Of a DNA stretch of 64,000 bases, positions 1-64,000 are shown in pieces. A model generated the notes under the pieces. The model ran no database searches, was not told the origin of the DNA, and was given only the letters and a program-made list of their open reading frames with translations. Within the stretch, counting starts at the first letter, position 1, and the number at the start of each line of letters is the position of its first letter. The position numbers were made by a program, and so were the translations under genes. This DNA is from Lachnospiraceae bacterium 28-4 (GTDB taxonomy: Bacteria; Bacillota; Clostridia; Lachnospirales; Lachnospiraceae), in contig KE159598.1 in NCBI GenBank assembly GCA_000403275.2, positions 1,287,722 to 1,351,721 on the forward strand, read 5' to 3'.

Positions 1-1016
1 TCCCGCTGGTGTTCTTTTAGATAGCGCACCATTTCCGGGCTGAATGTCAGCTTCCATCTGCCGCTTCTGTAAATCTCCATCGCTTCCGCCCATACCTGGC
101 TTAAATAGGCTCTGGAAGCGGCTTCGTCCTCTAAGATATGGATTTGTGCCTGCTCTGGGCATACCTGTATGGGAATAAAACGGCGGTTGCCGGAGCGGTC
201 AAGGGGCAGGAAGTCAAGGGCGTTGGACGTGCCGCCAAACACGCACTGCCTTGGGCGGTCTGCCGGGTGGGTTTCGTAGGGTATCTTGTAAACCTCCTTC
301 TGGCGGCTCAAAAATGACTTGATTTCCTCTATGCTCTTGGCGTTTGCGGTGGCAATCATCTCCGACATCTCGATTATCCAGTGGCCTTGCAGCTTGCGGT
401 ATACGTTGTCGTCGTCCAGCTTCCGTAAATCATCGGAGAACCACTCGTCTTTGACCGCCAGCAGGCGGAAGAAGGTGGACTTCCCGGCTCCCTGACCGCC
501 TACCAGACAGAGCATGATTTCAAATTTACAGCCGGGGGAAAATGCCCGGTGGATGGCTCCCAATAAGAACAGGCGCAGGGATTGGTAAGTGTAATCGTCC
601 TCACTGGCTCCCAGAAAGTGCCGCAGGCAGGAGCGTATCCGTTCGGTTCCATCCCATGTCAGGCTGTTTAAATACTCCCGGACAGGGTGGTAGCTGTTCT
701 GGTGGGCGGCAAGGCCAGCGGCGTCCTGTATCTTCTTTTCGCTTGTCAGGCCGTAGGTTTCTTCCAGATACAGCCGGATATATTTCATGTCGGTGTCGGT
801 CATGGGGCTGTCCGGGGTTCTTTTGTAGCCGATAGGCTTTAAAATGTCGGTGCGGTCGGTCAGAAGGTTATAAGCAACCGCCCCGGACAGGAGCGGGTCG
901 CACTGGAACACGGTCAGGCAGTTGCGGATGCTGTTTCGGAAGCCGCCTTTTTCGGTGGTTTCCAGCAAGGCTTTGATGTCCTCAACGCTCCGGGGCGGCC
1001 CAGTGTTTTCTGCCAT
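1..1016 (-). CDS. VapE-family (virulence-associated E) primase-helicase ATPase, partial
   Basis: The reading frame starts with ATG at 1016 and runs off the left edge, giving about 338 residues. A Walker A motif GGQGAGKST lies near residues 172-180, followed by the KDEWFSDDL and HWIIEMSEM stretches typical of VapE/phage D5-like superfamily 3 ATPases. Such proteins are plasmid and phage helicases acting in replication of the element. The start overlaps the end of the CHC2 primase gene by 35 bp, so the pair probably works as a primase-helicase unit. The C-terminus is outside the window. Confidence 0.85.
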   Translation of the reverse strand, partial: MAENTGPPRSVEDIKALLETTEKGGFRNSIRNCLTVFQCDPLLSGAVAYNLLTDRTDILKPIGYKRTPDSPMTDTDMKYIRLYLEETYGLTSEKKIQDAAGLAAHQNSYHPVREYLNSLTWDGTERIRSCLRHFLGASEDDYTYQSLRLFLLGAIHRAFSPGCKFEIMLCLVGGQGAGKSTFFRLLAVKDEWFSDDLRKLDDDNVYRKLQGHWIIEMSEMIATANAKSIEEIKSFLSRQKEVYKIPYETHPADRPRQCVFGGTSNALDFLPLDRSGNRRFIPIQVCPEQAQIHILEDEAASRAYLSQVWAEAMEIYRSGRWKLTFSPEMVRYLKEHQR

Positions 1017-1629
1017 GTTCTTTAGTTCCTGCCGTATCTGCGGCGGTAAGTTCTGCCATTCGCCTTTCAAGGTTCCTCACTTCCTTTCCGTGTCCTGTGA
1101 TAAGGGCTGCCCGCTCTGGAAGTTCCCCCGATAGAAGTACGTCCATCAGGTATTCCACCCGGCTCATGTTCTGCAGGGCTTCCACAAACCGGGGATTCCA
1201 TGCTTCATCCGGCTGGCGTGGGGCGTGTTCCTCCTTCCAGCGGCGCAGGAGATGGTAATAGTCGGACAACACCCGGAAACAGTGCCGCTCCATGCGCTTA
1301 AATTTCTGTTCTTCGCTTTCCCTCCGTAAGCGTGGCCGGATGGGCTGCTTCCTGGTGTTCTTTCTATCCTCATAGGGGATGGAGAAGTCCTGCGCCAGCA
1401 TGAGGGCGGCTTCCTTACTGCCGATTCCATAAAGACGGGAAACAAAGTCAATCACGTCCCCGGTGGCTCCGCAGCCGAAACAGTAAAAGCGGCGGTCAAC
1501 CTTCATGCTTGGGTTCTTATCGTTATGGAACGGGCAGACGCACATCCCGTTCCGGTTTACATGGATTCCATAACGCTCCGCAGCCTGCCTTGTGGTGACG
1601 GACTGCTTCACGGCTTCAAATACGTTCAA
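982..1629 (-). CDS. CHC2 zinc-finger DNA primase-like protein
   Basis: A 215-residue protein with an N-terminal CHC2 zinc finger: C32, H35, C50 and C53 in the order CPFH...CFGC. This is the DNA-recognition finger of DnaG-type primases; no TOPRIM catalytic domain is present in the short remainder, so it may need a partner for catalysis. A TTG start at 1629 is used because AGGAGG stands 9 bases upstream and no ATG is nearby. It overlaps the downstream VapE helicase gene and follows the relaxase gene in the same direction. It likely primes replication of the excised or transferred element. Confidence 0.82.
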   Translation of the reverse strand: MNVFEAVKQSVTTRQAAERYGIHVNRNGMCVCPFHNDKNPSMKVDRRFYCFGCGATGDVIDFVSRLYGIGSKEAALMLAQDFSIPYEDRKNTRKQPIRPRLRRESEEQKFKRMERHCFRVLSDYYHLLRRWKEEHAPRQPDEAWNPRFVEALQNMSRVEYLMDVLLSGELPERAALITGHGKEVRNLERRMAELTAADTAGTKEHGRKHWAAPER

Positions 1630-1653
1630 TAGGCGTTTCCTCCTGATAATCCC

Positions 1654-1682
1654 AACGTGAGCGGCACAATGTCGTTCACGTT
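1654..1682. promoter_or_regulatory. Palindrome upstream of primase gene
   Basis: The arms aacgtga (1654-1660) and tcacgtt (1676-1682) form a perfect 7-bp inverted repeat about 25 bases upstream of the TTG start of the primase. It could be an operator or a short hairpin in the leader; no matching regulator can be named. Confidence 0.35.
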
Positions 1683-1705
1683 GTCTGTAAATCCATCTTG
1701 TTCAA

Positions 1706-1750
1706 AATAAAAAAGCACCTGCCAGCGATTTCCAATCACAAAACAAGTGC
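1706..1750 (-). terminator. Terminator after relaxase gene
   Basis: On the minus strand the arms GCACTTG and CAGGTGC (with one G-U pair) are followed by a run of T (A run at 1706-1714 on the plus strand). It lies just past the relaxase stop, separating it from the primase-helicase pair. Confidence 0.6.
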
Positions 1751-1754
1751 CTGT

Positions 1755-3344
1755 TTAAAGTTCCATATTCTGTTGTTTCTGTGTCCGGGGCGGCTGGCGT
1801 TTCTCTGCCTGCTCCTGCCGGATGCGTTCCTGCCGCCCTTTCAGGTTCCCCTGTACGGACGGTTTCTTCCCCGGCTCGGCGGTCTGTCGGTACTGCTCGG
1901 ATGGCAACACTTGGTTGAGCCAGCGGCGCACATCCCGCAGCACTTTTACATCTGCCTGAACCGCTTCCAGCTCTTCCCCCTGTTCCGGCAGGGCAGAAGT
2001 AAGCTGTTCCCGTTCCGCTTCCAAATCTTTGCGGGAGTAGGAATTGCCTTTCAGGTTGGCTTTCAAATACCGGATAGCGGCATTGTAAGCGTCCAGTTCC
2101 TCCCGGTGGCTCTCCGCAAACTGCTCCTTTTTCTTCTTCCAGCCGATGGCGGCGTACTCCTTATGGACTGGCTTGTTGGCTTCGTATTTATCAATGTAGG
2201 ACAGCATGGTGTCGATGGCTTTGATGCGCTTCTCGCTTTTTTTCACGCTCTCCATGACAGAAACGGCGGTCTGGCTGATTTCGTCCAGCCAGGTGTCAAG
2301 GCTCTCCACGGTGGAGATTCCTTTTTTCCGCAGAAAATCCATTGCCGCCTGTACCCTGTTGAAGTCGGCAACTGTGCCTTTGAGCTTCCCTCTGGAAGTC
2401 CAGCCGGCACGCTGCCCACTCCGCAGTTCTAAATACTGTGAGAGCAGCTCCGGTATGGTTGGTTCCTTCGTCTGCTCCAATGCTTCCATCAGGGCGGCTT
2501 TTTTCTCTTTTAAATCGGCAATCCAGCCTTTTAAGTGGCGCACCATCTGGCGGATGGACTGCATGAGGGAGTTGGCGGCTTTGATGTCCCGGTTCAGGTT
2601 GCCGATGCTGGTCTGGATTCCCTTCTTCTCCATCTGGCAGGCGGCTGGCCCCATGTGGACGGTGGGGATTTTATCAATCCCCTGCCGGGCATAGGAGCGC
2701 AGGTCAAGCCGTTCCGGGCGGTGATTGGCTTCTAAGTAACGGTTAGCCGTGTCCGCCCATCCCTGCCGCCAGATTTCAGCGTATTTCTGGTCGTTCCAGT
2801 CCACGGTGTCCTCCTTATGGCTTTTCCATCTGCCGGACGGGAGCCGGATTCTTTCGCCGTTTTCGTCAAGGTCGTATACCTTGCGGCATTTGGGGAGCCA
2901 TTTGCCTTTTTCGTCCATCGCCCGCATGGTGAGCAGGATATGGGCGTGGGGGTTGCCGTCCCCTTTGTCATGGATGGCAAAATCGGCTATCATGCCTTTG
3001 GAAACAAAAAACTCCCGGCAGTAGTCATGGATAAGGTCGGCGTGCTGTTCCGATGGGATTTCCCTTGGGATGGCAAGCACGAACCTCCGGGCAAGCTGGG
3101 AGTTCCATTGTTTTTCCTGCGCTTCGGCAGAGTTCCATAAAGTGTTGCGGTCTGCATACTCTGGCGGCACATGGGGCGGGAGCATGATTTCTTTGTGGGT
3201 GACTTCGTTCTTGTAGGGATAGTGTTTCTGCTCTTGGTCGTATTCAGAGAACAGTTTCTCGCCACTCTGGTAGGCAGCGGCAGAAACGGCGGATTCATTG
3301 TTGCTCCGCTTAATGATGGTGATTTTACAGTGCGGGCATGGCAA
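1755..3344 (-). CDS. MobA/MobL-family relaxase
   Basis: A 529-residue protein whose first ~230 residues match MobQ-type (MobA/MobL) relaxases. The candidate nicking tyrosine is Y25 in AAAYQSGEKL. The metal-binding histidines lie in IHDKGDGNPHAHILLT (H125, H133, H135). The rest is rich in charged helices, probably coiled coil, as usual in this family. It would nick oriT and pilot the single strand through a helper conjugation system. Start ATG 3344; AAAGGAGG is upstream but at a long spacing of about 13 bases. A strong terminator separates it from the upstream secreted-protein gene, so it must have its own promoter or readthrough. Confidence 0.9.
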   Translation of the reverse strand: MPCPHCKITIIKRSNNESAVSAAAYQSGEKLFSEYDQEQKHYPYKNEVTHKEIMLPPHVPPEYADRNTLWNSAEAQEKQWNSQLARRFVLAIPREIPSEQHADLIHDYCREFFVSKGMIADFAIHDKGDGNPHAHILLTMRAMDEKGKWLPKCRKVYDLDENGERIRLPSGRWKSHKEDTVDWNDQKYAEIWRQGWADTANRYLEANHRPERLDLRSYARQGIDKIPTVHMGPAACQMEKKGIQTSIGNLNRDIKAANSLMQSIRQMVRHLKGWIADLKEKKAALMEALEQTKEPTIPELLSQYLELRSGQRAGWTSRGKLKGTVADFNRVQAAMDFLRKKGISTVESLDTWLDEISQTAVSVMESVKKSEKRIKAIDTMLSYIDKYEANKPVHKEYAAIGWKKKKEQFAESHREELDAYNAAIRYLKANLKGNSYSRKDLEAEREQLTSALPEQGEELEAVQADVKVLRDVRRWLNQVLPSEQYRQTAEPGKKPSVQGNLKGRQERIRQEQAEKRQPPRTQKQQNMEL

Positions 3345-3376
3345 GCGTGCGCCCTCCTTTCTCCCGGCATCAGGGC

Positions 3377-3413
3377 AAAAAAAGAGCAGGGAACCATTTC
3401 TGATTTCCTGCTC
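3377..3413 (-). terminator. Terminator between secreted-protein and relaxase genes
   Basis: The minus strand carries GAGCAGG...CCTGCTC (3407-3413 with 3384-3390) followed by seven T. This is a strong intrinsic terminator for the secreted-protein gene and isolates that cassette from the relaxase. Confidence 0.75.
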
Positions 3414-3471
3414 TGCGAAGACTTAAAATATAACTTATTGCTAAAGGAAGCTAATATACCATGTGAGAATG

Positions 3472-4227
3472 TTAATGGTTCAAATTATGGTCTGCATCCA
3501 TATATCCTTTCACAGTTCCAGTTTTAGAGCATCTGGCATCAACCCAACAATAATTATCTTGAATGACCAGTCCCACGCCCTGAATCTCTAAGCCATAATG
3601 AAAGTTAGCAGATGATTTTACTCGTGCATAATTAACACCGCCAACAGTGATGCTGCTTACGCTTGAATCTTTAAAATCACTTACTTGCCAAATGCTTAAG
3701 AAACCTCTTTGATAAGAACCATCGCTGTAATTAACTGATACGGATGAGCCATTATAAGTAAACTGTGCTTCCTGTGTAATTCTATATAACTCTTGCCCTA
3801 ATACCAAAGCATAAACAGCATGATAGTACTTTTTAATTGGTGATGTACTTTTGGCGGAATATGTTGAAGCTGTATTATCCACTGCACCCTTGGCTATTCT
3901 TTCAGGTGTAGCTTCTACATCTTCAACTCCATTAACATAAACCATTATACCTTCAAGAATTACCGTGTTATCATTCCCTAAATCAATCACCTTGGTTTCT
4001 TCTGAATGTATCAATTCGGATGTATCATATTGTTTTCCATATTTGGAAATAAATGTTTGTACTTTATCTGGTAATGTTGTGTTACTATATGTTGCGGATT
4101 TTAAAAAGCTTTCAAAATCCGTAGCATATTGCTCAAAAGATATGGGAGCTTTTTCCGCAGCAAAGGCCGTTGTTCCCATACTAACCAACATCACAAGCGA
4201 CAAGACTAATGACAAAAATTTTTTCAT
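3472..4227 (-). CDS. Secreted protein of unknown function
   Basis: The protein has 251 residues from the ATG at 4227, chosen because AAAGGA stands 7 bases upstream; a TTG start 18 bases earlier is less likely. It has a classical signal peptide: a KK start, a hydrophobic core LSLVLSLVMLV, and an AFA-AE cleavage site. The mature part is rich in S, T, Y and V, with two cysteines near the C-terminus (CWVDARC). I do not recognise a family. It is clearly more AT-rich than the genes around it, suggesting separate acquisition. It follows a membrane-anchored XRE regulator by 26 bases, so the two probably form one operon. Confidence 0.8.
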   Translation of the reverse strand: MKKFLSLVLSLVMLVSMGTTAFAAEKAPISFEQYATDFESFLKSATYSNTTLPDKVQTFISKYGKQYDTSELIHSEETKVIDLGNDNTVILEGIMVYVNGVEDVEATPERIAKGAVDNTASTYSAKSTSPIKKYYHAVYALVLGQELYRITQEAQFTYNGSSVSVNYSDGSYQRGFLSIWQVSDFKDSSVSSITVGGVNYARVKSSANFHYGLEIQGVGLVIQDNYCWVDARCSKTGTVKGYMDADHNLNH

Positions 4228-4253
4228 AAACATTTCCTTTCTCAATACTTTGT

Positions 4254-4625
4254 TTACTTGGCTGCACTCAATAGCATTATTAGTAATATAATAACAACTA
4301 TGGAAATTAAAACAATTTTAACACTGCTCCATATGCGCCGGTTTCTTAGTGTCTTTTCTGAAAGCTGGGAATTGATTCGTGATAGTTGTTCTGCTATTGT
4401 ATTTTTATCACTTACACTTTCTTTGCTTTCAATGGTTTCTCCCAAAAGTACGCTCACCGGGGTTTCCAGTATTTCTGATAAGCTTATCAGAAGCTGGGCA
4501 TCCGGTACAGAAAGACCTTTTTCCCATTTGGATATTGTTTGACGAACAACATTCAGCTTTGCAGCAAGTTCTTCTTGAGAGAACCCTTTTTCCTTACGCA
4601 ACTTTTTAAGATTTTCATTAAACAT
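4254..4625 (-). CDS. XRE-family regulator with C-terminal membrane anchor
   Basis: A 123-residue protein: residues 1-65 form an XRE helix-turn-helix (FSQEELAAKLNVVRQTISKW), then a short linker, then one hydrophobic helix near residues 100-120 (IVLISIVVIILLIMLL). DNA-binding proteins tethered to the membrane in this way are known in Firmicutes but their signals are mostly unknown. RBS GAGGAGG precedes ATG 4625. It likely regulates itself and the downstream secreted protein from a promoter with a perfect palindrome (see 4660-4687). AT-rich like its partner. Confidence 0.85.
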   Translation of the reverse strand: MFNENLKKLRKEKGFSQEELAAKLNVVRQTISKWEKGLSVPDAQLLISLSEILETPVSVLLGETIESKESVSDKNTIAEQLSRINSQLSEKTLRNRRIWSSVKIVLISIVVIILLIMLLSAAK

Positions 4626-4659
4626 GATATATCGCCTCCTCGTTCAAAACTATAGCATT

Positions 4660-4687
4660 ATTATAGCCGTTGCGGCAAGCAACGCAA
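4660..4687 (-). promoter_or_regulatory. Promoter and palindromic operator of the XRE/secreted cassette
   Basis: On the minus strand, -35 TTGCGT and -10 TATAAT are 16 bases apart. Between and overlapping them lies a perfect inverted repeat, cgttgc-5 bases-gcaacg (4668-4684). An operator in the promoter spacer points to repression, most simply autoregulation by the adjacent XRE protein. Confidence 0.7.
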
Positions 4688-4852
4688 GTTTACATTTAGG
4701 ATTTTGCGAGAAAAAATCATATCTGAGGTTTATATTCCTGACAAGAGGGGTAGCTGGCGGAGCCAGCGCAGGGGAGTAGGAGCTTCCCCTGAGATGATTG
4801 GAGTAGATTGGAAACTACAGAAATCATCTGCTGTCCGCAGGACGCTCCCGGC

Positions 4853-4920
4853 AGGGCGCAATGCACCACTTCCCTAAGTGGTGTATAATTGCGCCCTATC
4901 CGAGTTCTTGGATAGGGCGC
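4853..4920. repeat. Nested palindromes next to RIT left end
   Basis: There are two adjoining inverted repeats. The first has outer arms agggcgcaat (4853-4862) and attgcgccct (4888-4897), with inner arms caccactt and aagtggtg. The second has arms gcgccctatcc (4891-4901) and ggatagggcgc (4910-4920). They share the gcgccct block with each other and with both RIT ends. They could be the palindromic target the RIT element chose, a leftover of an earlier end, or a transcription-stopping structure. The remaining bases from about 4,690 to 4,850 show no gene. Confidence 0.6.
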
Positions 4921-5001
4921 ATTATCCGAGATAATCAATTATCCGAGGAAACTCTCAAAACCGCCAGCATAAAAGGCTTTCAGAGAAGTTGCCTCGGATA
5001 A
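4914..5001. repeat. RIT left end: inverted repeat and 9-mer sites
   Basis: The 47-bp terminal repeat is 4914-4960. The 9-mer ttatccgag occurs at 4922-4930 and 4939-4947, and inverted (ctcggataa) at 4993-5001. These are likely binding sites of the recombinases. The inner site ends 8 bases before the stop codon of the third recombinase gene. Confidence 0.85.
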
Positions 5002-5009
5002 TGTAAGAA

Positions 5010-6038
5010 CTATTTCAGGAAGTCAGGGAGCTGATGCTCTTTCTTTTGTGTAATAGGATTTTCTTTTTGATGGGAAAACCACTTTTCGTTCCAATCCCGG
5101 ATATGCCTGTTTACGGTTCCCTGTGAAAGTTCAGCATACCGTTCTGTTGTGGAGATCGAGGAATGTCCGAGGAAATTTTTGATTGCCATAATTGGTACCC
5201 CGGCTTCCAACATATGTGTGGCGGTCGTATGCCTCATGGTGTGCGGGGTGTAGCGTTTTTCAAGGAACATTTCCGGATGCCCTGCTCTTGCGAGCATGAT
5301 ATATTTTTTATAAATCTCCTCAATACAGGAAATGCTCATCTGCGGATGGGTCTGGCTGGAAAAGATGTAGGCCTCCAACCGACCGGCCTTTCCCGTTTCC
5401 TCCAGATATCGTTCCAGGAGAGTTCCGCTAGGCCTTGCAATCACGATCCTCCGGGTTTTGTTTCCCTTTCCAGTAATTGTAAGCTTATAGAGGTTTTTCT
5501 CGGCCAGGAAGTCCCTGACTTTGAGATCGCAGATTTCCTGTGCCCTGGCTCCGCTGGCATACATCAGGTTCAAAAGGACCTGGTCACGGAAGCCCATCCG
5601 TTTCCCGGGTTCAGGAAGCCGGAGCAGGATTGAAACTTCATCAAGCGTAAAGGTGGTCCTCGGCTGGACGGCCTCTTTTTTTACAGGCACTCTTTTCACC
5701 GCATTTGCAAACACAGTCGCTGCTTCAAAATTCCTGTTCTGTGCGTAACCGGCAAAAGAGGCCAATGCTGAAAGCCTGAGATTCCTTGTGGATACTGAGC
5801 ATCCCCGTTCTGCTTCGATCCATTTCAGGAAGCCGTCAATAGTCTCGAAATTCAAATCCCGGAAGAGGATTTCACCAGCATTTTTCTTCTTTTCCTGATA
5901 AACATACTGGAACAAAAGGCGGAAGGTATGTTTATAGGATCTCGTGGTATTAGGGGAAAGCCCTGACGAGAGCGGCATATATTCCGTAAAAAACTGTTCC
6001 AGGAGGAGCATGAATTCAGGAAGTTTATTTTTCCTCAT
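5010..6038 (-). CDS. RIT tyrosine recombinase, third gene
   Basis: 342 residues from ATG 6038 (GGAGGT close upstream; the longer reading from 6110 has no such site). Tyrosine recombinase with a core-binding SAM-like domain (about 10-105) and a catalytic domain. Visible catalytic residues: R165 (SGARAQEIC), K near 192, H266 and R269 (HTMRHTTATH), H292 (LGHSSI), nucleophile Y301 (TERYAE). It resembles XerC/D in motif spelling. Its start overlaps the end of the middle recombinase gene by 14 bp, so translation is probably coupled. Confidence 0.9.
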   Translation of the reverse strand: MRKNKLPEFMLLLEQFFTEYMPLSSGLSPNTTRSYKHTFRLLFQYVYQEKKKNAGEILFRDLNFETIDGFLKWIEAERGCSVSTRNLRLSALASFAGYAQNRNFEAATVFANAVKRVPVKKEAVQPRTTFTLDEVSILLRLPEPGKRMGFRDQVLLNLMYASGARAQEICDLKVRDFLAEKNLYKLTITGKGNKTRRIVIARPSGTLLERYLEETGKAGRLEAYIFSSQTHPQMSISCIEEIYKKYIMLARAGHPEMFLEKRYTPHTMRHTTATHMLEAGVPIMAIKNFLGHSSISTTERYAELSQGTVNRHIRDWNEKWFSHQKENPITQKKEHQLPDFLK

Positions 6039-7014
6039 ACGCCACCTCCGTGAATACGCCAGCGGCATAATCTTCAAACAGCTCCGTATATTCAGGGAAC
6101 ATATCACCACTGAATTTCAGATATTTCTCCGTTTCGTCCATGTCATGGTGTCCAAGATAGACTGACAGGAAAGGAACAGAGTTATCTGTCGGGTGTCCGT
6201 TTTTCTCTGCCTGCGCAAATGAATGGATGGCAAAATAGTGACGGAAGCAATGAAGGCACTGCCCTCTGGAATGGGATTTTTCCTGTACATACAGGCCGGT
6301 TTCCCGCAAGAGGTTCCTAAACCGAAAATCAAAGGTTCCTTTACTGACGGAAAACTCTTGGCCCCTGGCTGCCGGGAACAGACAGCTTTCCGGTTCTGTT
6401 TTGATCCCCATAGCAATGCAGTATCTTTCCAGCATCTCTGTCAATGTCCTGTCCATTGGAACAACACGCTGTTTGTTGTTCTTGGCATGGCGGATCAGGA
6501 TGGTCCCATTGCGGAAATTTATATCTTTTACCCTGGCGGCAAGCGGTTCTCCCAGGCGGAACCCGCACCCAAGGAGCATCCGGAGCAGCATACAGAACTC
6601 CATGTCCGTCCGGCGGGTTTTCGGGTCTGTATGCCTGTTGGCCCAGCTGTCGGCGCAGGACAGAAGCGTTTGGATTTCCCTGTCCGAAAAAATATATGGG
6701 ACATAGCTGTCTGATGTTTTGGGGCAGGCGGGCATGAAAACACTGTACCCCTTGTATTGAAGGTACCGCAAAAATTTGCGGAGATAGCTTACCTTATCGC
6801 TGACCGTTTTGGGCGCGTTTATCTGCTGGAGTTCCCTGATCCAGTGATTGATGGCTGTTTCCGTAACCCTGTCGGCGTTTTCTGCCACCAGCAGTGAATC
6901 GAACGAAAGAAGGGTTCTGCGTGTACTCCGCAAAGTATCATCGCTGACAGTCCCCTGGCTGATTTCCAGATATTCTGCAAGCTCATGTTTGAAAACCGAC
7001 TGGAACTGTGTCAT
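6025..7014 (-). CDS. RIT tyrosine recombinase, second gene
   Basis: 329 residues from ATG 7014, whose ATGA overlaps the TGA of the preceding gene (4 bp); GGGAGG lies upstream. A GTG at 7026 is possible. Catalytic residues visible: R153 (GCGFRLGEPLA), H255 and R258 (HCFRHYFAIHS), H289 (YLGHHDMDE), Y298 (TEKYLKF). The HxxR motif sits in an unusual Cys-rich setting (CLHCFRH). Tyrosine recombinase family; in RIT elements all three proteins are thought to act together. Confidence 0.9.
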   Translation of the reverse strand: MTQFQSVFKHELAEYLEISQGTVSDDTLRSTRRTLLSFDSLLVAENADRVTETAINHWIRELQQINAPKTVSDKVSYLRKFLRYLQYKGYSVFMPACPKTSDSYVPYIFSDREIQTLLSCADSWANRHTDPKTRRTDMEFCMLLRMLLGCGFRLGEPLAARVKDINFRNGTILIRHAKNNKQRVVPMDRTLTEMLERYCIAMGIKTEPESCLFPAARGQEFSVSKGTFDFRFRNLLRETGLYVQEKSHSRGQCLHCFRHYFAIHSFAQAEKNGHPTDNSVPFLSVYLGHHDMDETEKYLKFSGDMFPEYTELFEDYAAGVFTEVAYEEK

Positions 7015-7982
7015 GACAGGCGCCACCTCCCCTCCAGAAAAGCAGCAAATGTACCTGTCGCCTCCATGACCGGGAGGGCGTAGTTCCGCAGCTGCTCCAC
7101 ATCCAGACTGACATAGGATTGGATGGCGTTCTGGTCTGTATGCCCAAGGGCTTTCCTTACCGCCTCATAAGGGATGTTGTCATTGACCATGGAACTTGCC
7201 AGGGACGACCGGAAAGCATGTGCGCCCTGTTTGCGTCCCGCCGGATCAATTCCAGCTGCCATAATGGCAGTCCTGACGATCTTGGTGATTGCCTGCACAG
7301 AGATATGGCTGTAAGGGGGAACGATGCGGAGAAATACATACGGGCTGTCATAGCAGGCCCGTTCTTCCTCTAAATACTGTTTCAGGGCGGCCTTTACATC
7401 CGGGACCATGGGAAGTTCAATGTCAACGCCGGTTTTGTGCTGTGTAAGCAGAATCAGGTTCCTGCCAAAATCCAGTTCCCGGAATGTCATGGATGAGATG
7501 TCCCCGCTCCTGATCCCCAGCCGTGTCGCAAGAAGCAGCACTGCGTAATCTCGCTTTCCATGTGGGGAGTCCCGGCCTACGCTATTTTCAATTTTCAGGA
7601 TTTCTTCTATTGTATAAACAGAAGGGTACGGCTGCGGCCTCTTGAAAAGAGGAACGATGCCGCTGTAATCCCTGTCGGTATGTCTGGCCTGATATGCATA
7701 TCTGAGGAATGTCCGGATGTGTGAAAGGTACCATTTGCTGCTGACCATTAAACACGCGGCTCCTACATTTTGGGCGTTCATTGCCTGCGGCGCTGCGCAG
7801 CCTGTATCAGCCAGGGCGGATAAAAAGTAGTGCCCAATCTTATCGTGAAGATGGATGCTGCTTTCCTGAAGTCCCTTGCGTTTCCCGTCTTCAAGGTACT
7901 CCGCTAAAAGAGCCTCCATTTCCGGATTCAATTCGTGGTATCCGCATGGCACTGTGTTGGTTTCCCTTGTATGGTAACCCAT
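7011..7982 (-). CDS. RIT tyrosine recombinase, first gene
   Basis: 323 residues from ATG 7982, chosen for AGGAGG 8 bases upstream. Catalytic residues: R158 (RLGIRSGDI), K183 (QHKTG), H255 and R258 (GAHAFRSSLAS), H281 (LGHTDQN), Y290 (IQSYVSL). The first gene of the trio, with its start 56 bp from the inner 9-mer of the right end, so its promoter probably lies within the end sequence and could be shut by recombinase binding. Confidence 0.9.
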   Translation of the reverse strand: MGYHTRETNTVPCGYHELNPEMEALLAEYLEDGKRKGLQESSIHLHDKIGHYFLSALADTGCAAPQAMNAQNVGAACLMVSSKWYLSHIRTFLRYAYQARHTDRDYSGIVPLFKRPQPYPSVYTIEEILKIENSVGRDSPHGKRDYAVLLLATRLGIRSGDISSMTFRELDFGRNLILLTQHKTGVDIELPMVPDVKAALKQYLEEERACYDSPYVFLRIVPPYSHISVQAITKIVRTAIMAAGIDPAGRKQGAHAFRSSLASSMVNDNIPYEAVRKALGHTDQNAIQSYVSLDVEQLRNYALPVMEATGTFAAFLEGRWRLS

Positions 7983-8037
7983 AGTTAAAACCTCCTGTTT
8001 GATAGCTTTAACTGTACTATGCCCATGTGGATAAATT

Positions 8038-8125
8038 TTATCCGAGATTTTTTGCATGAACCCCCGCATACAAAAGGTTTTTAAGAATTTCCTCGGATAA
8101 TTAAAAATCTCGGATAATGCGCCCT
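8038..8125. repeat. RIT right end: inverted repeat and 9-mer sites
   Basis: The 47-bp terminal repeat is 8079-8125, mirror of 4914-4960 with a few mismatches. The 9-mer occurs at 8109-8117 and 8092-8100 (as ctcggataa) and inverted at 8038-8046 (ttatccgag). Spacings (17 bp, then 62 bp to the far edge of the inner copy) equal those at the left end. Confidence 0.85.
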
Positions 8126-8230
8126 CTTTCAGAGGGGGATTTTCCAGCTTGTCACTTTGGAAGTAAAAATTGCAAGCGAAATATCTAGAAGTCAGGAATC
8201 AGCCGTACCGATTGTGCCATAGGCGGTATA

Positions 8231-8259
8231 AATCAGAACGCGCCTGGCGCGCTTTGATT
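8231..8259 (-). terminator. Hairpin after the 8274-8792 gene
   Basis: The arms aatcagaacgcgcc and ggcgcgctttgatt form a long GC-rich stem with one-base loop. There is little T run. It may end the upstream operon, or be part of the oriT region that originally lay before the relaxase gene. Confidence 0.45.
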
Positions 8260-8273
8260 CTGGAACAGGCTTT

Positions 8274-8792
8274 TTATCGTTCCTGCTGTCGGGGCTTCTT
8301 GTCAGGATAGAGCTTTCCGTCAACAACGGCGGCATGGCTTTTTATTTTGATTTCTCCCTCCTGCTCGCTGCGCTTTGCGTTCCTGTAGCCTTCATCGGAG
8401 AGATAAAAGCGGAACCGCTCCCCTTTAAAGCCAACAAAGCATTGTTTCTGTACTTCCACCATAATCATGTGGCGGGTTTCCGGGCGGAACCGTTCTTTTC
8501 CTGACAGGTCATGCCCCTGTAAAATCTGTTCCTGTGCTTTTGCCGCCGCAAGCCGCTGACGGATAGAATTGTTGTTTTGTTCTGTCGGGAACTGTGCTTT
8601 TACACTGGCAATAAACTGGCTGCACTCTGGTTCTGGTATTCGTTCCAGTCTTCGGATGGCGTTCTCCATGATTAACTTTGTCATTAAATCCGCTGTTACC
8701 GATACGATTTCTTTTATGCCTGCAAGAGTTTCCGCCTTGGTCGGTGCGGCATTTTGGCAAATAACATTCAGCTCATTTTTTGAAAATTTCAT
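8274..8792 (-). CDS. Conserved mobile-element protein of unknown function
   Basis: 172 residues from ATG 8792, with GGAGG upstream; its ATGA overlaps the DUF3847 gene's stop. The protein is soluble and charged, with an N-terminal helical part (about 1-70) and a C-terminal mixed part. I have seen similar proteins next to DUF3847 in clostridial mobilisable elements (possibly the DUF6103 group) but cannot confirm the family. It is the last gene of a RepA-DUF3847 operon and probably originally stood next to the relaxase before the RIT and the cassette inserted. Confidence 0.75.
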   Translation of the reverse strand: MKFSKNELNVICQNAAPTKAETLAGIKEIVSVTADLMTKLIMENAIRRLERIPEPECSQFIASVKAQFPTEQNNNSIRQRLAAAKAQEQILQGHDLSGKERFRPETRHMIMVEVQKQCFVGFKGERFRFYLSDEGYRNAKRSEQEGEIKIKSHAAVVDGKLYPDKKPRQQER

Positions 8793-9082
8793 TTCATATC
8801 CTCCTTCTGGTTTTCTGCAAGAACCTGTTCCAAAAGACATTTGGTGTCGCTCCGGTGGAACAATACTTTTAAAATGGTGCTGACCTGTTCATCCGTCACG
8901 GCTTCCGGGTGGGGGAGATGGCTTTCCAGCATTGCCCCTCTGGTGCAGAGCCGGTGCGTCCGTTCCTTCCGGTTCAGGGTCTTTATCTGGTGTTCCAGCA
9001 TTTTCTCCTTATGCTGCGCCCGCCGCAGCCTTGCTTCGGTCTTTTCAATTTCCTGATTCAGTTTTTCCAGCTTTTCATTCAT
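8789..9082 (-). CDS. DUF3847 coiled-coil protein
   Basis: 97 residues from MNEKLEKL at 9082. The first half is a coiled coil (EKLNQEIEKTEARLRRAQHK), followed by the RKERTHRLCTRGAMLE segment characteristic of DUF3847 proteins of conjugative and mobilisable elements. Function is unknown; the position between initiator and relaxase genes suggests a role in relaxosome or replication. It overlaps both neighbours (8 bp upstream, 4 bp downstream). Confidence 0.82.
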   Translation of the reverse strand: MNEKLEKLNQEIEKTEARLRRAQHKEKMLEHQIKTLNRKERTHRLCTRGAMLESHLPHPEAVTDEQVSTILKVLFHRSDTKCLLEQVLAENQKEDMK

Positions 9083-9413
9083 GGGCGGTGTCCTCCTTCG
9101 GGAGCAGGATATACATATGGCTGACCTCCCCGATTCCCTGACGGACACGCATAATCATCCCGGCCTGTTCCAGCTCGTTCAGGGAACGCTTGCAGGTCTG
9201 GGGGCTTCGGGAGAGTGCCGCCGCTATCTCCATGACGGGGAAGCGGATAAACAGAATCCCGTTGCAGTCCTCGGTTCCCCTTATCAGGATTTCATCCAGC
9301 AGGCGTGCATACATGACTTTTGCTGTATTGCTGACCGGAAGCCGGAGCATTGCCTTTGGGAGCGGCATACAGGGCGGCAGGGGCGTACTGGCTATCATAA
9401 ATTCACAATTCAT
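9075..9413 (-). CDS. Small RepA-like winged-helix initiator
   Basis: 112 residues from ATG 9413 (AAGGAGG 10 bases upstream). The segment KVMYARLLDEILIRG followed by PVMEIAAALSRSPQTCKRSLNELEQAGMI is a winged helix like those of replication initiator A proteins, but much shorter than the RepA encoded at 25,053-26,006. The frame continues upstream to 9593 only because an upstream gene has lost a base, so the longer reading is an artefact. Likely an element-encoded replication or copy-control protein. Confidence 0.75.
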   Translation of the reverse strand: MNCEFMIASTPLPPCMPLPKAMLRLPVSNTAKVMYARLLDEILIRGTEDCNGILFIRFPVMEIAAALSRSPQTCKRSLNELEQAGMIMRVRQGIGEVSHMYILLPKEDTAHE

Positions 9414-9593
9414 TGGATGGTGTCCTCCTTTTGGCTCGTTTGGATTGGTAGCGGGGGCAGTCGATAATGACAGCCCGGAAACTCTGCTTACATTCATGCT
9501 GGCATTTCCGGCAGAGTTCATTGTAGCTTCTGCGCCCCGGTCGTTCAGGAAGAAAGCAAGCTCTTTCTTCAACTTCTTTGACATTCTCGGCAT
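9403..9593 (-). pseudogene. Small Cys-rich mobile-element protein, frameshifted
   Basis: It starts MPRMSKKLKKELAFFLNDRG from ATG 9593 (GGAGG upstream). The conserved remainder (RRSYNELCRKCQHECKQSF ... IIDCPRY, four Cys) is in the next frame and ends at TGA 9403. One base is missing in the G run at about 9532-9540. With it restored the product would be about 63 residues, a probable zinc-binding protein conserved in such elements. The downstream RepA-like start lies within its end. A sequencing error is possible. Confidence 0.7.
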
Positions 9594-9607
9594 GGTGCCT
9601 CCTTCAT

Positions 9608-9655
9608 AGAAAAACCGCCCGATTCAGCAAGTACAGCCGGAATGGGCGGGCAGTG
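9608..9655. terminator. Hairpin with T runs on both strands
   Basis: The arms ccgccc (9615-9620) and gggcgg (9644-9649), extended by gattc/gaat, have a T run after them on the minus strand (A at 9610-9614) and another on the plus strand after a short gap. It lies just before the RepA operon and may be an attenuator. Confidence 0.55.
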
Positions 9656-10246
9656 GTTTTTTATGTATCGTTTCGGGGCGATTTTCAGGGGAAATACAGC
9701 CGCAGAGCCGCCCCAAAATCCCCCTTGGTATTACTGGCAGGGCAGACTATGCCCTGTGAGATTGTTGTGTTTCGGTATCGTTTCGGTGTTCATTTTTGCC
9801 GGTTCTTTCTGCTGTCGTTCCTGCCCCCGTCTTTGGCGGCGTTTCGCTCTCCTTGGTACGCTCGTTGCGGTCAGGGTTCCTCCGTTTCCCTGCCGGAAGT
9901 CGTTGCGTTACATCGCCGGGGAGCATATCCCATACAGGCCGGTCATTCGATTGGAATAATCCATCGATGAACTGCCTATATCATATGACATTTTTGTACC
10001 ATGCGCCGTATGTCCACGAATCAGGAATGAAGCCCAAAATCTAAAAAATTCCACGATTGCGGAAAAGGCTTTCTGCTGGACGGGTGCAAAAATCAGATGT
10101 GCATTTTGCACTTCTGAAAATCCGGGCAAATCAAAAGCGCATTTTGCGCCTTTGAAAAGAATCACAAAGGGAAATGCGCCCTGCATGGATATGTGGTACA
10201 ATGGGGATGGCGGCAAAAGCTGGCCGCGGGGAAGGAGCAGGAAGTT
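9656..10246. other. Non-coding region with direct repeats, candidate origin or control region
   Basis: About 590 bases between the divergent RepA-like operon and an XRE regulator hold no gene I can support. They contain two exact 12-bp repeats gtatcgtttcgg (9665-9676, 9775-9786), a GC-rich middle, and an AT-rich part from about 9,950. Two 22-bp near-identical repeats follow (10,099-10,158). The layout of initiator, repeats and AT-rich stretch would fit an origin, but this is inference. Confidence 0.4.
10099..10158. repeat. Paired 22-bp repeats with internal palindromes (operator candidate)
   Basis: Copy 1 (10099-10120) has gtgcattttgcac followed by ttctgaaaa; copy 2 (10137-10158) has gcgcattttgcgc followed by ctttgaaaa. 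Each 13-mer is itself a palindrome and starts are 38 bp apart. They lie about 40-100 bases before an extended -10 (tggtacaat, 10194-10202) of the downstream XRE gene, so they may bind that regulator. Confidence 0.6.
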
Positions 10247-11056
10247 ATGAAACAGGGGATAACGGTTCAGGAACGGTTAAAGGATTTAAGGACGGAGCGG
10301 CATTTAAAATTAGAGGAACTGGCGGCGGCTACGGGGATTTCCAAATCAGCCTTGGGAAGCTATGAGAATGACGAACTAAAGGAAATCAGCCACAAAAACC
10401 TTGTGGAGCTGGCAAAATTTTACGGTGTGTCAACGGATTACCTGCTCTGCCTGACAGAGAACCGGAACCATCCGGGCATGGAACTTACGGAGCTGCATTT
10501 GAGTGACAGCATGGTGGAGCTGTTGAAAAGCGGGCGTATCAACAACCGGCTGCTGTGTGAGATTGCCACACATGAGGACTTTGTTACCCTGATGACGGAC
10601 ACGGAGATTTATGTAGATGGTGTGGCAACCGCCCACTTCCAAAACTTCAACAGCCTTCTGGAAGTCCTGCGGGGGCAAGTCCTTTCCCAATATCAGCCGG
10701 TGGAGGAAGATGCTGCGTTAAAGGCGTTGGAAACCATGCAGGTACAGGAAGAAGATTATTTCTGTCAGGTCACGCACCGGACTTGGGACACTATCCTCCA
10801 TGCCATAAGGGAAGCGCACAAGAATGATACGGACAGTGCGCCGGACGGCTCCAATGGCATGAAGCTAATCAAGGACGCAAAGAAGGCGCTGGCCGTGCCG
10901 GGTTCCTATCTGGATGTGTTCACTGCCCTGATGTGTACGCAGCTACAAATCCGGTATGAGAAGCTGTCGGAGCAGGAGCGCACGGTTTTGAAGAATGTTA
11001 TGAAGAAAACTCCGGCATATAAGGATTCCCCGTTGAGCAGGATGAAGCGGAGATAA
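10247..11056 (+). CDS. XRE-family transcriptional regulator with large C-terminal domain
   Basis: 269 residues from ATG 10247 (AGGA just upstream; the earlier start at 10193 overlaps the promoter). XRE helix-turn-helix at about 8-62 (LKLEELAAATGISKSALGSYEND). The ~200-residue C-terminal part is soluble and not recognised. It is transcribed away from the RepA operon and is probably the master regulator of the element, acting on the paired palindromic repeats upstream. A terminator follows directly. Confidence 0.85.
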   Translation: MKQGITVQERLKDLRTERHLKLEELAAATGISKSALGSYENDELKEISHKNLVELAKFYGVSTDYLLCLTENRNHPGMELTELHLSDSMVELLKSGRINNRLLCEIATHEDFVTLMTDTEIYVDGVATAHFQNFNSLLEVLRGQVLSQYQPVEEDAALKALETMQVQEEDYFCQVTHRTWDTILHAIREAHKNDTDSAPDGSNGMKLIKDAKKALAVPGSYLDVFTALMCTQLQIRYEKLSEQERTVLKNVMKKTPAYKDSPLSRMKRR

Positions 11057-11060
11057 GGAA

Positions 11061-11098
11061 ATGCCGTTGCTTGGGATTTTTCCATGCAACGGCATTTT
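11061..11098 (+). terminator. Terminator after XRE gene
   Basis: Perfect 10-bp arms atgccgttgc and gcaacggcat with a 15-base loop, followed by a short T run, 4 bases past the stop codon. Confidence 0.75.
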
Positions 11099-11159
11099 GG
11101 GTGGTTCTTATTCAATTTTTAAGCGCACAAACTGAAATTTCTGTGTCAGACAAAACGTT

Positions 11160-11534
11160 TTAATCTGACATATTATAAACAACAATCTTATAATCTCCAA
11201 TAAAATTACTACATTTGGCAGCTAAAGTATATGTATCTGAACGCTCCAAAGTGAAAAAAGTTTCTAACGCTTTTGCGCTGTCTAATGTATATACTTCATT
11301 TCCAACTGAATCATATAAGACCATATCTAAATTCCCGCTTATAATATCAGACTTGAATGAAAACTTTATTCTATCGCCTGCTTCCCCCGAAAACGAAATA
11401 TCAGAAGTTGTAGTTATTTGCTCTGAATAACTTTTGCTCATATTGCCTAATACTTTGGGGCTGGTTATTAGATGGATACTTATTGCGCTGACTACTACAA
11501 TGATTATAACGATTATAAAACTTGTCTTTTTCAT
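11160..11534 (-). CDS. Membrane-anchored exported protein of unknown function
   Basis: 124 residues from the MKKTSF start at 11534 (AGGGAAC upstream). One hydrophobic N-terminal helix (FIIVIIIVVVSAISIHLI) acts as signal anchor; the outside part is a small beta-rich domain (ISFSGEAGDRIKFSF, MVLYDSVGNEVYTL). AT-rich against its neighbours and not recognised. It is a likely cargo gene of the element. Confidence 0.65.
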   Translation of the reverse strand: MKKTSFIIVIIIVVVSAISIHLITSPKVLGNMSKSYSEQITTTSDISFSGEAGDRIKFSFKSDIISGNLDMVLYDSVGNEVYTLDSAKALETFFTLERSDTYTLAAKCSNFIGDYKIVVYNMSD

Positions 11535-11637
11535 CCCAATGTTCCCTTTCAAATTCTGATTTGTCAATAGCTCCATTATACCGCAGTCACTTTCCAGAGG
11601 GAATAGATTTTCCGAAAAAATCATTGTGTCATAAACA

Positions 11638-11826
11638 TTATTCTGTTGAATCTGCTCTTGTTCCGTTTTTTGTGATGATAAGTTGCTCCTGCTGGCATTT
11701 CACGGTGATTTTGTCCCCTGCGGAAAATCCAGCCTGTTCCAGCCACTTACCTTGTAAAAGAATCTGCGGCGGAGATTGCTTGTAATTGCCACGTCCATAG
11801 CATACGGTCAGTTTGCGGTCGTCCAT
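11638..11826 (-). CDS. SymE-like AbrB-fold protein
   Basis: 62 residues from ATG 11826 (AAAGGAGG upstream). The sequence TVCYGRGN...ILLQGKWLEQAGFSAGDKITV matches the SymE family (AbrB-like swapped-hairpin fold; SymE of E. coli is an SOS-induced toxin). In mobile elements such proteins are common and their role is uncertain. The start overlaps the upstream small gene by 19 bp. A second SymE-like gene is in the conjugative element at 28,280. Confidence 0.8.
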   Translation of the reverse strand: MDDRKLTVCYGRGNYKQSPPQILLQGKWLEQAGFSAGDKITVKCQQEQLIITKNGTRADSTE

Positions 11827-11996
11827 CCGTCCTCCTTTCTCGCCGCCTGTCGGCATACGATTTCAAATACATTCCCATCCTCCGTCCTGACAGTAAGAAG
11901 GCTGTTCTGCTCGTCTGCGTTCAGGTCAGCAATCCCCATCCCCTCACTGTCGTTCAGTAAATCAAAAAGCCTGTCCCTAAAATAGTTCAGTTCCAT
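11808..11996 (-). CDS. Small acidic protein of unknown function
   Basis: 62 residues from MELNYFRDRLFDLLND at 11996 (AAAGGGG upstream). Acidic, no membrane segment, with CRQAARKEDGW near the end. It is translationally coupled to the SymE-like gene by overlap and driven by a clear promoter at 12037-12065. It might be a partner of SymE; the function is unknown. Confidence 0.7.
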   Translation of the reverse strand: MELNYFRDRLFDLLNDSEGMGIADLNADEQNSLLTVRTEDGNVFEIVCRQAARKEDGWTTAN

Positions 11997-12036
11997 TCTG
12001 TTGTCCCCTTTCATAATTTGTTGCCTATTAGCTAAT

Positions 12037-12065
12037 ATTATATAGTCTTTTAGAATCTGTTGCAA
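12037..12065 (-). promoter_or_regulatory. Promoter of the small protein-SymE operon
   Basis: On the minus strand, -35 TTGCAA (12060-12065), 17-base spacer, -10 TATAAT (12037-12042), in an AT-rich stretch about 40 bases upstream of the ATG at 11996. Near-consensus. Confidence 0.8.
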
Positions 12066-12133
12066 TCCCTAAGTGTGATGTAGTCTAAAAGTGTACAAAA
12101 TAAATGCTGATAGCTTATGAAATGGGTGGCATT

Positions 12134-12460
12134 ATGGAAGGTAAAGGATTAGGCAAACGTATCAACATGGTGAGGAAAGACCGGGGATTTACGGCGGACA
12201 GGCTCTCGGAGCTGTGCAATATCAACGCAACTTACCTCCGGCAGATTGAAGGCGGGATAAAGGTTCCCAGCCTGCCCGTATTTATCAATATCTGCAACGC
12301 ACTGAAAATCTCCCCTGATTATCTTCTGCGGGATGCGCTGGAAGATAATGAGGTCAGCAAGATACGGGAGCTGGCAGAGCTGTGGGAAAGCACGTCGCCC
12401 AGCCAGCAGGAAATCGCCGTTGCCATGATTCGTGCGGTATTGGAGCGTAAGGAAGGTTAG
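12134..12460 (+). CDS. XRE-family regulator
   Basis: 108 residues from the ATG at 12134; starts at 12104 or 12122 cannot be excluded. Helix-turn-helix at about residues 8-62 (FTADRLSELCNINATYLRQIEGG), then a short helical tail. It is divergent from the SymE operon and convergent with tnpV, so it may repress the shared promoter region. Confidence 0.82.
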   Translation: MEGKGLGKRINMVRKDRGFTADRLSELCNINATYLRQIEGGIKVPSLPVFINICNALKISPDYLLRDALEDNEVSKIRELAELWESTSPSQQEIAVAMIRAVLERKEG

Positions 12461-12463
12461 AAA

Positions 12464-12490
12464 GACCAGCCGGGTGTCGGCTGGCCTTTC
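12464..12490 (+). terminator. Hairpin between convergent XRE and tnpV genes
   Basis: The arms ccagccg (12466-12472) and cggctgg (12478-12484) with a five-base loop, then ccttt. It lies 5 bases after the XRE stop and can serve both directions weakly. Confidence 0.55.
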
Positions 12491-12499
12491 CATGTCCAA

Positions 12500-12877
12500 T
12501 CAAATATAAATCAGTTCGCTGTTTATGATTTCCTCTGCCCGGTTGCGGATATTGTTCATTCGCCCCACCCATTCAAGTTGGTTCCGGGCTTTCAGTTCCT
12601 CAGTCACTCCTTCGGCGGCTTTCATCTGCTCAATGATTAAGTCAAGCCGTTCTTCCGCCTGCTCGTTCAGGTCGGCAAGGTATGTCCATAATGTCCCGGT
12701 CAAAATAAGGGAACTATAGCGTGCCGGATGCTCCTGTTTGAGATATTCCTGGTGCAGCCGCCCATAGCGTCCGATGGGGCGGTTTTCTTCCGGCAGCTTC
12801 AAGTCCGGGATATAGTAATCGCCTATCAGAATATAATCAATGCCGTTCTCTGTGATTCTTTCTTTCAGTTTTTCCAT
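12500..12877 (-). CDS. tnpV: TnpV family transposon protein
   Basis: 125 residues from MEKLKERITENGIDY at 12877. It matches the TnpV proteins of Tn4451-like and related clostridial elements (IGDYYIPDLKLPEENRPIGR, LNEQAEERLD). The molecular function is unknown. Its start lies inside the end of the upstream XRE gene (41-bp overlap), so the two are co-translated from the promoter at 13,151-13,179. Confidence 0.88.
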   Translation of the reverse strand: MEKLKERITENGIDYILIGDYYIPDLKLPEENRPIGRYGRLHQEYLKQEHPARYSSLILTGTLWTYLADLNEQAEERLDLIIEQMKAAEGVTEELKARNQLEWVGRMNNIRNRAEEIINSELIYI

Positions 12878-13109
12878 TATCGTTCCCTCCTGTGGCGGAA
12901 GGCTCGTCACTGGCCAGCTCAATCACGTCCATAATGCCACAATCCAGTGTTTCGCAAATACGGGCAAGTGTGTCCATGCTGATATGTTTCCCTTCTTTGC
13001 CCATGTTGGCAATCATATTTGTGGTCAGGCCAGCGGCAAGCCTTAAATCCTCTTTCCTCATGTTGCGCTCTATCAGTGTGTGCCAGAGCGGTTTGTAGCT
13101 GATGTGCAT
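12837..13109 (-). CDS. Small XRE-family regulator upstream of tnpV
   Basis: 90 residues from ATG 13109 (AGGGAG upstream). A compact helix-turn-helix fills residues 5-70 (MRKEDLRLAAGLTTNMIANMGKEG, split by my reading into two helices), resembling the YozG-type Cro/C1 group. It is the first gene past the inferred right end of the mobilisable element, a typical place for a regulator of excision. Confidence 0.8.
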   Translation of the reverse strand: MHISYKPLWHTLIERNMRKEDLRLAAGLTTNMIANMGKEGKHISMDTLARICETLDCGIMDVIELASDEPSATGGNDNGKTERKNHRERH

Positions 13110-13136
13110 TTTTCTCCCTGCCTTTCTGCCCCGGAT

Positions 13137-13179
13137 GGGCGTTTAAACCCATTATATCAGGATTCTTGCTAACTCACAA
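13137..13179 (-). promoter_or_regulatory. Promoter and possible operator of XRE-tnpV operon
   Basis: On the minus strand, -35 TTGTGA (13174-13179), 17-base spacer, -10 TATAAT (13151-13156). Just downstream is a near-palindrome around gtttaaac (13141-13148), placed where a repressor would block initiation. Confidence 0.75.
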
Positions 13180-13244
13180 ATATTTCTTGACGGTATCGCC
13201 GGTTCCGTCTGGATTGTGCTTTTCCTTTCCTCTTTTGATTACAT

Positions 13245-13294
13245 CTAATTAGCCATGACCTGCTTCATGCCCTGTGATTTTGCACCAGATTGCG
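13245..13294 (-). pseudogene. maff2, second exon, truncated
   Basis: After intron removal the frame continues PQSGAKSQGMKQVMA and then hits N-stop (TAG 13245-13247). Known Maff2 proteins carry about 20 further hydrophobic residues after this point, so the gene has lost its 3' part here. The break coincides with the start of the mobilisable element. The missing end may lie at that element's other side. Confidence 0.75.
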
Positions 13295-13341
13295 ATAGGT
13301 AAGCCTACAGTTTCAAATGTTTCCGGCTTTTCCCCCGCTTA

Positions 13342-13375
13342 GCACCGTGCATGCGGCTTTCACCGCACACGGCGC
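13342..13375 (-). ncRNA. Group II intron domain V
   Basis: A 34-nt hairpin on the minus strand, GCGCCGTGTGCGG-TGAA-... with apical GTGAAAGC loop and mirrored arm ending CACGGTGC, the catalytic core shape of group II introns. Domain VI follows to the 3' end with the branch region near CTTACC. Confidence 0.88.
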
Positions 13376-13444
13376 CCCATCGAATTTAGAAATTGTACAT
13401 TTTAAACATAACTTACACACTTCGTTACAGCATTAAAAGATTGG

Positions 13445-15325
13445 TTATGCGATTACAGGCGTTCCCGCCAGTTTTCGCAGTTTATTCAGTTTTTCCAGTT
13501 GCTTTTTGTTCAGTTGGAGTTCCTTTAGGTACTTCCGGATTGTTTCTTCCAAGGTGGCATGGATTAAGATATGTACTGCTTCGGTTACAAGAACAAGGTT
13601 GCTGTATTCATCTGTACCGCCGTTTTCAAGCGGTTCTTTATGGTGGCAGCGAATGTCATAAGGCATAAGGTCAGCGCCAGTTATGGCGCACCTCCCATAT
13701 TGAGCCGCAAACAGAGAAATCCGGTTGTCTGCAAACTCAATCGTTTTGTCCAGCACAGGGTTTTGCATGAGCCATATCATCGTATCGGTATTGATACCAA
13801 GATTTTTATGGATTTCTGCCCGTCCCTCCGGCGTGTACCGATTGACGGTTTTCTTTTTGTGCTGGGCGTTTCTTGTTTGGACATATCCCATTGGAATGAG
13901 AGGGTGTCCGTTCAAAAACCTTAGCTGTTTACTTTTTCCATACCGTTCCTTAATGAATCCACGTTCCAGTTTTCCTTTTGGTGTCAATTCCCGGAGCCTG
14001 TTTGCCATTTGCAGTTTCAGCCCATAGGACAGCTTTGGAAAATCTACGCTGATGTGTGTTGCCAGACGGTAATAGTTATGCAGTCCGGCAACCACGGAAT
14101 TGTATTGCTGAATGGCGATGTACTGCGCCCGGTTATCTGCCGGATTCTGTATCGCCCGGATAGCGGCAGATATTTTTCCCTTTGCCTGCTTTATGGCTTT
14201 ATCACTCATGTGTGAACAGACCACGTATTTTTTCCCTTTGGGGTAGACTTTCATCTTGAATCCCAAAAACTCCGAATACCGCTGTTTTAGATTGATGACT
14301 TTAGACTTTTCCGGGCTGATTTCCAGTCCGAGCCGGTCTTTTAGCCATAGCCGCGTTGCTTCAAACGCCTTTTCAGCGTCCTGCCGACTCCGGCAAAAGA
14401 TTTTGAAGTCGTCAGCGTACCTCACGATGTACATTTCTTTGAGTCTGCTCCGCCTGAGCGCCCGGTAGGTGTGACTTTTAATATCTGTACCATGGGCGTT
14501 CTGCCGGGTTTTGTACTCGTAATGGGTAGGCATTTCCTCCCACTGGGAAGTCACCCACCAGTCAAGCTCGTTCAGTACTATGTTGGAGAGCAGTGGCGAC
14601 AAAATGCCGCCCTGCGGCGTTCCTTTGGTCGGAGTTGTTCTCGTTCCGTCCGGAAGCACCACCTGTGCCTTTAACATATGCTTGACGATACACAGCAGCT
14701 TTTTATCCCGGATACCCATTTCCCACATCTGCCTTATCAGCTTCCCGTGGTTTACATTGTCAAAGAAGCCTTGAATGTCAATATCCACCGCATAATGAAG
14801 GTGCTGTATCTGCATGAGCCGACAGCATTGTGCTATGGCGTGTTCCGTAGAGCGGTTTGGGCGGAAGCCGTTGGAACGCTCATGGAACTTTGCTTCACAG
14901 ATTGGTTCAAGCACTTGTAAAATACATTGCTGCACTATGCGGTCAACAATTGTAGGAATCCCCAGCGGTCTTGTTTTTCCGTTGGGTTTGGGGATTTCCA
15001 CCCGTTTCACCGGGCGGGGAGTGTACCAACTGAACTGTTTTTGAATAAGCCGGACGTATTGTTCCTCACGAAGTGCGGCAAGGTCTTTGATTGTCCGCTT
15101 ATCCACGCCGGGAGTACCGCTTCCTTTGTTGCCCTTAATTGTCCGATATGCCAGTTTGATGTTTTCCTCACTTGCAATCAGGCGCATGAGGTTCTGAAAG
15201 GTCTTGCCGTTCAGGCTGTCAGCATACAGACTGTCAAAGATGCTTTGCAGGTCGTAATACTCCGTATAGCGGATTTTGCTTTGTTTTGGTTTGCGCTTTT
15301 GCTGCTCCGAAGTCAACACAGGCAC
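13445..15325 (-). CDS. ltrA: Group II intron reverse transcriptase/maturase with HNH endonuclease
   Basis: 626 residues. The N-terminal RT0-RT7 region ends with the catalytic VRYADDFKIF motif; RT features such as GTPQGGILSPLLSNI are intact. A maturase (X) domain follows, then a C-terminal HNH endonuclease (CAITG ... CHHKEPLENGG ... NLVLV). Start GTG 15325 is uncertain, with GGGGTGG close by; no ATG is near. The protein helps splicing and carries out target-primed reverse transcription. Full length and no frameshift, so probably functional. Confidence 0.93.
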   Translation of the reverse strand: MPVLTSEQQKRKPKQSKIRYTEYYDLQSIFDSLYADSLNGKTFQNLMRLIASEENIKLAYRTIKGNKGSGTPGVDKRTIKDLAALREEQYVRLIQKQFSWYTPRPVKRVEIPKPNGKTRPLGIPTIVDRIVQQCILQVLEPICEAKFHERSNGFRPNRSTEHAIAQCCRLMQIQHLHYAVDIDIQGFFDNVNHGKLIRQMWEMGIRDKKLLCIVKHMLKAQVVLPDGTRTTPTKGTPQGGILSPLLSNIVLNELDWWVTSQWEEMPTHYEYKTRQNAHGTDIKSHTYRALRRSRLKEMYIVRYADDFKIFCRSRQDAEKAFEATRLWLKDRLGLEISPEKSKVINLKQRYSEFLGFKMKVYPKGKKYVVCSHMSDKAIKQAKGKISAAIRAIQNPADNRAQYIAIQQYNSVVAGLHNYYRLATHISVDFPKLSYGLKLQMANRLRELTPKGKLERGFIKERYGKSKQLRFLNGHPLIPMGYVQTRNAQHKKKTVNRYTPEGRAEIHKNLGINTDTMIWLMQNPVLDKTIEFADNRISLFAAQYGRCAITGADLMPYDIRCHHKEPLENGGTDEYSNLVLVTEAVHILIHATLEETIRKYLKELQLNKKQLEKLNKLRKLAGTPVIA

Positions 15326-16095
15326 CCACCCCTTTCGGTTAGGATTTTCTTTGTCATACTCGAAGCTGTGTTTGTTATGTTTTCAGTTTTTGTTTCTAAA
15401 TCCGACTGGTGGCTATCCCTCCACGGGCTTTTTATTCCCGCTTCACAGGTACTGTGCCACCACTTTCGCCGGGATTAAGATAAGTTATAGCGATAGTGGA
15501 ATATCATAACTGATATACCAGCATTTCCTGCTGGTTTTCGCTTTTCCTCATCAGCGTGACATCAGCCTGCAACAGCTTTATCATTCACGTCCCGGTTTAC
15601 CACGTTCCAACAATCCTATCATTAAATACTTTTAGGCGCTTCCTCTAAGCCTGTGCCCAATTCAAAGAATCTTACCGCCTGTAACGGTATGTGGACGTTC
15701 ATAACAACCAATCTTACTAATCCACGGACACCCCAATTTAATGGGGAAATGCCTTTCGACAAATCCAAACGTTTAGACCCGTACATTCGGAAGTACGCCA
15801 GTATTTTCATACATTCTCACCATGAGTATCCGACACCCGGCATATAGGTGACGCCGCCCACCTCTGGACAGGTTTCGTGCGGTAAAAAAATCCCGCTTAC
15901 GGTCACTCTCTGCCGACTTCACCGAGCTTTTGACGGTTAGGCAGTTGCATACCGCCGCCAATCGGAGTATCAGCGTGGGCGTTTCAAGGCGTTACCCTAT
16001 CATTCCACCCATCGGATTGTCAGTTCTCCTAAGATTTCAGGCTATTTAGCCTTTCGACTTAGTGCGTAACCTTTTCAGTTACGAACGTGTCGCAC
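15326..16095 (-). ncRNA. Group II intron 5' domains (I-III)
   Basis: These 770 bases contain no gene and are the structured 5' part of the intron RNA up to the ORF in domain IV. Exon-binding candidate EBS1 is at 15704-15709. I could not identify a convincing EBS2. Confidence 0.8.
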
Positions 16096-16210
16096 GGTTG
16101 TCATTGCCATACCCTTCGAGCAAATTGATCACTCCCCATACGCCCAGGCCAGCGCCCAGCGCGATTACAAGTACCTTCAAAGTGTCGATTGCTGCTGTAA
16201 AAAATGCCAT
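16096..16210 (-). CDS. Maff2-family protein, first exon
   Basis: ATG 16210; 38 codons plus one base encode MAFFTAAIDTLKVLVIALG... to GYGNDN, the hydrophobic start of Maff2, a small membrane protein always found next to VirD4 in Tn1549-like elements and probably part of the mating pore. The group II intron interrupts codon 39. Splicing gives NPQSGAKSQG across the junction. Confidence 0.88.
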
Positions 16211-16363
16211 AATGATTACCGAAACCCAAACCCCCGGAACGCCTTATTTTGTCGTTCCACCACAATTCAGACAAAACAGCCCTGTCATTCCGAATCTGTG
16301 TATCTCAGGAGCCGGGTTTCTCTCCTTTCCCTTATTTTTATTTTCTTTGAGATAAGAAAAGGG

Positions 16364-16416
16364 AGCCTCCACAGCCGGAACCGCCTATAAAAGCGGGTTT
16401 CCATACGAAAGCTCCC
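16364..16416 (-). terminator. Terminator-like hairpin between virD4 and maff2
   Basis: On the minus strand GGGAGC (16411-16416) pairs with GCTCCC (16371-16376), enclosing a second stem (AACCCGC/GGCGGTT), followed by TTTTCTT. The rest of the 344-base gap 16,211-16,554 holds no supported gene. It may lower expression of the pore genes relative to virD4. Confidence 0.65.
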
Positions 16417-16554
16417 TGTTTTCAGGTTCCATATTCAGTTGTCAGCGGGATTTCTCCCTGTCTGGTGGGCGCGCGTATCCTGCACCTCATTACTGCCTCA
16501 CTTCCTTCCATTTTTATTTACAGTCCCTATAAGAGCGCCGCCGAGAAAAAAGAT

Positions 16555-18336
16555 TCAGGCGGCAGGGCTGCCGGGGTCAGCCGGTGCTTCCAGTTCACAC
16601 ACCTCATAAGTCTCCTCCGGCTTTACTTTCAGCCGGCGTTTCACAAATTTTGCCACATCAAACGTGTTTTTCGGGTCAGCATCGGACAGGTACTTGTACT
16701 GCGGGTGTTTTGTAATGTCGAATTTGTCACTGAAAAACGGCCTTACCCCCTGCACCTGCAAAATACATTTGCCGCCGTCCATAACAGCAAGTTCATCGGG
16801 CGTCATAAGTTCCTTACCGAGTTTCTGGTAATTCAGCCCATAGCTGCGCTGGCTTCCCCGCGTATCGGATGTGTTAAATGTGTCTATGGTCTCCTTTCCG
16901 AGCATGGCGGAAATCTCTTTTAAAGTGCTTTGCTCCTTGCCGCCCAAAAACAGGACGCAGGAGCAGTTGCCGATAATTGTTTCCGCATGGTCTTTGTATA
17001 CCGCCTTTAACTGGCTCTGCGTCTGGACGATCACATGGGCGGATATTTCCCGGCTCCTGATCACCGAAATCAGGTGTTCAAAGTTGGGGATTTTCTGGTT
17101 CGCAAATTCATCCAGCAGGCAGGTCACATGGGTTTTCAACGCACCGCCGTTTTCCAGCGCCTTATCGCAGAGGGTATTGAACATCTGCGTATAAACCATA
17201 GACGCAATGAAATTAAATGTCGTATCCGTATCGGACACAATGCAGAACAGGGCCGTCTTTCTGTCTCCCAATTTATCCAGTTCCAGCTCGTCATCCATCA
17301 TCATGTCCCGGACTTCCTTAATGTCAAACGGGGCCATCCTTGCACCGCAGCTAATAAGTATGCTTTTCGCCGTTTTGCCCGCCGCCATTTTGTACTTTTT
17401 ATACTGGCGGACGGCAAAATGCTCCGGATTGCGCTTCTCCAGGCGGTCAAACATCATATCCACAGCGTTTTTAAAATTTTCATCATCTTCCCGGACTTCG
17501 GAAGCGTTCAGCATCTCCAGCAGGGTATTTAAGTTTTTCTCATCCTCCGGGGCTTCATACCAGATATACGCGATCAGCGCCTGGTAATAAAGCGCTTCCG
17601 CTTTTGCCCAGAAATCCTCCCCGCCTTTGCTGTCCTCCCCCTTTGTATTTTCCATGATGCAGTTGACCAGCTTCAGTATGTCATTCTCGCAGCGGATATA
17701 GCGGAACGGGTTGTATTTCATGGATTCCTTAAAATTGATGGTATTGAGGATTTTTATCTCATATCCGCCCTCTTGCAGCATTTTCCCGCACTCCAGAACA
17801 ACGGTGCCTTTTGGGTCCGTGACAACATAACTTGCGTTCATCTGCATTAAATTGGGCTTAACGTGGAAGCGTGTCTTGCCGGAGCCGGAACCGCCGATAA
17901 TCAGCACGTTCTTGTTGATGTTGTATTTTGGTATCTTATTCCTCCCAAGCATGATCCGCTCCGTCTGAGTCAGGAGGATATTGCTGTCAAACTTCGGGTC
18001 AATAAAAGGCTTGATGTCCTCCTGCGTCCCCCACCTTGCAGAACCATACTCCACGCCATGACGGTATTTTTTTGCGTTTTTCCCCTTAAAGTACACCACC
18101 GCCCGGACTGCCGCCGCGCCTGCAATGCCTATGAGCAGGTCGTGGGGATGGAAACTCGGAAAAGGATTTGCGGTAATCGTCGCCCCCAGGCCGGATACTG
18201 CCGCCATAGCCTTTGTTACCGCGTCCGTGCCCGCACTGAGCCGGTAGCCCTCCGTGATCTTCGAGAAAAACCAGAACATCATTACATAGGGCAGGTTTGG
18301 GACAAGGTATTTTTTTATGTCAATATTGCCTTTCAA
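16555..18336 (-). CDS. VirD4/TraG-type conjugative coupling ATPase
   Basis: 593 residues. Two membrane helices at the N-terminus (about 12-28 and 65-85), then the soluble ATPase: Walker A IIGGSGSGKTRF near residue 148, Walker B-type VTCLLDEFAN, and conserved IVQTQSQLKAVY and FLGGKEQST segments. It would bring the relaxase-DNA complex to the mating pore. ATG 18336 overlaps the stop of the PcfB gene (ATGA). The C-terminal tail is Pro/Glu-rich. Confidence 0.93.
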   Translation of the reverse strand: MKGNIDIKKYLVPNLPYVMMFWFFSKITEGYRLSAGTDAVTKAMAAVSGLGATITANPFPSFHPHDLLIGIAGAAAVRAVVYFKGKNAKKYRHGVEYGSARWGTQEDIKPFIDPKFDSNILLTQTERIMLGRNKIPKYNINKNVLIIGGSGSGKTRFHVKPNLMQMNASYVVTDPKGTVVLECGKMLQEGGYEIKILNTINFKESMKYNPFRYIRCENDILKLVNCIMENTKGEDSKGGEDFWAKAEALYYQALIAYIWYEAPEDEKNLNTLLEMLNASEVREDDENFKNAVDMMFDRLEKRNPEHFAVRQYKKYKMAAGKTAKSILISCGARMAPFDIKEVRDMMMDDELELDKLGDRKTALFCIVSDTDTTFNFIASMVYTQMFNTLCDKALENGGALKTHVTCLLDEFANQKIPNFEHLISVIRSREISAHVIVQTQSQLKAVYKDHAETIIGNCSCVLFLGGKEQSTLKEISAMLGKETIDTFNTSDTRGSQRSYGLNYQKLGKELMTPDELAVMDGGKCILQVQGVRPFFSDKFDITKHPQYKYLSDADPKNTFDVAKFVKRRLKVKPEETYEVCELEAPADPGSPAA

Positions 18337-18803
18337 TGCTCAATCCCTCCTTTCCCGCGGTGTTTCTCCCTGTCCACGGACTGCCCCATAACAAGCTGTT
18401 TAAAATGGGAAAGCTGCTTTTTAATAGAAGGCTTTCCCTTCTCCCGGTTCAGTGTTTTCGCGGTATATTCCGCAAAGGCGGCATTTAAAGCGTCCGCATC
18501 ACGGGCCTTGAAAAATACAAGATACCTTCCCTGTGCCGGGTCTTTTTTCAGCGCAAAATCCACGCCGTACTTTCTTGCAACCCGCTCAAAGGATTTGATA
18601 TTCTTATCCGTGATCTCGATATTCTGTACGCCGTCCCCCTGCCCTACAAGGCTTTTTACACTCTGTTTCCCATGATGCGGCTCGTTTGCCTGCCTCTGGT
18701 ACTGGCGTATCGCCCATTTCAAAAGGTCTGCCGTCAGCTTCCCTCCGTTCTTTCCCATCCGGATTACAAGCGCGACAGACTTATCCCTGACTTCATCCTG
18801 CAT
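18333..18803 (-). CDS. PcfB/DUF3801 family protein
   Basis: 156 residues. KNGGKLTADLLKWAIRQY and the FERVARKYGVDFALKKD segment match the PcfB/DUF3801 family. In pCF10, PcfB interacts with the coupling protein and helps recruit the relaxosome. It is basic, cytoplasmic and coupled to virD4 by a 4-bp overlap. Confidence 0.85.
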   Translation of the reverse strand: MQDEVRDKSVALVIRMGKNGGKLTADLLKWAIRQYQRQANEPHHGKQSVKSLVGQGDGVQNIEITDKNIKSFERVARKYGVDFALKKDPAQGRYLVFFKARDADALNAAFAEYTAKTLNREKGKPSIKKQLSHFKQLVMGQSVDREKHRGKGGIEH

Positions 18804-18821
18804 CCGACAACCTCCCTTCCT

Positions 18822-19622
18822 CTAATTTTCTGTCAGCTTCCCATGCACCACATAGCGGGCATTTTCAAAAGAATAGGCACAGGTGGAGAGCGTCACGATA
18901 TGGTCGCCCTCCCCCACCTGCACATCCGAGGAAAAATCCGATCTCCCCTTTATGCGCACAAGCCATGCGGCAAAATCCTCTTTGGAAGCAAAGCGCAGGG
19001 TATAAGCATCCGAATCCACCGCCGCCGTATACCCCGCAAACAGTTCCAGCCGGTAGTCTTTTTCTTCCGTAACCAGATATACCACCGGATGGGCCTCATA
19101 ATATTCCTGCCCTGCATAAAAGACCAGGCTGGCAAACATCTTCCCGCTTGCCATGTGGTGCCCGTAGATCAGGGTATTCTCATCCGACAAATCCATCCGG
19201 TTTTCGCAGTCCATAAACAGACAGCCGTTCCGGTTTTCGCTCCCGTCCGCCAGATGGAACAGGTAATAGGAATTGTCCTGCCCCTGCACCAGCGGGTAGC
19301 TGACAGCCGTATCCGGGCAGTAAAGCCAGCCCACAAGGTCAGGGCTGGCTTCCTTCAAAGCAGCAAAATCAATATCGAGGATACGCGGCGCATCCTCCTG
19401 TAACCCTCCGCCCGGCGACGGTGTTTCCGGCACAGCAGCCTCCCCCGGTTCTTTTTTGCAGGGTGCCACATACTGCGCCATCTTCCCGTATGTCCTTTCA
19501 CTCTCCGCATCCTGCCTGCATGTGTCATAAACCCGCAGGCCAAAAAAGGCGGCTGCACCGATACATGCCACCGCCAGTAATGCCGGGAAGAACACCGCAA
19601 GCGCCTTACGCATCTTCATCAT
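18822..19622 (-). CDS. srtB: Class B sortase
   Basis: 266 residues from ATG 19622 (GGAAG upstream; starts three or nine bases later are possible). One N-terminal membrane helix (LAVFFPALLAVACIGAAAFF). Catalytic triad visible: H in LIYGHHMASG, C in VTLSTCAYSF, R in ENARYVVHG. The spacing and TLSTC motif fit class B. It overlaps the end of the adhesin gene by 17 bp, so this sortase most likely anchors that adhesin to the cell wall. Confidence 0.92.
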   Translation of the reverse strand: MMKMRKALAVFFPALLAVACIGAAAFFGLRVYDTCRQDAESERTYGKMAQYVAPCKKEPGEAAVPETPSPGGGLQEDAPRILDIDFAALKEASPDLVGWLYCPDTAVSYPLVQGQDNSYYLFHLADGSENRNGCLFMDCENRMDLSDENTLIYGHHMASGKMFASLVFYAGQEYYEAHPVVYLVTEEKDYRLELFAGYTAAVDSDAYTLRFASKEDFAAWLVRIKGRSDFSSDVQVGEGDHIVTLSTCAYSFENARYVVHGKLTEN

Positions 19623-22600
19623 CTTTCTTCCGGGCTTTATAGATTGCATAGCCGGCAGACGCGCCTCCGGCAAGGAGCGCAAGGACGGCGATCACCGCCC
19701 ACAGGCCGATATTGGAATCATCACCGGTCTTTGGTGCATTTGCAGACAGGGAAGTCCCCCCTGCTTTTGCGGACGTATTCCCGGCAGCGCCTGTCTTTTC
19801 CGCACTGTCCCCGGATGAATCTTTCTTCGATGTGTTCTCCCCGGCAGCGTTTCCTCCTGCGGCTTCATTTTTATTGGAATTATCCACGTTCACTATCACA
19901 CTGTCTGAATTTTCCGGGAGATTGTCTATCAGGTCTTTTATGTTTTCTAACAGGGTATCCGGCTTTTCCACATAAGTCCTCACACGGTTGCTTGTGAGCG
20001 TCACATCATTTCCCGAAACGCTGGCAACATTCTGGATGCAGCCCCCTTCCGCTTCTTTCAGAACCTGCACCAGGAAAGTGACTGTCCGGGACTGCCCGCC
20101 CGCAAGCGTGACCGTCCATGTGACAGTCCCATTCTCACAGGAGCCATCATTTCCCGCAGACACAAAGCTGCATCCTTCCGGCACTTCATCCGTAACTTTA
20201 AAAATCCTTTCTTCTACCGCTGTATTTTTTACGGTGATCTGGTATTGCAGTTTGATTCCGCTCCCTACCGTCTCCCCGTTCAAATCTTTTTTCCCGTTTT
20301 CACTCTTTACGGATTTTAACAGTTCCTCCAGCACATAATTGATGACCTGGTTGGTGCCTGCCGTTTTGGACTGCCCTGTTTTCCTGTCGCTGACTGTGAC
20401 GGCGGCACTGTTGGCAAAGGCTTTGCCGGACAGATCTGCGCCGGCTTTCACACGGACAGTCACAAAGCCTTCCGTGTCCGGTTCCACATCAAAGCACCAG
20501 CGCACGTTATCACCCTTGACAACGCTGTATACCCTGCCGTCATTGGAAGCGTCCACAAAAAACACACCTGCGGGGAGAATATCATTGACCTCCACGGTAC
20601 GGACTGTATAGCCGTCATTCTTATAGGTGATCCTGTAGGTCACAATATCCCCGGCAGCTACGTTCTCACCGTTTATGTCCCTGCCGTCCGCATCCAGCAC
20701 ATACTTCGCAGGCACATAATTTCTGGTATGCTGATCTTTTTTATCACCGTTCTCCGCTTCTGTGCCGATATGTGCCTCATCCATATCCACATAAGCCTGA
20801 TTCTCCACCGTCTTTCCAGTCGCGGATTCCAGGACTTTCACTTCCACAGATACCATCCCTTCCTCATGCGCCCCGGTTTCCATTGACCACCTGACCGTAT
20901 GGGTTCCCTCATCATACACACCGCCGTCACTTACAGAAACAAAGCCCACATCTTCCGGCAGGCTGTCCGTGATCACCGCTGTCTTTCCATAATCCGAAGG
21001 GTTCTTATAGGAAATGGTATAAATGATGTTCTCCCCGGCCTGCACCGGATAAGTGTTAATGGACGGCTCCCCAAGTTTGGAAAACACATCTTTTTCAGGT
21101 GTCGGGATAACCGGCGTCTCCACCTCATTTGTCTCTTTCCGGGCAAAATCAACCGACACAACGGCACGGTTTTTCAGGATGGTGTCCTCCGCTTCTTTCC
21201 GTATCTTAACCTTTACCGATACAGTTTCCTGTGTATTCTCTTTTACTGCCACTTTCCATGTAACTGTATGGCTGCCCGTCTCATAGCTTCCCTCATGGTC
21301 TGCCGCGATAAATTCCACATTTTCCGGCAGTGCATCCGTAATGGTAAACTCACGCGCATCATCAGCAGGATTCTGGAATGTGATCCGGTACTCCAGAATG
21401 TCCCCGGCCTGCTTTACGGTCTGTATGCTGCCTCCTTCACTGTCCGCCCCTATATCGTGGCCGTCCACGCATAAGACCGCCTTGAAAGGCTGATCCAGAA
21501 CATAAACCGGCGTTGTATCATCCAGCATGGAATCAGAGGAAATGGAAACCTTCTGCGTCCAGTCCACAAAAATCTCCGCCTGATTGTATATTTTGGTATA
21601 TTCCGTGTCAAAAGACGGTACATATGCGTCAAAGGAGACTGTCTTTTCCTCTCCCGCCGCCAGTGCCATCTTCCAGGTGATTTTCTTTCCGTCCACCGTG
21701 CCGCCGTCTGATACTGTCCCCTCCACAAGGGAAACCTCCGCAGGGATTTCATCTGTTACGGTAAATGCCTTTTCTTCCTCTGCCGGGTTCCTGAAAGAAA
21801 TGGTATAGGTAACTGTTTCCTCCCCGTTTATCACTTTGTTTGTAATATCCGCCCCTTCCGTATTCCACACGGATTTTACCGGGTCTTCCAGAACAGGGGA
21901 GCTTGTCACATCAGACAGGGGCACATCCTTTTCCGAACTGTCCGGGATCGCCTTAAAGCACACTGTCCCTGTATTTTTCAGGACTTCCCCCTGCGCCGCA
22001 GCTTCCACCTTGCAGTGAAAGGACACTTCCCCCCTGCCGTAAGTGACCACTGTGCCCTTCCATGCCACCGTATGGCTTTCCGCATCATACACGCCGCCGC
22101 TGCCGATGGAATTTGTAATTACCTCCATCCCCACAGGCACCCTGTCCGTAATCTCCACTTCCCGCGCTGTTCCGGTCGGGTTTTCAAAACTGATGGTGTA
22201 TGCCACCACATCGCCGTCCTTAATCACAGCCCTGTCGATTGCCTGTCCGTCATTGTAATTGTGCAGGCAGGCGCTGTCCTCTATCGCTACTTCCTTATCC
22301 ATAGAGGGCTTCACATAGGACACGATAATCTTATGGTTCTGTGTCACATCGCTGAATGTGTAGGAAGAAGGGTACCCTGTAATATCCACTTTTTTTCCGT
22401 CCACTGTAACGGTATCCAGAAGATACCCCTCGTCCGGCTCATAACGGACAGTGCGGTCATGGTGGAATTTCACGCGGTCATCCACCTTGATATCTTCCTC
22501 CCCCTTTACGGTCTCATTCCCGTCCGCGTCATAAATGCCGATCCTGCCGTTTACGACCTGCGCCTCCACCGTCCTGTAAGGGGAAGCCGCCTTTACCTCG

Positions 22601-24372
22601 TTGCTCTCCACCGACATGCTGTTGAAATATACCTTGCAGCTATTGTAAAAATAATCGGCCTCTGCTGTCCCGTTCACGGCAGTGTTGACAACAAGCGTAT
22701 ACGTCTCCCCCTGGTAGGCCATAGAATTGGCCAGATAGGATGATGAAAAGGCGTATTCCACCTTATGGCTGTCTTTGTCATAGGAAACCGTACCGGCGTT
22801 CAGCCTGTTCCCCGCTGCATCCTCCAGCCATGCGGACACATAATCGACCTCTGCCGGAAGTTTATCAACAAACCGCAGCGCCGAATATCTGCTGACCGTC
22901 TCCACGCCCAGCGTATGCACCTTCTGGCTGATACGGTAGGTGATCTGCTGTCCTTCCTCTGTTTCCTCCAGAAATGTCACCCCGTTTTCTGTTTTACAGG
23001 GATTCTCCGGCCTGGGGATTGCTATGGATGCGGAACTCGGAGAAATCCAGTACCCCGTATGGGTGTTGCACCCAAGATAAAAAGTGTTGCCTGTCGCATA
23101 CAGCGGTATGGAAACACTGTTTTTATAAAAAGTGGAGCCGCCCAGGTAATCCGTGAAGTTATTGTTGCTGCCCCGAAAAGACGGCACACCGCTGACCTTC
23201 GTAACGGCTACATTGGTGGAACTTGCCGTGTACCCGGTGGTAGTCCCGCTCAAAGGCGAAGCGTATTCACCGGTATTCAGGCTGTTGAACGTCATAAAGG
23301 AATTTCCGTCAAAGCGTATCGTCTCCTGTGTATCCACATAGAAATAGTCTACTTTGACCTGCGCCCTCGATGCGCTCTCATTGCCTATGAACCACCACCC
23401 GTTATAAAAACTGGTTTCACAATAATAAAGCGCCGAGAGGGAGCCGAGTTCTGTAAACGTCACCCTCGCCCCCACTGCCTTATCGTTGTATGTGCCGATA
23501 TTTGCATAGGTGATCTGCACCACGCTTGAATTGCTCAGGTTCGTGAAACGGGCGGTGCTTGCCCCTGTGTCCGCGCCGCCGTAAGAGGCTTTCCCCCAGG
23601 AAGCCCCTGATACACTGTAACTTGACGTGGTATTCTGCCGCCTGATCTTCAGGCCGTTGCCCTCCGTAAACTGCCCCAGGTCAATCTTTGAGATTTCCAG
23701 CGTCCTGGGGACAGAGGGGGATGTATCGGGGTAATAAACTTCGATCTCCTCCTGCAGGAGCGTCACATAAAACTGCTTCTTCATGGTGGAGTCCGTCCCT
23801 TCCGCACGGTAGGTCACTTCATAGGTGATGCGGTCTTTTAAGGAACCATAAGCAATACATACTCCCTGCCGGCCATCCTCGATCAGCCTGATTTCTTCCG
23901 GTTCCCCGCTCACCCGGCTGACATCCTCCACAAGAACATCCACCTCGTCCCCGTCAGCTACAGCCTGTATGCCGAATACTTCCGGGTCGATAGACATACC
24001 TATGCTCCCGTATTCCACAAACATCTCTACGGGGGATTTCAGAGAATCCACCTCTGCCCCGTCCTCATACCAGACCACAACAGCGGGCGTTTCCGGTTCT
24101 GTCCCTGTTTCCCCTTCTGTACCGCCTTCCGGCGTTTCTTCCTGCCCGGAGCCAGTGCCGGAACCGGCATCATCCCACACCTCCGGCTCCGTTTCTGTTT
24201 CCTCAGTTTCCGCCACATCAGCGGCCGGTATATCCTCTGTCCCTTCCGTGCCCATCTCTGCCGCATAGACGGCCATTCCCCCAATACTGCCGGAGCCGAT
24301 GAGCATTGCCGCTGCCACCGCCGCCGCGAGCAGGCGGGGCAGGAATTTACTCAGTTTCTTTTTTCGTGCCAT
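19606..24372 (-). CDS. Giant sortase-anchored adhesin with repeated DUF11-like domains
   Basis: 1,588 residues from ATG 24372 (AAAGGAGAGG upstream). Signal peptide (LPRLLAAAVAAAMLIGSG). A low-complexity acidic Glu/Thr/Gly-rich stretch follows (about 45-110), then a unique ligand-binding-like region (to about 500), an isopeptide-type domain, and about six tandem ~120-residue DUF11-like domains, each with a (V/I)xYxIxxxN start and an ITDxxP motif. The C-terminus has NAPKTGDD, a hydrophobic helix and a basic tail: a sortase signal. In conjugative elements such proteins probably promote mating contact or host adhesion. Confidence 0.92.
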   Translation of the reverse strand: MARKKKLSKFLPRLLAAAVAAAMLIGSGSIGGMAVYAAEMGTEGTEDIPAADVAETEETETEPEVWDDAGSGTGSGQEETPEGGTEGETGTEPETPAVVVWYEDGAEVDSLKSPVEMFVEYGSIGMSIDPEVFGIQAVADGDEVDVLVEDVSRVSGEPEEIRLIEDGRQGVCIAYGSLKDRITYEVTYRAEGTDSTMKKQFYVTLLQEEIEVYYPDTSPSVPRTLEISKIDLGQFTEGNGLKIRRQNTTSSYSVSGASWGKASYGGADTGASTARFTNLSNSSVVQITYANIGTYNDKAVGARVTFTELGSLSALYYCETSFYNGWWFIGNESASRAQVKVDYFYVDTQETIRFDGNSFMTFNSLNTGEYASPLSGTTTGYTASSTNVAVTKVSGVPSFRGSNNNFTDYLGGSTFYKNSVSIPLYATGNTFYLGCNTHTGYWISPSSASIAIPRPENPCKTENGVTFLEETEEGQQITYRISQKVHTLGVETVSRYSALRFVDKLPAEVDYVSAWLEDAAGNRLNAGTVSYDKDSHKVEYAFSSSYLANSMAYQGETYTLVVNTAVNGTAEADYFYNSCKVYFNSMSVESNEVKAASPYRTVEAQVVNGRIGIYDADGNETVKGEEDIKVDDRVKFHHDRTVRYEPDEGYLLDTVTVDGKKVDITGYPSSYTFSDVTQNHKIIVSYVKPSMDKEVAIEDSACLHNYNDGQAIDRAVIKDGDVVAYTISFENPTGTAREVEITDRVPVGMEVITNSIGSGGVYDAESHTVAWKGTVVTYGRGEVSFHCKVEAAAQGEVLKNTGTVCFKAIPDSSEKDVPLSDVTSSPVLEDPVKSVWNTEGADITNKVINGEETVTYTISFRNPAEEEKAFTVTDEIPAEVSLVEGTVSDGGTVDGKKITWKMALAAGEEKTVSFDAYVPSFDTEYTKIYNQAEIFVDWTQKVSISSDSMLDDTTPVYVLDQPFKAVLCVDGHDIGADSEGGSIQTVKQAGDILEYRITFQNPADDAREFTITDALPENVEFIAADHEGSYETGSHTVTWKVAVKENTQETVSVKVKIRKEAEDTILKNRAVVSVDFARKETNEVETPVIPTPEKDVFSKLGEPSINTYPVQAGENIIYTISYKNPSDYGKTAVITDSLPEDVGFVSVSDGGVYDEGTHTVRWSMETGAHEEGMVSVEVKVLESATGKTVENQAYVDMDEAHIGTEAENGDKKDQHTRNYVPAKYVLDADGRDINGENVAAGDIVTYRITYKNDGYTVRTVEVNDILPAGVFFVDASNDGRVYSVVKGDNVRWCFDVEPDTEGFVTVRVKAGADLSGKAFANSAAVTVSDRKTGQSKTAGTNQVINYVLEELLKSVKSENGKKDLNGETVGSGIKLQYQITVKNTAVEERIFKVTDEVPEGCSFVSAGNDGSCENGTVTWTVTLAGGQSRTVTFLVQVLKEAEGGCIQNVASVSGNDVTLTSNRVRTYVEKPDTLLENIKDLIDNLPENSDSVIVNVDNSNKNEAAGGNAAGENTSKKDSSGDSAEKTGAAGNTSAKAGGTSLSANAPKTGDDSNIGLWAVIAVLALLAGGASAGYAIYKARKKDDEDA

Positions 24373-24395
24373 AGTCCTCTCCTTTCCCGGATAAA

Positions 24396-24424
24396 CAAAA
24401 GCCGGCATCCTCTCCGACACCGGC
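24396..24424 (-). terminator. Hairpin before adhesin gene
   Basis: On the minus strand GCCGG...CCGGC with partly pairing interior, followed by TTTTG. It lies between the DUF3846 gene and the adhesin start, so the adhesin may be expressed through attenuation. Confidence 0.5.
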
Positions 24425-24490
24425 CCATTCTATACACTCTCCTTTTCCGGCACAGGCTGCTTCCGCAATTTCCCATGCCCTTTTATCCTG

Positions 24491-24952
24491 TCACACGGCC
24501 ACGCCCCGATCCTGTCCGCCCCATTTTGTCAGCACCACGGTCTCCCCGTTTTTCAGGGTGTCCCACAGGCTGTAAACCTTGTCCGCCACATCATCCGGAT
24601 CAGCGTAAGTTTCACTGCCGACCATCATAAACTCCCCCGGCCTTGCAAAAAGTTCCTGGAACTCCTTCTGCTGTCCGGGGGTAAGGGAATCGAAAAGACA
24701 TCCTTCCTCCGGTATGCCGCACAAAAGGAAAGTGCCGTTTACAAACCCTTTCCCTCCCGGCATACAGCGGTTGGGGGCAAGCCCGCCCGTATCCTCCCGG
24801 CTGATCAGCAACACCCTCTGCGGCAGGAAACACCCCACCTGTACCGCGCCCCCTAACACTGCTTCCACAGCTTCCAGCGTGTTGTCCGGCAGTGCGGCAG
24901 GACGCGGGGCCTTCCCCGGCTCCACGATCAGAATGTCCATTTTTTGCTTCAT
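24491..24952 (-). CDS. DUF3846-like protein
   Basis: 153 residues. The opening MDILIVEPGKAPRPA, the central G-x-FLLCGIPEEG and the SLTPGQQKEF segment fit DUF3846 proteins found in Tn1549-like elements. Soluble; function unknown. AGGAGG precedes ATG 24952 by 10 bases. It lies between the RepA gene and the adhesin. Confidence 0.75.
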   Translation of the reverse strand: MKQKMDILIVEPGKAPRPAALPDNTLEAVEAVLGGAVQVGCFLPQRVLLISREDTGGLAPNRCMPGGKGFVNGTFLLCGIPEEGCLFDSLTPGQQKEFQELFARPGEFMMVGSETYADPDDVADKVYSLWDTLKNGETVVLTKWGGQDRGVAV

Positions 24953-25035
24953 GTTTCGTTGTCCTCCTTTAAATTTTTTTGTCTATGTGCAGCCTGTAAA
25001 GGGCTTCACAGCTATGAAAAAATAACCAGCGGAAA

Positions 25036-25058
25036 GAAAAAAGCCCAAAGGCTTAACC
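25036..25058 (-). terminator. Terminator overlapping the repA stop
   Basis: AAGCC-ttt-GGGCTT followed by six T on the minus strand; the stem begins at the last codons of the initiator gene. Confidence 0.6.
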
Positions 25059-26006
25059 GCTTCCAAAACCTGCGGCCATATCGTGGCTCACAAGGCTTGC
25101 ATAATACTGGCTGATGGTCACAGGCGCATTGAACAGCGCCGACAGGGTATAAGCCCGGATATTGCCTATCAGTGTTGTGTTCCTGTCAAGGCAGTCCATA
25201 ACATACTGGATATGTCCGCTGTCCAGCTTCAAAAAGCGGCTCTTTACCACCTCCGTACTCATATCCCCCTGGTTGATGCGTATGCTTTTCCGGCTGCTGC
25301 AACAGGTTTCCGCCATCAGTTCCACAAAGCCGTCCAGACGCTCCCTGTCATATGGATGGTCATGCAAAAGATAATCATAATCAATGTTCTCTTTTATCAG
25401 TTCACGGTAAGCCTCCATCTGATCTATCCCATCCATCCCATGCCCCGCAGGAGAAACGTTATCCACAGGAAAAGCCCCGGCCTTTGCCGGATAGATGGAT
25501 GGATCAGTATCACTAAAATCAGTATTATTTAAGTCAGTATTATTAGTTTGTGATTTCCGCATTTCTTGAATTGTGATTTTCACATCCCCTGATTTGTGAT
25601 TTTCACAATTCTTGATTTGTGATTCCGGCTGCCCCGGTTTTGCCCTGCAAATGAAGTTTTTCACATATATGACATTGGGTTTCCCCAGGCCGCGCCGGAC
25701 GCGCTCGATCAGCCCAACGCCCTTTGAACAGTCCAGTTCATTCAGGAGCTTGTTTGCCTTCTGCTCCGCGCATCCAAGCGTCTCCATCACATCGGCAATC
25801 GTGAAGATGATATACACACGCCCCTCCCCGTCAAGCCAGTTGTTCTTTACCGAAAGCCCCATGCGGTCAAGCAGAAGCCCATAAAGCACCTTTGCCTCTA
25901 CCGATACCCCCTTAAAGAGCGGGTCTGTAAACAATATTTTCGGGATGCGGTAAAAGCTGTACTGTTCCGCTTCGTTCCCATAGTAATAATCCAGTTGTAA
26001 CGGCAT
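25053..26006 (-). CDS. RepA_N-type replication initiator of the conjugative element
   Basis: 317 residues from ATG 26006 (AAGGAGG upstream). The N-terminal winged-helix region FYRIPKILFTDPLFKGVSVEAKVLYGLLLDR-type (about 15-110) is the RepA_N signature. A polar linker with N/D/T repeats follows (about 130-180), then a C-terminal helical domain (about 190-300) like DUF6017. Probably supports replication of the excised circle, with ParA/ParB for stability. Two terminators stand between it and parB. Confidence 0.88.
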   Translation of the reverse strand: MPLQLDYYYGNEAEQYSFYRIPKILFTDPLFKGVSVEAKVLYGLLLDRMGLSVKNNWLDGEGRVYIIFTIADVMETLGCAEQKANKLLNELDCSKGVGLIERVRRGLGKPNVIYVKNFICRAKPGQPESQIKNCENHKSGDVKITIQEMRKSQTNNTDLNNTDFSDTDPSIYPAKAGAFPVDNVSPAGHGMDGIDQMEAYRELIKENIDYDYLLHDHPYDRERLDGFVELMAETCCSSRKSIRINQGDMSTEVVKSRFLKLDSGHIQYVMDCLDRNTTLIGNIRAYTLSALFNAPVTISQYYASLVSHDMAAGFGSG

Positions 26007-26040
26007 CGCTGCTGCCTCCTTTTCCTGCAATTTTGACAAT

Positions 26041-26076
26041 AAAAAAAGCCCCGGCATGGTAATAGTCGCCGGGGCA
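26041..26076 (-). terminator. Strong terminator just upstream of repA
   Basis: Perfect 8-bp arms GCCCCGGC (68-75) and GCCGGGGC (48-55 of the 26,0xx block) followed by seven T on the minus strand, ending 35 bases before the repA start. Together with the next hairpin it would hold back readthrough from parAB into repA. Confidence 0.85.
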
Positions 26077-26095
26077 TGATCTGTCTGGTAAACGC

Positions 26096-26141
26096 AAAAA
26101 AGCCGCCCGGTAACTGCCATTAGTCAGTCGCCGGACGGCTT
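26096..26141 (-). terminator. Terminator after parB
   Basis: AAGCCGTCCGG pairs with CCGGGCGGCTT, followed by six T on the minus strand, 9 bases after the parB stop. Confidence 0.85.
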
Positions 26142-26149
26142 AATGCGTT

Positions 26150-27049
26150 TTAAGTATTCTGTGTTTTCCACGTTTCCAGGAGGGAGAAAATGACTTCCTC
26201 CATCTGCTTCGTGGTATAGGTCTGTGGGAAATACTGTTTCAGCCTGTCATTTTTAAGCGTCACCTGCACAGGTGCGGGCCTCTCTTCCGTCAGAATGGCA
26301 TCCATCACATTCCTGTCAAGTTTCCCCTCCTGGCTGTACTTTTTCAGGCGTTTCGCCTGCTCCAGCGAAGGGACAGCCTGTAATTCCCCCATAATCTCCA
26401 TAAGTTCCCCCTGCTGCTCCCGCGTCAGATAGGACAGTTCCACGGCAGGGTTAAAGGACAGCTTCTTATCGTCCACCATCTGGAGCAGTTCAGGGAGAAG
26501 TTCTGTCAAACGGATAAACCGATGGATGTTGCGGGCGCTGTCATTGGAATTTTCACTCAGCGCATCCACGCTGTACTTCTCGCCAAGTTGTCGAGAAGTG
26601 TCCTTTACGCCCTGATGCTTCAATGCGTCCAGCTTCATCTTATACGCCCATGCCTTTTCGCTGGGGAACAGGTTTTCCCGCTGGATGTTGCTGTCCACCA
26701 TGAACAGTACCGCTTCATCATCATCCAGTTCCCGCACGATCACCGGCATCGTAGTTTTCCCTGCCAGTTCCGAAGCATGTCTGCGCCTGTGTCCGGCAAT
26801 CAGTTCATAGCCGCCCTCCGCACGGGGCCTTGCAATGCCAGGGACAAGGACGCCATGTATCCTGATGCTTTCCACCGTGTCCTGCATGGTTTCATCATCC
26901 AGCACCTTAAATGGGTGGTCTTTAAAGGGAAACAGTTCTGTAAGCGGGATTTCCTGCACGTTCCCGCTGCCTCCTGCCTCCGCAGGATTCCCAGCGGAGA
27001 ACAGGTCATCAAATTTCGTCACCTGGATATTTTTTGCGCTGCTTTTCAT
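26150..27049 (-). CDS. parB: ParB/Spo0J-family partition protein
   Basis: 299 residues. ParB nuclease-like/CTPase N-domain with GYELIAGHRRRHASELAG (C-motif region) and ENLFPSEKAWAYKMKLDAL, then a helix-turn-helix region and C-terminal part. It binds parS-like sites and cooperates with ParA to stabilise the element. Start overlaps the parA stop (ATGA). No parS was searched for beyond inspection. Confidence 0.9.
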   Translation of the reverse strand: MKSSAKNIQVTKFDDLFSAGNPAEAGGSGNVQEIPLTELFPFKDHPFKVLDDETMQDTVESIRIHGVLVPGIARPRAEGGYELIAGHRRRHASELAGKTTMPVIVRELDDDEAVLFMVDSNIQRENLFPSEKAWAYKMKLDALKHQGVKDTSRQLGEKYSVDALSENSNDSARNIHRFIRLTELLPELLQMVDDKKLSFNPAVELSYLTREQQGELMEIMGELQAVPSLEQAKRLKKYSQEGKLDRNVMDAILTEERPAPVQVTLKNDRLKQYFPQTYTTKQMEEVIFSLLETWKTQNT

Positions 27050-27828
27050 CCCATCATCACCTCTTTCGTCAGTGCGGCATAAGCGGCTGACACTTTACCG
27101 GCGGGGTCATGGAGATAGATGCTCTTGCCCTCCGCACTGGTTTCCGCCGCCCGCACGGAGAGGGGGATAATGCTGTCAAATATCCGCAGCTTCCCGTCAT
27201 AGTTCATGTGCAGAAGCTCCACAATATCCCTTGCGTAGTTGGTACGCATATCCGCCATTGTGACCACTATCCCTGCTATGGAAAGGCGCGGGTTGATCTG
27301 CCGCCTGACTTTCGCAATCGTGCGGATAAGCTGCTCCAATCCTTTTATGGAAAGGTACTGCGCCTGCACCGGGATAATGACCTGATCCGCCGCCGCAAGC
27401 GCATTGATGGTCAGCATGCCAAGCGAAGGCATACAGTCCAGAATGACCGCATCGTATTCCTCACGCACCGTATTCAGGTACTGCCGCAGAATGGTCTCCC
27501 GGCTCATGGTGTTGACCAGGGTAACCTCCATGCCGGCCAGTTCAATGTTTGCCGGGAGCAGGTCAACACCCTCCGCATGGTGGAGAATCCCGCTTCCGGG
27601 CGGAAGCGGCTTGTCCGTGATTATCCCGCCCAGGATAGCCGAGAGCGTGGTTTCCATCTGGTCGGGCTGCTGATATCCCAGGCTGGCGGTCATGGAACCC
27701 TGCGAATCCACATCCACCAGAAGGACGCGCCTGCCCTCGCGGGCAAGGCCGATCCCGATGCTGATGGAACTGACTGTTTTTGCACAGCCCCCTTTTTGGT
27801 TACATAAACAGTAGATTGTTGCACTCAT
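27046..27828 (-). CDS. parA: ParA/Soj-family partition ATPase
   Basis: 260 residues from ATG 27828; a GTG at 27834 that overlaps the previous stop is also possible. Deviant Walker A CNQKGGCAKTV, Walker A' region VLLVDVDSQGS and Walker B VILDCMPSLG are all present. It drives partition of the circular form with ParB. Confidence 0.92.
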   Translation of the reverse strand: MSATIYCLCNQKGGCAKTVSSISIGIGLAREGRRVLLVDVDSQGSMTASLGYQQPDQMETTLSAILGGIITDKPLPPGSGILHHAEGVDLLPANIELAGMEVTLVNTMSRETILRQYLNTVREEYDAVILDCMPSLGMLTINALAAADQVIIPVQAQYLSIKGLEQLIRTIAKVRRQINPRLSIAGIVVTMADMRTNYARDIVELLHMNYDGKLRIFDSIIPLSVRAAETSAEGKSIYLHDPAGKVSAAYAALTKEVMMG

Positions 27829-27830
27829 AC

Positions 27831-28277
27831 TCACACCGCCTCTCTCACCCGGACAGTCAGGCCGTCCAGCCGTATATTTTTATGGCCTACCAGATAGTAG
27901 CCCTTTCCGTCATGCTCCACGCTTGTCCATACCCAATAAGGCACTTCCTGATAATCGTCTTTTATCAACGCCTCAATGCCGCTCCCACTGGTGTAATAAT
28001 GACCGCCTTTTGTCTCATACCTTCCGCTCCGGTTCTTATGCAGGCGGCTTGTTTCTTTTACCGGGCGGGAAAGATATGCAATCCTGCCCGTCACGTCCGA
28101 AAGTTTCTCCATGATCTCCCTAAGTTCGGTCTGGAGAAAAAGCTGCTGCCCGTCCTCATAGTCGATATGCAGCCCGCTCAGATCATCGTAATCGTCATAT
28201 GTAGACAGCCTCAGCAGGCTCCTGATACTTCCATTCAACTTTTGGGTTTCCTTTAATACCATGTTTAAATCTGCCAT
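27831..28277 (-). CDS. DUF5348-like protein
   Basis: 148 residues from MADLNM at 28277. An N-terminal helical part (1-85), then a compact domain SGRYETKGGHYYTSGSGIEALI...YYLVGHKNIRLDGLTVRVRE that resembles DUF5348. Role unknown, conserved next to ParA in these elements. It starts 3 bases after the SymE-like gene stop. Confidence 0.7.
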   Translation of the reverse strand: MADLNMVLKETQKLNGSIRSLLRLSTYDDYDDLSGLHIDYEDGQQLFLQTELREIMEKLSDVTGRIAYLSRPVKETSRLHKNRSGRYETKGGHYYTSGSGIEALIKDDYQEVPYWVWTSVEHDGKGYYLVGHKNIRLDGLTVRVREAV

Positions 28278-28279
28278 AT

Positions 28280-28522
28280 TTATACCGCCTTTCCATCGCA
28301 TATCCCGGCTTCTTCTTTCACAGCCGTAATCCCTTTCGGGTCAGACCATACCCGGCCTGTCCTCTCTACCACAAGTTTTCCATCCTGCAAGGTTACGGAC
28401 ACCCTATCGCCAACGGCAAACCCCATATCACGCAGCCACTTTCCCTGCATCATAATCATTGGAACCGTGAGGTCTTTCCCGTTTCCCCTTGCCCTGTAAA
28501 CTGTCATTTCTCTTGATTTCAT
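28280..28522 (-). CDS. SymE-like AbrB-fold protein (conjugative element copy)
   Basis: 80 residues from ATG 28522 (AGGAGG upstream). TVYRARGNG...IMMQGKWLRDMGFAVGDRVSVTLQDGKLVVER fits the SymE family, longer at the C-terminus than the copy at 11,638. First gene of the par operon and so possibly its regulator rather than a toxin. Confidence 0.78.
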   Translation of the reverse strand: MKSREMTVYRARGNGKDLTVPMIMMQGKWLRDMGFAVGDRVSVTLQDGKLVVERTGRVWSDPKGITAVKEEAGICDGKAV

Positions 28523-28555
28523 TCGTACCTCCTGTTAATATGATTCAATAAAAAA

Positions 28556-28616
28556 TAGGACTAAATCAGCCGCGCAGACACGATACTTGTCCGCATGAAA
28601 AGCTAATTTAGTCCTA
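28556..28616. repeat. Inverted pair of a 15-bp repeat
   Basis: taggactaaatcagc (28556-28570) faces gctaatttagtccta (28602-28616). A third copy in the first orientation is at 28779-28793. All lie in the 299-base gene-free end of the conjugative element and may be integrase or excisionase arm sites. Confidence 0.65.
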
Positions 28617-28684
28617 CCTAAACTTAAAAATATTCAGTTATCACCCCTTTTTGGCACACGTTTTATAACACCAAACGGCTTGAT

Positions 28685-28842
28685 GGTATATTAGTGTCAA
28701 GTTGCTTGATTTTCGGTTTTCTGGTTAAAAACAGGCCCGTCCTTATCCAATTTTGCTGTTTTCGCAGCAGTTTTTTCATAGGACTAAATCAGCGGAAGCC
28801 CTTGATTTTACTGGCTCCTTGCTAACTTGACACTATATTACC
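28685..28842. repeat. 158-bp segment with imperfect ~21-bp inverted ends at the element boundary
   Basis: ggtatattagtgtcaagttgc (first 20 of 28685-28705 shared) is mirrored by gctaacttgacactatattacc at 28821-28842. The right arm overlaps the last codons and stop of the subtilase reading frame. It could be the attachment region of the conjugative element or a small non-autonomous insertion. Confidence 0.55.
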
Positions 28843-30576
28843 ATACGCCCCCACCCTGGCATTCGGATACACATCCTCCCCCCGAAGCGGTCTGGCTCCT
28901 CTCCTTAAATAAGCTTTTACCTTCTCTCCATACAGATACGGATCGTTTCCCTTCACGATCCCCCATTCCATCATCAATGCGGCTGCCCCCGTCACAAAAG
29001 GCGCTGCGAAAGAAGTTCCCGTTACTTCCTGTGTTCCTCCATATCCATCGCTGATTACAATGCCGACCCCGGGCGCTACCAAATCCGGTTTTACGCTTTC
29101 GTTGGCGACCAGCCCTTCCATCCTGTTTTCCAGCAAATAACCCCGCCCTGAAAAATCCGCATAGGAATCGTAAACCGCATGATAAGCTCCTACCGTGATC
29201 ACCCTTCTCGATGTAGATGGAATCGTAAACGTCACTTCTGGAGTAGGAGAAAAAAAACGTGTTCCGCTATTTAGTACCACGCTGCTTGGAAGATAAAAAT
29301 AATAATTCCCGGTCACCACTTTCAAAGGCTCCAGCAGAAATGTCCAAACTCCCGAATCTATATAATTTTGTTTTGGGATAAAATCGAAATATATTTCCTG
29401 ATTGACAGAATATGGCGCTGGCTCGCCAATATAGATAAGAAGCTCTGTCTGCTCCATTGCCAGCCGTATCGTTCCTCTCCTTTGTGTTTCCACGATCTGC
29501 CGTTCTCCTCCCGGCGATATGAGAGTAATGCGGAAAATATCCGCGTATTCTTTCCAGAGCTGTACATTAACCGAACGCTCATAAGGCGCTACCGCCAGTT
29601 CTACCCTTACGGCATCTCTTGCTGCCCCCGCCGTATGGCCTCCGGCGGCTCCTTCATTGCCGCTCCCCACACTGATCACATTTTGCCCGATCTCCGAAAC
29701 ATTGTCTATAAACCGTTCCAGCAAAGATGTACCGTCATGAGAACCATAAGTATTTCCAAAACTCAAGTTGATTGCAACCGGCTTCGCCAGCTCCACCGAC
29801 TTTTTTATCACATAATCCAAAGCCCTCATCAATTCCGTTGTCCGTGGAAAAGACTCCTGCCCCGGATTTCCCAGTTTTACAACAATCAGATCGGCCTGCG
29901 GGGCCACTCCCGCGTATTTCCCGCCGGACGACATTCCGTTTCCTGCCGCAATCTCGGCTACCGCAGTTCCATGGCCTGTCACATCCCGACTGGGAATCTG
30001 TCGGAAACGTTCTTCCCCTTCCGTCTGCAGCGCTTCATCGATCTGCTCCTGATGAAATTCCACGCCGATCCGATAGCCTTCCGGCGGCCGCATTCCGCTC
30101 CCCTCTTCGGGAGACAGGCTTTGATCCCACAAATATTTGATCCGGGTGCTTCCATCTTTATTTCTGAAATCCATTCGGGAATAGTCTATGCCGGAGTCCA
30201 GAATTGCCACCAGTGTTCCAGAACCGCTCAAATACGGCTCTCTTACCGTTACCGGAAGAATACAGGAAGCTTCCTTTCCCCGCTGCACGGAAAAATAAAG
30301 CCTTTTGGGCATCTCCACATATTCCACTTCTTCCAGTTCTATAAAAGACTCTATTAGATTCTGAGGTATCGTAACGATCGCATATCCCGCAATCAATTCT
30401 TCAATACCGATCACGGAGCCGTCCAGCCTCCTCAGATTTCCGTTATATTTTACGATCAGCTCCCATCGTTCCTCCTCCGCATCGTAACCCGTATCCAGAT
30501 CCAGAGACTTTCCCCTTTCCTCCGCCGAAGAATCCAGGGCCAGATTCAACAAATTTTCCAATTTCTGTGAATTCAT
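28822..30576 (-). CDS. Csp-like subtilase (S8 peptidase), 3' end replaced by element
   Basis: 584 residues. The catalytic Asp is D127 (ILDSGIDYSRMD), His is in VTGHGTAVAEIAAG, Ser in TGTSFAAPFVTGAA; the N-terminal ~110 residues look like the Csp-type prodomain. No signal peptide. Family members resemble the spore-germination proteases CspA/B/C and their clostridial paralogs. The last residues after NARVGAYG are NIVSS-stop and come from the inverted repeat of the mobile element; usual relatives end with a short YGALC-like tail. Activity may survive because the catalytic core is complete. Confidence 0.88.
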   Translation of the reverse strand: MNSQKLENLLNLALDSSAEERGKSLDLDTGYDAEEERWELIVKYNGNLRRLDGSVIGIEELIAGYAIVTIPQNLIESFIELEEVEYVEMPKRLYFSVQRGKEASCILPVTVREPYLSGSGTLVAILDSGIDYSRMDFRNKDGSTRIKYLWDQSLSPEEGSGMRPPEGYRIGVEFHQEQIDEALQTEGEERFRQIPSRDVTGHGTAVAEIAAGNGMSSGGKYAGVAPQADLIVVKLGNPGQESFPRTTELMRALDYVIKKSVELAKPVAINLSFGNTYGSHDGTSLLERFIDNVSEIGQNVISVGSGNEGAAGGHTAGAARDAVRVELAVAPYERSVNVQLWKEYADIFRITLISPGGERQIVETQRRGTIRLAMEQTELLIYIGEPAPYSVNQEIYFDFIPKQNYIDSGVWTFLLEPLKVVTGNYYFYLPSSVVLNSGTRFFSPTPEVTFTIPSTSRRVITVGAYHAVYDSYADFSGRGYLLENRMEGLVANESVKPDLVAPGVGIVISDGYGGTQEVTGTSFAAPFVTGAAALMMEWGIVKGNDPYLYGEKVKAYLRRGARPLRGEDVYPNARVGAYGNIVSS

Positions 30577-30618
30577 AAGATAACCTTTTATACATATATT
30601 TTATTTATTATATGCATA

Positions 30619-31917
30619 TTACTCTTTATAAAAACACTCCATCGCCCGAATCATATACTCCACGTCCTTTGCTCCCGCCGTCTCATAAGCCGAATGCATT
30701 GCCAGTTGGGGCAGACCGATATCCACAGTAGAAACCGGAACTTGTGCCGCAGACAAATTGCCCAGCGTGGAACCTCCGGCAATATCCGATCGATTCGCAT
30801 ATGTCTGCCATGGAACACCCGCCCTTTCGCAGATTTTTTTCATGACCGCCGCAGATACTGCGTCTGTGGTATACTTCTGGCTTCCGTGGTATTTAATGAC
30901 GATTCCGCCATTTAGATATGGCCGGTTGGTCGGATCTGCTTTTTCCGGGTGATTGGGATGCACCGCATGGGCGTTATCCGCCGAAATCATAAAGCTTTCC
31001 GCCAGCAGCCTGTGATAGCCGTCTTCCGCCATCCCCACGGCGCCGCAGATTCTTTTCAGCGTATCCTGCAAAAAAGTAGACGCCGCTCCTTGTCTCGTCG
31101 TACTTCCCACCTCTTCATTATCGAATACAATCATCAGGTTGATATATCTTTCCGGCATGGCGTGGAGCATCGCCTGCAAAGATGCATAAACGCACTCCAG
31201 ATCATCCAGCCTGGGAGCGCATATAAATTCCCCGTTCGCCCCGAATATCCTTCCTTTTTCCCTGTTATACAAGAACAAATCCCCGCCCAGGATATCTTCG
31301 CTTTTTACTCCCGCCGCCCCAGCAATCAGCTCCCGGAACGAGCCTTCGTTCTCCGCTCCCCCATACAGTGGAAGCATATCTGTCTGTGCGTTATACTCCA
31401 CTCCTTTATTCATATCCCGGCTCATATGGATCGCCACATTGGGAATTACAAACAAATCTTTGTCCACAGCAAGATTCTTTATAACAATGTCCTCTCCATC
31501 CGCGGCCACCACCCGCCCGGCAAGGGACAGGGGACGATCCAACCATGTAGAAAGTATCATTCCCCCGTATTTCTCTACATTGAGCTTCACATACTGTTCT
31601 TCTACTTTGATTTCCGGCTCTTCCTTTATTTTAAAGCAGGGAGAATCGCTGTGGGAGGCAATCATATGGAATCCTATCGGTTCCGTTTGCGGAATGCTGG
31701 CATCTGTGTCCCCCTTTCCTTTGGGAATAGAAAAAGCAATCAAAGACGAGCCGTTTCTTGTAAGATAATATTTCCCCCCGGAAGAAAGCTCCCATTTCCG
31801 ATTTTCCATCAATGGGACATATCCCGCCGTTTCCAGCTCTTTTTGCACATTTCCCACCACCTGATAGCAGCTCGGGCTCTTTTCAATAAACTCCAGCATT
31901 CGTTTTACCTGTTCCAT
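30619..31917 (-). CDS. M18-family aspartyl aminopeptidase
   Basis: 432 residues. Metal ligands fit M18: H in MIASHSDSPCFK, D in ARLDDLE-type segment (APRLDDLECVY), E-E in FDNEEVGSTTRQGAAS, D in SADNAHAVHPNH and H near the end (PQLAMHSAYETAG). A cytoplasmic tetrahedral-type aminopeptidase removing N-terminal acidic residues. Directly followed (3 bases) by the DUF2156 gene upstream, suggesting one operon. Confidence 0.9.
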   Translation of the reverse strand: MEQVKRMLEFIEKSPSCYQVVGNVQKELETAGYVPLMENRKWELSSGGKYYLTRNGSSLIAFSIPKGKGDTDASIPQTEPIGFHMIASHSDSPCFKIKEEPEIKVEEQYVKLNVEKYGGMILSTWLDRPLSLAGRVVAADGEDIVIKNLAVDKDLFVIPNVAIHMSRDMNKGVEYNAQTDMLPLYGGAENEGSFRELIAGAAGVKSEDILGGDLFLYNREKGRIFGANGEFICAPRLDDLECVYASLQAMLHAMPERYINLMIVFDNEEVGSTTRQGAASTFLQDTLKRICGAVGMAEDGYHRLLAESFMISADNAHAVHPNHPEKADPTNRPYLNGGIVIKYHGSQKYTTDAVSAAVMKKICERAGVPWQTYANRSDIAGGSTLGNLSAAQVPVSTVDIGLPQLAMHSAYETAGAKDVEYMIRAMECFYKE

Positions 31918-31920
31918 CCA

Positions 31921-32811
31921 TTATCCCTCCGTTACCAATCCCTTTTCCATTAAAAATACAGGGTCATAAGACAGTTTTGCCTTTCTGAGTCCTTCTTCTC
32001 CCGTATCCTCTTCCCTGTTGATATATTTATACCCGGAAGCCTCATGTTCCGCAAACTGCTGGTTGATCATCGGATAAGCGCCCTGTACGTCGGCAAATGC
32101 TTTTTCAATATGCACGACAAACATATCCTCCCCGCATGGCTCCCCAAGGGAAAAAGCGACCACTCTGCCGCCCGCCCGGATCAGCCCTCCCCGCAGTCCG
32201 AGCCTTTCCCTGCATTGCAAGGCGTTTAGAGTTACGCAGAACTCATTATGTTTTTCCCCTTTTTCCATACAGCCGTTTTGCTGGCGCCAAATCTCCGCCA
32301 TGGCAATACATTCCTCCACATTTTCATCCGAAATTTCTTCATAAGACCAGTCCGGATAGTTTTCTTTAAAGCGATTGATATGATTCCTCTTCCCATGCAG
32401 TTTTTTCCCAGCCAGAGAGATCAGCCGTTCCGTTTCATAAACATAGTCTGCGGAATCCCTGTCATAGACTACCTGAAACCTGCCCGGGTAAAGCTTTTCC
32501 AGCTTTTCAAACTGCGCCGGCGACACAAGATGCATCTGAAAAGGCATTCCCTTTTCGTTGAAAAATTCCGTCAGAATGTCTACGGTCTTCTTCAAATCCC
32601 CCTTTCCCAAAGGACAGCTGACAGACAGTCCGTCCTCTTCCGAAAGAAAAACAAGCATGTCTTCCACCACCGCATAATGTATATCGTAAAAAGGAGCCCA
32701 CAGAAAATTATTCGCATACGTAAATTCACAGTTTCTTACCGGTTCCATATCATAATAATGTTGTATAATCCCCTCATCTTCTATTCCTAGTTCCTTCCAT
32801 TCAATTTCCAT
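31921..32811 (-). CDS. DUF2156 (LPG-synthase C-terminal-like) acyltransferase
   Basis: 296 residues from MEIEWKELG at 32811. GNAT-like fold with KLHGKRNHINRFKENYP and GGLIRAGGRVVAFSLGEP typical of DUF2156, related to the aminoacyl-transfer domain of MprF. No membrane domain, so a soluble aminoacyl or acyl transferase; substrate unknown. Ends just before the M18 peptidase gene. Confidence 0.85.
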   Translation of the reverse strand: MEIEWKELGIEDEGIIQHYYDMEPVRNCEFTYANNFLWAPFYDIHYAVVEDMLVFLSEEDGLSVSCPLGKGDLKKTVDILTEFFNEKGMPFQMHLVSPAQFEKLEKLYPGRFQVVYDRDSADYVYETERLISLAGKKLHGKRNHINRFKENYPDWSYEEISDENVEECIAMAEIWRQQNGCMEKGEKHNEFCVTLNALQCRERLGLRGGLIRAGGRVVAFSLGEPCGEDMFVVHIEKAFADVQGAYPMINQQFAEHEASGYKYINREEDTGEEGLRKAKLSYDPVFLMEKGLVTEG

Positions 32812-32913
32812 TGTATATCCTCTTTTCCTTTTTCTGTAACAGACCCTTGCCAATTCTGTTTTTATGTATTATGTCCATCTTTTTCTTTCCTTTGCAGCCT
32901 CAAAAAGTAAGTT

Positions 32914-34770
32914 TTATCCTCTCTTTATGCAATCCAGAAACCTGTCACCATATTTTTCATATTTAAACTCGCCGACTCCCGTTACCGTCAGCATTTCTTC
33001 TTTTGTTTCCGGTTTCACAATACACATATGTACCAGCGTTCTATCCGAAAAGACAATATAGGGCGGTACTTTTTCCTCCTTTGCGATTTCCGTACGGAGC
33101 ATCCGCAGTTTTTCAAACAATTCTTCCTCCTGCCTGGTGAATTCATGCTCCTGGAAAGCCGCCCCTTTTCGCTTCTTCATCGTTTTCGTTTTAGCGGGAT
33201 GCTCCTGCTCCTTCGCCATTTTCATCTCGATCCTTTCCTCTCCGGAAAGCACCGACGCTGCCTTCTCCGTCAGTTTTACGATGGCATATTCATCATTGGT
33301 CACATTCAAGTAACCATATAACTGCAAATGATTGATGATTTTCCGCAGTTTATAGACCGGCGTCTTCGCCAATTCTCCGTAGCGGGGGTTCTGATCCATT
33401 CTGTAGTTGCGGATCTTTGCCGTATTCGCCCCATGCACCGTATCCACGATTACATTGGTTCCATACCTCTGCCCGCTGCTTTGCACACATCCCAGAAGGC
33501 TTTCCGCGGCCTCCGTCACATCCACCGTTTCAAACTGGCTCAGACAGTTCACACAGTTCCCGCAATAACCGCTTCCGTACTCCCCAAAATACCGCAGCAT
33601 ATAGTCCCGCAGACATTCATTGGTAAAGCAGTAAAAAGTCATCTTTCTGAGTCTGTCCCTGTCTCTCTCTTCCACAATTCTTTTCGTTATTTCATCCAGT
33701 TCCTGATTTTCTTTATTATGATCGATAAAAAACTGGTTGGTGATCACGTCCTGGCCGGCATAAAAAAGAATGCATTCCGCCGCTTCTCCATCCCTTCCGG
33801 CCCGCCCGGCCTCCTGATAGTAACTTTCCATATTTTTCGGCATATTATAATGCACGACAAAACGAACATCGGATTTATCGATTCCCATGCCAAAAGCATT
33901 GGTGGCTACCATAATTTCCACCCGGCTGTATATAAAATCTTCCTGGCTGATTTTCCGTTCCCCATCGCTCATTCCCGCATGATATCTGGCGGCGGAAAAT
34001 CCGTCGTTTCTTAGGCGCTCATAGATTTCATCCACATATTTCCTGGTAAGGCAATATACGATTCCGCTCTGCCCGGGATGCAGTTCCAGAAAATTCTTCA
34101 TGGACGCATATTTATCTTTCGGCGACTGCACGGCAAAATAAAGGTTGGGGCGGTCGAACCCCGTCGTTACCACTTTCGGATCCTGTAGCAGCAGAAGATC
34201 GATGATATCATCCCGAACCTCCTTTGTAGCCGTTGCCGTAAACGCGCTGATCACCGGCCGCTTTGGCAGTCTTCCGATAAAATTCACAATTTTTAAGTAA
34301 CTGGGACGAAAATCCTGTCCCCATTGGGAAACGCAGTGCGCTTCATCGACTACTAACATGGATATGTCCGTCTGCAATGCAAACTCCAAAAACAGATCGG
34401 TATCCAGTCTTTCCGGAGCTACATAAATGATCTTATATCTGCCCTGCTTCGCGAACTCCAATGCTTTCCGGTACTGCCCGGCAGTCAGGGAACTGTTGAA
34501 ATATGCCGCATGTACCCCTGCCTGGTTTAAGCCTTCCACCTGGTCTTTCATCAAAGAGATCAGGGGGGAGATTACAAGAGTAATTCCTTCCATCATCAGG
34601 CCGGGAACCTGAAAACATATGGACTTTCCCGCTCCCGTAGGCATAATCCCGAACGTATCCTTTCCATTTAGTATGTTTTCAATCAGCTCCTCCTGCCCTT
34701 CGCGGAAGGAATCGTATCCAAAATATTGTTTCAGGACTTTTTTCGCCTGATTCCTGTTATTACTGTCCAT
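32914..34770 (-). CDS. recQ: ATP-dependent DNA helicase RecQ
   Basis: 618 residues from ATG 34770, which shares one base with the nth stop (TGATG). Superfamily 2 helicase: Walker [13 protein letters not shown], motif [21 protein letters not shown], motif VI GRAGRDG. A zinc-binding RQC region ([17 protein letters not shown]...CGNCVNC) and a C-terminal HRDC domain follow. Unwinds forks and recombination intermediates. The longer upstream frame overlaps nth and has no ribosome site. Confidence 0.93.
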
Positions 34771-35393
34771 CAAACCCTCTTCTCGCACCATTGATTCAAT
34801 GCACACTTCCCGCAATGTGCCTTCCTCGCCGTACATACGCTTCTGCCATGATAAATCAACTGAAAATTGAGCCGGTTCCAATGCTCCCGGGGCAGCACCT
34901 TCATCAGTTCTTTTTCCACCTGTACCGGATTTTTCCCTTCCGCCCATCCGATCCTTTTGGAAATACGGAATACATGGGTATCCACCGTCACGCCCGGAAC
35001 CCCGTAAGCATCGGCAAGAAACAACGTCGCCGTCTTCCTCCCCACACCGGGCAGTTCCACCAGTTCATCCATGCTTTTCGGCACTTTTTTATCATGTTCT
35101 TTCCATAATTTTTCACAACATTTTTTTATGTTTTTTGCCTTGACTTTGTATAGGCCGATGCTTTTTATGGCATTCTCCACCTCTTCCACCGATGCCAGCA
35201 TCACGGCTTCCAAATTGGGAAACTTTTTCCACAGTCCCGGAAGAACCTCATCCACTTGTTTGTCCGTACTCTGTGCGCTCAGCATAATAGCTGTCAGGAG
35301 CTGCCAGTCTTCCTGGTGGAGAAAGCCCTCCTTTGTCGTTCCATATTCCTGATCCAGCTTGTCCAAAATCATTTTTGTTTTCTCTTTTGTCAT
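34770..35393 (-). CDS. nth: Endonuclease III
   Basis: 207 residues. Helix-hairpin-helix LPGVGRKTA with catalytic Asp in [10 protein letters not shown] and the catalytic Lys in the GVGRKTA loop. The 4Fe-4S ligands are [18 protein letters not shown] base-excision repair glycosylase/AP lyase acting on oxidised pyrimidines. It is translationally joined to recQ. Confidence 0.95.
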
Positions 35394-35408
35394 GTTCCGG
35401 TTCCCGCC

Positions 35409-35882
35409 TTACAATATCGTTTCCATTCCGACTTTCTGCGGCTTTAATCCGCATTTTTCATAAAATTTCATTGCAGCTTCATTACAGCTCCATACGTTCA
35501 GCGTCACATTATAGCAGCCTTGCCCCTTTGCAAATTCCAGAATCTTTTCATACAATTCCTTCCCGATGTGACGCCCCCTGCATTCTTCATCCACGCACAG
35601 ATCGTCAATATATAAGGTTTTGATATCTGTCATAATATTATCGTTGATATATTGCTGGAAAATGCAGAACGCATAGCCGAGTACTTTGCCCGTCTCGTCC
35701 ACAGCAACAAAGACCGGCCGTCTTTCATCGTTTAGTATCTCTCTGAGCTGTTCGTCCGTGTATTTTCTGTTATGATCCCCCTGAAACAAGTCAGGACGCC
35801 CTTTATGGTGTACCAGGCATACCTGTACCAGAAGTTCATGTATTCTGCTAATATCCATTTCCTTTGCTTGTCTGATTTTCAT
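35409..35882 (-). CDS. GNAT-family N-acetyltransferase
   Basis: 157 residues from MKIRQAKEMD at 35882 (GAGGGAAA upstream). Acetyl-CoA-binding motif A: LYIDDLCVDEECRGRHIGKELYE, then NVTLNVWSCNEAAMKFYEKCGL. Resembles the RimI/YhbS-like group acting on proteins or small molecules; substrate unknown. Starts the nth-recQ gene run but 15 bases separate it from nth. Confidence 0.88.
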   Translation of the reverse strand: MKIRQAKEMDISRIHELLVQVCLVHHKGRPDLFQGDHNRKYTDEQLREILNDERRPVFVAVDETGKVLGYAFCIFQQYINDNIMTDIKTLYIDDLCVDEECRGRHIGKELYEKILEFAKGQGCYNVTLNVWSCNEAAMKFYEKCGLKPQKVGMETIL

Positions 35883-36038
35883 TTTCCCTCGTTTCCGCGT
35901 CTTCTTTTGCGCATATACTCTCTTCTCTTCCATATACTTCCTGCTACAGTATAAATTATTTTACCGGCGGATGCAAGTACACTTCTCGGACTGCTGTGGA
36001 AATCCGTTTTTACAGCAGTTCGCAGCTTTGCCAATAAA

Positions 36039-36080
36039 GAATCAGGGCTGTCTGTAATATACCGCAGACATCCCTGATTC
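36039..36080 (-). terminator. Long inverted repeat between GNAT gene and small membrane protein gene
   Basis: gaatcagggctgtctg (36039-36054) pairs with cagacatccctgattc (36065-36080) with one mismatch. On the minus strand it is followed by tttatt. It ends transcription from the small protein gene. Confidence 0.65.
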
Positions 36081-36121
36081 AACAGAAAATATATATAAGA
36101 AGTTTTGAAGCATCCACGCTA

Positions 36122-36322
36122 TTAATAAAACTCATCCATCGGCTTTCCAAAAAACATATACAGCCCCAATGGTATTGTCAGCAAAGCTATCGTTGCATCT
36201 CCTTCCATCATCTTCACTACAGGTATTGTAGCAGCCATAAGCCCAATGCCTCCCAAGCGCCTTTTGATCAAATCCTGACGGCAAGATCTCCATTTCCTTT
36301 TCCACCTTTCCATATGCAGCAT
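36122..36322 (-). CDS. Small membrane protein of unknown function
   Basis: About 66 residues if begun at ATG 36322 (AAGGAG 3 bases upstream) or 63 from ATG 36313 (better spacing). A basic Trp-rich N-terminus (MERWKRKWRSCRQDLIKRR) is followed by two hydrophobic helices (GGIGLMAATIPVV and IALLTIPLGLYMFF) and PMDEFY. Not recognised. Proper ribosome site, helices and a following hairpin argue that it is real. Confidence 0.55.
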   Translation of the reverse strand: MLHMERWKRKWRSCRQDLIKRRLGGIGLMAATIPVVKMMEGDATIALLTIPLGLYMFFGKPMDEFY

Positions 36323-36509
36323 CCACTCCTTTATCGCTTTTTGCAAAAGTATTTTATTGACTTTTGCCAGTATAACAAAAAAGAAGCTCTTTTTTCACAT
36401 TATGGTATATATCGCCTTTTTTCGGGTACCTTTTGCCCTAAAAACTCCGTTTTCGTGGAGAATATCCCGCTTCCAGATTCCTCTATCCTTTCCATTTTCC
36501 GGCAGCTTC

Positions 36510-37727
36510 TTAAAACACAATTTCTTTTTCGTATAACGCCCTCTCTTCTAAAATCTTTTTAAAGTCCGCATTGTTGCGATATCCTTTGATATCATCCATA
36601 TATTCCGTATAATCACAGACATACACATATATCTTTGATACATTCCTGCCATAAATGGCATAGGTATTCGCATAGGCACTGCTTCCGTAGGGAAGCGGTT
36701 TCCCATCCCCATCCAGAACGACCGTAAACACACCATTTTGCATCCGCTCTTCCTCACATTTTTCCTCCACTGTAATTTCAAATTTCGTTTTTACCACCCG
36801 GTACAGCCCGGCGCCCGTATCATTCGTCTCGTCCACTATCACAGCCTGTTCGCTTTCTTTATCCGCTTCTATATGAAAATTAAATGAAAAAGGCCCGTCA
36901 TACCACCAATTCTCATACTGATTAGGATATTGGTATCTGTCTTCCGGTGTGATTTCCTCCATAAATGCCTGCCATTCTTCATCGGTCATCGCAGCCAGTT
37001 CTTTCTCTGTTTTTCCTTGCAAATCCAATTTTTCCGGTTCCGCTTTGTCGCCAACAATCTGTTCGATCGAAAAGCTCATGTCAAAGGCATCTAATTTCCC
37101 ATATTCTTCCCTAAGTGTATTATCATTTCCTACAATATCCAGAATATCGATACGGTAGATCCCCACATAAGTATGACTGTCCAAAAATTTCCCTTCCAGA
37201 GTGCCTGTTGCCGGCCCGCTTCCGTTCGGGCAGAAAGAATACTCTGTCGTTCCTTTCAAATGAATCAGCGGCTTATCTTCCATATCTGTCATCGTGTCAG
37301 GAAAACCTTCCTCGCTGCTAATCATAAGAGACAGATAAATTGCTTCCACGGAGCAATATGCCTCGGAAATCGATACCGTAACGCCGCCTTCCGTTTTCGT
37401 ATAGACAGACATTTCTTCCGGGGTATCCTCCGGTTCTTCCAATTTAACCGCAACGGCATCCAAGTCCCCCTGGTAAGAATAATCCTCCTGGAATAGCCGG
37501 AAAATATTTCGGATCACCGGCAGCCTGGAGGCCAGCGCCGGCTGGGATGCAAAAAATCCCACACATATCATGAATGCAGCAGCGGCGGTCAGACCCCTCC
37601 TTATCATCCGATTCCGTTTATTACGCATATATATTTTTTCCCCTTCCTCGATTCCTTCACGCATGCGCTGCGACAAATTTTCAGGGATAACGATTTCATC
37701 AAACTTTTTATTTTTCATCTTGTCCAT
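36510..37727 (-). CDS. DUF4179 protein, probable membrane partner of the ECF sigma factor
   Basis: 405 residues from ATG 37727 (AAAGGAG upstream, inside the sigma gene end, 20-bp overlap). A short cytoplasmic part (1-42), one membrane helix (GLTAAAAFMICVGFFAS), then a large extracytoplasmic domain of the DUF4179 kind. Such proteins always follow ECF sigma genes and probably act as anti-sigma factors sensing an envelope signal. Signal and target genes are unknown. Confidence 0.85.
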   Translation of the reverse strand: MDKMKNKKFDEIVIPENLSQRMREGIEEGEKIYMRNKRNRMIRRGLTAAAAFMICVGFFASQPALASRLPVIRNIFRLFQEDYSYQGDLDAVAVKLEEPEDTPEEMSVYTKTEGGVTVSISEAYCSVEAIYLSLMISSEEGFPDTMTDMEDKPLIHLKGTTEYSFCPNGSGPATGTLEGKFLDSHTYVGIYRIDILDIVGNDNTLREEYGKLDAFDMSFSIEQIVGDKAEPEKLDLQGKTEKELAAMTDEEWQAFMEEITPEDRYQYPNQYENWWYDGPFSFNFHIEADKESEQAVIVDETNDTGAGLYRVVKTKFEITVEEKCEEERMQNGVFTVVLDGDGKPLPYGSSAYANTYAIYGRNVSKIYVYVCDYTEYMDDIKGYRNNADFKKILEERALYEKEIVF

Positions 37728-38268
37728 CCTGGCTCCTTTCTTCAAGCTGGTTTCTGAGCGCCTCCTTGGCGCGGAACAAATATGCTTTCACGCTGCCCAC
37801 AGGTATGTTCATGACCTGTGCAATATCCTTAATTTTCATTCCCTGAAAATATTGCAGAATGACCACGGTTTTCCATGCGGGCGGAAGCAGGTCAATCGCA
37901 TCATAAAGATCTGCCTTTTCCTCAATGGAAACCGGCTGTTCCGGCGCGGCCTCGTCGTATTCTCCGAAAAGAACACTATTTTTCCTTTTCTTATGCTCCT
38001 GATAAATACTGTTAATCAGTATACGCGTAATCCAGGTCCTGAAATATGCCGGCACCCGAAGCTTATCCATAGAGATCATTGCACGCATAGCGCATTCCTG
38101 TACTGCATCCAAGGCATCCTGTTCGTTCTTCGTATACATATAAGCCAATTTGTACAGATATTCCTGATGCATCATAATCAGTTCCCCAAAAGCCTCCCTG
38201 TTTCCTTTTACTGCCTTCTCCACTAATTTCAGGCTTGCATTCTTCCTCATTGTATTTTCCACCTTCAT
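37708..38268 (-). CDS. ECF-type RNA polymerase sigma factor
   Basis: 186 residues (ATG 38268; an ATG at 38250 is possible). Region 2 (FGELIMMHQEYLYKLAYMYTKNEQDALDAVQ) and region 4 (LPPAWKTVVILQYFQGMKIKDIAQVMNIPVGSVKAYLFRAKEAL) are clear. Coupled to the DUF4179 gene by overlap, as in SigV/YlaC-like pairs. Confidence 0.92.
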   Translation of the reverse strand: MKVENTMRKNASLKLVEKAVKGNREAFGELIMMHQEYLYKLAYMYTKNEQDALDAVQECAMRAMISMDKLRVPAYFRTWITRILINSIYQEHKKRKNSVLFGEYDEAAPEQPVSIEEKADLYDAIDLLPPAWKTVVILQYFQGMKIKDIAQVMNIPVGSVKAYLFRAKEALRNQLEERSQDGQDEK

Positions 38269-38400
38269 TTCTTCTCATCTCATACGCATGCCTCTGCAGC
38301 GGCATGATGTTCTGCTTGTATCATACAACAGTTATACTGATTAGATTATAAAACACGCCAAAAGGATGCATAAAAAAATTTTTTCAGGATTTCCGTACAT

Positions 38401-38441
38401 AAAAATACCCTGTATCAGTTTTTCAGACTAATATAGGGTAT
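38401..38441 (-). terminator. Terminator of the carbohydrate operon
   Basis: On the minus strand ATACCCT pairs with AGGGTAT followed by five T. It lies 40 bases past the HAD phosphatase stop, at the end of the GH65 gene run. Confidence 0.7.
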
Positions 38442-38481
38442 TATCGGTTATTTTTTTATTTATATCTATTACTGCTTTTCT

Positions 38482-39351
38482 CTATTGTTCCTCTTGCTCT
38501 TTTATAAAATGCAAAAACCGTTCCACGCCTCCCCCGATCTGCTGCACATTCTCCGGCCTCTTGCCATTTACGGAAGATACGTCAAAAAAATCTCCCTTCT
38601 TCGTCTTTTCCGTAATCATAAAGCTGTCGCTTCCATAAATCCCTTCTTCCAGCCCTACGAATTCATCGCCCCAGAAACAACACTCTTCCCCTTTGATCTG
38701 AAAGTGCTTTTCCAGCTCACCTATAATAATATTCGTATTGTCGCTTTTATCGCTGATTCCCACCTCCAGATATTTCGCGTCACAGGTAGCTTTCATTTCT
38801 ATCCCGTATCTCCGTCCCACCTTGCCAGCAATCTCCAGCAGTTCTCCAAGTCCTCCTTTTATGCCGTGGGCATCCAAAATCGCTTTGAGCGACTCAATCT
38901 CGCTCTCCTGCATAAAAAGCTGTTCTCCCCGGTCCGATCCAGCCATGAGATCGATCTTACAATAGTTGGGACGGCAAAATACCACATCCGTTTCCAGCCC
39001 ATAAGACGCCAGCAGCTCCCGGTGAATCCCATAAGCCGCGTCATGGATTTGTAATATCCCTTCCCTGCCAGGAATCCGGTCTGCAAATACTACCGGCTTC
39101 CCGTCCTCAAACCGGTAATTATACGCCCCCCTTCCCAGGCCCAGATAAAGATGCTCCAATTCTTCTTTCGTAAAATACTCCTCCAGTTTTCCGCCCGCTA
39201 TATTTTCATAAGTGGTGCCGCTCACAATCACAAGCTTTACTCCTTTGGCCAGCAAGCCCTTCATAGCGGCCGCCGCTTCCTCAGCGGGCGCTTTGCGGGA
39301 AATTACCGCAGTTCCGTCCCAATCAAAAAAAATTCCTTTATATTTCTTCAA
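38482..39351 (-). CDS. HAD-superfamily (Cof-like) phosphatase
   Basis: 289 residues. Motif I FFDWDGTAV with nucleophile D10 and acid D12, motif II VIVSGTT, motif III region KATCDAK, motif IV CCFWGDEFVGLEEG. The large insert between motifs II and III is a C2 cap as in sugar phosphatases, not the small helical cap of beta-phosphoglucomutase. It overlaps the GH65 gene by 14 bp and probably dephosphorylates a product of that phosphorylase pathway. Confidence 0.85.
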   Translation of the reverse strand: MKKYKGIFFDWDGTAVISRKAPAEEAAAAMKGLLAKGVKLVIVSGTTYENIAGGKLEEYFTKEELEHLYLGLGRGAYNYRFEDGKPVVFADRIPGREGILQIHDAAYGIHRELLASYGLETDVVFCRPNYCKIDLMAGSDRGEQLFMQESEIESLKAILDAHGIKGGLGELLEIAGKVGRRYGIEMKATCDAKYLEVGISDKSDNTNIIIGELEKHFQIKGEECCFWGDEFVGLEEGIYGSDSFMITEKTKKGDFFDVSSVNGKRPENVQQIGGGVERFLHFIKEQEEQ

Positions 39352-41683
39352 CCCACTTTTCTCCTTTTTTATTCAGTTCCCTCTTTACGCCTTTTATCAT
39401 AAAACATATCGGAACATCGTTTTCCAGCTCCGCTTCGGTTCCGCTCCCACAGACCGAAATCTTTAATTTACTTCCCTGATAGGAAATATGGAACGAATAG
39501 CCATCCCATGCCTCCGGCAGAAACGGTTCTATCAAAAGCATTCCGTCATGCACTCTTACCCCGCCGAAGCCAAAAACAATCGCCTGCCATGTTCCGGCCA
39601 TATTGGCCGCATGAATGCCGGCGTAAAAATTATTGTGGTAATCGTCCAGATCCATCCGCGCCGACTCCGCAAAATACCGGTACGCCTCTTCCCTGTATCC
39701 GATCCGGCAAGCCAGCATCCCAAAAATACACGTGGAAAGGGAAGAATGATGCAAAGTTACTTCCTGGTAAAAATCATAATTCCTCCGCAGTTCTTCCGCG
39801 GAAAACAAATCGCAGTGTAGCAGCATACCTAAAATAGCATCCGCCTGTTTGGACATCCGCTGTCTGTATACAAAAAGAGGATGATAATTTTCATAGAGCA
39901 AATGCCTTTTTTCCTCCGGGATTTTGCTTTCATCCCAGGTCTTGCGCATCATAAACCCATCGTCCAGCGGATAGATCTGCCTTTCCTCGTCATAGGGGAA
40001 ATACATATTCTCCACAATCTTTTCCCAATATTCCGTCTCTTCCCCGGTTATGCCCAAACGGCGGGAAATCTCCTCCAGCCCGGCCGGATTTCTCTTCCCG
40101 ATTTCCTTAAGCGCCCAAAGGGCATCTTTCATATTTTCCCTGGCCATCAGATTTGTATAAAAATTATTGTCCACAATGGCATTGTATTCGTCCGGCCCTG
40201 TTACCGCGCAAATGCAATAGCGTCCGCCCCTGGAAGGAACAAAGCAGCCCACGTCCGCCCATACCCTTGCCGTCTCCACCAGCACTTCCGCGGCCCGTTT
40301 CTCCAGATAACCATAGTCGCCCGATACATCCACATAAAGCTTAAACGCATAGGCAATATCCGCATTGATATGATATTGCGCCGTTCCAAGAGGAAAATAG
40401 GTGGAGGCCTCCTCTCCGTTCATCGTCCGCCAGGGATACAAGGCTCCCTTTTCATGACCCAGCACTCTTGCCCGCTTCCTCGCTTCCTCCAAAGTATTAT
40501 AGCGGAAATCCAGCAGCGCTCTTGCAAGATCCGGCTGCGTATAAACAAACACAGGCAGTATATACATCTCCGTATCCCAGAAATAATGGCCCTCATAGCC
40601 CTCGCCGGACAATCCTTTCGCCCCCATTCCCGTCCGGCCGTCCCTGCCCGATGCCTGCATCACATGAAATAAATTAAACCGGATCCCCTGCTGTAACCTT
40701 TCGTCCCCGAAAATTTTCACATCCGCATTTTCCCAGAACTTCTCCATATAAGCTTTCTGTTTTTTCAGAAGTTTTTCAAAGCCCTCCGCTTCCGCCCTCC
40801 GCAGCGTCTCTTTCACGAACGGCTCCATACTTTCCCTGCCGTTTTCTTTCCAGTCTAATACGCTGGTATAAACGATCCATTTAAAAAGAACCAGCCTTTC
40901 CCCCTTCTTCCCCTCCGCTTCGTATTCCAGCCATGCTTTCTTTCCTTCTTTTCCTGCCTTTACGCGGTATTCCCCCGCACTCAGAATATGGCTGCTGCCA
41001 CAGGCCATTCCAAGCCCGCTGTTTTTTGCCGTGCCTTCATAATAAAAGCTCTCTTCCACCGCCTCGATCTTCTCCATCAGCAAATGCTCCCCAAAGGGGC
41101 CGTAATCTACCAACGGATTCGTTTTTCTCGTATGGTTTTCCACTTCCCCGTCCAAAACGGATACCAGGCGGATCTCCCCCGTAAAATTCAGCGGCGTCAC
41201 TTCATATTCCATTGCCATCAAATTTTTATTTACAAAAGAGACCAGACGCTTCGTACGGATCTCTACCCGTTTTCCCGAAGGGCTTTCCCACTCCGCCTCC
41301 CTTTCCAGCACTCCTTCTTTCATATGAAGCGTCCTCCGGCTCTTTCGCAGGTTTCCGCTTCGCATATCAAACTCTTCTTCTCCAAGAAAAAGCTTTACCG
41401 TCTTTCCATTGGGCAGGTTCAAAAGCGTCTGGCTCTTCGTCGGAAAACCATAGTTCCATTCTCCGTAGCGAATCTCCTCGCTTTCATAAAACCCATTGAT
41501 AAAATTCCCTTCCAGCCCTTCGTCCTCGGAAAATGGATAACCTTCCTCAAAAGTTCCTCTCGTTCCGATATAACCGTTGGATAGCGCAAACGTCGTCTCA
41601 TTCCGGTACACATGTTCCATCCTGAATTCCTCCTCCGTAATATCCCATGCTTCCACCGGATAGATCGCTTTATTTTCTTTCAT
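39338..41683 (-). CDS. GH65 family disaccharide phosphorylase
   Basis: 781 residues, full length for GH65. N-terminal beta-sandwich (FALSNGYIGTRGTFEEGYPF), central (alpha/alpha)6 barrel with YFPLGTAQYHINADIAYAF and the proposed catalytic acid Glu in VTGPDEYNAIVDNN (near residue 495), and a C-terminal sandwich. GH65 phosphorylases cleave alpha-glucosides (maltose, trehalose, kojibiose, nigerose and glucosyl conjugates) to beta-glucose 1-phosphate. The exact substrate cannot be read from the sequence. Overlaps the PIG-L gene by 14 bp. Confidence 0.9.
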   Translation of the reverse strand: MKENKAIYPVEAWDITEEEFRMEHVYRNETTFALSNGYIGTRGTFEEGYPFSEDEGLEGNFINGFYESEEIRYGEWNYGFPTKSQTLLNLPNGKTVKLFLGEEEFDMRSGNLRKSRRTLHMKEGVLEREAEWESPSGKRVEIRTKRLVSFVNKNLMAMEYEVTPLNFTGEIRLVSVLDGEVENHTRKTNPLVDYGPFGEHLLMEKIEAVEESFYYEGTAKNSGLGMACGSSHILSAGEYRVKAGKEGKKAWLEYEAEGKKGERLVLFKWIVYTSVLDWKENGRESMEPFVKETLRRAEAEGFEKLLKKQKAYMEKFWENADVKIFGDERLQQGIRFNLFHVMQASGRDGRTGMGAKGLSGEGYEGHYFWDTEMYILPVFVYTQPDLARALLDFRYNTLEEARKRARVLGHEKGALYPWRTMNGEEASTYFPLGTAQYHINADIAYAFKLYVDVSGDYGYLEKRAAEVLVETARVWADVGCFVPSRGGRYCICAVTGPDEYNAIVDNNFYTNLMARENMKDALWALKEIGKRNPAGLEEISRRLGITGEETEYWEKIVENMYFPYDEERQIYPLDDGFMMRKTWDESKIPEEKRHLLYENYHPLFVYRQRMSKQADAILGMLLHCDLFSAEELRRNYDFYQEVTLHHSSLSTCIFGMLACRIGYREEAYRYFAESARMDLDDYHNNFYAGIHAANMAGTWQAIVFGFGGVRVHDGMLLIEPFLPEAWDGYSFHISYQGSKLKISVCGSGTEAELENDVPICFMIKGVKRELNKKGEKWVEEI

Positions 41684-42617
41684 CGCTTTCCCTCATTTCT
41701 TCTATTTCCCAAAAAATCTCTTCCTCTTTCACAAATGCATAAAGAAAGTCCACCGCATCCGGTTTTAACGCCGTAACATGTTTCGCAAGCGCCGCCGCCT
41801 TCCTGTTCTCATCCAAAGGCTTCCCCCGCATGGAATCCGGCACCGGAAAAACGATACGGTTCTCCCACTTTAAGCTCCCCAATACCTTATCCGCTTTTCC
41901 GTCAGGACTTTTCTCCCCGCCCATTCCGTCTACCCAAACTTCCGGCGAATCAAAAACAGTCATTTCCGCTCCCCGCCTTGGCCAATTCTCATCTCCCGCC
42001 CGGGAATGAACGATACCGCAGTAAAGTTTCGGCCGATATCCCTCTCCTTTGCACTCCTCCAACACATCCCGTACAAAAAGAAACAATCCGCTATGGTCAC
42101 CATGCGTATCCTCCTCCGCAGTCGTAAAAATATGTTTTGGCCGGTATTTCATAATGACCTCTTTCAAGTCTCCCCGGAATCCATTGCGCGTATAGCGACC
42201 GTGTTCCCCATAATTTTCCCTATGGAATTCCTCTTTCTCCGGCAAACCATACGTCGAAACCCCGCAGTGGGAGGGATGAACCTTTTCTCCATCCGTCTCA
42301 TGGTACAGCCCGAACAAAAAACTATCCTCTTCCGGCATCCCCGTATCCGCATATCCAAGAAACACCGCACGATCCCCCGGTACCCCAAGTACCTTCAACC
42401 CCGCTAAAGTCTCCCTTAGCCTGGCTCTGCCGTCCGCGCCGTCACTGCTTCCATAATCCCCGTTAGTCGCCATCACCACCGTCAATTCCACACCTTGCCT
42501 CACCGCTTTTTCCATGATCCCCGCGCACATCAAAACCTCATCATCCTCATGCGGCACCAACACCATAATACTCCCAAATCCTTCCGTAATCTCCCGCACT
42601 TCCATCCCAATACCCAT
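41670..42617 (-). CDS. PIG-L/LmbE-family deacetylase
   Basis: 315 residues. Zinc motif PHEDDE (MVLVPHEDDEVLMCAG) and the downstream EEDTHGDHSGLF histidine motif are intact. Family members remove N-acetyl groups from GlcNAc conjugates such as GlcNAc-inositol or GlcNAc-malate. Placed between transporter permeases and GH65 phosphorylase, it suggests that the imported sugar is N-acetylated. Cytoplasmic. Confidence 0.88.
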   Translation of the reverse strand: MGIGMEVREITEGFGSIMVLVPHEDDEVLMCAGIMEKAVRQGVELTVVMATNGDYGSSDGADGRARLRETLAGLKVLGVPGDRAVFLGYADTGMPEEDSFLFGLYHETDGEKVHPSHCGVSTYGLPEKEEFHRENYGEHGRYTRNGFRGDLKEVIMKYRPKHIFTTAEEDTHGDHSGLFLFVRDVLEECKGEGYRPKLYCGIVHSRAGDENWPRRGAEMTVFDSPEVWVDGMGGEKSPDGKADKVLGSLKWENRIVFPVPDSMRGKPLDENRKAAALAKHVTALKPDAVDFLYAFVKEEEIFWEIEEMRESDERK

Positions 42618-42653
42618 ACCTTTCCTTCCATCTACAGCCTTGCTCTTTTTCCA

Positions 42654-43484
42654 CTAGCCTTTGACAGCCCCGGCAGCCACGCCCGCAATGATATATTTCT
42701 GCATAAACACATAAAAAATCATCAAAGGAGCCACGCCCAGCATCAGCATCGGGAACAATGCTGTCCAGTCGGTGGAAAACTGTCCGATATTCCGCGAAAC
42801 TTCCTGCAAAATCACATCTTTCTCCCGGCTTTGCAAGAAAAGCAGCGGAGTCATGAACTCATTCCAGACATTCAGCGTTACAATAATCACTACCGTAGAA
42901 ATTACCGGCTTTAATAAAGGCAGCACAATGGAAAAAAATTTCTTTCCTACCGAGCATCCGTCGATTTCCGCCGCTTCCTCCAGTTCCCTTGGAATGGTGG
43001 ATTCAATAAATTCTTTGAACAGGAACACGCCTTGCGGCGTATTGATCGCTACGTTGACGAGAATGACTGCAAACGCGCTGTTCATCAGATGAAAACTCTT
43101 CACGATCTTATAAAGGCTTACGATATTCATCTGGAAAGGAACGATCAGTCCCGCAAGGAAAAAAAGGAAAAGGCGCATTCCCCACTTTGTCTTTGTCCTT
43201 GCCAGGGCATATCCCGCCATGGAAGCAAAAATAACGATAAAAAAGACTGCCGTTGCCGTAATAAATAATGTGTTTCCAAACGCCCTGGGAAACTGCATAT
43301 TCTGCCACGCCGTCACATAATTTTCCACCAAAAACACTTTCGGCAGTGCAAGCGGGCTCGCCGTTGCTTCTTTAGGGCTTTTCAATGTCGTTACAATTAA
43401 ATAATAAATAGGGATAAACCAGATAACCGCCAGTAAAATCATCACGATTTCCGTCACTGCTAAACTTTTTTTTCTTTTTGTCAT
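42654..43484 (-). CDS. Carbohydrate ABC transporter permease (MalG type)
   Basis: 276 residues, six membrane helices. The EAA loop EAAEIDGCSVGKKFFSIVLPLLKP contacts the ATPase. Overlaps the upstream permease by 4 bp. No ATPase gene is in the locus, so a shared MsmX-type ATPase must energise it. Confidence 0.92.
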   Translation of the reverse strand: MTKRKKSLAVTEIVMILLAVIWFIPIYYLIVTTLKSPKEATASPLALPKVFLVENYVTAWQNMQFPRAFGNTLFITATAVFFIVIFASMAGYALARTKTKWGMRLFLFFLAGLIVPFQMNIVSLYKIVKSFHLMNSAFAVILVNVAINTPQGVFLFKEFIESTIPRELEEAAEIDGCSVGKKFFSIVLPLLKPVISTVVIIVTLNVWNEFMTPLLFLQSREKDVILQEVSRNIGQFSTDWTALFPMLMLGVAPLMIFYVFMQKYIIAGVAAGAVKG

Positions 43485-44386
43485 GATATCGCCTCACTCC
43501 ATTTCCCCATTAATTTTGTTACAAAAGCACTGATTACAAGCACAATGATAAAGAAACATACGCCGAACGCCGCGCCGGTGGAATAAAACCCGTCCGAAAT
43601 GCCCTTTTTCATCATTACCGTCATTACCGTTTCCGTGGCATTGCCCGGCCCCCCGGAGGTCATGGAATAAATAATATCGAACACCTTCATCCCACCGATC
43701 AGCCCTGTCACCACAATAATTTTTACCGAAGGACACATCAGCGGAAGGGTAATGTAGAAAAACCGCTGCAATCCGCTCGTTCCGTCAATATCCGCCGCTT
43801 CATACAAATCTTTGGAAATACTTTGCAGATTGGCGAGATAAATGACCATTGCCCACCCTGTCCACTGCCATACCTGCGTGAATATTACCGAAAACAACGC
43901 TCTGTTGGCCGTAAAAAAGTTAAAAGTCTCTAATCCCATCCGATGGAATAGATTATTCACCAGCCCATAATCCGAAGAAGACATAATAAAATTCCACAAA
44001 TACCCGATAATCAGGGAACTAAACACCGCCGGGAAAAAATAAACCGCCCGCAGCAGGTTCCTCGTTTTCAGCTTCTTATCCAAAACCACTGCCAAAGGCA
44101 GCGCCAGTATGGTCTGGAAAGAAGTCAGCAATATCGCATAAATCACCGAATTTTTAATCGCCGTCGTCATCAGCGGCGTATGGAATACCTTCAAATAATT
44201 GCTGATTCCGACAAAATGCAGGTTCACCGGATTCATGTCCGTATAATCCGTAAAGCTGTAAAACACCGTATATAAAAACGGCACGATGCTAAACAAAAGA
44301 TAAATCAAAAATGCTGGCAGAATAAATAAAATAAAATAATACCCAAGCGTTCCCGCTTCCCTCTTTTTGACGCCCGTTTTCCTCAT
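43481..44386 (-). CDS. Carbohydrate ABC transporter permease (MalF type)
   Basis: 301 residues, six membrane helices, EAA loop YEAADIDGTSGLQRFFYITLP. Works as heterodimer with the MalG-type permease. Separated from the binding-protein gene by a terminator-like hairpin. Confidence 0.92.
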   Translation of the reverse strand: MRKTGVKKREAGTLGYYFILFILPAFLIYLLFSIVPFLYTVFYSFTDYTDMNPVNLHFVGISNYLKVFHTPLMTTAIKNSVIYAILLTSFQTILALPLAVVLDKKLKTRNLLRAVYFFPAVFSSLIIGYLWNFIMSSSDYGLVNNLFHRMGLETFNFFTANRALFSVIFTQVWQWTGWAMVIYLANLQSISKDLYEAADIDGTSGLQRFFYITLPLMCPSVKIIVVTGLIGGMKVFDIIYSMTSGGPGNATETVMTVMMKKGISDGFYSTGAAFGVCFFIIVLVISAFVTKLMGKWSEAIS

Positions 44387-44436
44387 TTTCCGCTCCTTTC
44401 CTTAAACATGCATGCCTTCCCCCAACAGACATGTAC

Positions 44437-44477
44437 AAAAAAAGCGCCCCAAACTTCTTTTTTCATTTGGGACGCTT
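44437..44477 (-). terminator. Intergenic terminator between binding-protein and permease genes
   Basis: AAGCGTCCCAAA (44466-44477) pairs with TTTGGGGCGCTT (44442-44453) on the minus strand, followed by seven T. A partial terminator here would give more binding protein than permease, a known arrangement for ABC importers. Confidence 0.85.
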
Positions 44478-44523
44478 CCGCTTCCGGCAATTTTTTCGCC
44501 GGGATACCGCTCTATATACAGCC

Positions 44524-45840
44524 TTATTTAGACAACAGTTCTGCTACTGACGCATCCACATTCTGAAGCGTAGTTGACAAATCCTGCGCCCCAAGAAGGT
44601 AGCTCTGCATCTGGGTGCCGTATTCTTCATGTGCCGGTGCTGCCGCTCCCCATTCGTTCCAAGGACAATATACATTCCCTGCCGCCAGCGCGTCGGATAC
44701 ACTGTTATAAGCTGCCGGAAGATCAAAGGATGCTCCTTCCAAATAAGAAGATCCGCCCTGGTTGTTCTCCCACATAGCTGCCTGTCCTTCCACGGTGGAA
44801 ATAGCTGCAACCACCTTCATCGCTGCTTCTTTGTTCGCCGACTTTTCATTTACCGCAAATCCGCATCCGGGTCCGCCGATCAGCCAGCCAGCGCTTTCGC
44901 TCTGTCCGTAGAAAGGCATCATATCGATCTGCAGATCAGGATTCTTCGCCATAATCGCATCCAGATCCCAAGGGCCGGAGCAGAACATTGCCGCGTCTCC
45001 CATGGCAAACTGTTCCAATGCCTGATCGTGGTCGATACCCGTCATATCCGTTGTATAAATACCTTCCGTTATCATCTCGGTCCATTTTTCCAGATAAGGA
45101 TTCCATGTGCCGTCCATCGTCACTTTGCCTTCTCTGTAATCGCTGCCGAAGTTTTTACCTGCATCAGTGGAAAGATATTCCGCCGCTACAAAAGCCATGG
45201 AATTTTTCAGCATCGGTTCCCATGACTTCAAACCTGCCGCCAACGGAGTAATTCCTAACTTCTGGAACTGTTTGCATACCGCAATATACTCGTCGAAAGT
45301 CTTGGGCAGTTCGATATTGTTATCCTCGAACAACTGCTTGTTATAAAAAATTCCTTCAAACCAGCTGATTCCGGGAAGTGCATACACGCTTCCGTCATAA
45401 GCATACACGCTCGTTCCCGCATCCGAATATTTTTCTGCCAGCTCATCCAGGGATGCCAAATATCCAAGCCTTGCATGCTTTAACGCCGATCCCGGGGATT
45501 CGCAGATAATATCCGGCCCTTCCTCCGCCGACAGCTGGGTATCCACAATCGTATCATAGTTGGAATTATCTATGAACAAATACTCAATCTCCACATCCGG
45601 TACCGCTTCCGCCAGATAATCCAGCATCGCCGACATCGTATCCTCACTATTCCAATAACTCATACGTACCACTGTTTTCCCGCCGGTGCTTTCTTCTGCC
45701 GGTTCCGCCGCTTCTTCGCTGCTATCCGCCGGAGTTGCCGTTTCCTCTTTCGCCGGTTCCGCCGGTTTGCTTCCGCATCCGGCCAGCATCGCCGTTGTCA
45801 TAGCCGTACACAACAAAATGCTCAGTAACTTTCTTTTCAT
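44524..45840 (-). CDS. Extracellular sugar-binding lipoprotein
   Basis: 438 residues. Lipoprotein signal with lipobox LAGC (C22), an Ala/Glu/Pro-rich linker to about residue 55, then a family 1 solute-binding fold (MSYWNSEDTMSAMLDYL; ALEQFAMGDAAMFCSGPWDL). Captures the sugar for the two permeases. Start ATG 45840. Confidence 0.93.
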   Translation of the reverse strand: MKRKLLSILLCTAMTTAMLAGCGSKPAEPAKEETATPADSSEEAAEPAEESTGGKTVVRMSYWNSEDTMSAMLDYLAEAVPDVEIEYLFIDNSNYDTIVDTQLSAEEGPDIICESPGSALKHARLGYLASLDELAEKYSDAGTSVYAYDGSVYALPGISWFEGIFYNKQLFEDNNIELPKTFDEYIAVCKQFQKLGITPLAAGLKSWEPMLKNSMAFVAAEYLSTDAGKNFGSDYREGKVTMDGTWNPYLEKWTEMITEGIYTTDMTGIDHDQALEQFAMGDAAMFCSGPWDLDAIMAKNPDLQIDMMPFYGQSESAGWLIGGPGCGFAVNEKSANKEAAMKVVAAISTVEGQAAMWENNQGGSSYLEGASFDLPAAYNSVSDALAAGNVYCPWNEWGAAAPAHEEYGTQMQSYLLGAQDLSTTLQNVDASVAELLSK

Positions 45841-45945
45841 TCCTTACTATCCTCCCTTTCCTTTGATATACTCATTCTAAGTTTTTTCTCCCGGCATTGA
45901 TATAATACATTTTTTAGAAATCTGTTCCTTTTTCGTGTAATACCG

Positions 45946-47706
45946 CTATTCTTTCTTTTCCCTGATCCGCACCGTAAAACAAGTATATCCCTCCTCCGTA
46001 ATTTTCACCGAAAGCCCGCATCCTTCCCCATAATAAATGGCAATCCGCTGCTGGATATTAAAAATGCCATATCCTTTCCCTGGCTTCTCCAAAATATCTT
46101 CCAGCATTCCAACATCCATTACCGGGCCGTTATTGGAAATCGAAAAGACCAGGTACTTCCCTTCTTTACGGAACTCAACCAGTACCAGCCCTGTCCCCTC
46201 TTCTTCTCCGATATAATCAATCCCATGTTCTATCGCATTCTCCACAATCGGCTGCAAAAGGAAATTCAACATCTCGCAGCCAAGACCGCTCTCATCGACC
46301 CGATACTCCACCGAAAATCCCTTCTCTTTTGTCATCTGTAAGATTTCCACATATGCACGGACATTTTCCAGCTCCCTTTCCACCGTTGTCACCGGTTGCC
46401 CATTATTCAGCGTCGTTCGGTAAAACTTTGCCAGCAGTCCTGTAATATCGCTGATTTCCTCCTCTCCTTTCTTCAACGCCTTCCACTTAATGGAAGAAAG
46501 AGTATTATAAAGGAAATGGGGATTTATCATAGCCTGCAATGCTTTCAGCTCCGTCGCCTTTTTTTCTATTTCAATTTTATACACCTGGTTAATCGTATCG
46601 TTTAACCGCTCCGTCATCCTTCCAAGGCTATTCGTTACAATACCGATTTCATCCGTATCCTCGGTATAACAAGGATGTTCCAGATTCCCCCCGGAAATCA
46701 TTTCCGCTTGCTCCTTCAGGGCAAGCAGCCTCCTGCTCAGCGTCCGGGAAAAAACGCTGATAAACACCAAAACCACCAGCATACAGCCAAATACGACCAC
46801 CAACGTAGACACGATAATGGAACGAATCTGACCCGATATCATCCCTTCTTCCACATAATAATAAATGCGCCAGCCAGTGCTTTCCAACAGCCCTGTCTTC
46901 ATAATACAGCCGGGTACCGTTTCTTCCTCCTTTTCCGAAAAAATCTCTCCCTGCGCCAATCGCTTTCCTTCCATCCGCTCCGCTGCTTCCAGAATCCGCC
47001 CATTCACATCCCCATCCGGCGATTTTTTCCAGTAAATGACCGCTCCTTCCCCATCCATAATCAAAATCCCGTTTTCTAAATAATCCATACTCCGCACCGG
47101 TTCTAACATCCGGTTTAAAAAAAATTCCGTCCGCATCACGCCGATCGGCCGGCTGGTAGTCGCCGTATCCAACACCGTTCTTGTGGCGTATAAATTCTCC
47201 CCCTCCACCGTCCATTTCGTCCGAAAATTCTCCTGATGCTCCTGATACCACTTCTCTTCTTCATAAATCCCGGAAGGCTCCAAAAAAGACCCGACGTTGT
47301 CCTTCACATAGGGCGTCACGATCCGTATATTCTTTATATTGGAATCACTGCTGATAAAGTACCAGAAAATGGGTTCCACCGTTTTATTCAACACCTGGGC
47401 GATCTCTACATTGTCAAAAGGATTTTTTTCCAAAGTTTCCCTGAAAGAAAGATGATAGGCGAGAAACTTCGTAAAATCCGTTTCCCGCCCAAATCTCGCT
47501 TCCATTTCCATTACCAGTCTCCCCAAGTTATTATCCACTGTCTTTTTCGTCTGCTCCAGCAGATTCCGGTTGGACACATGAAAAGAATACACCCCTAAAA
47601 TAACGATGGGGATAGAAACCAATATCGCAAAACTGATAATCAGCTTTCTTCTTATGGAAGCCTTCCCCATAAACCAATGCCAGCACCTATATATCATTTT
47701 TCCCAT
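45946..47706 (-). CDS. YesM-type sensor histidine kinase
   Basis: 586 residues. Two membrane helices (about 22-42 and 293-315) flank an extracytoplasmic sensing domain; HAMP follows (SRTLSRRLLALKEQAEMISGGN). The phospho-acceptor His is in QAMINPHFLYNTLSSI (near 398), and ATPase boxes are NAIEHGI and GKGYGIFN. GGAGG precedes ATG 47706. Pairs with the YesN-type regulator and likely senses the same sugar as the transporter. Confidence 0.93.
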   Translation of the reverse strand: MGKMIYRCWHWFMGKASIRRKLIISFAILVSIPIVILGVYSFHVSNRNLLEQTKKTVDNNLGRLVMEMEARFGRETDFTKFLAYHLSFRETLEKNPFDNVEIAQVLNKTVEPIFWYFISSDSNIKNIRIVTPYVKDNVGSFLEPSGIYEEEKWYQEHQENFRTKWTVEGENLYATRTVLDTATTSRPIGVMRTEFFLNRMLEPVRSMDYLENGILIMDGEGAVIYWKKSPDGDVNGRILEAAERMEGKRLAQGEIFSEKEEETVPGCIMKTGLLESTGWRIYYYVEEGMISGQIRSIIVSTLVVVFGCMLVVLVFISVFSRTLSRRLLALKEQAEMISGGNLEHPCYTEDTDEIGIVTNSLGRMTERLNDTINQVYKIEIEKKATELKALQAMINPHFLYNTLSSIKWKALKKGEEEISDITGLLAKFYRTTLNNGQPVTTVERELENVRAYVEILQMTKEKGFSVEYRVDESGLGCEMLNFLLQPIVENAIEHGIDYIGEEEGTGLVLVEFRKEGKYLVFSISNNGPVMDVGMLEDILEKPGKGYGIFNIQQRIAIYYGEGCGLSVKITEEGYTCFTVRIREKKE

Positions 47707-47742
47707 ACCAATCCTCCATTCTTTTCCTTCGCCCTCTATATT

Positions 47743-49263
47743 TCACGTCACGCCTTCCCGGTATTGCTTCGGCGTTACCCCAAAATGATTTTTAAACAAC
47801 CGGTTAAAATAAGACTGGTTCGGATAACCGCATGCCTTCCCCACGTCCACGATTTTCATCTTCCCCTGTTCCAAAAGCGCCTTCGCCTGCTGCATCCTAT
47901 AGTCGGTCAAATATTTGATCAGGCTCACCCCCGTCTCCTGCTTAAAAATATAGCTCACATAAGCCGGAGTCAGGCATACTTTCCCAGCGATCCCTTCTAA
48001 GCTCAAATCTTCCATATACTCATTTTTTACCATACGGATAATTTCCGCCACCGTCTGGCTCACATCCGCATCCTTATCCTTTTGCATGGAACCGGCCTTT
48101 TCCATCACACGGTAAAAAGCCTCCTCCACTTCATCCAAGCCGCTGCATCCCATAATCTCTTCCGTCGTCTCGAACAGAATGCCTTTGTGATAAATCCCGT
48201 ATTCCTCATACAATGCCTTTACAATATCCAAAAAAGTATATTTCGCATACATGGCGCTGGAAGATTTCTCATCTTTCAGGCAACTCAAATAAGCAGCCAT
48301 CTGTTCTTTTACCGCCGCCAAATCCCTGTTCTTTATACTTTTCAAAACCTCCTGTTTCATCTGTTCCGTCTGCGTCAGCCGTTCTTCCTTCCCCCTATGT
48401 ACTTTGCCGGCATAAATCACTCCTGAAAAACAGCTGAACGTATCCTCCCGAAGCCGCTCGATTTCCTGCATATTTTTCCCGAAATCCTTCCATCCAAAGC
48501 AGCGTCTGCCCACGATCACCGATACTTTCCCATTGCCCAGCCTTGTTATCACCCGGTATATTTTTTCCGCCGTTCGTTCGATCGCTTCATGATCCATGCG
48601 GCTGTCATACAAAAGAATATCCGCCAAATTAGGATACTGGTTAATATATTCGTATCCCATCGGAACCTCTTTTTCCAAAGCCTTTAAAAATTCCTCATAA
48701 CAATGTTCAAAAAAGTTCCCCTCCGTCTCAATGCTAATCACAGCCATATATTTATTCTGCAAATGTATGCCGTACGCTTCCAGACTCTTTCCAAGTTCTT
48801 CGCAGGATGCCTTCGGACTCATCAGCTTAAAAAGAAGCAGACTTTTATCTGCCACAAGCATAGATTCCTTTTTCTCTTCCCAATGCTTTCTTTCCCTGCA
48901 TATGGCAATTACCTTCTCCATGACGCTGCGGAACTCTTCCACTTCGATCGGTTTCAACAGATAATTCACCGCATTGACCTGGCAAGCCTGTCTGGCGTAC
49001 TCAAATTCCCCGTAAGCGCTGAAAATAATAATGACAAGATTGCTGTTATACCCATTGGCCGCCCGTGCCAGTTCCAGCCCATCCATATAGGGCATCTTCA
49101 CATCCGTAAGAAGAATATCGACCGGATGCTCCCTGATATACTCCAACGCTTTTTTCCCATTGGACGCCTCCGCCACTTTTAACGGCAAAGCAAATTTGTC
49201 AATCAGGAAGCGGATGCCTTCCCGTTCCGTCTTTTCATCATCCACTAAAAGAATCCTGAACAT
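47743..49263 (-). CDS. YesN-type AraC response regulator
   Basis: 506 residues from ATG 49263 (GAGGG upstream). Receiver domain with LLVDDEKTERE and phospho-Asp in DILLTDVKMPYMDG; a central dimerising region of about 250 residues; C-terminal AraC double helix-turn-helix (LSLEGIAGKVCLTPAYVSYIF, MKIVDVGKACGYPNQSYFNRLFK). It probably activates the binding-protein/permease/GH65 genes. Confidence 0.93.
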   Translation of the reverse strand: MFRILLVDDEKTEREGIRFLIDKFALPLKVAEASNGKKALEYIREHPVDILLTDVKMPYMDGLELARAANGYNSNLVIIIFSAYGEFEYARQACQVNAVNYLLKPIEVEEFRSVMEKVIAICRERKHWEEKKESMLVADKSLLLFKLMSPKASCEELGKSLEAYGIHLQNKYMAVISIETEGNFFEHCYEEFLKALEKEVPMGYEYINQYPNLADILLYDSRMDHEAIERTAEKIYRVITRLGNGKVSVIVGRRCFGWKDFGKNMQEIERLREDTFSCFSGVIYAGKVHRGKEERLTQTEQMKQEVLKSIKNRDLAAVKEQMAAYLSCLKDEKSSSAMYAKYTFLDIVKALYEEYGIYHKGILFETTEEIMGCSGLDEVEEAFYRVMEKAGSMQKDKDADVSQTVAEIIRMVKNEYMEDLSLEGIAGKVCLTPAYVSYIFKQETGVSLIKYLTDYRMQQAKALLEQGKMKIVDVGKACGYPNQSYFNRLFKNHFGVTPKQYREGVT

Positions 49264-49395
49264 CTTATGTACCCTCACCAAATTACACTTTTCTTATTTT
49301 ATTATAAATTCACGGGCGTGGAATGAAAATAGAAGATTTTTGGGAAAAAATTGTACTTTTTTATGATTGGGAACCTTGCATCCTTTTCCGCACAA

Positions 49396-49437
49396 TAAAA
49401 ACAGCCTCTGTCCGTTTCATTATGACAAAGGCTGTTT
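49396..49437 (-). terminator. Terminator after prfA
   Basis: On the minus strand AAACAGCCTttGTC pairs with GGACAgAGGCTGTTT, followed by TTATT. Ends the rho-rpmE-yqhQ-prmC-prfA direction. Confidence 0.8.
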
Positions 49438-49466
49438 GGCGGCTCTGGCACCGACCAGGCCGATTT

Positions 49467-50540
49467 TCAGTTTTCTCCCATCTTTAATAACTTGGCGGCC
49501 TGGTCGGCGGCGATGCAGGCGTCTAGTATTTCCTGAATATCTCCGTTCATGATCTTATCCAGCTTATATAATGTCAGATTGATCCTATGATCCGTCACCC
49601 TCCCCTGGGGGAAGTTATAAGTCCGTATTTTTTCCGAACGGTCGCCGGTACCAATCTGGCTCCGCCTTAACTCGGCTTCCGCATCGTGGGCTTTCTGCTG
49701 TTCGATGTCGTATAGTTTTGCACGAAGCAACGCAAATGCTTTCGCTTTATTCTGGAGCTGGGACTTTTCTGTCTGGCTGTACACTACAATGCCCGTAGGA
49801 TAATGAGTCAGGCGGACGGCGGAATCTGTCGTATTGACGCACTGTCCTCCGTTGCCGGAAGCCCTCATTACGTCTATTCTTATATCTTTTTCGTCAATTA
49901 CTACGTCCACATCCTCCACTTCCGGCATAACAGCCACCGTAATCGTGGAAGTATGAATGCGGCCGCCGGATTCCGTTTCCGGAACGCGCTGCACCCGGTG
50001 TACGCCGCTTTCGTATTTTAATTTGGAATAAGCTCCCTGCCCGGAAATCATAAAGTTCACTTCCTTCATGCCTCCGATTCCGATCTCATCCACGTTCATC
50101 GTTTCCACTTTCCAGCGCTGGCTTTCCGCATAATGCACATACAGCCGGTACATTTCGGCTGCAAATAATGCGGCCTCGTCTCCGCCCGCCCCTGCCCTGA
50201 TTTCCACGATTACATTCTTATCGTCGTTCGGGTCTTTGGGAAGAAGAAGGACTTTCAATTCCTGCTCCAACTCTTCCGCCCTTTTTTTGGAAACGTTCAA
50301 TTCTTCTTTCAGCATATCGCGCATATCTTCATCGTTTTCCTCTTCCAGCATCGAAAGACTGTCCTCAATATCCTGTCTGCATTTCTTATATTCTTTATAA
50401 GCCTCTACAATAGGGGTCAGATCGCTCTGTTCCTTCATCAGCGCCCGAAAGCGTTCCTGGTTATTCGTCACCGTCGGCTCCCCCAGTTCGCTTAATATTT
50501 CCTCAAAACGAATCAGTAAATCCTCTAATTTATCAAACAT
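49467..50540 (-). CDS. prfA: Peptide chain release factor 1
   Basis: 357 residues from MFDKLEDLL at 50540 (AAGGA upstream), the usual RF1 length. The GGQ loop is [19 protein letters not shown]. Decodes UAA and UAG. Overlaps the prmC stop by 8 bp; PrmC methylates the Gln of GGQ. Confidence 0.95.
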
Positions 50541-51414
50541 GCCTCTCCATTCCTTTCCATCCATGGACAACCCGGTCCAGTCCGGCAAAATCTTTTACAA
50601 CAACAATATCCTGGTATCCGTTTCCTTCCATAATCCGTCTGACATCTTCCGCCTGTCCGCATCCGATTTCAAAAAACAGGTATCCCCCGCTTTTTAAAAA
50701 TTTATTAGCTTCCGCAGCTATCCTGCGGTAAAAGAAAAGCCCGTCCTCTTTCCCGTCCAAAGCCTCTAAAGGTTCATAATCCCTTACTTCTTCCATCAGG
50801 AAAGAAATATCCCCGGCCGGAATATAGGGCGGATTGGAAACGATCATATCATAAGTTCCTTTTATATTTTCAAACAAATCGCTTTGCGTCCATTGTATCA
50901 AAGGAGCGTCTGCCCCATCCGCTGCATTTTCCCGTCTCCCGATCAGGCGTCCGGCATTTTTTTCCGCTACTTCCAGCGCTTTCTGCGACAGATCGGCCCC
51001 CACCCCGGAACATCCGTTGGAATAATACAGCAGACTTATCAAAATACATCCCGAGCCGGTACACATATCCAATATGTCCATCCCGTCATGGAGGAACCGC
51101 AATGCTTCTTCTGTGAGAATTTCCGTATCCTGCCTTGGGATCAGTACATGTTCATTCACCTCAAAAACAAGCCCCATGAATTCCTGTTCTCCGGTAATGT
51201 ATTGCAAGGGAACATGCTGTTTTCTTTTTTCTATATATTCCAGGTAAATATCCCGATCCGCTTCCGCTACATCCCGTTCCCCATGAACGAGCAGATCGTT
51301 CCTGTTCGTATGGCAGATGTGTTCCAGCAGCAGCCTGGCATCCAATGCACATTCCTCTATTCCTGCATTCCTTAACCCGCAGACACCATAATCATACAAT
51401 TCTTTATACTTCAT
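50533..51414 (-). CDS. prmC: Release-factor glutamine methyltransferase
   Basis: 293 residues from [10 protein letters not shown] at 51414. SAM-binding [15 protein letters not shown] and the substrate-glutamine motif NPPYIP are present, with the PrmC N-terminal helical domain ([10 protein letters not shown]). Modifies RF1/RF2. Starts 11 bases inside the yqhQ end. Confidence 0.95.
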
Positions 51415-52438
51415 CCGCACTTTCTCTCTGTTCTTCTTCCTCCGCCTCTTCCTCTTCTTCATCCATATCAACCAGCCAGGAATCATCAATCTCATAGCCA
51501 AAAGTATCTTTTAAATACGCCTTCCAATCGAACACCGCCTCAACCGAAGCTATCGCTACCTGAATCATTTCTTCATCCGGCTCTTTGGTGGTCAGTCTTT
51601 GAAGAAACATGCCCGGAGCCGAGAGAAGGTTGACCAGAATATTGTCACATCTTCCCGCCAGACGGATAATTTCATAGGAAATTCCTGCAATAACCGGAAT
51701 CAGGGCTATCCGAAGCAGGACGCGCAAAGCCGGCTGATCCACCCGGATAAAAAAGAATACGATAATGCTGACAAAAACCACGAAAAACAAAAAGCTTGTT
51801 CCGCATCTCTTATGAAGCCTCGAACTGCGCATCGCATTGTGAACCGTCAGAGGCCTTCCCATTTCAATGCAATTTATGCATTTATGCTCGGCTCCATGAT
51901 ATTGATACAGGCGTTTGATATCTTTCATTGCCGTTATCGCCACAATATAACCGATGAATATGAGAATTCGTATGCCCCCTTCTATGATCGCCATTACCGA
52001 AACGTTACGGACATATTCTTCAAACAGGGAACTAATATAATAAGGAAGTACCATAAAAATCGCGACCGCCAGCAATATTGATATTGCTGTCACAATGCCC
52101 ATCATCGCATTCTCTGCCTTTTCCTTGAATATCTTATGAAAGACTTTGTCCGCCGCCGTTTCTTTCACTTCCTCATCCTCATAAAAAGAGACGGAATGGT
52201 TCAACGTCCTCATTCCCAATATCATAGAGTCGAGAAACTGAAAAATTCCGCGGGCAAAAGGAATTTTCTTCCATATGCTTCCTTCCATCACGCCCTTATA
52301 TACGTCCACCTCTACATCGATCTCTCCGTCCGGTTTCCTCACGGCAACGGCATACTGTTCCTTATTTTTCATCATTACGCCTTCCAGCACTGCCTGTCCG
52401 CCAATGCCGGAATAACGGCCACCTTTATCTTTTTTCAT
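51404..52438 (-). CDS. yqhQ: DUF1385 membrane protein YqhQ
   Basis: 344 residues. The DUF1385 signature IGGQAVLEGVMMKNKEQYAVAVR is at the N-terminus, followed by several membrane helices and YHGAEHKCINCIE. The C-terminus is extended by an acidic Asp/Glu tail. Conserved beside prmC/prfA in Firmicutes; molecular role unknown. Confidence 0.92.
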   Translation of the reverse strand: MKKDKGGRYSGIGGQAVLEGVMMKNKEQYAVAVRKPDGEIDVEVDVYKGVMEGSIWKKIPFARGIFQFLDSMILGMRTLNHSVSFYEDEEVKETAADKVFHKIFKEKAENAMMGIVTAISILLAVAIFMVLPYYISSLFEEYVRNVSVMAIIEGGIRILIFIGYIVAITAMKDIKRLYQYHGAEHKCINCIEMGRPLTVHNAMRSSRLHKRCGTSFLFFVVFVSIIVFFFIRVDQPALRVLLRIALIPVIAGISYEIIRLAGRCDNILVNLLSAPGMFLQRLTTKEPDEEMIQVAIASVEAVFDWKAYLKDTFGYEIDDSWLVDMDEEEEEAEEEEQRESADEV

Positions 52439-52473
52439 ATCTTTCCGTTCCTGTTGCTATTTTTTTTAAGATC

Positions 52474-52584
52474 GAGTAGAGAAGATTCATCTTCCCTACT
52501 CGCCGCGCGGGGTGCGTGCAGCAAAGCTGCTAATTTCCTTACGCACCCCTGCGCATAAAAAAGCGCAAGCTGCTGAGCTTGCGC
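52474..52584 (-). other. Chain of stem-loops between rpmE and yqhQ
   Basis: Three structures: gcgcaagct/agcttgcgc (52563-52584) with T run on the minus strand, ggggtgcgt/acgcacccc (52509-52549) with an inner gcagc/gctgc stem, and gagtag/ctactc (52474-52501) with an inner gaagat/atcttc stem. The first is a second terminator; the others may form a leader for yqhQ. A reading frame across them is an artefact of the hairpins. Confidence 0.6.
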
Positions 52585-52621
52585 CGTCTCCCACAACGCT
52601 ATGGCGTAATTTCCATCTTGT

Positions 52622-52645
52622 AAAAAAGAGTGCGAAGCACTCTTT
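52622..52645 (-). terminator. Terminator after rpmE
   Basis: AAGAGTGC-TTC-GCACTCTT followed by T on the minus strand, 33 bases after the rpmE stop. Confidence 0.85.
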
Positions 52646-52677
52646 TCAGCCAATTTATTCGCAACGCCGTAACGGGA

Positions 52678-52884
52678 TTAATTCTGTCCAACGCCGTATT
52701 TTCTGTTGAACTTATCAATACGTCCGTCAGCTCTTACTGTCTTCTGCTGGCCAGTGTAGAATGAATGACATTTTGAACAAACTTCAACATGAATCTCCGG
52801 TTTTGTAGAACCTGTTACAAATGTGTTCCCGCAGTTGCAAGTTACCGTTGCCTGATAATACTTAGGATGGATTCCTTCTTTCAT
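52678..52884 (-). CDS. rpmE: 50S ribosomal protein L31
   Basis: 68 residues from [10 protein letters not shown] at 52884 (AGAGGTG upstream). Has CNCG and CSKC pairs, the zinc-containing L31 form. Surface protein of the large subunit, contacting the small subunit bridge. Confidence 0.95.
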
Positions 52885-53019
52885 CTTTTTCACCTCTCTA
52901 TAGTAAATTAAGTCTTTCTGCGTTCTTATCTATATAATCTAAATAAGCCTCCGCCGTTGACTATTAACCAAACAGCTTTTTTATTTTAACACAGCTTATC
53001 CTATCATGCAAGTAATTTC

Positions 53020-54543
53020 TTATAAAAACTTGATCTTTTTCACGATCTGGACAAACTCCATATTGTTTCTCGTTTTTGAAAACATATCCAATATTTTGTC
53101 CACCGCCTCTTCCGGCTTCAACCCGTTCAATGCCTTGCGCATAATATTGATCGCCTCCTGTTCCTCGGGAGAAAGCAGCAGGTCTTCCCTTCTCGTGCTG
53201 GACTTAGGAATATCGATCGCCGGAAATACCCTGCGTTCCGATAGTTTACGATCCAGAACCAGTTCCATATTGCCAGTGCCTTTGAATTCTTCGTAAACCA
53301 CATCGTCCATTTTGCTTCCGGTCTCTACCAGCGCCGTCGCAAGGATCGTCAGGCTTCCGCCGCCGCGCATATTCCTGGCTGCGCCAAAGAAGCGCTTCGG
53401 CATATGCAGGGCCGCCGGATCAAGACCGCCGGACAGCGTTCTTCCGCTGGGCGGGACTGTGAGGTTATAAGCCCTCGTCAGTCGGGTAATGCTGTCTAAA
53501 AGTATCATAACATCTTTTTTATGCTCTACCAGACGCTTTGCTCTTTCTATCACCATCTCCGACACCCGTTTATGATGCTCCGGCAATTCGTCAAAAGTAG
53601 AATAAATCACTTCCACATTCGGCCCCTCAATAGCTTCTTTAATATCCGTAACTTCTTCCGGCCGTTCGTCAATCAGCAGAATAATCAGATGTACCTCCGG
53701 GGAATTCCTTTTCACGGACTTGGCCACCTCTTTCAGCAGAGTCGTTTTTCCCGCTTTCGGCTGGGATACGATCATTCCTCTTTGTCCCTTTCCCACAGGA
53801 CTGATTAAATCCATAATACGCATTGACACAGAAGCGCCCGGCGTCTCCAGGTTCAAACGCTCATTCGGAAAGATCGGCGTCATATCTTCAAAATTGCATC
53901 TTCTCACCGCAGCGTCAGGGCTATAACCGTTTACCGTCTTTACATATAATAAAGCGCTGAATTTCTCGCTCTGCGTTTTGATTCTCGTATTTCCTTCCAA
54001 AATATCCCCTGTCTTCAAATTAAAGCGCCGTATCTGGCTGGGAGCGACATAAACATCGTTTTCCCCCGGCAGGTAATTTTCACAGCGGATAAAACCATAC
54101 CCATCCGGCATAACTTCCAAAATACCATGCGCCGTGATCCCGCTGTCCAGATCCGAAGGATATTTTTCCGTCTGATTTTTGTCCGATTGGTTTCTGTCTG
54201 CCTGATATCTTTCCTGCTGATATTTTTCCGTCTGGTTCCTTTCCTCTTCTTTTGGCATTTCTCCCTTATATTCCCGGCGGGGCTGCCCCTCTTGTCGGTT
54301 TTCACCGGCTTTTTTATCCTCTGCCGCACTCTTCTGTGAATTTTTCACCGCCGCTTTTCTTCCTCTGTCGGGCTTGTCGAAAGCCGACTCCTGGCGTTCA
54401 GCCGCCTCTTTTTCCTTTGCATCCTCTAAAAGCATGGCCTCAATAATATCCGCCTTCTTCATTCCGGATGTTCCTTTCATCCCCCTGGCTTTTGCGATCT
54501 CTTTCAAATCCACAAGCGCCAGCGATTCATACTTTTCTCTCAT
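53020..54543 (-). CDS. rho: Transcription termination factor Rho with extended N-terminal insert
   Basis: 507 residues from ATG 54543 (GGAGGAG upstream). Rho_N helical start ([29 protein letters not shown]), then about 85 residues of charged, Gln/Asn/Tyr/Lys-rich low complexity with repeated [13 protein letters not shown]-like units. The RNA-binding OB domain ([19 protein letters not shown]) and ATPase core with Walker [10 protein letters not shown] follow. The insert resembles the disordered inserts of other clostridial and Bacteroidetes Rho proteins. Confidence 0.94.
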
Positions 54544-54740
54544 AAACTCCTCCGCTTTCTTATTCAACGGTCAAACAATATATCTTTATGTAACAGCAGA
54601 CACCTTGCCTTGCCGCAAATATTATATTTTATTTCTTTCGTTACTGGGGTATTATAGCTGATATGTAAATGGAATTGCCAATAAACACTGCCTATCGTCC
54701 CTCATTATACAACAGCTTTTCCGAAATAGGAAGTCCTTTC

Positions 54741-54769
54741 TTGCAATTCGTTTTTAAATATTATATGAT
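54741..54769 (+). promoter_or_regulatory. Promoter of malic enzyme gene
   Basis: -35 ttgcaa (54741-54746), 17-base spacer, -10 tatgat (54764-54769), about 55 bases upstream of the ATG at 54825. The 281-base gap between rho and this gene holds divergent control regions. Confidence 0.75.
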
Positions 54770-54824
54770 AATTCCAGCATATAAAGCGCTGAACTATTAA
54801 AACTGCGCAGAAATGGGGGTAATT

Positions 54825-55979
54825 ATGAACATAAACGAAAAAGCGCTGCTGCTCCATGAACAATGGAACGGCAAACTGGAAACCATATCCAAAGTTCCCG
54901 TAAAATCCAGGGAAGATCTTTCCCTTGCCTATACTCCCGGCGTCGCCGAACCATGTAAAAAAATTGCGGCAGACAGGGAAGAAGCTTACACTTATACGAT
55001 AAAATCAAATACTATAGCCGTTGTTTCCGACGGAAGCGCCGTCCTCGGCCTTGGCAATATAGGCCCTTATGCCGCCATGCCCGTAATGGAAGGAAAGGCG
55101 GTTCTTTTCAAAGAATTTGGCGGAGTAAACGCGGTTCCTATCTGCCTGGATACACAGGATACCGAAGAGATCATTAAAACGGTTGCTTATCTGGCTCCCG
55201 GATTCGGCGGCATCAATCTGGAAGATATCAGTGCGCCCCGTTGCTTTGAGATCGAGGAACGGCTGAAAGCAATGCTGGACATTCCCGTATTCCACGACGA
55301 CCAGCACGGTACGGCGATCGTTGTCCTGGCAGGGATTATCAACGCCTTAAAGGTAACTGGAAAGAACAAAGAATCTTGTAAAGTCGTGGTAAACGGCGCA
55401 GGAAGCGCGGGCATCGCCATTACTAAGCTGCTCCTCACTTATGGTTTCCCGAATATTATCTTGTGCGATAAGGCTGGTATTATTTCCAGGCAGAGCGAAG
55501 GGCTGAACTGGATGCAGGAAAAAATGGCAAAGGTTACAAATCCGGCCAACGAAACCGGAAGTCTGTCCGATGCTTTGAAAAATGCCGATATTTTTGTAGG
55601 CGTATCGGCCCCCGGCATCGTGACAAAAGAAATGGTTGCTTCCATGAACAAGGATTCCATCCTTTTCGCCATGGCAAATCCGGTACCGGAGATCATGCCC
55701 GACCTGGCAAAAGAAGCCGGTGCCAGAGTCATAGGAACAGGGCGCAGCGATTTCCCCAACCAGATCAACAACGTTGTCGTTTTCCCCGGTATTTTTAAAG
55801 GGGCTCTGGAAGGACGCGCTACACAGATCACGGAAGAAATGAAGCTGGCGGCTGCCGAAGCTATCGCCCGCCTGGTTCCCGAAGATGAACTGAACGAAAA
55901 CAACATTATACCGGAAGCCTTTGACCCTGTCGTGGCAAAGACGGTGGCGGAAGCGGTCAAATCCCATATCAGACGATAA
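54825..55979 (+). CDS. NAD(P)-dependent malic enzyme
   Basis: 384 residues from MNINEKALL (GGGGGTAATT upstream). Substrate and metal motifs: AYTPGVAEPC, the conserved Lys/Asp in VFHDDQHGTAIV, Rossmann GAGSAGIAI, and AMANPVPEI. Converts malate to pyruvate and CO2 with NAD(P)+ reduction. Short bacterial form without phosphotransacetylase domain. Divergent from rho. Confidence 0.94.
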   Translation: MNINEKALLLHEQWNGKLETISKVPVKSREDLSLAYTPGVAEPCKKIAADREEAYTYTIKSNTIAVVSDGSAVLGLGNIGPYAAMPVMEGKAVLFKEFGGVNAVPICLDTQDTEEIIKTVAYLAPGFGGINLEDISAPRCFEIEERLKAMLDIPVFHDDQHGTAIVVLAGIINALKVTGKNKESCKVVVNGAGSAGIAITKLLLTYGFPNIILCDKAGIISRQSEGLNWMQEKMAKVTNPANETGSLSDALKNADIFVGVSAPGIVTKEMVASMNKDSILFAMANPVPEIMPDLAKEAGARVIGTGRSDFPNQINNVVVFPGIFKGALEGRATQITEEMKLAAAEAIARLVPEDELNENNIIPEAFDPVVAKTVAEAVKSHIRR

Positions 55980-56041
55980 AAATGAACGGAAAGCGAATGT
56001 TCCTGATTCGCTTTCCATAAAAATAAAACAGGTAACTTCAA

Positions 56042-56974
56042 ATGGATGTAACGGCAAAATGGCATGGCAAACGCTATTATTCCCTGGATGCTTATTTAAA
56101 AAATACATACGGGCAGAAATTCAAAAAAATCTCCATCGATGCCGGTTTTACCTGCCCCAACAGAGACGGTACCCTGGGCAGCCGCGGATGTATTTTTTGC
56201 AGCGCCGGAGGCAGCGGTGATTTCGCCCTTCCTTATGGATCGGTCGTGGCCGCAGAACCTTATATCGCCTATTTCCAGGCCTATACGTGTACTTATGCCC
56301 CTGTCGCTTCCTTAGATAGCATTTACCGAAGCGCCCTGGAAGACCCACTTGTTATCGGGATTTCCATCGCTACCAGGCCGGACTGCCTTCCGCCGGAGGT
56401 TCTCTCCCTCCTGGCGGATCTGAAGATAAAGTATCCTGAAAAATTTATCTGGATTGAACTGGGGCTGCAGACGATCCATGAGAAAACGGCGTATTATATC
56501 CGACGCGGATATCCCCTGCATTGTTTTTCCCATGCAGTACGGCAGCTGCATCTCCTTGGAATACCCGTTATAACCCATGTGATTCTTGGGCTTCCCGGCG
56601 AAACCAAGGCTATGATGCTGCAAACGATCGATTATCTCAACGATACCCCCATATCCGGCGTCAAACTTCAGCTCCTTCATATATTGAAGAACACCGATCT
56701 GGCACTGGATTATGAGCAGGAACTTTTTTCCGCCCTTTCGTTGAACGGCTATCTGGATCTGCTCATAAGCTGTATCCGCCGGCTTTCACCGGATACCGTC
56801 ATACACAGGGTAACCGGCGACGGGCCAAAAGAACTGTTAATCGCTCCTTTATGGAGCCGCGATAAAAAAAAGGTCCTGAACAGCCTCCACCACCGCATGA
56901 AGCAGGAGGATGCCTATCAGGGAAAAGATTGGAAAGGAAAAAAATATGACCCAAGAACCTCTGACGCTCTATAA
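56042..56974 (+). CDS. TIGR01212-family radical SAM protein
   Basis: 310 residues. The cluster ligands are in CPNRDGTLGSRGCIFC (wide spacing for the first Cys, as in TIGR01212/YtqA), followed by IWIELGLQTIHEKT and ILGLPGET. The family is linked to tRNA modification, related to the Elp3/MiaB-type radical SAM fold. Stop lies 29 bases inside the next gene. Confidence 0.88.
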   Translation: MDVTAKWHGKRYYSLDAYLKNTYGQKFKKISIDAGFTCPNRDGTLGSRGCIFCSAGGSGDFALPYGSVVAAEPYIAYFQAYTCTYAPVASLDSIYRSALEDPLVIGISIATRPDCLPPEVLSLLADLKIKYPEKFIWIELGLQTIHEKTAYYIRRGYPLHCFSHAVRQLHLLGIPVITHVILGLPGETKAMMLQTIDYLNDTPISGVKLQLLHILKNTDLALDYEQELFSALSLNGYLDLLISCIRRLSPDTVIHRVTGDGPKELLIAPLWSRDKKKVLNSLHHRMKQEDAYQGKDWKGKKYDPRTSDAL

Positions 56975-57461
56975 GCTGATCGTCCTTTATATGCTGGATC
57001 AGGTCGATTTTCCCCTTACCGGCGCTCAGGTAAGCGATTTTATATTAACTAAGGAATATACTTCCTTCCTTACCCTGCAGCAAGCGATTTCTGAACTGAA
57101 TGAGGCAGGTCTGATCGCCACCCGCTCGATCGGCAACCGGACGAATCTTCTGATTACCGGAGAGGGAAAAAATACTCTCTCCTTTTTTGAAAACCGCATC
57201 AGCGATACCATCAAAAAAGAAGTGGTCCAATATTTAAAAGAAAAAGAAATGTTTCTTCGGGACGAGGTTTCCATCACGGCCCAATATTACCGGTCCACCG
57301 CCGGAGAATACGATGCCCGCCTCACTGCCAAAGAAAAAAATACCACATTGGTAGATATCACTCTTTCCGTTCCCACGGAAGAATCTGCCGCCGCTATCTG
57401 CGATAACTGGCAGCAGAAAAACCAGGAAATATACCAATTTCTGGTAGAGCAACTGCTTTAA
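56946..57461 (+). CDS. DUF4364 family protein
   Basis: 171 residues from MTQEPLTLYK (AAAGGAAA upstream). A winged helix at the N-terminus (LTGAQVSDFILTKEYTSFLTLQQAISELNEAGLI) and a C-terminal domain (DARLTAKEKNTTLVDITLSV). Typical of Lachnospiraceae and relatives, possibly a regulator. Its end overlaps the convergent next gene by 4 bp. Confidence 0.88.
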   Translation: MTQEPLTLYKLIVLYMLDQVDFPLTGAQVSDFILTKEYTSFLTLQQAISELNEAGLIATRSIGNRTNLLITGEGKNTLSFFENRISDTIKKEVVQYLKEKEMFLRDEVSITAQYYRSTAGEYDARLTAKEKNTTLVDITLSVPTEESAAAICDNWQQKNQEIYQFLVEQLL

Positions 57462-59284
57462 CGTTTCTTTATGATCTGGCTCCAATCGGAGATCCCGATC
57501 ATGCTTTTGGCAAATCCCGTATATTGCCCTTCCTGTTCCGTATCCATATATTTATATATCTGGTACGCATATTTATGGGAACCATCCGCACGGTTAAGGC
57601 CCATGGCCAACCCCTGCGCTATTTCTTCCGCCGCATCCGTCTGTCTGGAGAACAGTATGGAATCAATATGCTGGTTGGCTTCCGCTATCTTATAAGCATA
57701 TGCGATAGCCGCCGCCTGTACTTCCTCCCCTTTTAATGAGGTGTACCCCAGTTCGCTTAATATAACGGAACGCACCTCCCCGTCTTCCGTCAGAAAAATT
57801 TCCTGCTGCAAATAATCGGTCACCACATGGATATTCGCCATTGTCACCATAGAAGTGTCCGCCGAGTCCTTTACCAGCTTGGAAGGATTCCACAAATAAG
57901 GCGTCGTCAGCGGCACATTGTAAGGGTGGATAGCCAGTCCCCACTCAATATCTCCTTCCGCTTTGATCTGCCGGTTAAATTCATCCAAAATATCCCTTCC
58001 ATCATAATTCCCCGAAGAGGAATTGTTCCTGTTCCACTGCTGATCCAGTGAGATATACACCCTGCACGATCCATTGGTGCTTTTTATCGCATTATAAAAT
58101 GTGCGGAATGCCTTTGCATATTCTCCCACATAAGTCTCCAAATCTACATATTCCATATAATTCCATTCTTTTCTTGCATTTATTTCATTACCGATCACCC
58201 AGTTTTCCACCAGCCCTCTTCCGCTCGACGCGCTGGAATATCTTTCTGCAAGAAAAGCCCCGACCGCCGCCAGGCATTCCGTCCCCGATTGGTCACTGGC
58301 GTTAAAGGCATAATAAGGAGCGGATCCGATTCCCTGTCTCGCCAGAGGATGTATGGTCTGTGGATAAGAAGCAGATACATCATTTAAAAGTATTGCCGTA
58401 ATTTCAATGCCTTTCGCAGATAAAATGCCAAAAACAAGATCATATTCCGACATAACCTGCCCGTTAAAAGAATAGCTTTTTCCATTATAAGTATAATGGA
58501 TGGTAGGATGAATGCCATCGGTCGTCTGTCCAAGGATCCTGGATACCGGAATATTATATGCTGCATGCTTCACTCCAAGGTCATCCAGCTCTTGGGAGCG
58601 CAGTTTATTGGGATCGACCAGAAGGCCCTTTTTCGTGGACGGTTTCCTTCCGTCGGATCTGCGTTTTGCCGCCGCCTCAGGATTTGTAATATAATGTGGT
58701 CTGCTGACCGCCACATATTCCCCGTTCTTCTTTACCGCCACCACAAATTTACGGGACACTTCTGTTCCTGTAAAGTTTCTCTCCACCTGGAATTCCACCG
58801 CTTCGTCCTTGTACTCCTGCTCCAGGTATGTGCTGTCCTTTGCAATCTCTTCTTCATAAGATTCCACCGCAAACAGATAATAATACTTATCATCGCTGAC
58901 CGGAATTCCTTCCGCAGAAGCCTCTATCACGATCTTTCCTTTTTCCCCGTCTATCCGGCAGGATGCGATCCTCGCAAATTCCCTCATGTTTTCCTCTGTC
59001 AACTCCACCAGCGGCGGGCGCATTCCTAGAGCTTCCTTTACCCTTTTTGCAGACTCTGCGGAAAATCCCATGATTTTATCATCCTGCTCCTTTGCAGCCT
59101 CGTTTGCCGCATTTCTTCTTTCCTCTTCCTTTTCCTTGTCCTTTGTTTCTCTTTCCATACGTGCCGTTTCTATGGCCGCCGTCTTTCTGTCCTGAACCAT
59201 TTTTGCCGTGATTCCGCCGGCCGCCAGGATCAGCAAGCCGGATGCCGCCGCAAGAACGGCTATTTTAATTTTCTTCCTGTCCAT
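57458..59284 (-). CDS. DUF5722-like exported glycosidase-fold protein
   Basis: 608 residues. N-terminal signal anchor (IAVLAAASGLLILAAGGI), a coiled-coil Glu/Lys/Arg-rich segment (about 30-75), a small beta domain (to about 200), then a TIM-barrel-like domain with VENWVIGNEINARKEWNYME (a possible catalytic Glu in GNEIN) and WGLAIHPYNVPL. Fits DUF5722, related to GH clan A glycosidases. Substrate unknown. It overlaps the rarA stop by 20 bp. Confidence 0.82.
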   Translation of the reverse strand: MDRKKIKIAVLAAASGLLILAAGGITAKMVQDRKTAAIETARMERETKDKEKEEERRNAANEAAKEQDDKIMGFSAESAKRVKEALGMRPPLVELTEENMREFARIASCRIDGEKGKIVIEASAEGIPVSDDKYYYLFAVESYEEEIAKDSTYLEQEYKDEAVEFQVERNFTGTEVSRKFVVAVKKNGEYVAVSRPHYITNPEAAAKRRSDGRKPSTKKGLLVDPNKLRSQELDDLGVKHAAYNIPVSRILGQTTDGIHPTIHYTYNGKSYSFNGQVMSEYDLVFGILSAKGIEITAILLNDVSASYPQTIHPLARQGIGSAPYYAFNASDQSGTECLAAVGAFLAERYSSASSGRGLVENWVIGNEINARKEWNYMEYVDLETYVGEYAKAFRTFYNAIKSTNGSCRVYISLDQQWNRNNSSSGNYDGRDILDEFNRQIKAEGDIEWGLAIHPYNVPLTTPYLWNPSKLVKDSADTSMVTMANIHVVTDYLQQEIFLTEDGEVRSVILSELGYTSLKGEEVQAAAIAYAYKIAEANQHIDSILFSRQTDAAEEIAQGLAMGLNRADGSHKYAYQIYKYMDTEQEGQYTGFAKSMIGISDWSQIIKKR

Positions 59285-60611
59285 TCCCTTGTGCCTCTTT
59301 TTTTATCCTCTCCATGTGTTCCCGTATTTTCTTTTCATATCCGTTGCCCGAAGGTCTGTAAAACTCTTTTCCGCTCAATTCATAAGGAAGATACTGCTGT
59401 TCCACATAATGGTTCGGATAATCATGGGCATATTTATAACCCACCCCCCGTCCCAGCTTCTTTGCCCCTTTATAATGGGAGTCCTGCAAATGCACCGGAA
59501 CCGGAAGATTCCCTGTTTCTTCCACTATTTTTGCAGCCTTTCCGATCGCTTCCACAGCCGCGTTGCTTTTCGGCGCGCAAGCCACATATGCGGCCGCCTG
59601 GGCCAGAATGATCTGTGCCTCCGGCATTCCTATCCTTTCCGCTGCCAGGGACGCGCTGACCGCCACCTGCAGAGCTGCCGGATCCGCATTTCCCACATCC
59701 TCCGATGCACAGATCATAATCCGCCTTGCAACAAAAGTAACGCTTTCACCCGCATACAACATACGGGCCAGATAGTAAACAGCCGCATCAGGATCCGATC
59801 CCCTCATGCTTTTTATAAATGCAGATATGGTATCATAATGGTTATCACCCGTTTTATCATAGCGCATCACCCGTTTCTGAATACATTCCTGTGCTACTTC
59901 CACCGTAATATGTATCTTGCCGTCTTCGCTCCGCTCCGTCGTCATAATGCCAAGTTCCACCGCATTCAAGGCATGTCTCGCATCCCCTCCTGACAAATCC
60001 GCCAGAAAATCCAGCGCGTCTTCATCAATCTCCGCCCCATATGCTCCCATCCCTCTTTCTTCATCATATACCGCCCGCTTTAACAGCGTCCGTATATCCT
60101 CCATGGCCAAAGGCTTCAGCTCAAATACCACGGATCGGGAAATCAAGGCTCCATTCACTTCAAAATAAGGGTTTTCCGTAGTCGCTCCGACCAGTATGAC
60201 CGTGCCATCCTCCACAAAAGGCAGCAGATAATCCTGTTGTCCTTTATTAAACCGGTGGATTTCATCAATAAACAATATTGTCTTTTTCCCATACATACCC
60301 TGCATTTCTTTCGCTTTTTCCACCACCGCTTCCATGTCTTTCTTCCCGGCAACCGTAGCATTGATTTGCGTAAATTCCGCACTGGTGGTATTGGCAATCA
60401 CTTTGGCCAGCGTAGTCTTCCCCGTTCCCGGAGGCCCGTATAAAATAATGGAGCTTAATTTATCCGCCTGAATCGCCCGGTAAAGCAGCTTATCCTTCCC
60501 GATGATATGCTGCTGTCCCACCACTTCGTCCAATGTCCTCGGACGCAGCCTGGCCGCCAGGGGAGATTCTTTTTCCATATTTGTACTCCTCATATACTCA
60601 AACAAATCCAT
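59265..60611 (-). CDS. rarA: Replication-associated recombination protein RarA (MgsA)
   Basis: 448 residues. AAA+ ATPase with Walker A YGPPGTGKTTLAK, Walker B FIDEIHRFNKGQQD, sensor 1 GATTENPYFE, then the RarA C-terminal domain (KSNAAVEAIGKA, LQDSHYKGAKKLGRGVGY). Acts at stalled forks with SSB. Start ATG 60611 after GGAGAGGG; overlaps the upstream radical SAM-HAD gene by 14 bp. Confidence 0.94.
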   Translation of the reverse strand: MDLFEYMRSTNMEKESPLAARLRPRTLDEVVGQQHIIGKDKLLYRAIQADKLSSIILYGPPGTGKTTLAKVIANTTSAEFTQINATVAGKKDMEAVVEKAKEMQGMYGKKTILFIDEIHRFNKGQQDYLLPFVEDGTVILVGATTENPYFEVNGALISRSVVFELKPLAMEDIRTLLKRAVYDEERGMGAYGAEIDEDALDFLADLSGGDARHALNAVELGIMTTERSEDGKIHITVEVAQECIQKRVMRYDKTGDNHYDTISAFIKSMRGSDPDAAVYYLARMLYAGESVTFVARRIMICASEDVGNADPAALQVAVSASLAAERIGMPEAQIILAQAAAYVACAPKSNAAVEAIGKAAKIVEETGNLPVPVHLQDSHYKGAKKLGRGVGYKYAHDYPNHYVEQQYLPYELSGKEFYRPSGNGYEKKIREHMERIKKEAQGNGQEEN

Positions 60612-62142
60612 ATCTTCCCTCTCCTGTTCTTCTTTCCTTCCCGCAAAGCCTTACCATGCCTGCATCTTCCTCCGAATCCCCTATCGCATAGGTTTCTTCC
60701 GGCGCAATCCCCAGCCATTCGCATAATACCTGTATCCCTCCGGCTTTATCCGCCTTTGCATCAACAATTTGCAGACAATTACCCTCCGCAAAACACCGTA
60801 CTCCGTTTCCCGCCATATTTGCCAGGGCGGCCAATACCTCATCCCTTTCTTTCTTCTCCCACGGTTTATGGACAGAACGAAGCAAAGTAGCTTTATACAC
60901 TTTCCCATTCTTCTTGTAAGTGAAAAGCCGGCATGAAAAATTTTTTTCCAAAGACTCCAATACTCGTACCACGGAATCGTCTAAAAAAAGAAACTTCTCT
61001 TTCTTTTCTCCGTTCCTTTCCAGAACAACGTGCGCCCCGCCGGCAAAAACCCCGCCGCTGAAAAAACGGCATATTTTTTTACAACGTCTTATTCCGTCCT
61101 CAAAAGGCAGCGTCGTCGCAAAAAAAAGAAACGAGCCATCCCAGAAAAGCCCTTCCAGACCTGCCGCAACTGCTTCTTTTTCCGGAATAAGAGTTCCTTG
61201 TATATCCAAAAAAACGGCCTTAGGCCTCCTCGGTATACGGAACAGGGGATAAGAGCCAAACAGCATCCGGTTCCATTCCTCCTCCCGCCCGCCATAAGCG
61301 AGATAACAGGTACAACATTTTCTTTTGCACTTCGGCTCCTGAGTGAAATCCCAAACCTGCTTCTGCCCATCCCTTTCCTGGACTTCGGCAAAAGATCCCT
61401 CCGCCCTTTGGCAAATCCCTTCCCATCTTTCATCCAATACCTGGCCGATATTGCACAGACGAAGCCGCCCATCCCCTTCCACAAAAAGCCGTCCCCTGCA
61501 ATGGGTTTCTTCCGCAGGAGGCGGCGTCAATTCCCTTAAAAAATAAGGATCAATCCTGAGGCATGCTTCGATTTCTTCCTCCGTATAAGGCCGTCCCAGC
61601 CCATCCATCCTGTTGAGCCAAAGGTATATTTCTTTTGGCAGTTCCTTGCGAAGCTCCTGTAAAAGCTTCAAATTTTCCGGCACACCTACTGCCCCCGCGC
61701 TAAGTAATACACCTCTGACCCCCATCTGTCCGCACTTTTTTGCAAATTCCAAAACGGTTGTCATCTCCGGATGAAAAGTTGCCCACAGCTTCAGTTTTTC
61801 CGGAATTCCTCCCGCTGCCGTAAAAATCCCCAATGATTTCTCTGCCGAAAAGCTGAAGTTCGTCTGCGCTCCCACCGCTTCTATCCACGGAAGGGCGCTG
61901 ATATGCGCCAGTCCTTCCCAATACCACGGATGAATCAACGCTTCCCCGTAAGGCGCTATCATCAGGGCTCCCACGCCCATTTCTCCGCTCCGCTTTTTGA
62001 AAGTACGGGTAAAAATATCCCATTGTTCCCTGTCTTTTCTAAGTTCCTTGTCCGACAAAGGTTTCTTGGCAAAGGGGCAATAAGAACAATGATAGTTACA
62101 GCTTTTCAGGCTGCCCCTATAGAGTACCGTGCGACCGTCCAT
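60598..62142 (-). CDS. STM4011-like radical SAM protein fused to a HAD domain
   Basis: 514 residues. N-terminal radical SAM with CNYHCSYC (C15, C19, C22) and a C-terminal cysteine set (CRGR ... CNIG ... CKRKCCTCYLAYGG) up to about 300. After residue 310 a HAD-like phosphatase domain begins: VFLDIQGTLIP (motif I, with Asp but Gln in place of the usual next Asp+2 pattern DxD/DxDGT), FFATTL (motif II) and YAIGDSEEDAGMV (motif IV). The family partner in other genomes is a separate hydrolase, so this is a gene fusion. GGGAGG precedes ATG 62142, which overlaps the STM4012-like gene by 26 bp. Confidence 0.82.
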   Translation of the reverse strand: MDGRTVLYRGSLKSCNYHCSYCPFAKKPLSDKELRKDREQWDIFTRTFKKRSGEMGVGALMIAPYGEALIHPWYWEGLAHISALPWIEAVGAQTNFSFSAEKSLGIFTAAGGIPEKLKLWATFHPEMTTVLEFAKKCGQMGVRGVLLSAGAVGVPENLKLLQELRKELPKEIYLWLNRMDGLGRPYTEEEIEACLRIDPYFLRELTPPPAEETHCRGRLFVEGDGRLRLCNIGQVLDERWEGICQRAEGSFAEVQERDGQKQVWDFTQEPKCKRKCCTCYLAYGGREEEWNRMLFGSYPLFRIPRRPKAVFLDIQGTLIPEKEAVAAGLEGLFWDGSFLFFATTLPFEDGIRRCKKICRFFSGGVFAGGAHVVLERNGEKKEKFLFLDDSVVRVLESLEKNFSCRLFTYKKNGKVYKATLLRSVHKPWEKKERDEVLAALANMAGNGVRCFAEGNCLQIVDAKADKAGGIQVLCEWLGIAPEETYAIGDSEEDAGMVRLCGKERRTGEGRYGFV

Positions 62143-63457
62143 ACATTTCCTCCCATTCTTCCATCGCCTTTTGTATCCCGGGGGAAATCAGCCGGGGGCC
62201 TAAAAAATCAGAAAGACCGAGTCCTGTCTGCGTCAAAGCAAGGAACTTTCCCCTGCCTTTCTCTTGCACCTTTTTTTCCTGACTGTCATTCCACCGAACC
62301 CATCCCTCTTCCATCCAGTCTTGTAAAACAGGAAAGTCTTCCATGAGCCCGCTTCCAAAACAGCTCTCATACTTTTGGATATCCACCCCCGGATATATCA
62401 GTAAATGCCGGATCAGATAACGGCGTTGTATTTCTTCTTCAGACAGCAGAATCCCATGCCTCACATCGGTAAAATCCACCGTTTTTTCATACTCCTCCAG
62501 CCGTTTGAGACATTCTTTCCCGGTAATGGCATACGGGCTGCAAAAATGAAGTTTCCCTACGTAACTTCTTCCTCCGCACCCCAAAGCGAGAGAAGTTCCC
62601 AGACCGCATTCGGAAAATTCCCTTTTTCCGCCCCGCCGTACAAACCGCCGCATAGAATCCTGGCGGAAGCCTTCCCCCCGCAGGAAACCGCTGGCTTCCC
62701 GGTATTGTAAATAAGCGGCTTCCGCATCCGGCACCACTCTGGCGCGCTCCATGCGGACGCCATGCTTCACATATAAGGGATACAAAAAGATTTCGTCCGG
62801 CGCAAAAGTAAGGGCTTCTTTCAGGGAAGCAAGCAGACTTGTTACCGTCTGCCCGGGAACCCCGTAAATAAAATCCACATTGACACAGGGAAAACCATAA
62901 GTCTTTATCAGTCCCAATGCCTCTCTGGCCTGCTTCGCTCCATGCCGTCTGCCCAGAACCGAAAGTTCCTGATCCGAAAAGCTTTGGATCCCCATGCTCA
63001 CCCTTGTCACGCCTTCCCGCACCAAAATCTCCAATTTTTTCCGGTTTGTCTGATTGGGCGCGGTCTCTATCACGATTTCCCTGCCTTTTTCCAGACAAAA
63101 ATATTTCTTTAAGCAATCGAAAACACGCTCCATCTGCCCTTCCCCAAGCAAAAGCGGCGTACCTCCGCCAATCGTAAGTTCCGAAAATTCCGCAGCATAA
63201 GGGGACAATAACTTTTCGTATTGCGCACATTGCCTCTCCACCGCATCCAAATACCGGCGGATGGACTCCTCCCCCTGACCGGTCACTGAAAATAAATTGC
63301 AATAACCGCATTTCTCCTGGCAAAATGGGATATGAAGATATAACCCATGTCCTTTTCCGGCCAAAAGCGGGGCGTATTCCTTTAAGGAAACCCCGGATAA
63401 GGGACGGTATGCTGTTTTATGCGGATAACTATACATATATTGTTGATATGGATTCAT
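62117..63457 (-). CDS. STM4012-family radical SAM protein (HemN-like)
   Basis: 446 residues from ATG 63457, overlapping the TGA of the small helix-turn-helix frame (ATGA) and preceded by GGGGAGGTG. Radical SAM motif PFCQEKCGYCNLFS, GGGTPLLL, and HemN-like GIQSFSDQELSVLGR and DFIYGVPGQT segments; C-terminal winged-helix-like part. In other bacteria it occurs with STM4011 and a hydrolase as an uncharacterised cassette. Probably not a coproporphyrinogen oxidase; no haem genes are near. Confidence 0.85.
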   Translation of the reverse strand: MNPYQQYMYSYPHKTAYRPLSGVSLKEYAPLLAGKGHGLYLHIPFCQEKCGYCNLFSVTGQGEESIRRYLDAVERQCAQYEKLLSPYAAEFSELTIGGGTPLLLGEGQMERVFDCLKKYFCLEKGREIVIETAPNQTNRKKLEILVREGVTRVSMGIQSFSDQELSVLGRRHGAKQAREALGLIKTYGFPCVNVDFIYGVPGQTVTSLLASLKEALTFAPDEIFLYPLYVKHGVRMERARVVPDAEAAYLQYREASGFLRGEGFRQDSMRRFVRRGGKREFSECGLGTSLALGCGGRSYVGKLHFCSPYAITGKECLKRLEEYEKTVDFTDVRHGILLSEEEIQRRYLIRHLLIYPGVDIQKYESCFGSGLMEDFPVLQDWMEEGWVRWNDSQEKKVQEKGRGKFLALTQTGLGLSDFLGPRLISPGIQKAMEEWEEMYGRSHGTL

Positions 63458-63630
63458 TCGGACACCTCCCCGGACAGCCAAACCACATAGCATAGTATAA
63501 CATTGACCTCCGCCATTTCCGACTTAATCGTCCTCGAACTGACCGCCAGCTTTTTCCCTAATTCATCCGCCGTCAACGGATCATCGCTTCCTGCCAGTTG
63601 ATAGATGATATTATCGACCCTCACTTTCAT
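63454..63630 (-). pseudogene. N-terminal remnant of a helix-turn-helix (BglG/DeoR-type) regulator
   Basis: 58 codons from ATG 63630 (GGGGGAAA upstream). LTADELGKKLAVSSRTIKSEMAEVN is an HTH_11 domain as found at the start of large PTS-regulation-domain antiterminators or activators, but the frame then leaves the family and ends at TGA 63454, in the ribosome site of the next gene. It overlaps the HAD gene stop by 20 bp. It could also be a real mini-regulator. Confidence 0.55.
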
Positions 63631-64000
63631 CCGTTTCCCCCATCATATGCATCAGGCATTCTTTCATGTTGGCAAAACCTCTTTTGGCATATTGCTTTAA
63701 GCCGTCACAGCCACTTGTAATATAATACCCGTGATACGCCCTAATCATAGATAAGTCGTTGAGCGCATCGCCTATAACAGCGATTTGATCCGGGCGGTAA
63801 TATTCCTCAATCCACCGCACCCCCGTCTCCTTGCTGACTCCATATGCCGTCACATCGATGACATCCTTATTGCAGTGGAACGATAAGCGTCCGTCAAATA
63901 ACCGGGCAAGTTCCTCTGCCAGCAGTTCCGCCGCCTGGCCGGATTCATTTTTAATAAAAAAGGAGATCACTGTCATCTGCCGGAAGGCTTCCTCCGTCAA
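63611..64000 (-). CDS. HAD-superfamily (Cof-type) phosphatase, partial
   Basis: The C-terminal ~129 residues; the start is beyond the right edge. RPDQIAVIGDALNDLSMIRAY is HAD motif IV (GDALND) of Cof-type IIB phosphatases, and KQYAKRGFANMKECLMHMM a typical end. It precedes the regulator remnant and the radical SAM pair, and may belong to the same operon. Confidence 0.82.
   Translation of the reverse strand: MTEEAFRQMTVISFFIKNESGQAAELLAEELARLFDGRLSFHCNKDVIDVTAYGVSKETGVRWIEEYYRPDQIAVIGDALNDLSMIRAYHGYYITSGCDGLKQYAKRGFANMKECLMHMMGETDESEGR

Follow-up and report, generated by a model that had tools for sequence, protein, structure and literature searches.

A RIT transposon in a Lachnospiraceae bacterium that appears to specialise in nick cores of MOBQ-type oriTs

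The DNA analysed here (the window, 64,000 nucleotides of Lachnospiraceae bacterium 28-4) carries at 4914-8125 an intact RIT element, whose ends enclose three recombinase genes and no others. It adjoins a hairpin resembling part of an origin of transfer (oriT) and lies near the relaxase gene of a host mobile element. The features are as follows; the 9-mer arms, copies of TTATCCGAG, come from an exact-copy search and array comparison.

1755-3344, minus strand: MobA/MobL relaxase gene of the host mobile element (PF03389, E 8.6e-90), on the hairpin side, outside the transposon
4861-4886, plus strand: hairpin in the oriT-like target, with stems at 4861-4871 and 4876-4886
4890-4921, plus strand: double core (P), a 32-bp near-palindrome with 9-bp arms and two 6-bp cores set head to head
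4922-4930, plus strand: 9-mer arm 1, RitC-side end
4939-4947, plus strand: 9-mer arm 2, RitC-side end
4993-5001, minus strand: 9-mer arm 3 (inverted), RitC-side end
5010-6038, minus strand: ritC, 342 aa, ATG at 6038, best match RitC of pHG1 and EbN1
6025-7014, minus strand: ritB, 329 aa, ATG at 7014, best match RitB of pHG1 and EbN1
7011-7982, minus strand: ritA, 323 aa, ATG at 7982, best match RitA of pHG1 and EbN1
8038-8046, plus strand: 9-mer arm 3 (inverted), RitA-side end
8092-8100, minus strand: 9-mer arm 2, RitA-side end
8109-8117, minus strand: 9-mer arm 1, RitA-side end
8118-8125, plus strand: far core TGCGCC (8118-8123) plus CT, a direct repeat of 4890-4897, partly target-derived to judge from the copies
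8274-9148, minus strand: DUF5720 (8274-8840, PF18987) and DUF3847 (8789-9148, PF12958) genes, on the far side, outside the transposon

The initial annotation had described an intact element with three tandem recombinases that keep R, HxxR, H and Y. All three frames are indeed open and carry PF00589, and these residues fall in invariant columns of alignments with relatives; we take them to be the catalytic residues. The genes follow the order A-B-C, each protein best matching its namesake in two elements of pHG1 and one of EbN1. Overlaps between them are short: ATGA for ritA and ritB, and 14 bp for ritB and ritC counted from the ATG at 6038, as against 4-8 bp given for RIT genes in the available text of PMC3414803. 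RitA most likely starts at 7982, where there is a Shine-Dalgarno sequence (ACAGGAGG), and not at 8069. By alignment, RitA of this clade has some 85-100 N-terminal residues fewer than RitA of most other lineages; a passage of PMC8138268 ascribes two core-binding domains to RitA of RIT elements. The dN/dS ratios (0.07 for ritC, measured against an 83% identical homologue, 0.10 for ritB and 0.11 for ritA) indicate that the rit genes are under purifying selection.

The ends of the element (4914-4960 and 8079-8125) form inverted repeats of 47 nt that are 89% complementary, and both read TAATGCGCCCT outward. Within them the 9-mers form mirrored arrays with start-to-start spacings of 17 and 71 at either end, in agreement with the 62 bp noted previously for the third copy. 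The six copies are the only exact ones in the whole window, and the three-part geometry, with at most one mismatch per 9-mer, occurs twice in the window and in none of 20 mononucleotide shuffles. The initial annotation had attached meaning to this arrangement and named its presence in relatives as a check; the claim emerges strengthened, the array, with its second copy at +17 and its inverted one near +71 relative to the first (+0), recurring at the ends of RIT elements whose RitB shares no more than 34-50% identity, although looking for P partly preselected its +0 arm. Given their symmetry, the paired arrays may make up a defined synaptic complex.

Seven full copies with identical bodies are present in the genome, and all coincide with 4914-8125, another check named beforehand. 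Differences are confined to the outermost 8 bp, which hold single mismatches of two copies and those of one copy cut by a contig end; these 8 bp are partly target-derived. The proposed boundaries are exact on the side without P, but the left one misses P: where P is on the same side, the match between copies extends from 4890 on, and the mobile unit is an asymmetric 4890-8117 (3,228 bp), bracketed by direct repeats of TGCGCCCT at 4890-4897 and 8118-8125. P consists of an outer core TGCGCC (4890-4895), an arm (4896-4904), TT, a second arm (4907-4915) and an inner core GGCGCA (4916-4921). Among the RIT loci surveyed, namely those with a match to the P search pattern, it lies on one side of the element, and on both sides in L010. 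All nine exact copies of P in the genome adjoin a RIT end or a mini-element, with no solo P among them, and the eight exact copies of AGGGCGCANTTATACA all adjoin P. The mini-element measures 303 bp and occurs at two separate oriT-like sites in copies that match at 301/303 positions; a third is the one match to P in IMG/VR. Both orientations of the element, and of the P spacer, are found at one target: L111 has the same flanks as the window with the element reversed, and L211 has the window's flanks and orientation with the spacer flipped.

Empty sites for two targets, sought in 397 genomes, have one core TGCGCC and no P. At the target of L013, 14 of the 397 match the joined flanks without a gap across the junction (13 over 300 columns, one over 249); for the target seen in the window, eight genomes align across the junction, seven of them with an intact core. 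P therefore travels with the element, and the inserted unit, as these alignments indicate, is the element plus P. After insertion one core stands at each side. These cores are not always identical: far and outer core differ in six copies (L114, L230, L236, L237, L242 and L244, one of them of this lineage), which makes them unlike a target-site duplication.

The target pattern, a hairpin followed by TATAA[T/G] and TGCG/CCCT, is like that of a MOBQ oriT. The nick sequence of RSF1010 is TAAGTGCG/CCCT (PMC4814116) and the published MOBQ consensus is NWACCNNTAAGTGCGCCCTYNN; here an inverted repeat precedes a TAAGTGCG/CCCT-like sequence near a mobA gene. A nick of the RSF1010 type would fall within the core, between 4893 and 4894. 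As single-stranded DNA, 4860-4897 folds at -8.7 kcal/mol (z -5.7). Of 24 outer flanks, 18 have a hairpin in the corresponding position (5 or more perfectly matched pairs in the stem, offset 5-6), its sequence varying from flank to flank, and 21 have a MobA/MobL relaxase gene on the side of the hairpin, 119-3,227 nt away; the set leaves out L119, whose outer core TGCGCT escaped the pattern and whose relaxase, about 500 nt away, is 35% identical. The relaxases beside insertions are 31-100% identical to the window's MobA, and the adjoining hairpins are predicted to be working oriTs. Of the eight PF03389 loci in the genome, seven carry an insertion no more than ~3.3 kb away, which by chance would have a probability of ~5e-13 if insertions were independent; they are not fully so, as related host elements recur. 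The eighth relaxase has just upstream an unoccupied and divergent hairpin followed by TGTGCGCACCCC (core TGCGCA). A site one mismatch from the target (C2:1244236), considered as a free oriT of this relaxase, has no evident hairpin. Inexact matches are near chance level, a search at 0-2 mismatches giving 20 against 13 in a backwards control. Target specificity is not absolute, since L114 lies at a site with neither hairpin nor relaxase in a 19-kb stretch; the relaxase of L113 is found across the element, on its other side, and L109, with P in two flanks, lacks a hairpin in one of them. Some contigs end within the repeated element, so that the rearranged flanks of L109, L224, L225 and L227 could partly be an assembly effect; eight close copies at contig edges (L209, L213, L214, L216, L218, L220, L221 and L223) have no visible P-side flank.

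We conclude, with a probability of roughly 0.8, that the window carries a recently mobile RIT transposon of a lineage specialised for the nick core of MOBQ-type oriTs. The earlier reading holds for the intact element and its arrays and had missed P, the oriT-like target and the asymmetry. One could envision that the far core recombines with the outer core of P, the three recombinases being bound to the 9-mer arrays, and that the element is thereby excised as a circle. Its junction is predicted to read CTCGGATAA-TGCGCC-CTATCCGAG-TT-CTTGGATAG-GGCGCA-TTATCCGAG, that is, two back-to-back 9-6-9 core sites. Either core could then recombine with the TGCGCC of an oriT, giving either orientation of the element; integration would always leave P on the hairpin side, where it would restore hairpin-TATAAT-TGCGCCCT, the nick sequence. 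The likely benefit is a ride on the host element's conjugation with the host oriT left usable. It is tempting to speculate that recombination takes place on a folded single strand, as with integron cassettes, and that integration is coupled to nicked or single-stranded conjugation intermediates: in the hairpin stem of P a single double-stranded 9-6-9 core would be rebuilt, and the relaxase nick would lie within the core of the target. We regard this variant as rather unlikely.

Other explanations fare less well. As P lies outside the mirrored ends, and in most copies on one side only, it might be a pre-existing palindromic target or a piece of the host oriT, leaving 4914-8125 as the whole element. 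The empty-site alignments without P refute this for two targets; the constant association of genomic P copies with RIT or mini-element sequences, the identity of P at diverse relaxase loci and the presence in sister RITs at other targets of a P of their own speak against it as well, and we give it next to no credence. The 8-bp repeats flanking the unit would also suit cut-and-paste transposition that duplicates its target, with the palindrome as a structural ornament, but the six copies with unequal cores, the sequence-specific target and the nature of the enzymes, which are tyrosine recombinases, make this highly improbable.

It could also be argued that the host relaxase, rather than the Rit proteins, integrates the element, its ends mimicking the nick sequence and being nicked and joined at oriT. 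The position of the nick within the core and the outward-reading TAATGCGCCCT ends favor such a role, yet sister RITs with a double core and array sit at IS66 genes with unrelated cores, the nick-like end sequences lack a preceding hairpin, and selection maintains the rit genes; the proposal is hard to credit. Finally, the oriT-like locations might reflect the spread of a few host elements already carrying the transposon and not repeated targeting. The window's target type does recur (in the window, L109, L111 and several other genomes), but the wide range of relaxase identities, the differing flanks, the opposite orientations at one target and the mini-element at two oriT-like sites render this account very unlikely.

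The RIT elements of C. metallidurans CH34, plasmid pHG1 of C. necator and A. aromaticum EbN1 likewise have three overlapping tyrosine recombinases in the order A-B-C, terminal inverted repeats and several copies per genome. The window element differs from them in its arms and target, its short RitA and its proteins (25-34% identity). Their ends are described in part of PMC3414803 as a 28-9 bp inverted repeat, with mention of an overlapping palindrome, and by eye the pHG1 copies have a one-sided palindrome. The available text of PMC10214605 names as untested the target specificity of RIT elements, their empty site and their movement and, with that of PMC3414803, treats target, ends and movement as not established. 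In streptococci, IME_oriTs also use the oriT of a conjugative element as their integration site, according to passages of PMC7563843; these involve MobT-type oriTs and an own relaxase gene, whereas the present element encodes no relaxase, only three recombinases. GInts and SEs resemble it in having several tyrosine recombinases and flanking imperfect repeats, and circular forms of them are reported, but they are larger islands with four conserved genes, and the portions of PMC5385486 and PMC10214605 available describe no double core like P.

Transposons of the Tn554 and Tn916 types also move by tyrosine recombinases, and Tn916 coupling sequences resemble the variable cores carried along by RIT; their gene sets are different and, to our knowledge, they have no head-to-head double core. 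RIT ends can now be placed exactly and assigned a 6-bp core and a conserved array of arms; together with the predicted junction of the circle and two classes of target, this makes the need for three recombinases directly testable. If correct, by inserting at a conjugation nick site and restoring the sequence there the transposon would travel with host elements without stopping them, a striking strategy, and the scheme offers a concrete, testable account of movement for a little-understood class of transposons.

Sister RITs have the same architecture and keep the double-core layout with different cores; many insert in IS66 genes, and target class follows the RitB tree. From the flanks no target was identified for L229 or the Dorea 5-2 lineage (L247, L248 and L252), and one of six flank peptides had no Pfam match; by eye L229 shows a hairpin, the core TGCCCT and a DUF5720-like ORF. 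A plasmid collection held no close copy of the element, and a phage collection gave one 5% match. A viral scan with a single RitB found no match; repeated with an alignment, it found one relative, 30% identical.

The element under study, a RIT (recombinase in trio) transposon, lies beside a short palindrome and a relaxase gene:

Window 4914-8125: RIT element (3.2 kb), with ritA, ritB and ritC, all on the minus strand
Window 4890-4921: P, a 32-bp near-palindrome
Window 1755-3344: MobA/MobL relaxase gene (PF03389)

All three tyrosine recombinases contain PF00589, and each has its own counterpart among RitA, RitB and RitC of pHG1 and EbN1 (25-34% identity). Relative to a homologue with 78-83% protein identity, dN/dS is 0.11 for RitA, 0.10 for RitB and 0.07 for RitC. 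The mirrored 9-mer arrays recognized at both ends in the initial annotation are borne out by an exact-match search of the window, which places TTATCCGAG at 4922, 4939 and 4993, its mirror copies at 8109, 8092 and 8038, and no others anywhere in the window; the end repeats measure 47 nt, with 89% complementarity. The near-identical 3.2-kb copies that the same annotation suggested seeking at other loci do exist. The genome (4.28 Mb, 7 contigs) holds seven full copies, five of which, including that of the window, are identical across 3,212 bp; the other two each have a single mismatch, one at position 5 and one at position 3,211. A copy broken off at a contig end likewise differs in its outermost 8 bp. 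The body is thus invariant, and the outer 8 bp are partly the target's.

P reads TGCGCCCTATCCGAGTTCTTGGATAGGGCGCA and adjoins the mirrored ends on the left or on the right depending on the copy, and on both sides at one locus (L010). Together with the outermost 9-mers it forms two head-to-head sites, each made of a 9-bp arm, a 6-bp core and a second 9-bp arm: CTCGGATAA-TGCGCC-CTATCCGAG-TT-CTTGGATAG-GGCGCA-TTATCCGAG. The central 30 bases of P occur nine times in the genome, and every occurrence adjoins either a full copy or a mini-element of 303 bp. The latter consists of both end arrays and P, with no genes; its copies in two genomes (L017, G000:C1:111837-112139; L105, G279:C54) are identical at 301 of 303 positions and occupy two different oriT-like sites, and a third is present in an IMG/VR contig (L276). 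It was probably moved in trans.

The sequence outside P is [A/C/T]TTATACACC followed by a hairpin, so that the target on the other strand reads hairpin-TATAA[T/G]-TGCGCCCT. This resembles an origin of transfer (oriT): a published MOBQ oriT consensus is NWACCNNTAAGTGCGCCCTYNN (excerpt of PMC3832669), a Gram-positive consensus is NcgtNtaAgtGCGCcCTta (excerpt of PMC10333310), and the RSF1010 nick, TAAGTGCG/CCCT in the excerpted text of PMC4814116, falls within the 6-bp core. All eight exact occurrences of AGGGCGCANTTATACA in the genome adjoin P. Of the eight PF03389 loci of this genome, six are occupied by full copies and a seventh by the mini-element; the eighth, with a hairpin and a divergent core, TGCGCA, is unoccupied. 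PF03389 was found in one of 14 control genomes. In 21 of 24 outer flanks of the window's RIT lineage, the hairpin side holds a relaxase, 119-3,227 nt away and 31-100% identical to the window's; the nearest one is on the other side in two flanks, and one flank has none. A perfect stem of at least 5 pairs is present at offset 5-6 in 18 of the 24, and the stem sequences differ. In the window, DUF5720 and DUF3847 genes lie across the insertion from the relaxase gene. The stretch between that gene and the hairpin (3472-4625) encodes a helix-turn-helix regulator and a protein of 257 aa whose start is signal-like, possibly cargo that the host element carries; some other sites have a gap of only 119-250 nt.

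Empty sites define what is inserted. Flanks joined around a single core served as queries against 397 genomes drawn from the family, the source genome included. The target of one copy (L013) had some match in 43, gap-free across all 300 columns in 13 and across 249 columns in one (95-98% identity); three diverged matches (70-79%) also cross the junction, with gaps elsewhere. The window target had some match in 41, with an alignment crossing the junction in eight and an intact core in seven. P was found at the junction in none of the junction-spanning empty sites of either target, the check applying to the loci taken up only and not to each second place in a genome. The inserted unit is thus the element plus P, 3,228 bp. 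P starts with TGCGCCCT, so an insertion leaves both the hairpin and the nick sequence complete; the oriT presumably still works.

Most likely the element moves conservatively, being excised and integrated by way of a circle that bears two cores and targets the nick cores of oriTs. Element and P would be excised as this circle, which would integrate by core exchange at the oriT nick core, with the three recombinases presumably acting in the movement. If either of two inverted cores can recombine, both orientations and a reversed P spacer would arise, and both are seen: L111 has the flanks of the window copy with genes in the opposite orientation, and L211 shares the window's flanks and orientation but has a reversed P spacer. 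Single-stranded P forms a fold (-14.5 kcal/mol, z -7.5; -5.4 to -7.9 for three sister P sequences), and a bolder though improbable reading is that recombination proceeds through a single strand. No title or abstract start among the literature matches listed places a RIT target at an oriT; an earlier description is possible in Ricker 2013 or Nielsen 2017.

Some loci depart from the pattern. The L114 target is AGGGGGCA, with neither hairpin nor relaxase within 19 kb, and at L113 the relaxase lies across the element from the expected side. P is on both sides in L109 and L224. L224 has hairpin flanks and two relaxase genes and so joins two relaxase regions; L225 and L227 have an identical non-hairpin flank, inverted, at both sides and lack P. 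Flanks of this kind would follow from an exchange that involved two oriTs, from homologous recombination or from assembly; L225 and L227, with L224, resemble reciprocal products of such an exchange. At L217 the relaxase match (10252-11134) is in three pieces, and the gene may be broken.

A RitB alignment scan of genome contigs gave 66 loci, and a pattern search, counting RIT loci with a match, found the double core beside RITs of several lineages. The annotation's arrays extend to relatives, being complete (+0, +17, -71 to -73) in 27 of 30 listed ends, near-identical ones included and the +0 arm partly selected for by the search pattern; the other three, of the Dorea 5-2 lineage, have the inverted copy at -70 and fewer than 7 of 9 matches in the +0 arm. 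Where the core is not GGCGCA (21 rows), the inner (element-side) and outer (flank-side) cores of P are equal, as inverted copies, in 13 and unequal in eight. L259 and L261 have an outer core equal to the far core, at the end without P, and an unequal inner one, as if this recorded an earlier site; all three differ in L230 and L244. The flank reads T-D-M/L-R..., the IS66 TnpB motif, in 12 of 21 rows, and six flank peptides scanned gave PF05717 (four), PF03050, the IS66 transposase (one), and no match (one). Members of a sister RIT clade sit in IS66 tnpB where the gene encodes G-Y-T-D-M/L-R, and their core varies with the codons (L230, L231, L236, L239, L242, L253, L255, L257, L259, L261, L265, L269). 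A 42-row RitB tree (11 oriT-lineage, 10 IS66-tnpB, 21 in neither group) sets the oriT-lineage rows apart by a branch with 100/100 support, and likewise the IS66-tnpB rows; some oriT rows, including L209, L213, L216, L218, L221 and L225, were labelled by kinship, without a visible P-side flank. At L237 and L238 other RITs interrupt an IS66 transposase gene at an S/A-H-x-x-R-x-F motif. A third lineage has five loci in the single genome of Dorea sp. 5-2 (L246-L249, L252), with cores, where seen, of CATGGT/CTTGGT. By eye, pHG1 copies have a one-sided palindrome, in agreement with the excerpted text of PMC3414803.

RitA measures 323 aa in the window's clade versus 403-414 aa in most other lineages, a comparison that includes a few broken or unclear ORFs; a second short RitA (L228, 314 aa) has the end core GGCGCA. 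The absent residues may correspond to one of two core-binding domains that the excerpt of PMC8138268 describes for RitA. At L229 (1206-2040) a RIT about 50% identical adjoins a long hairpin and, by eye, a DUF5720-like ORF, with core TGCCCT; its target is perhaps another type of mobilization origin.
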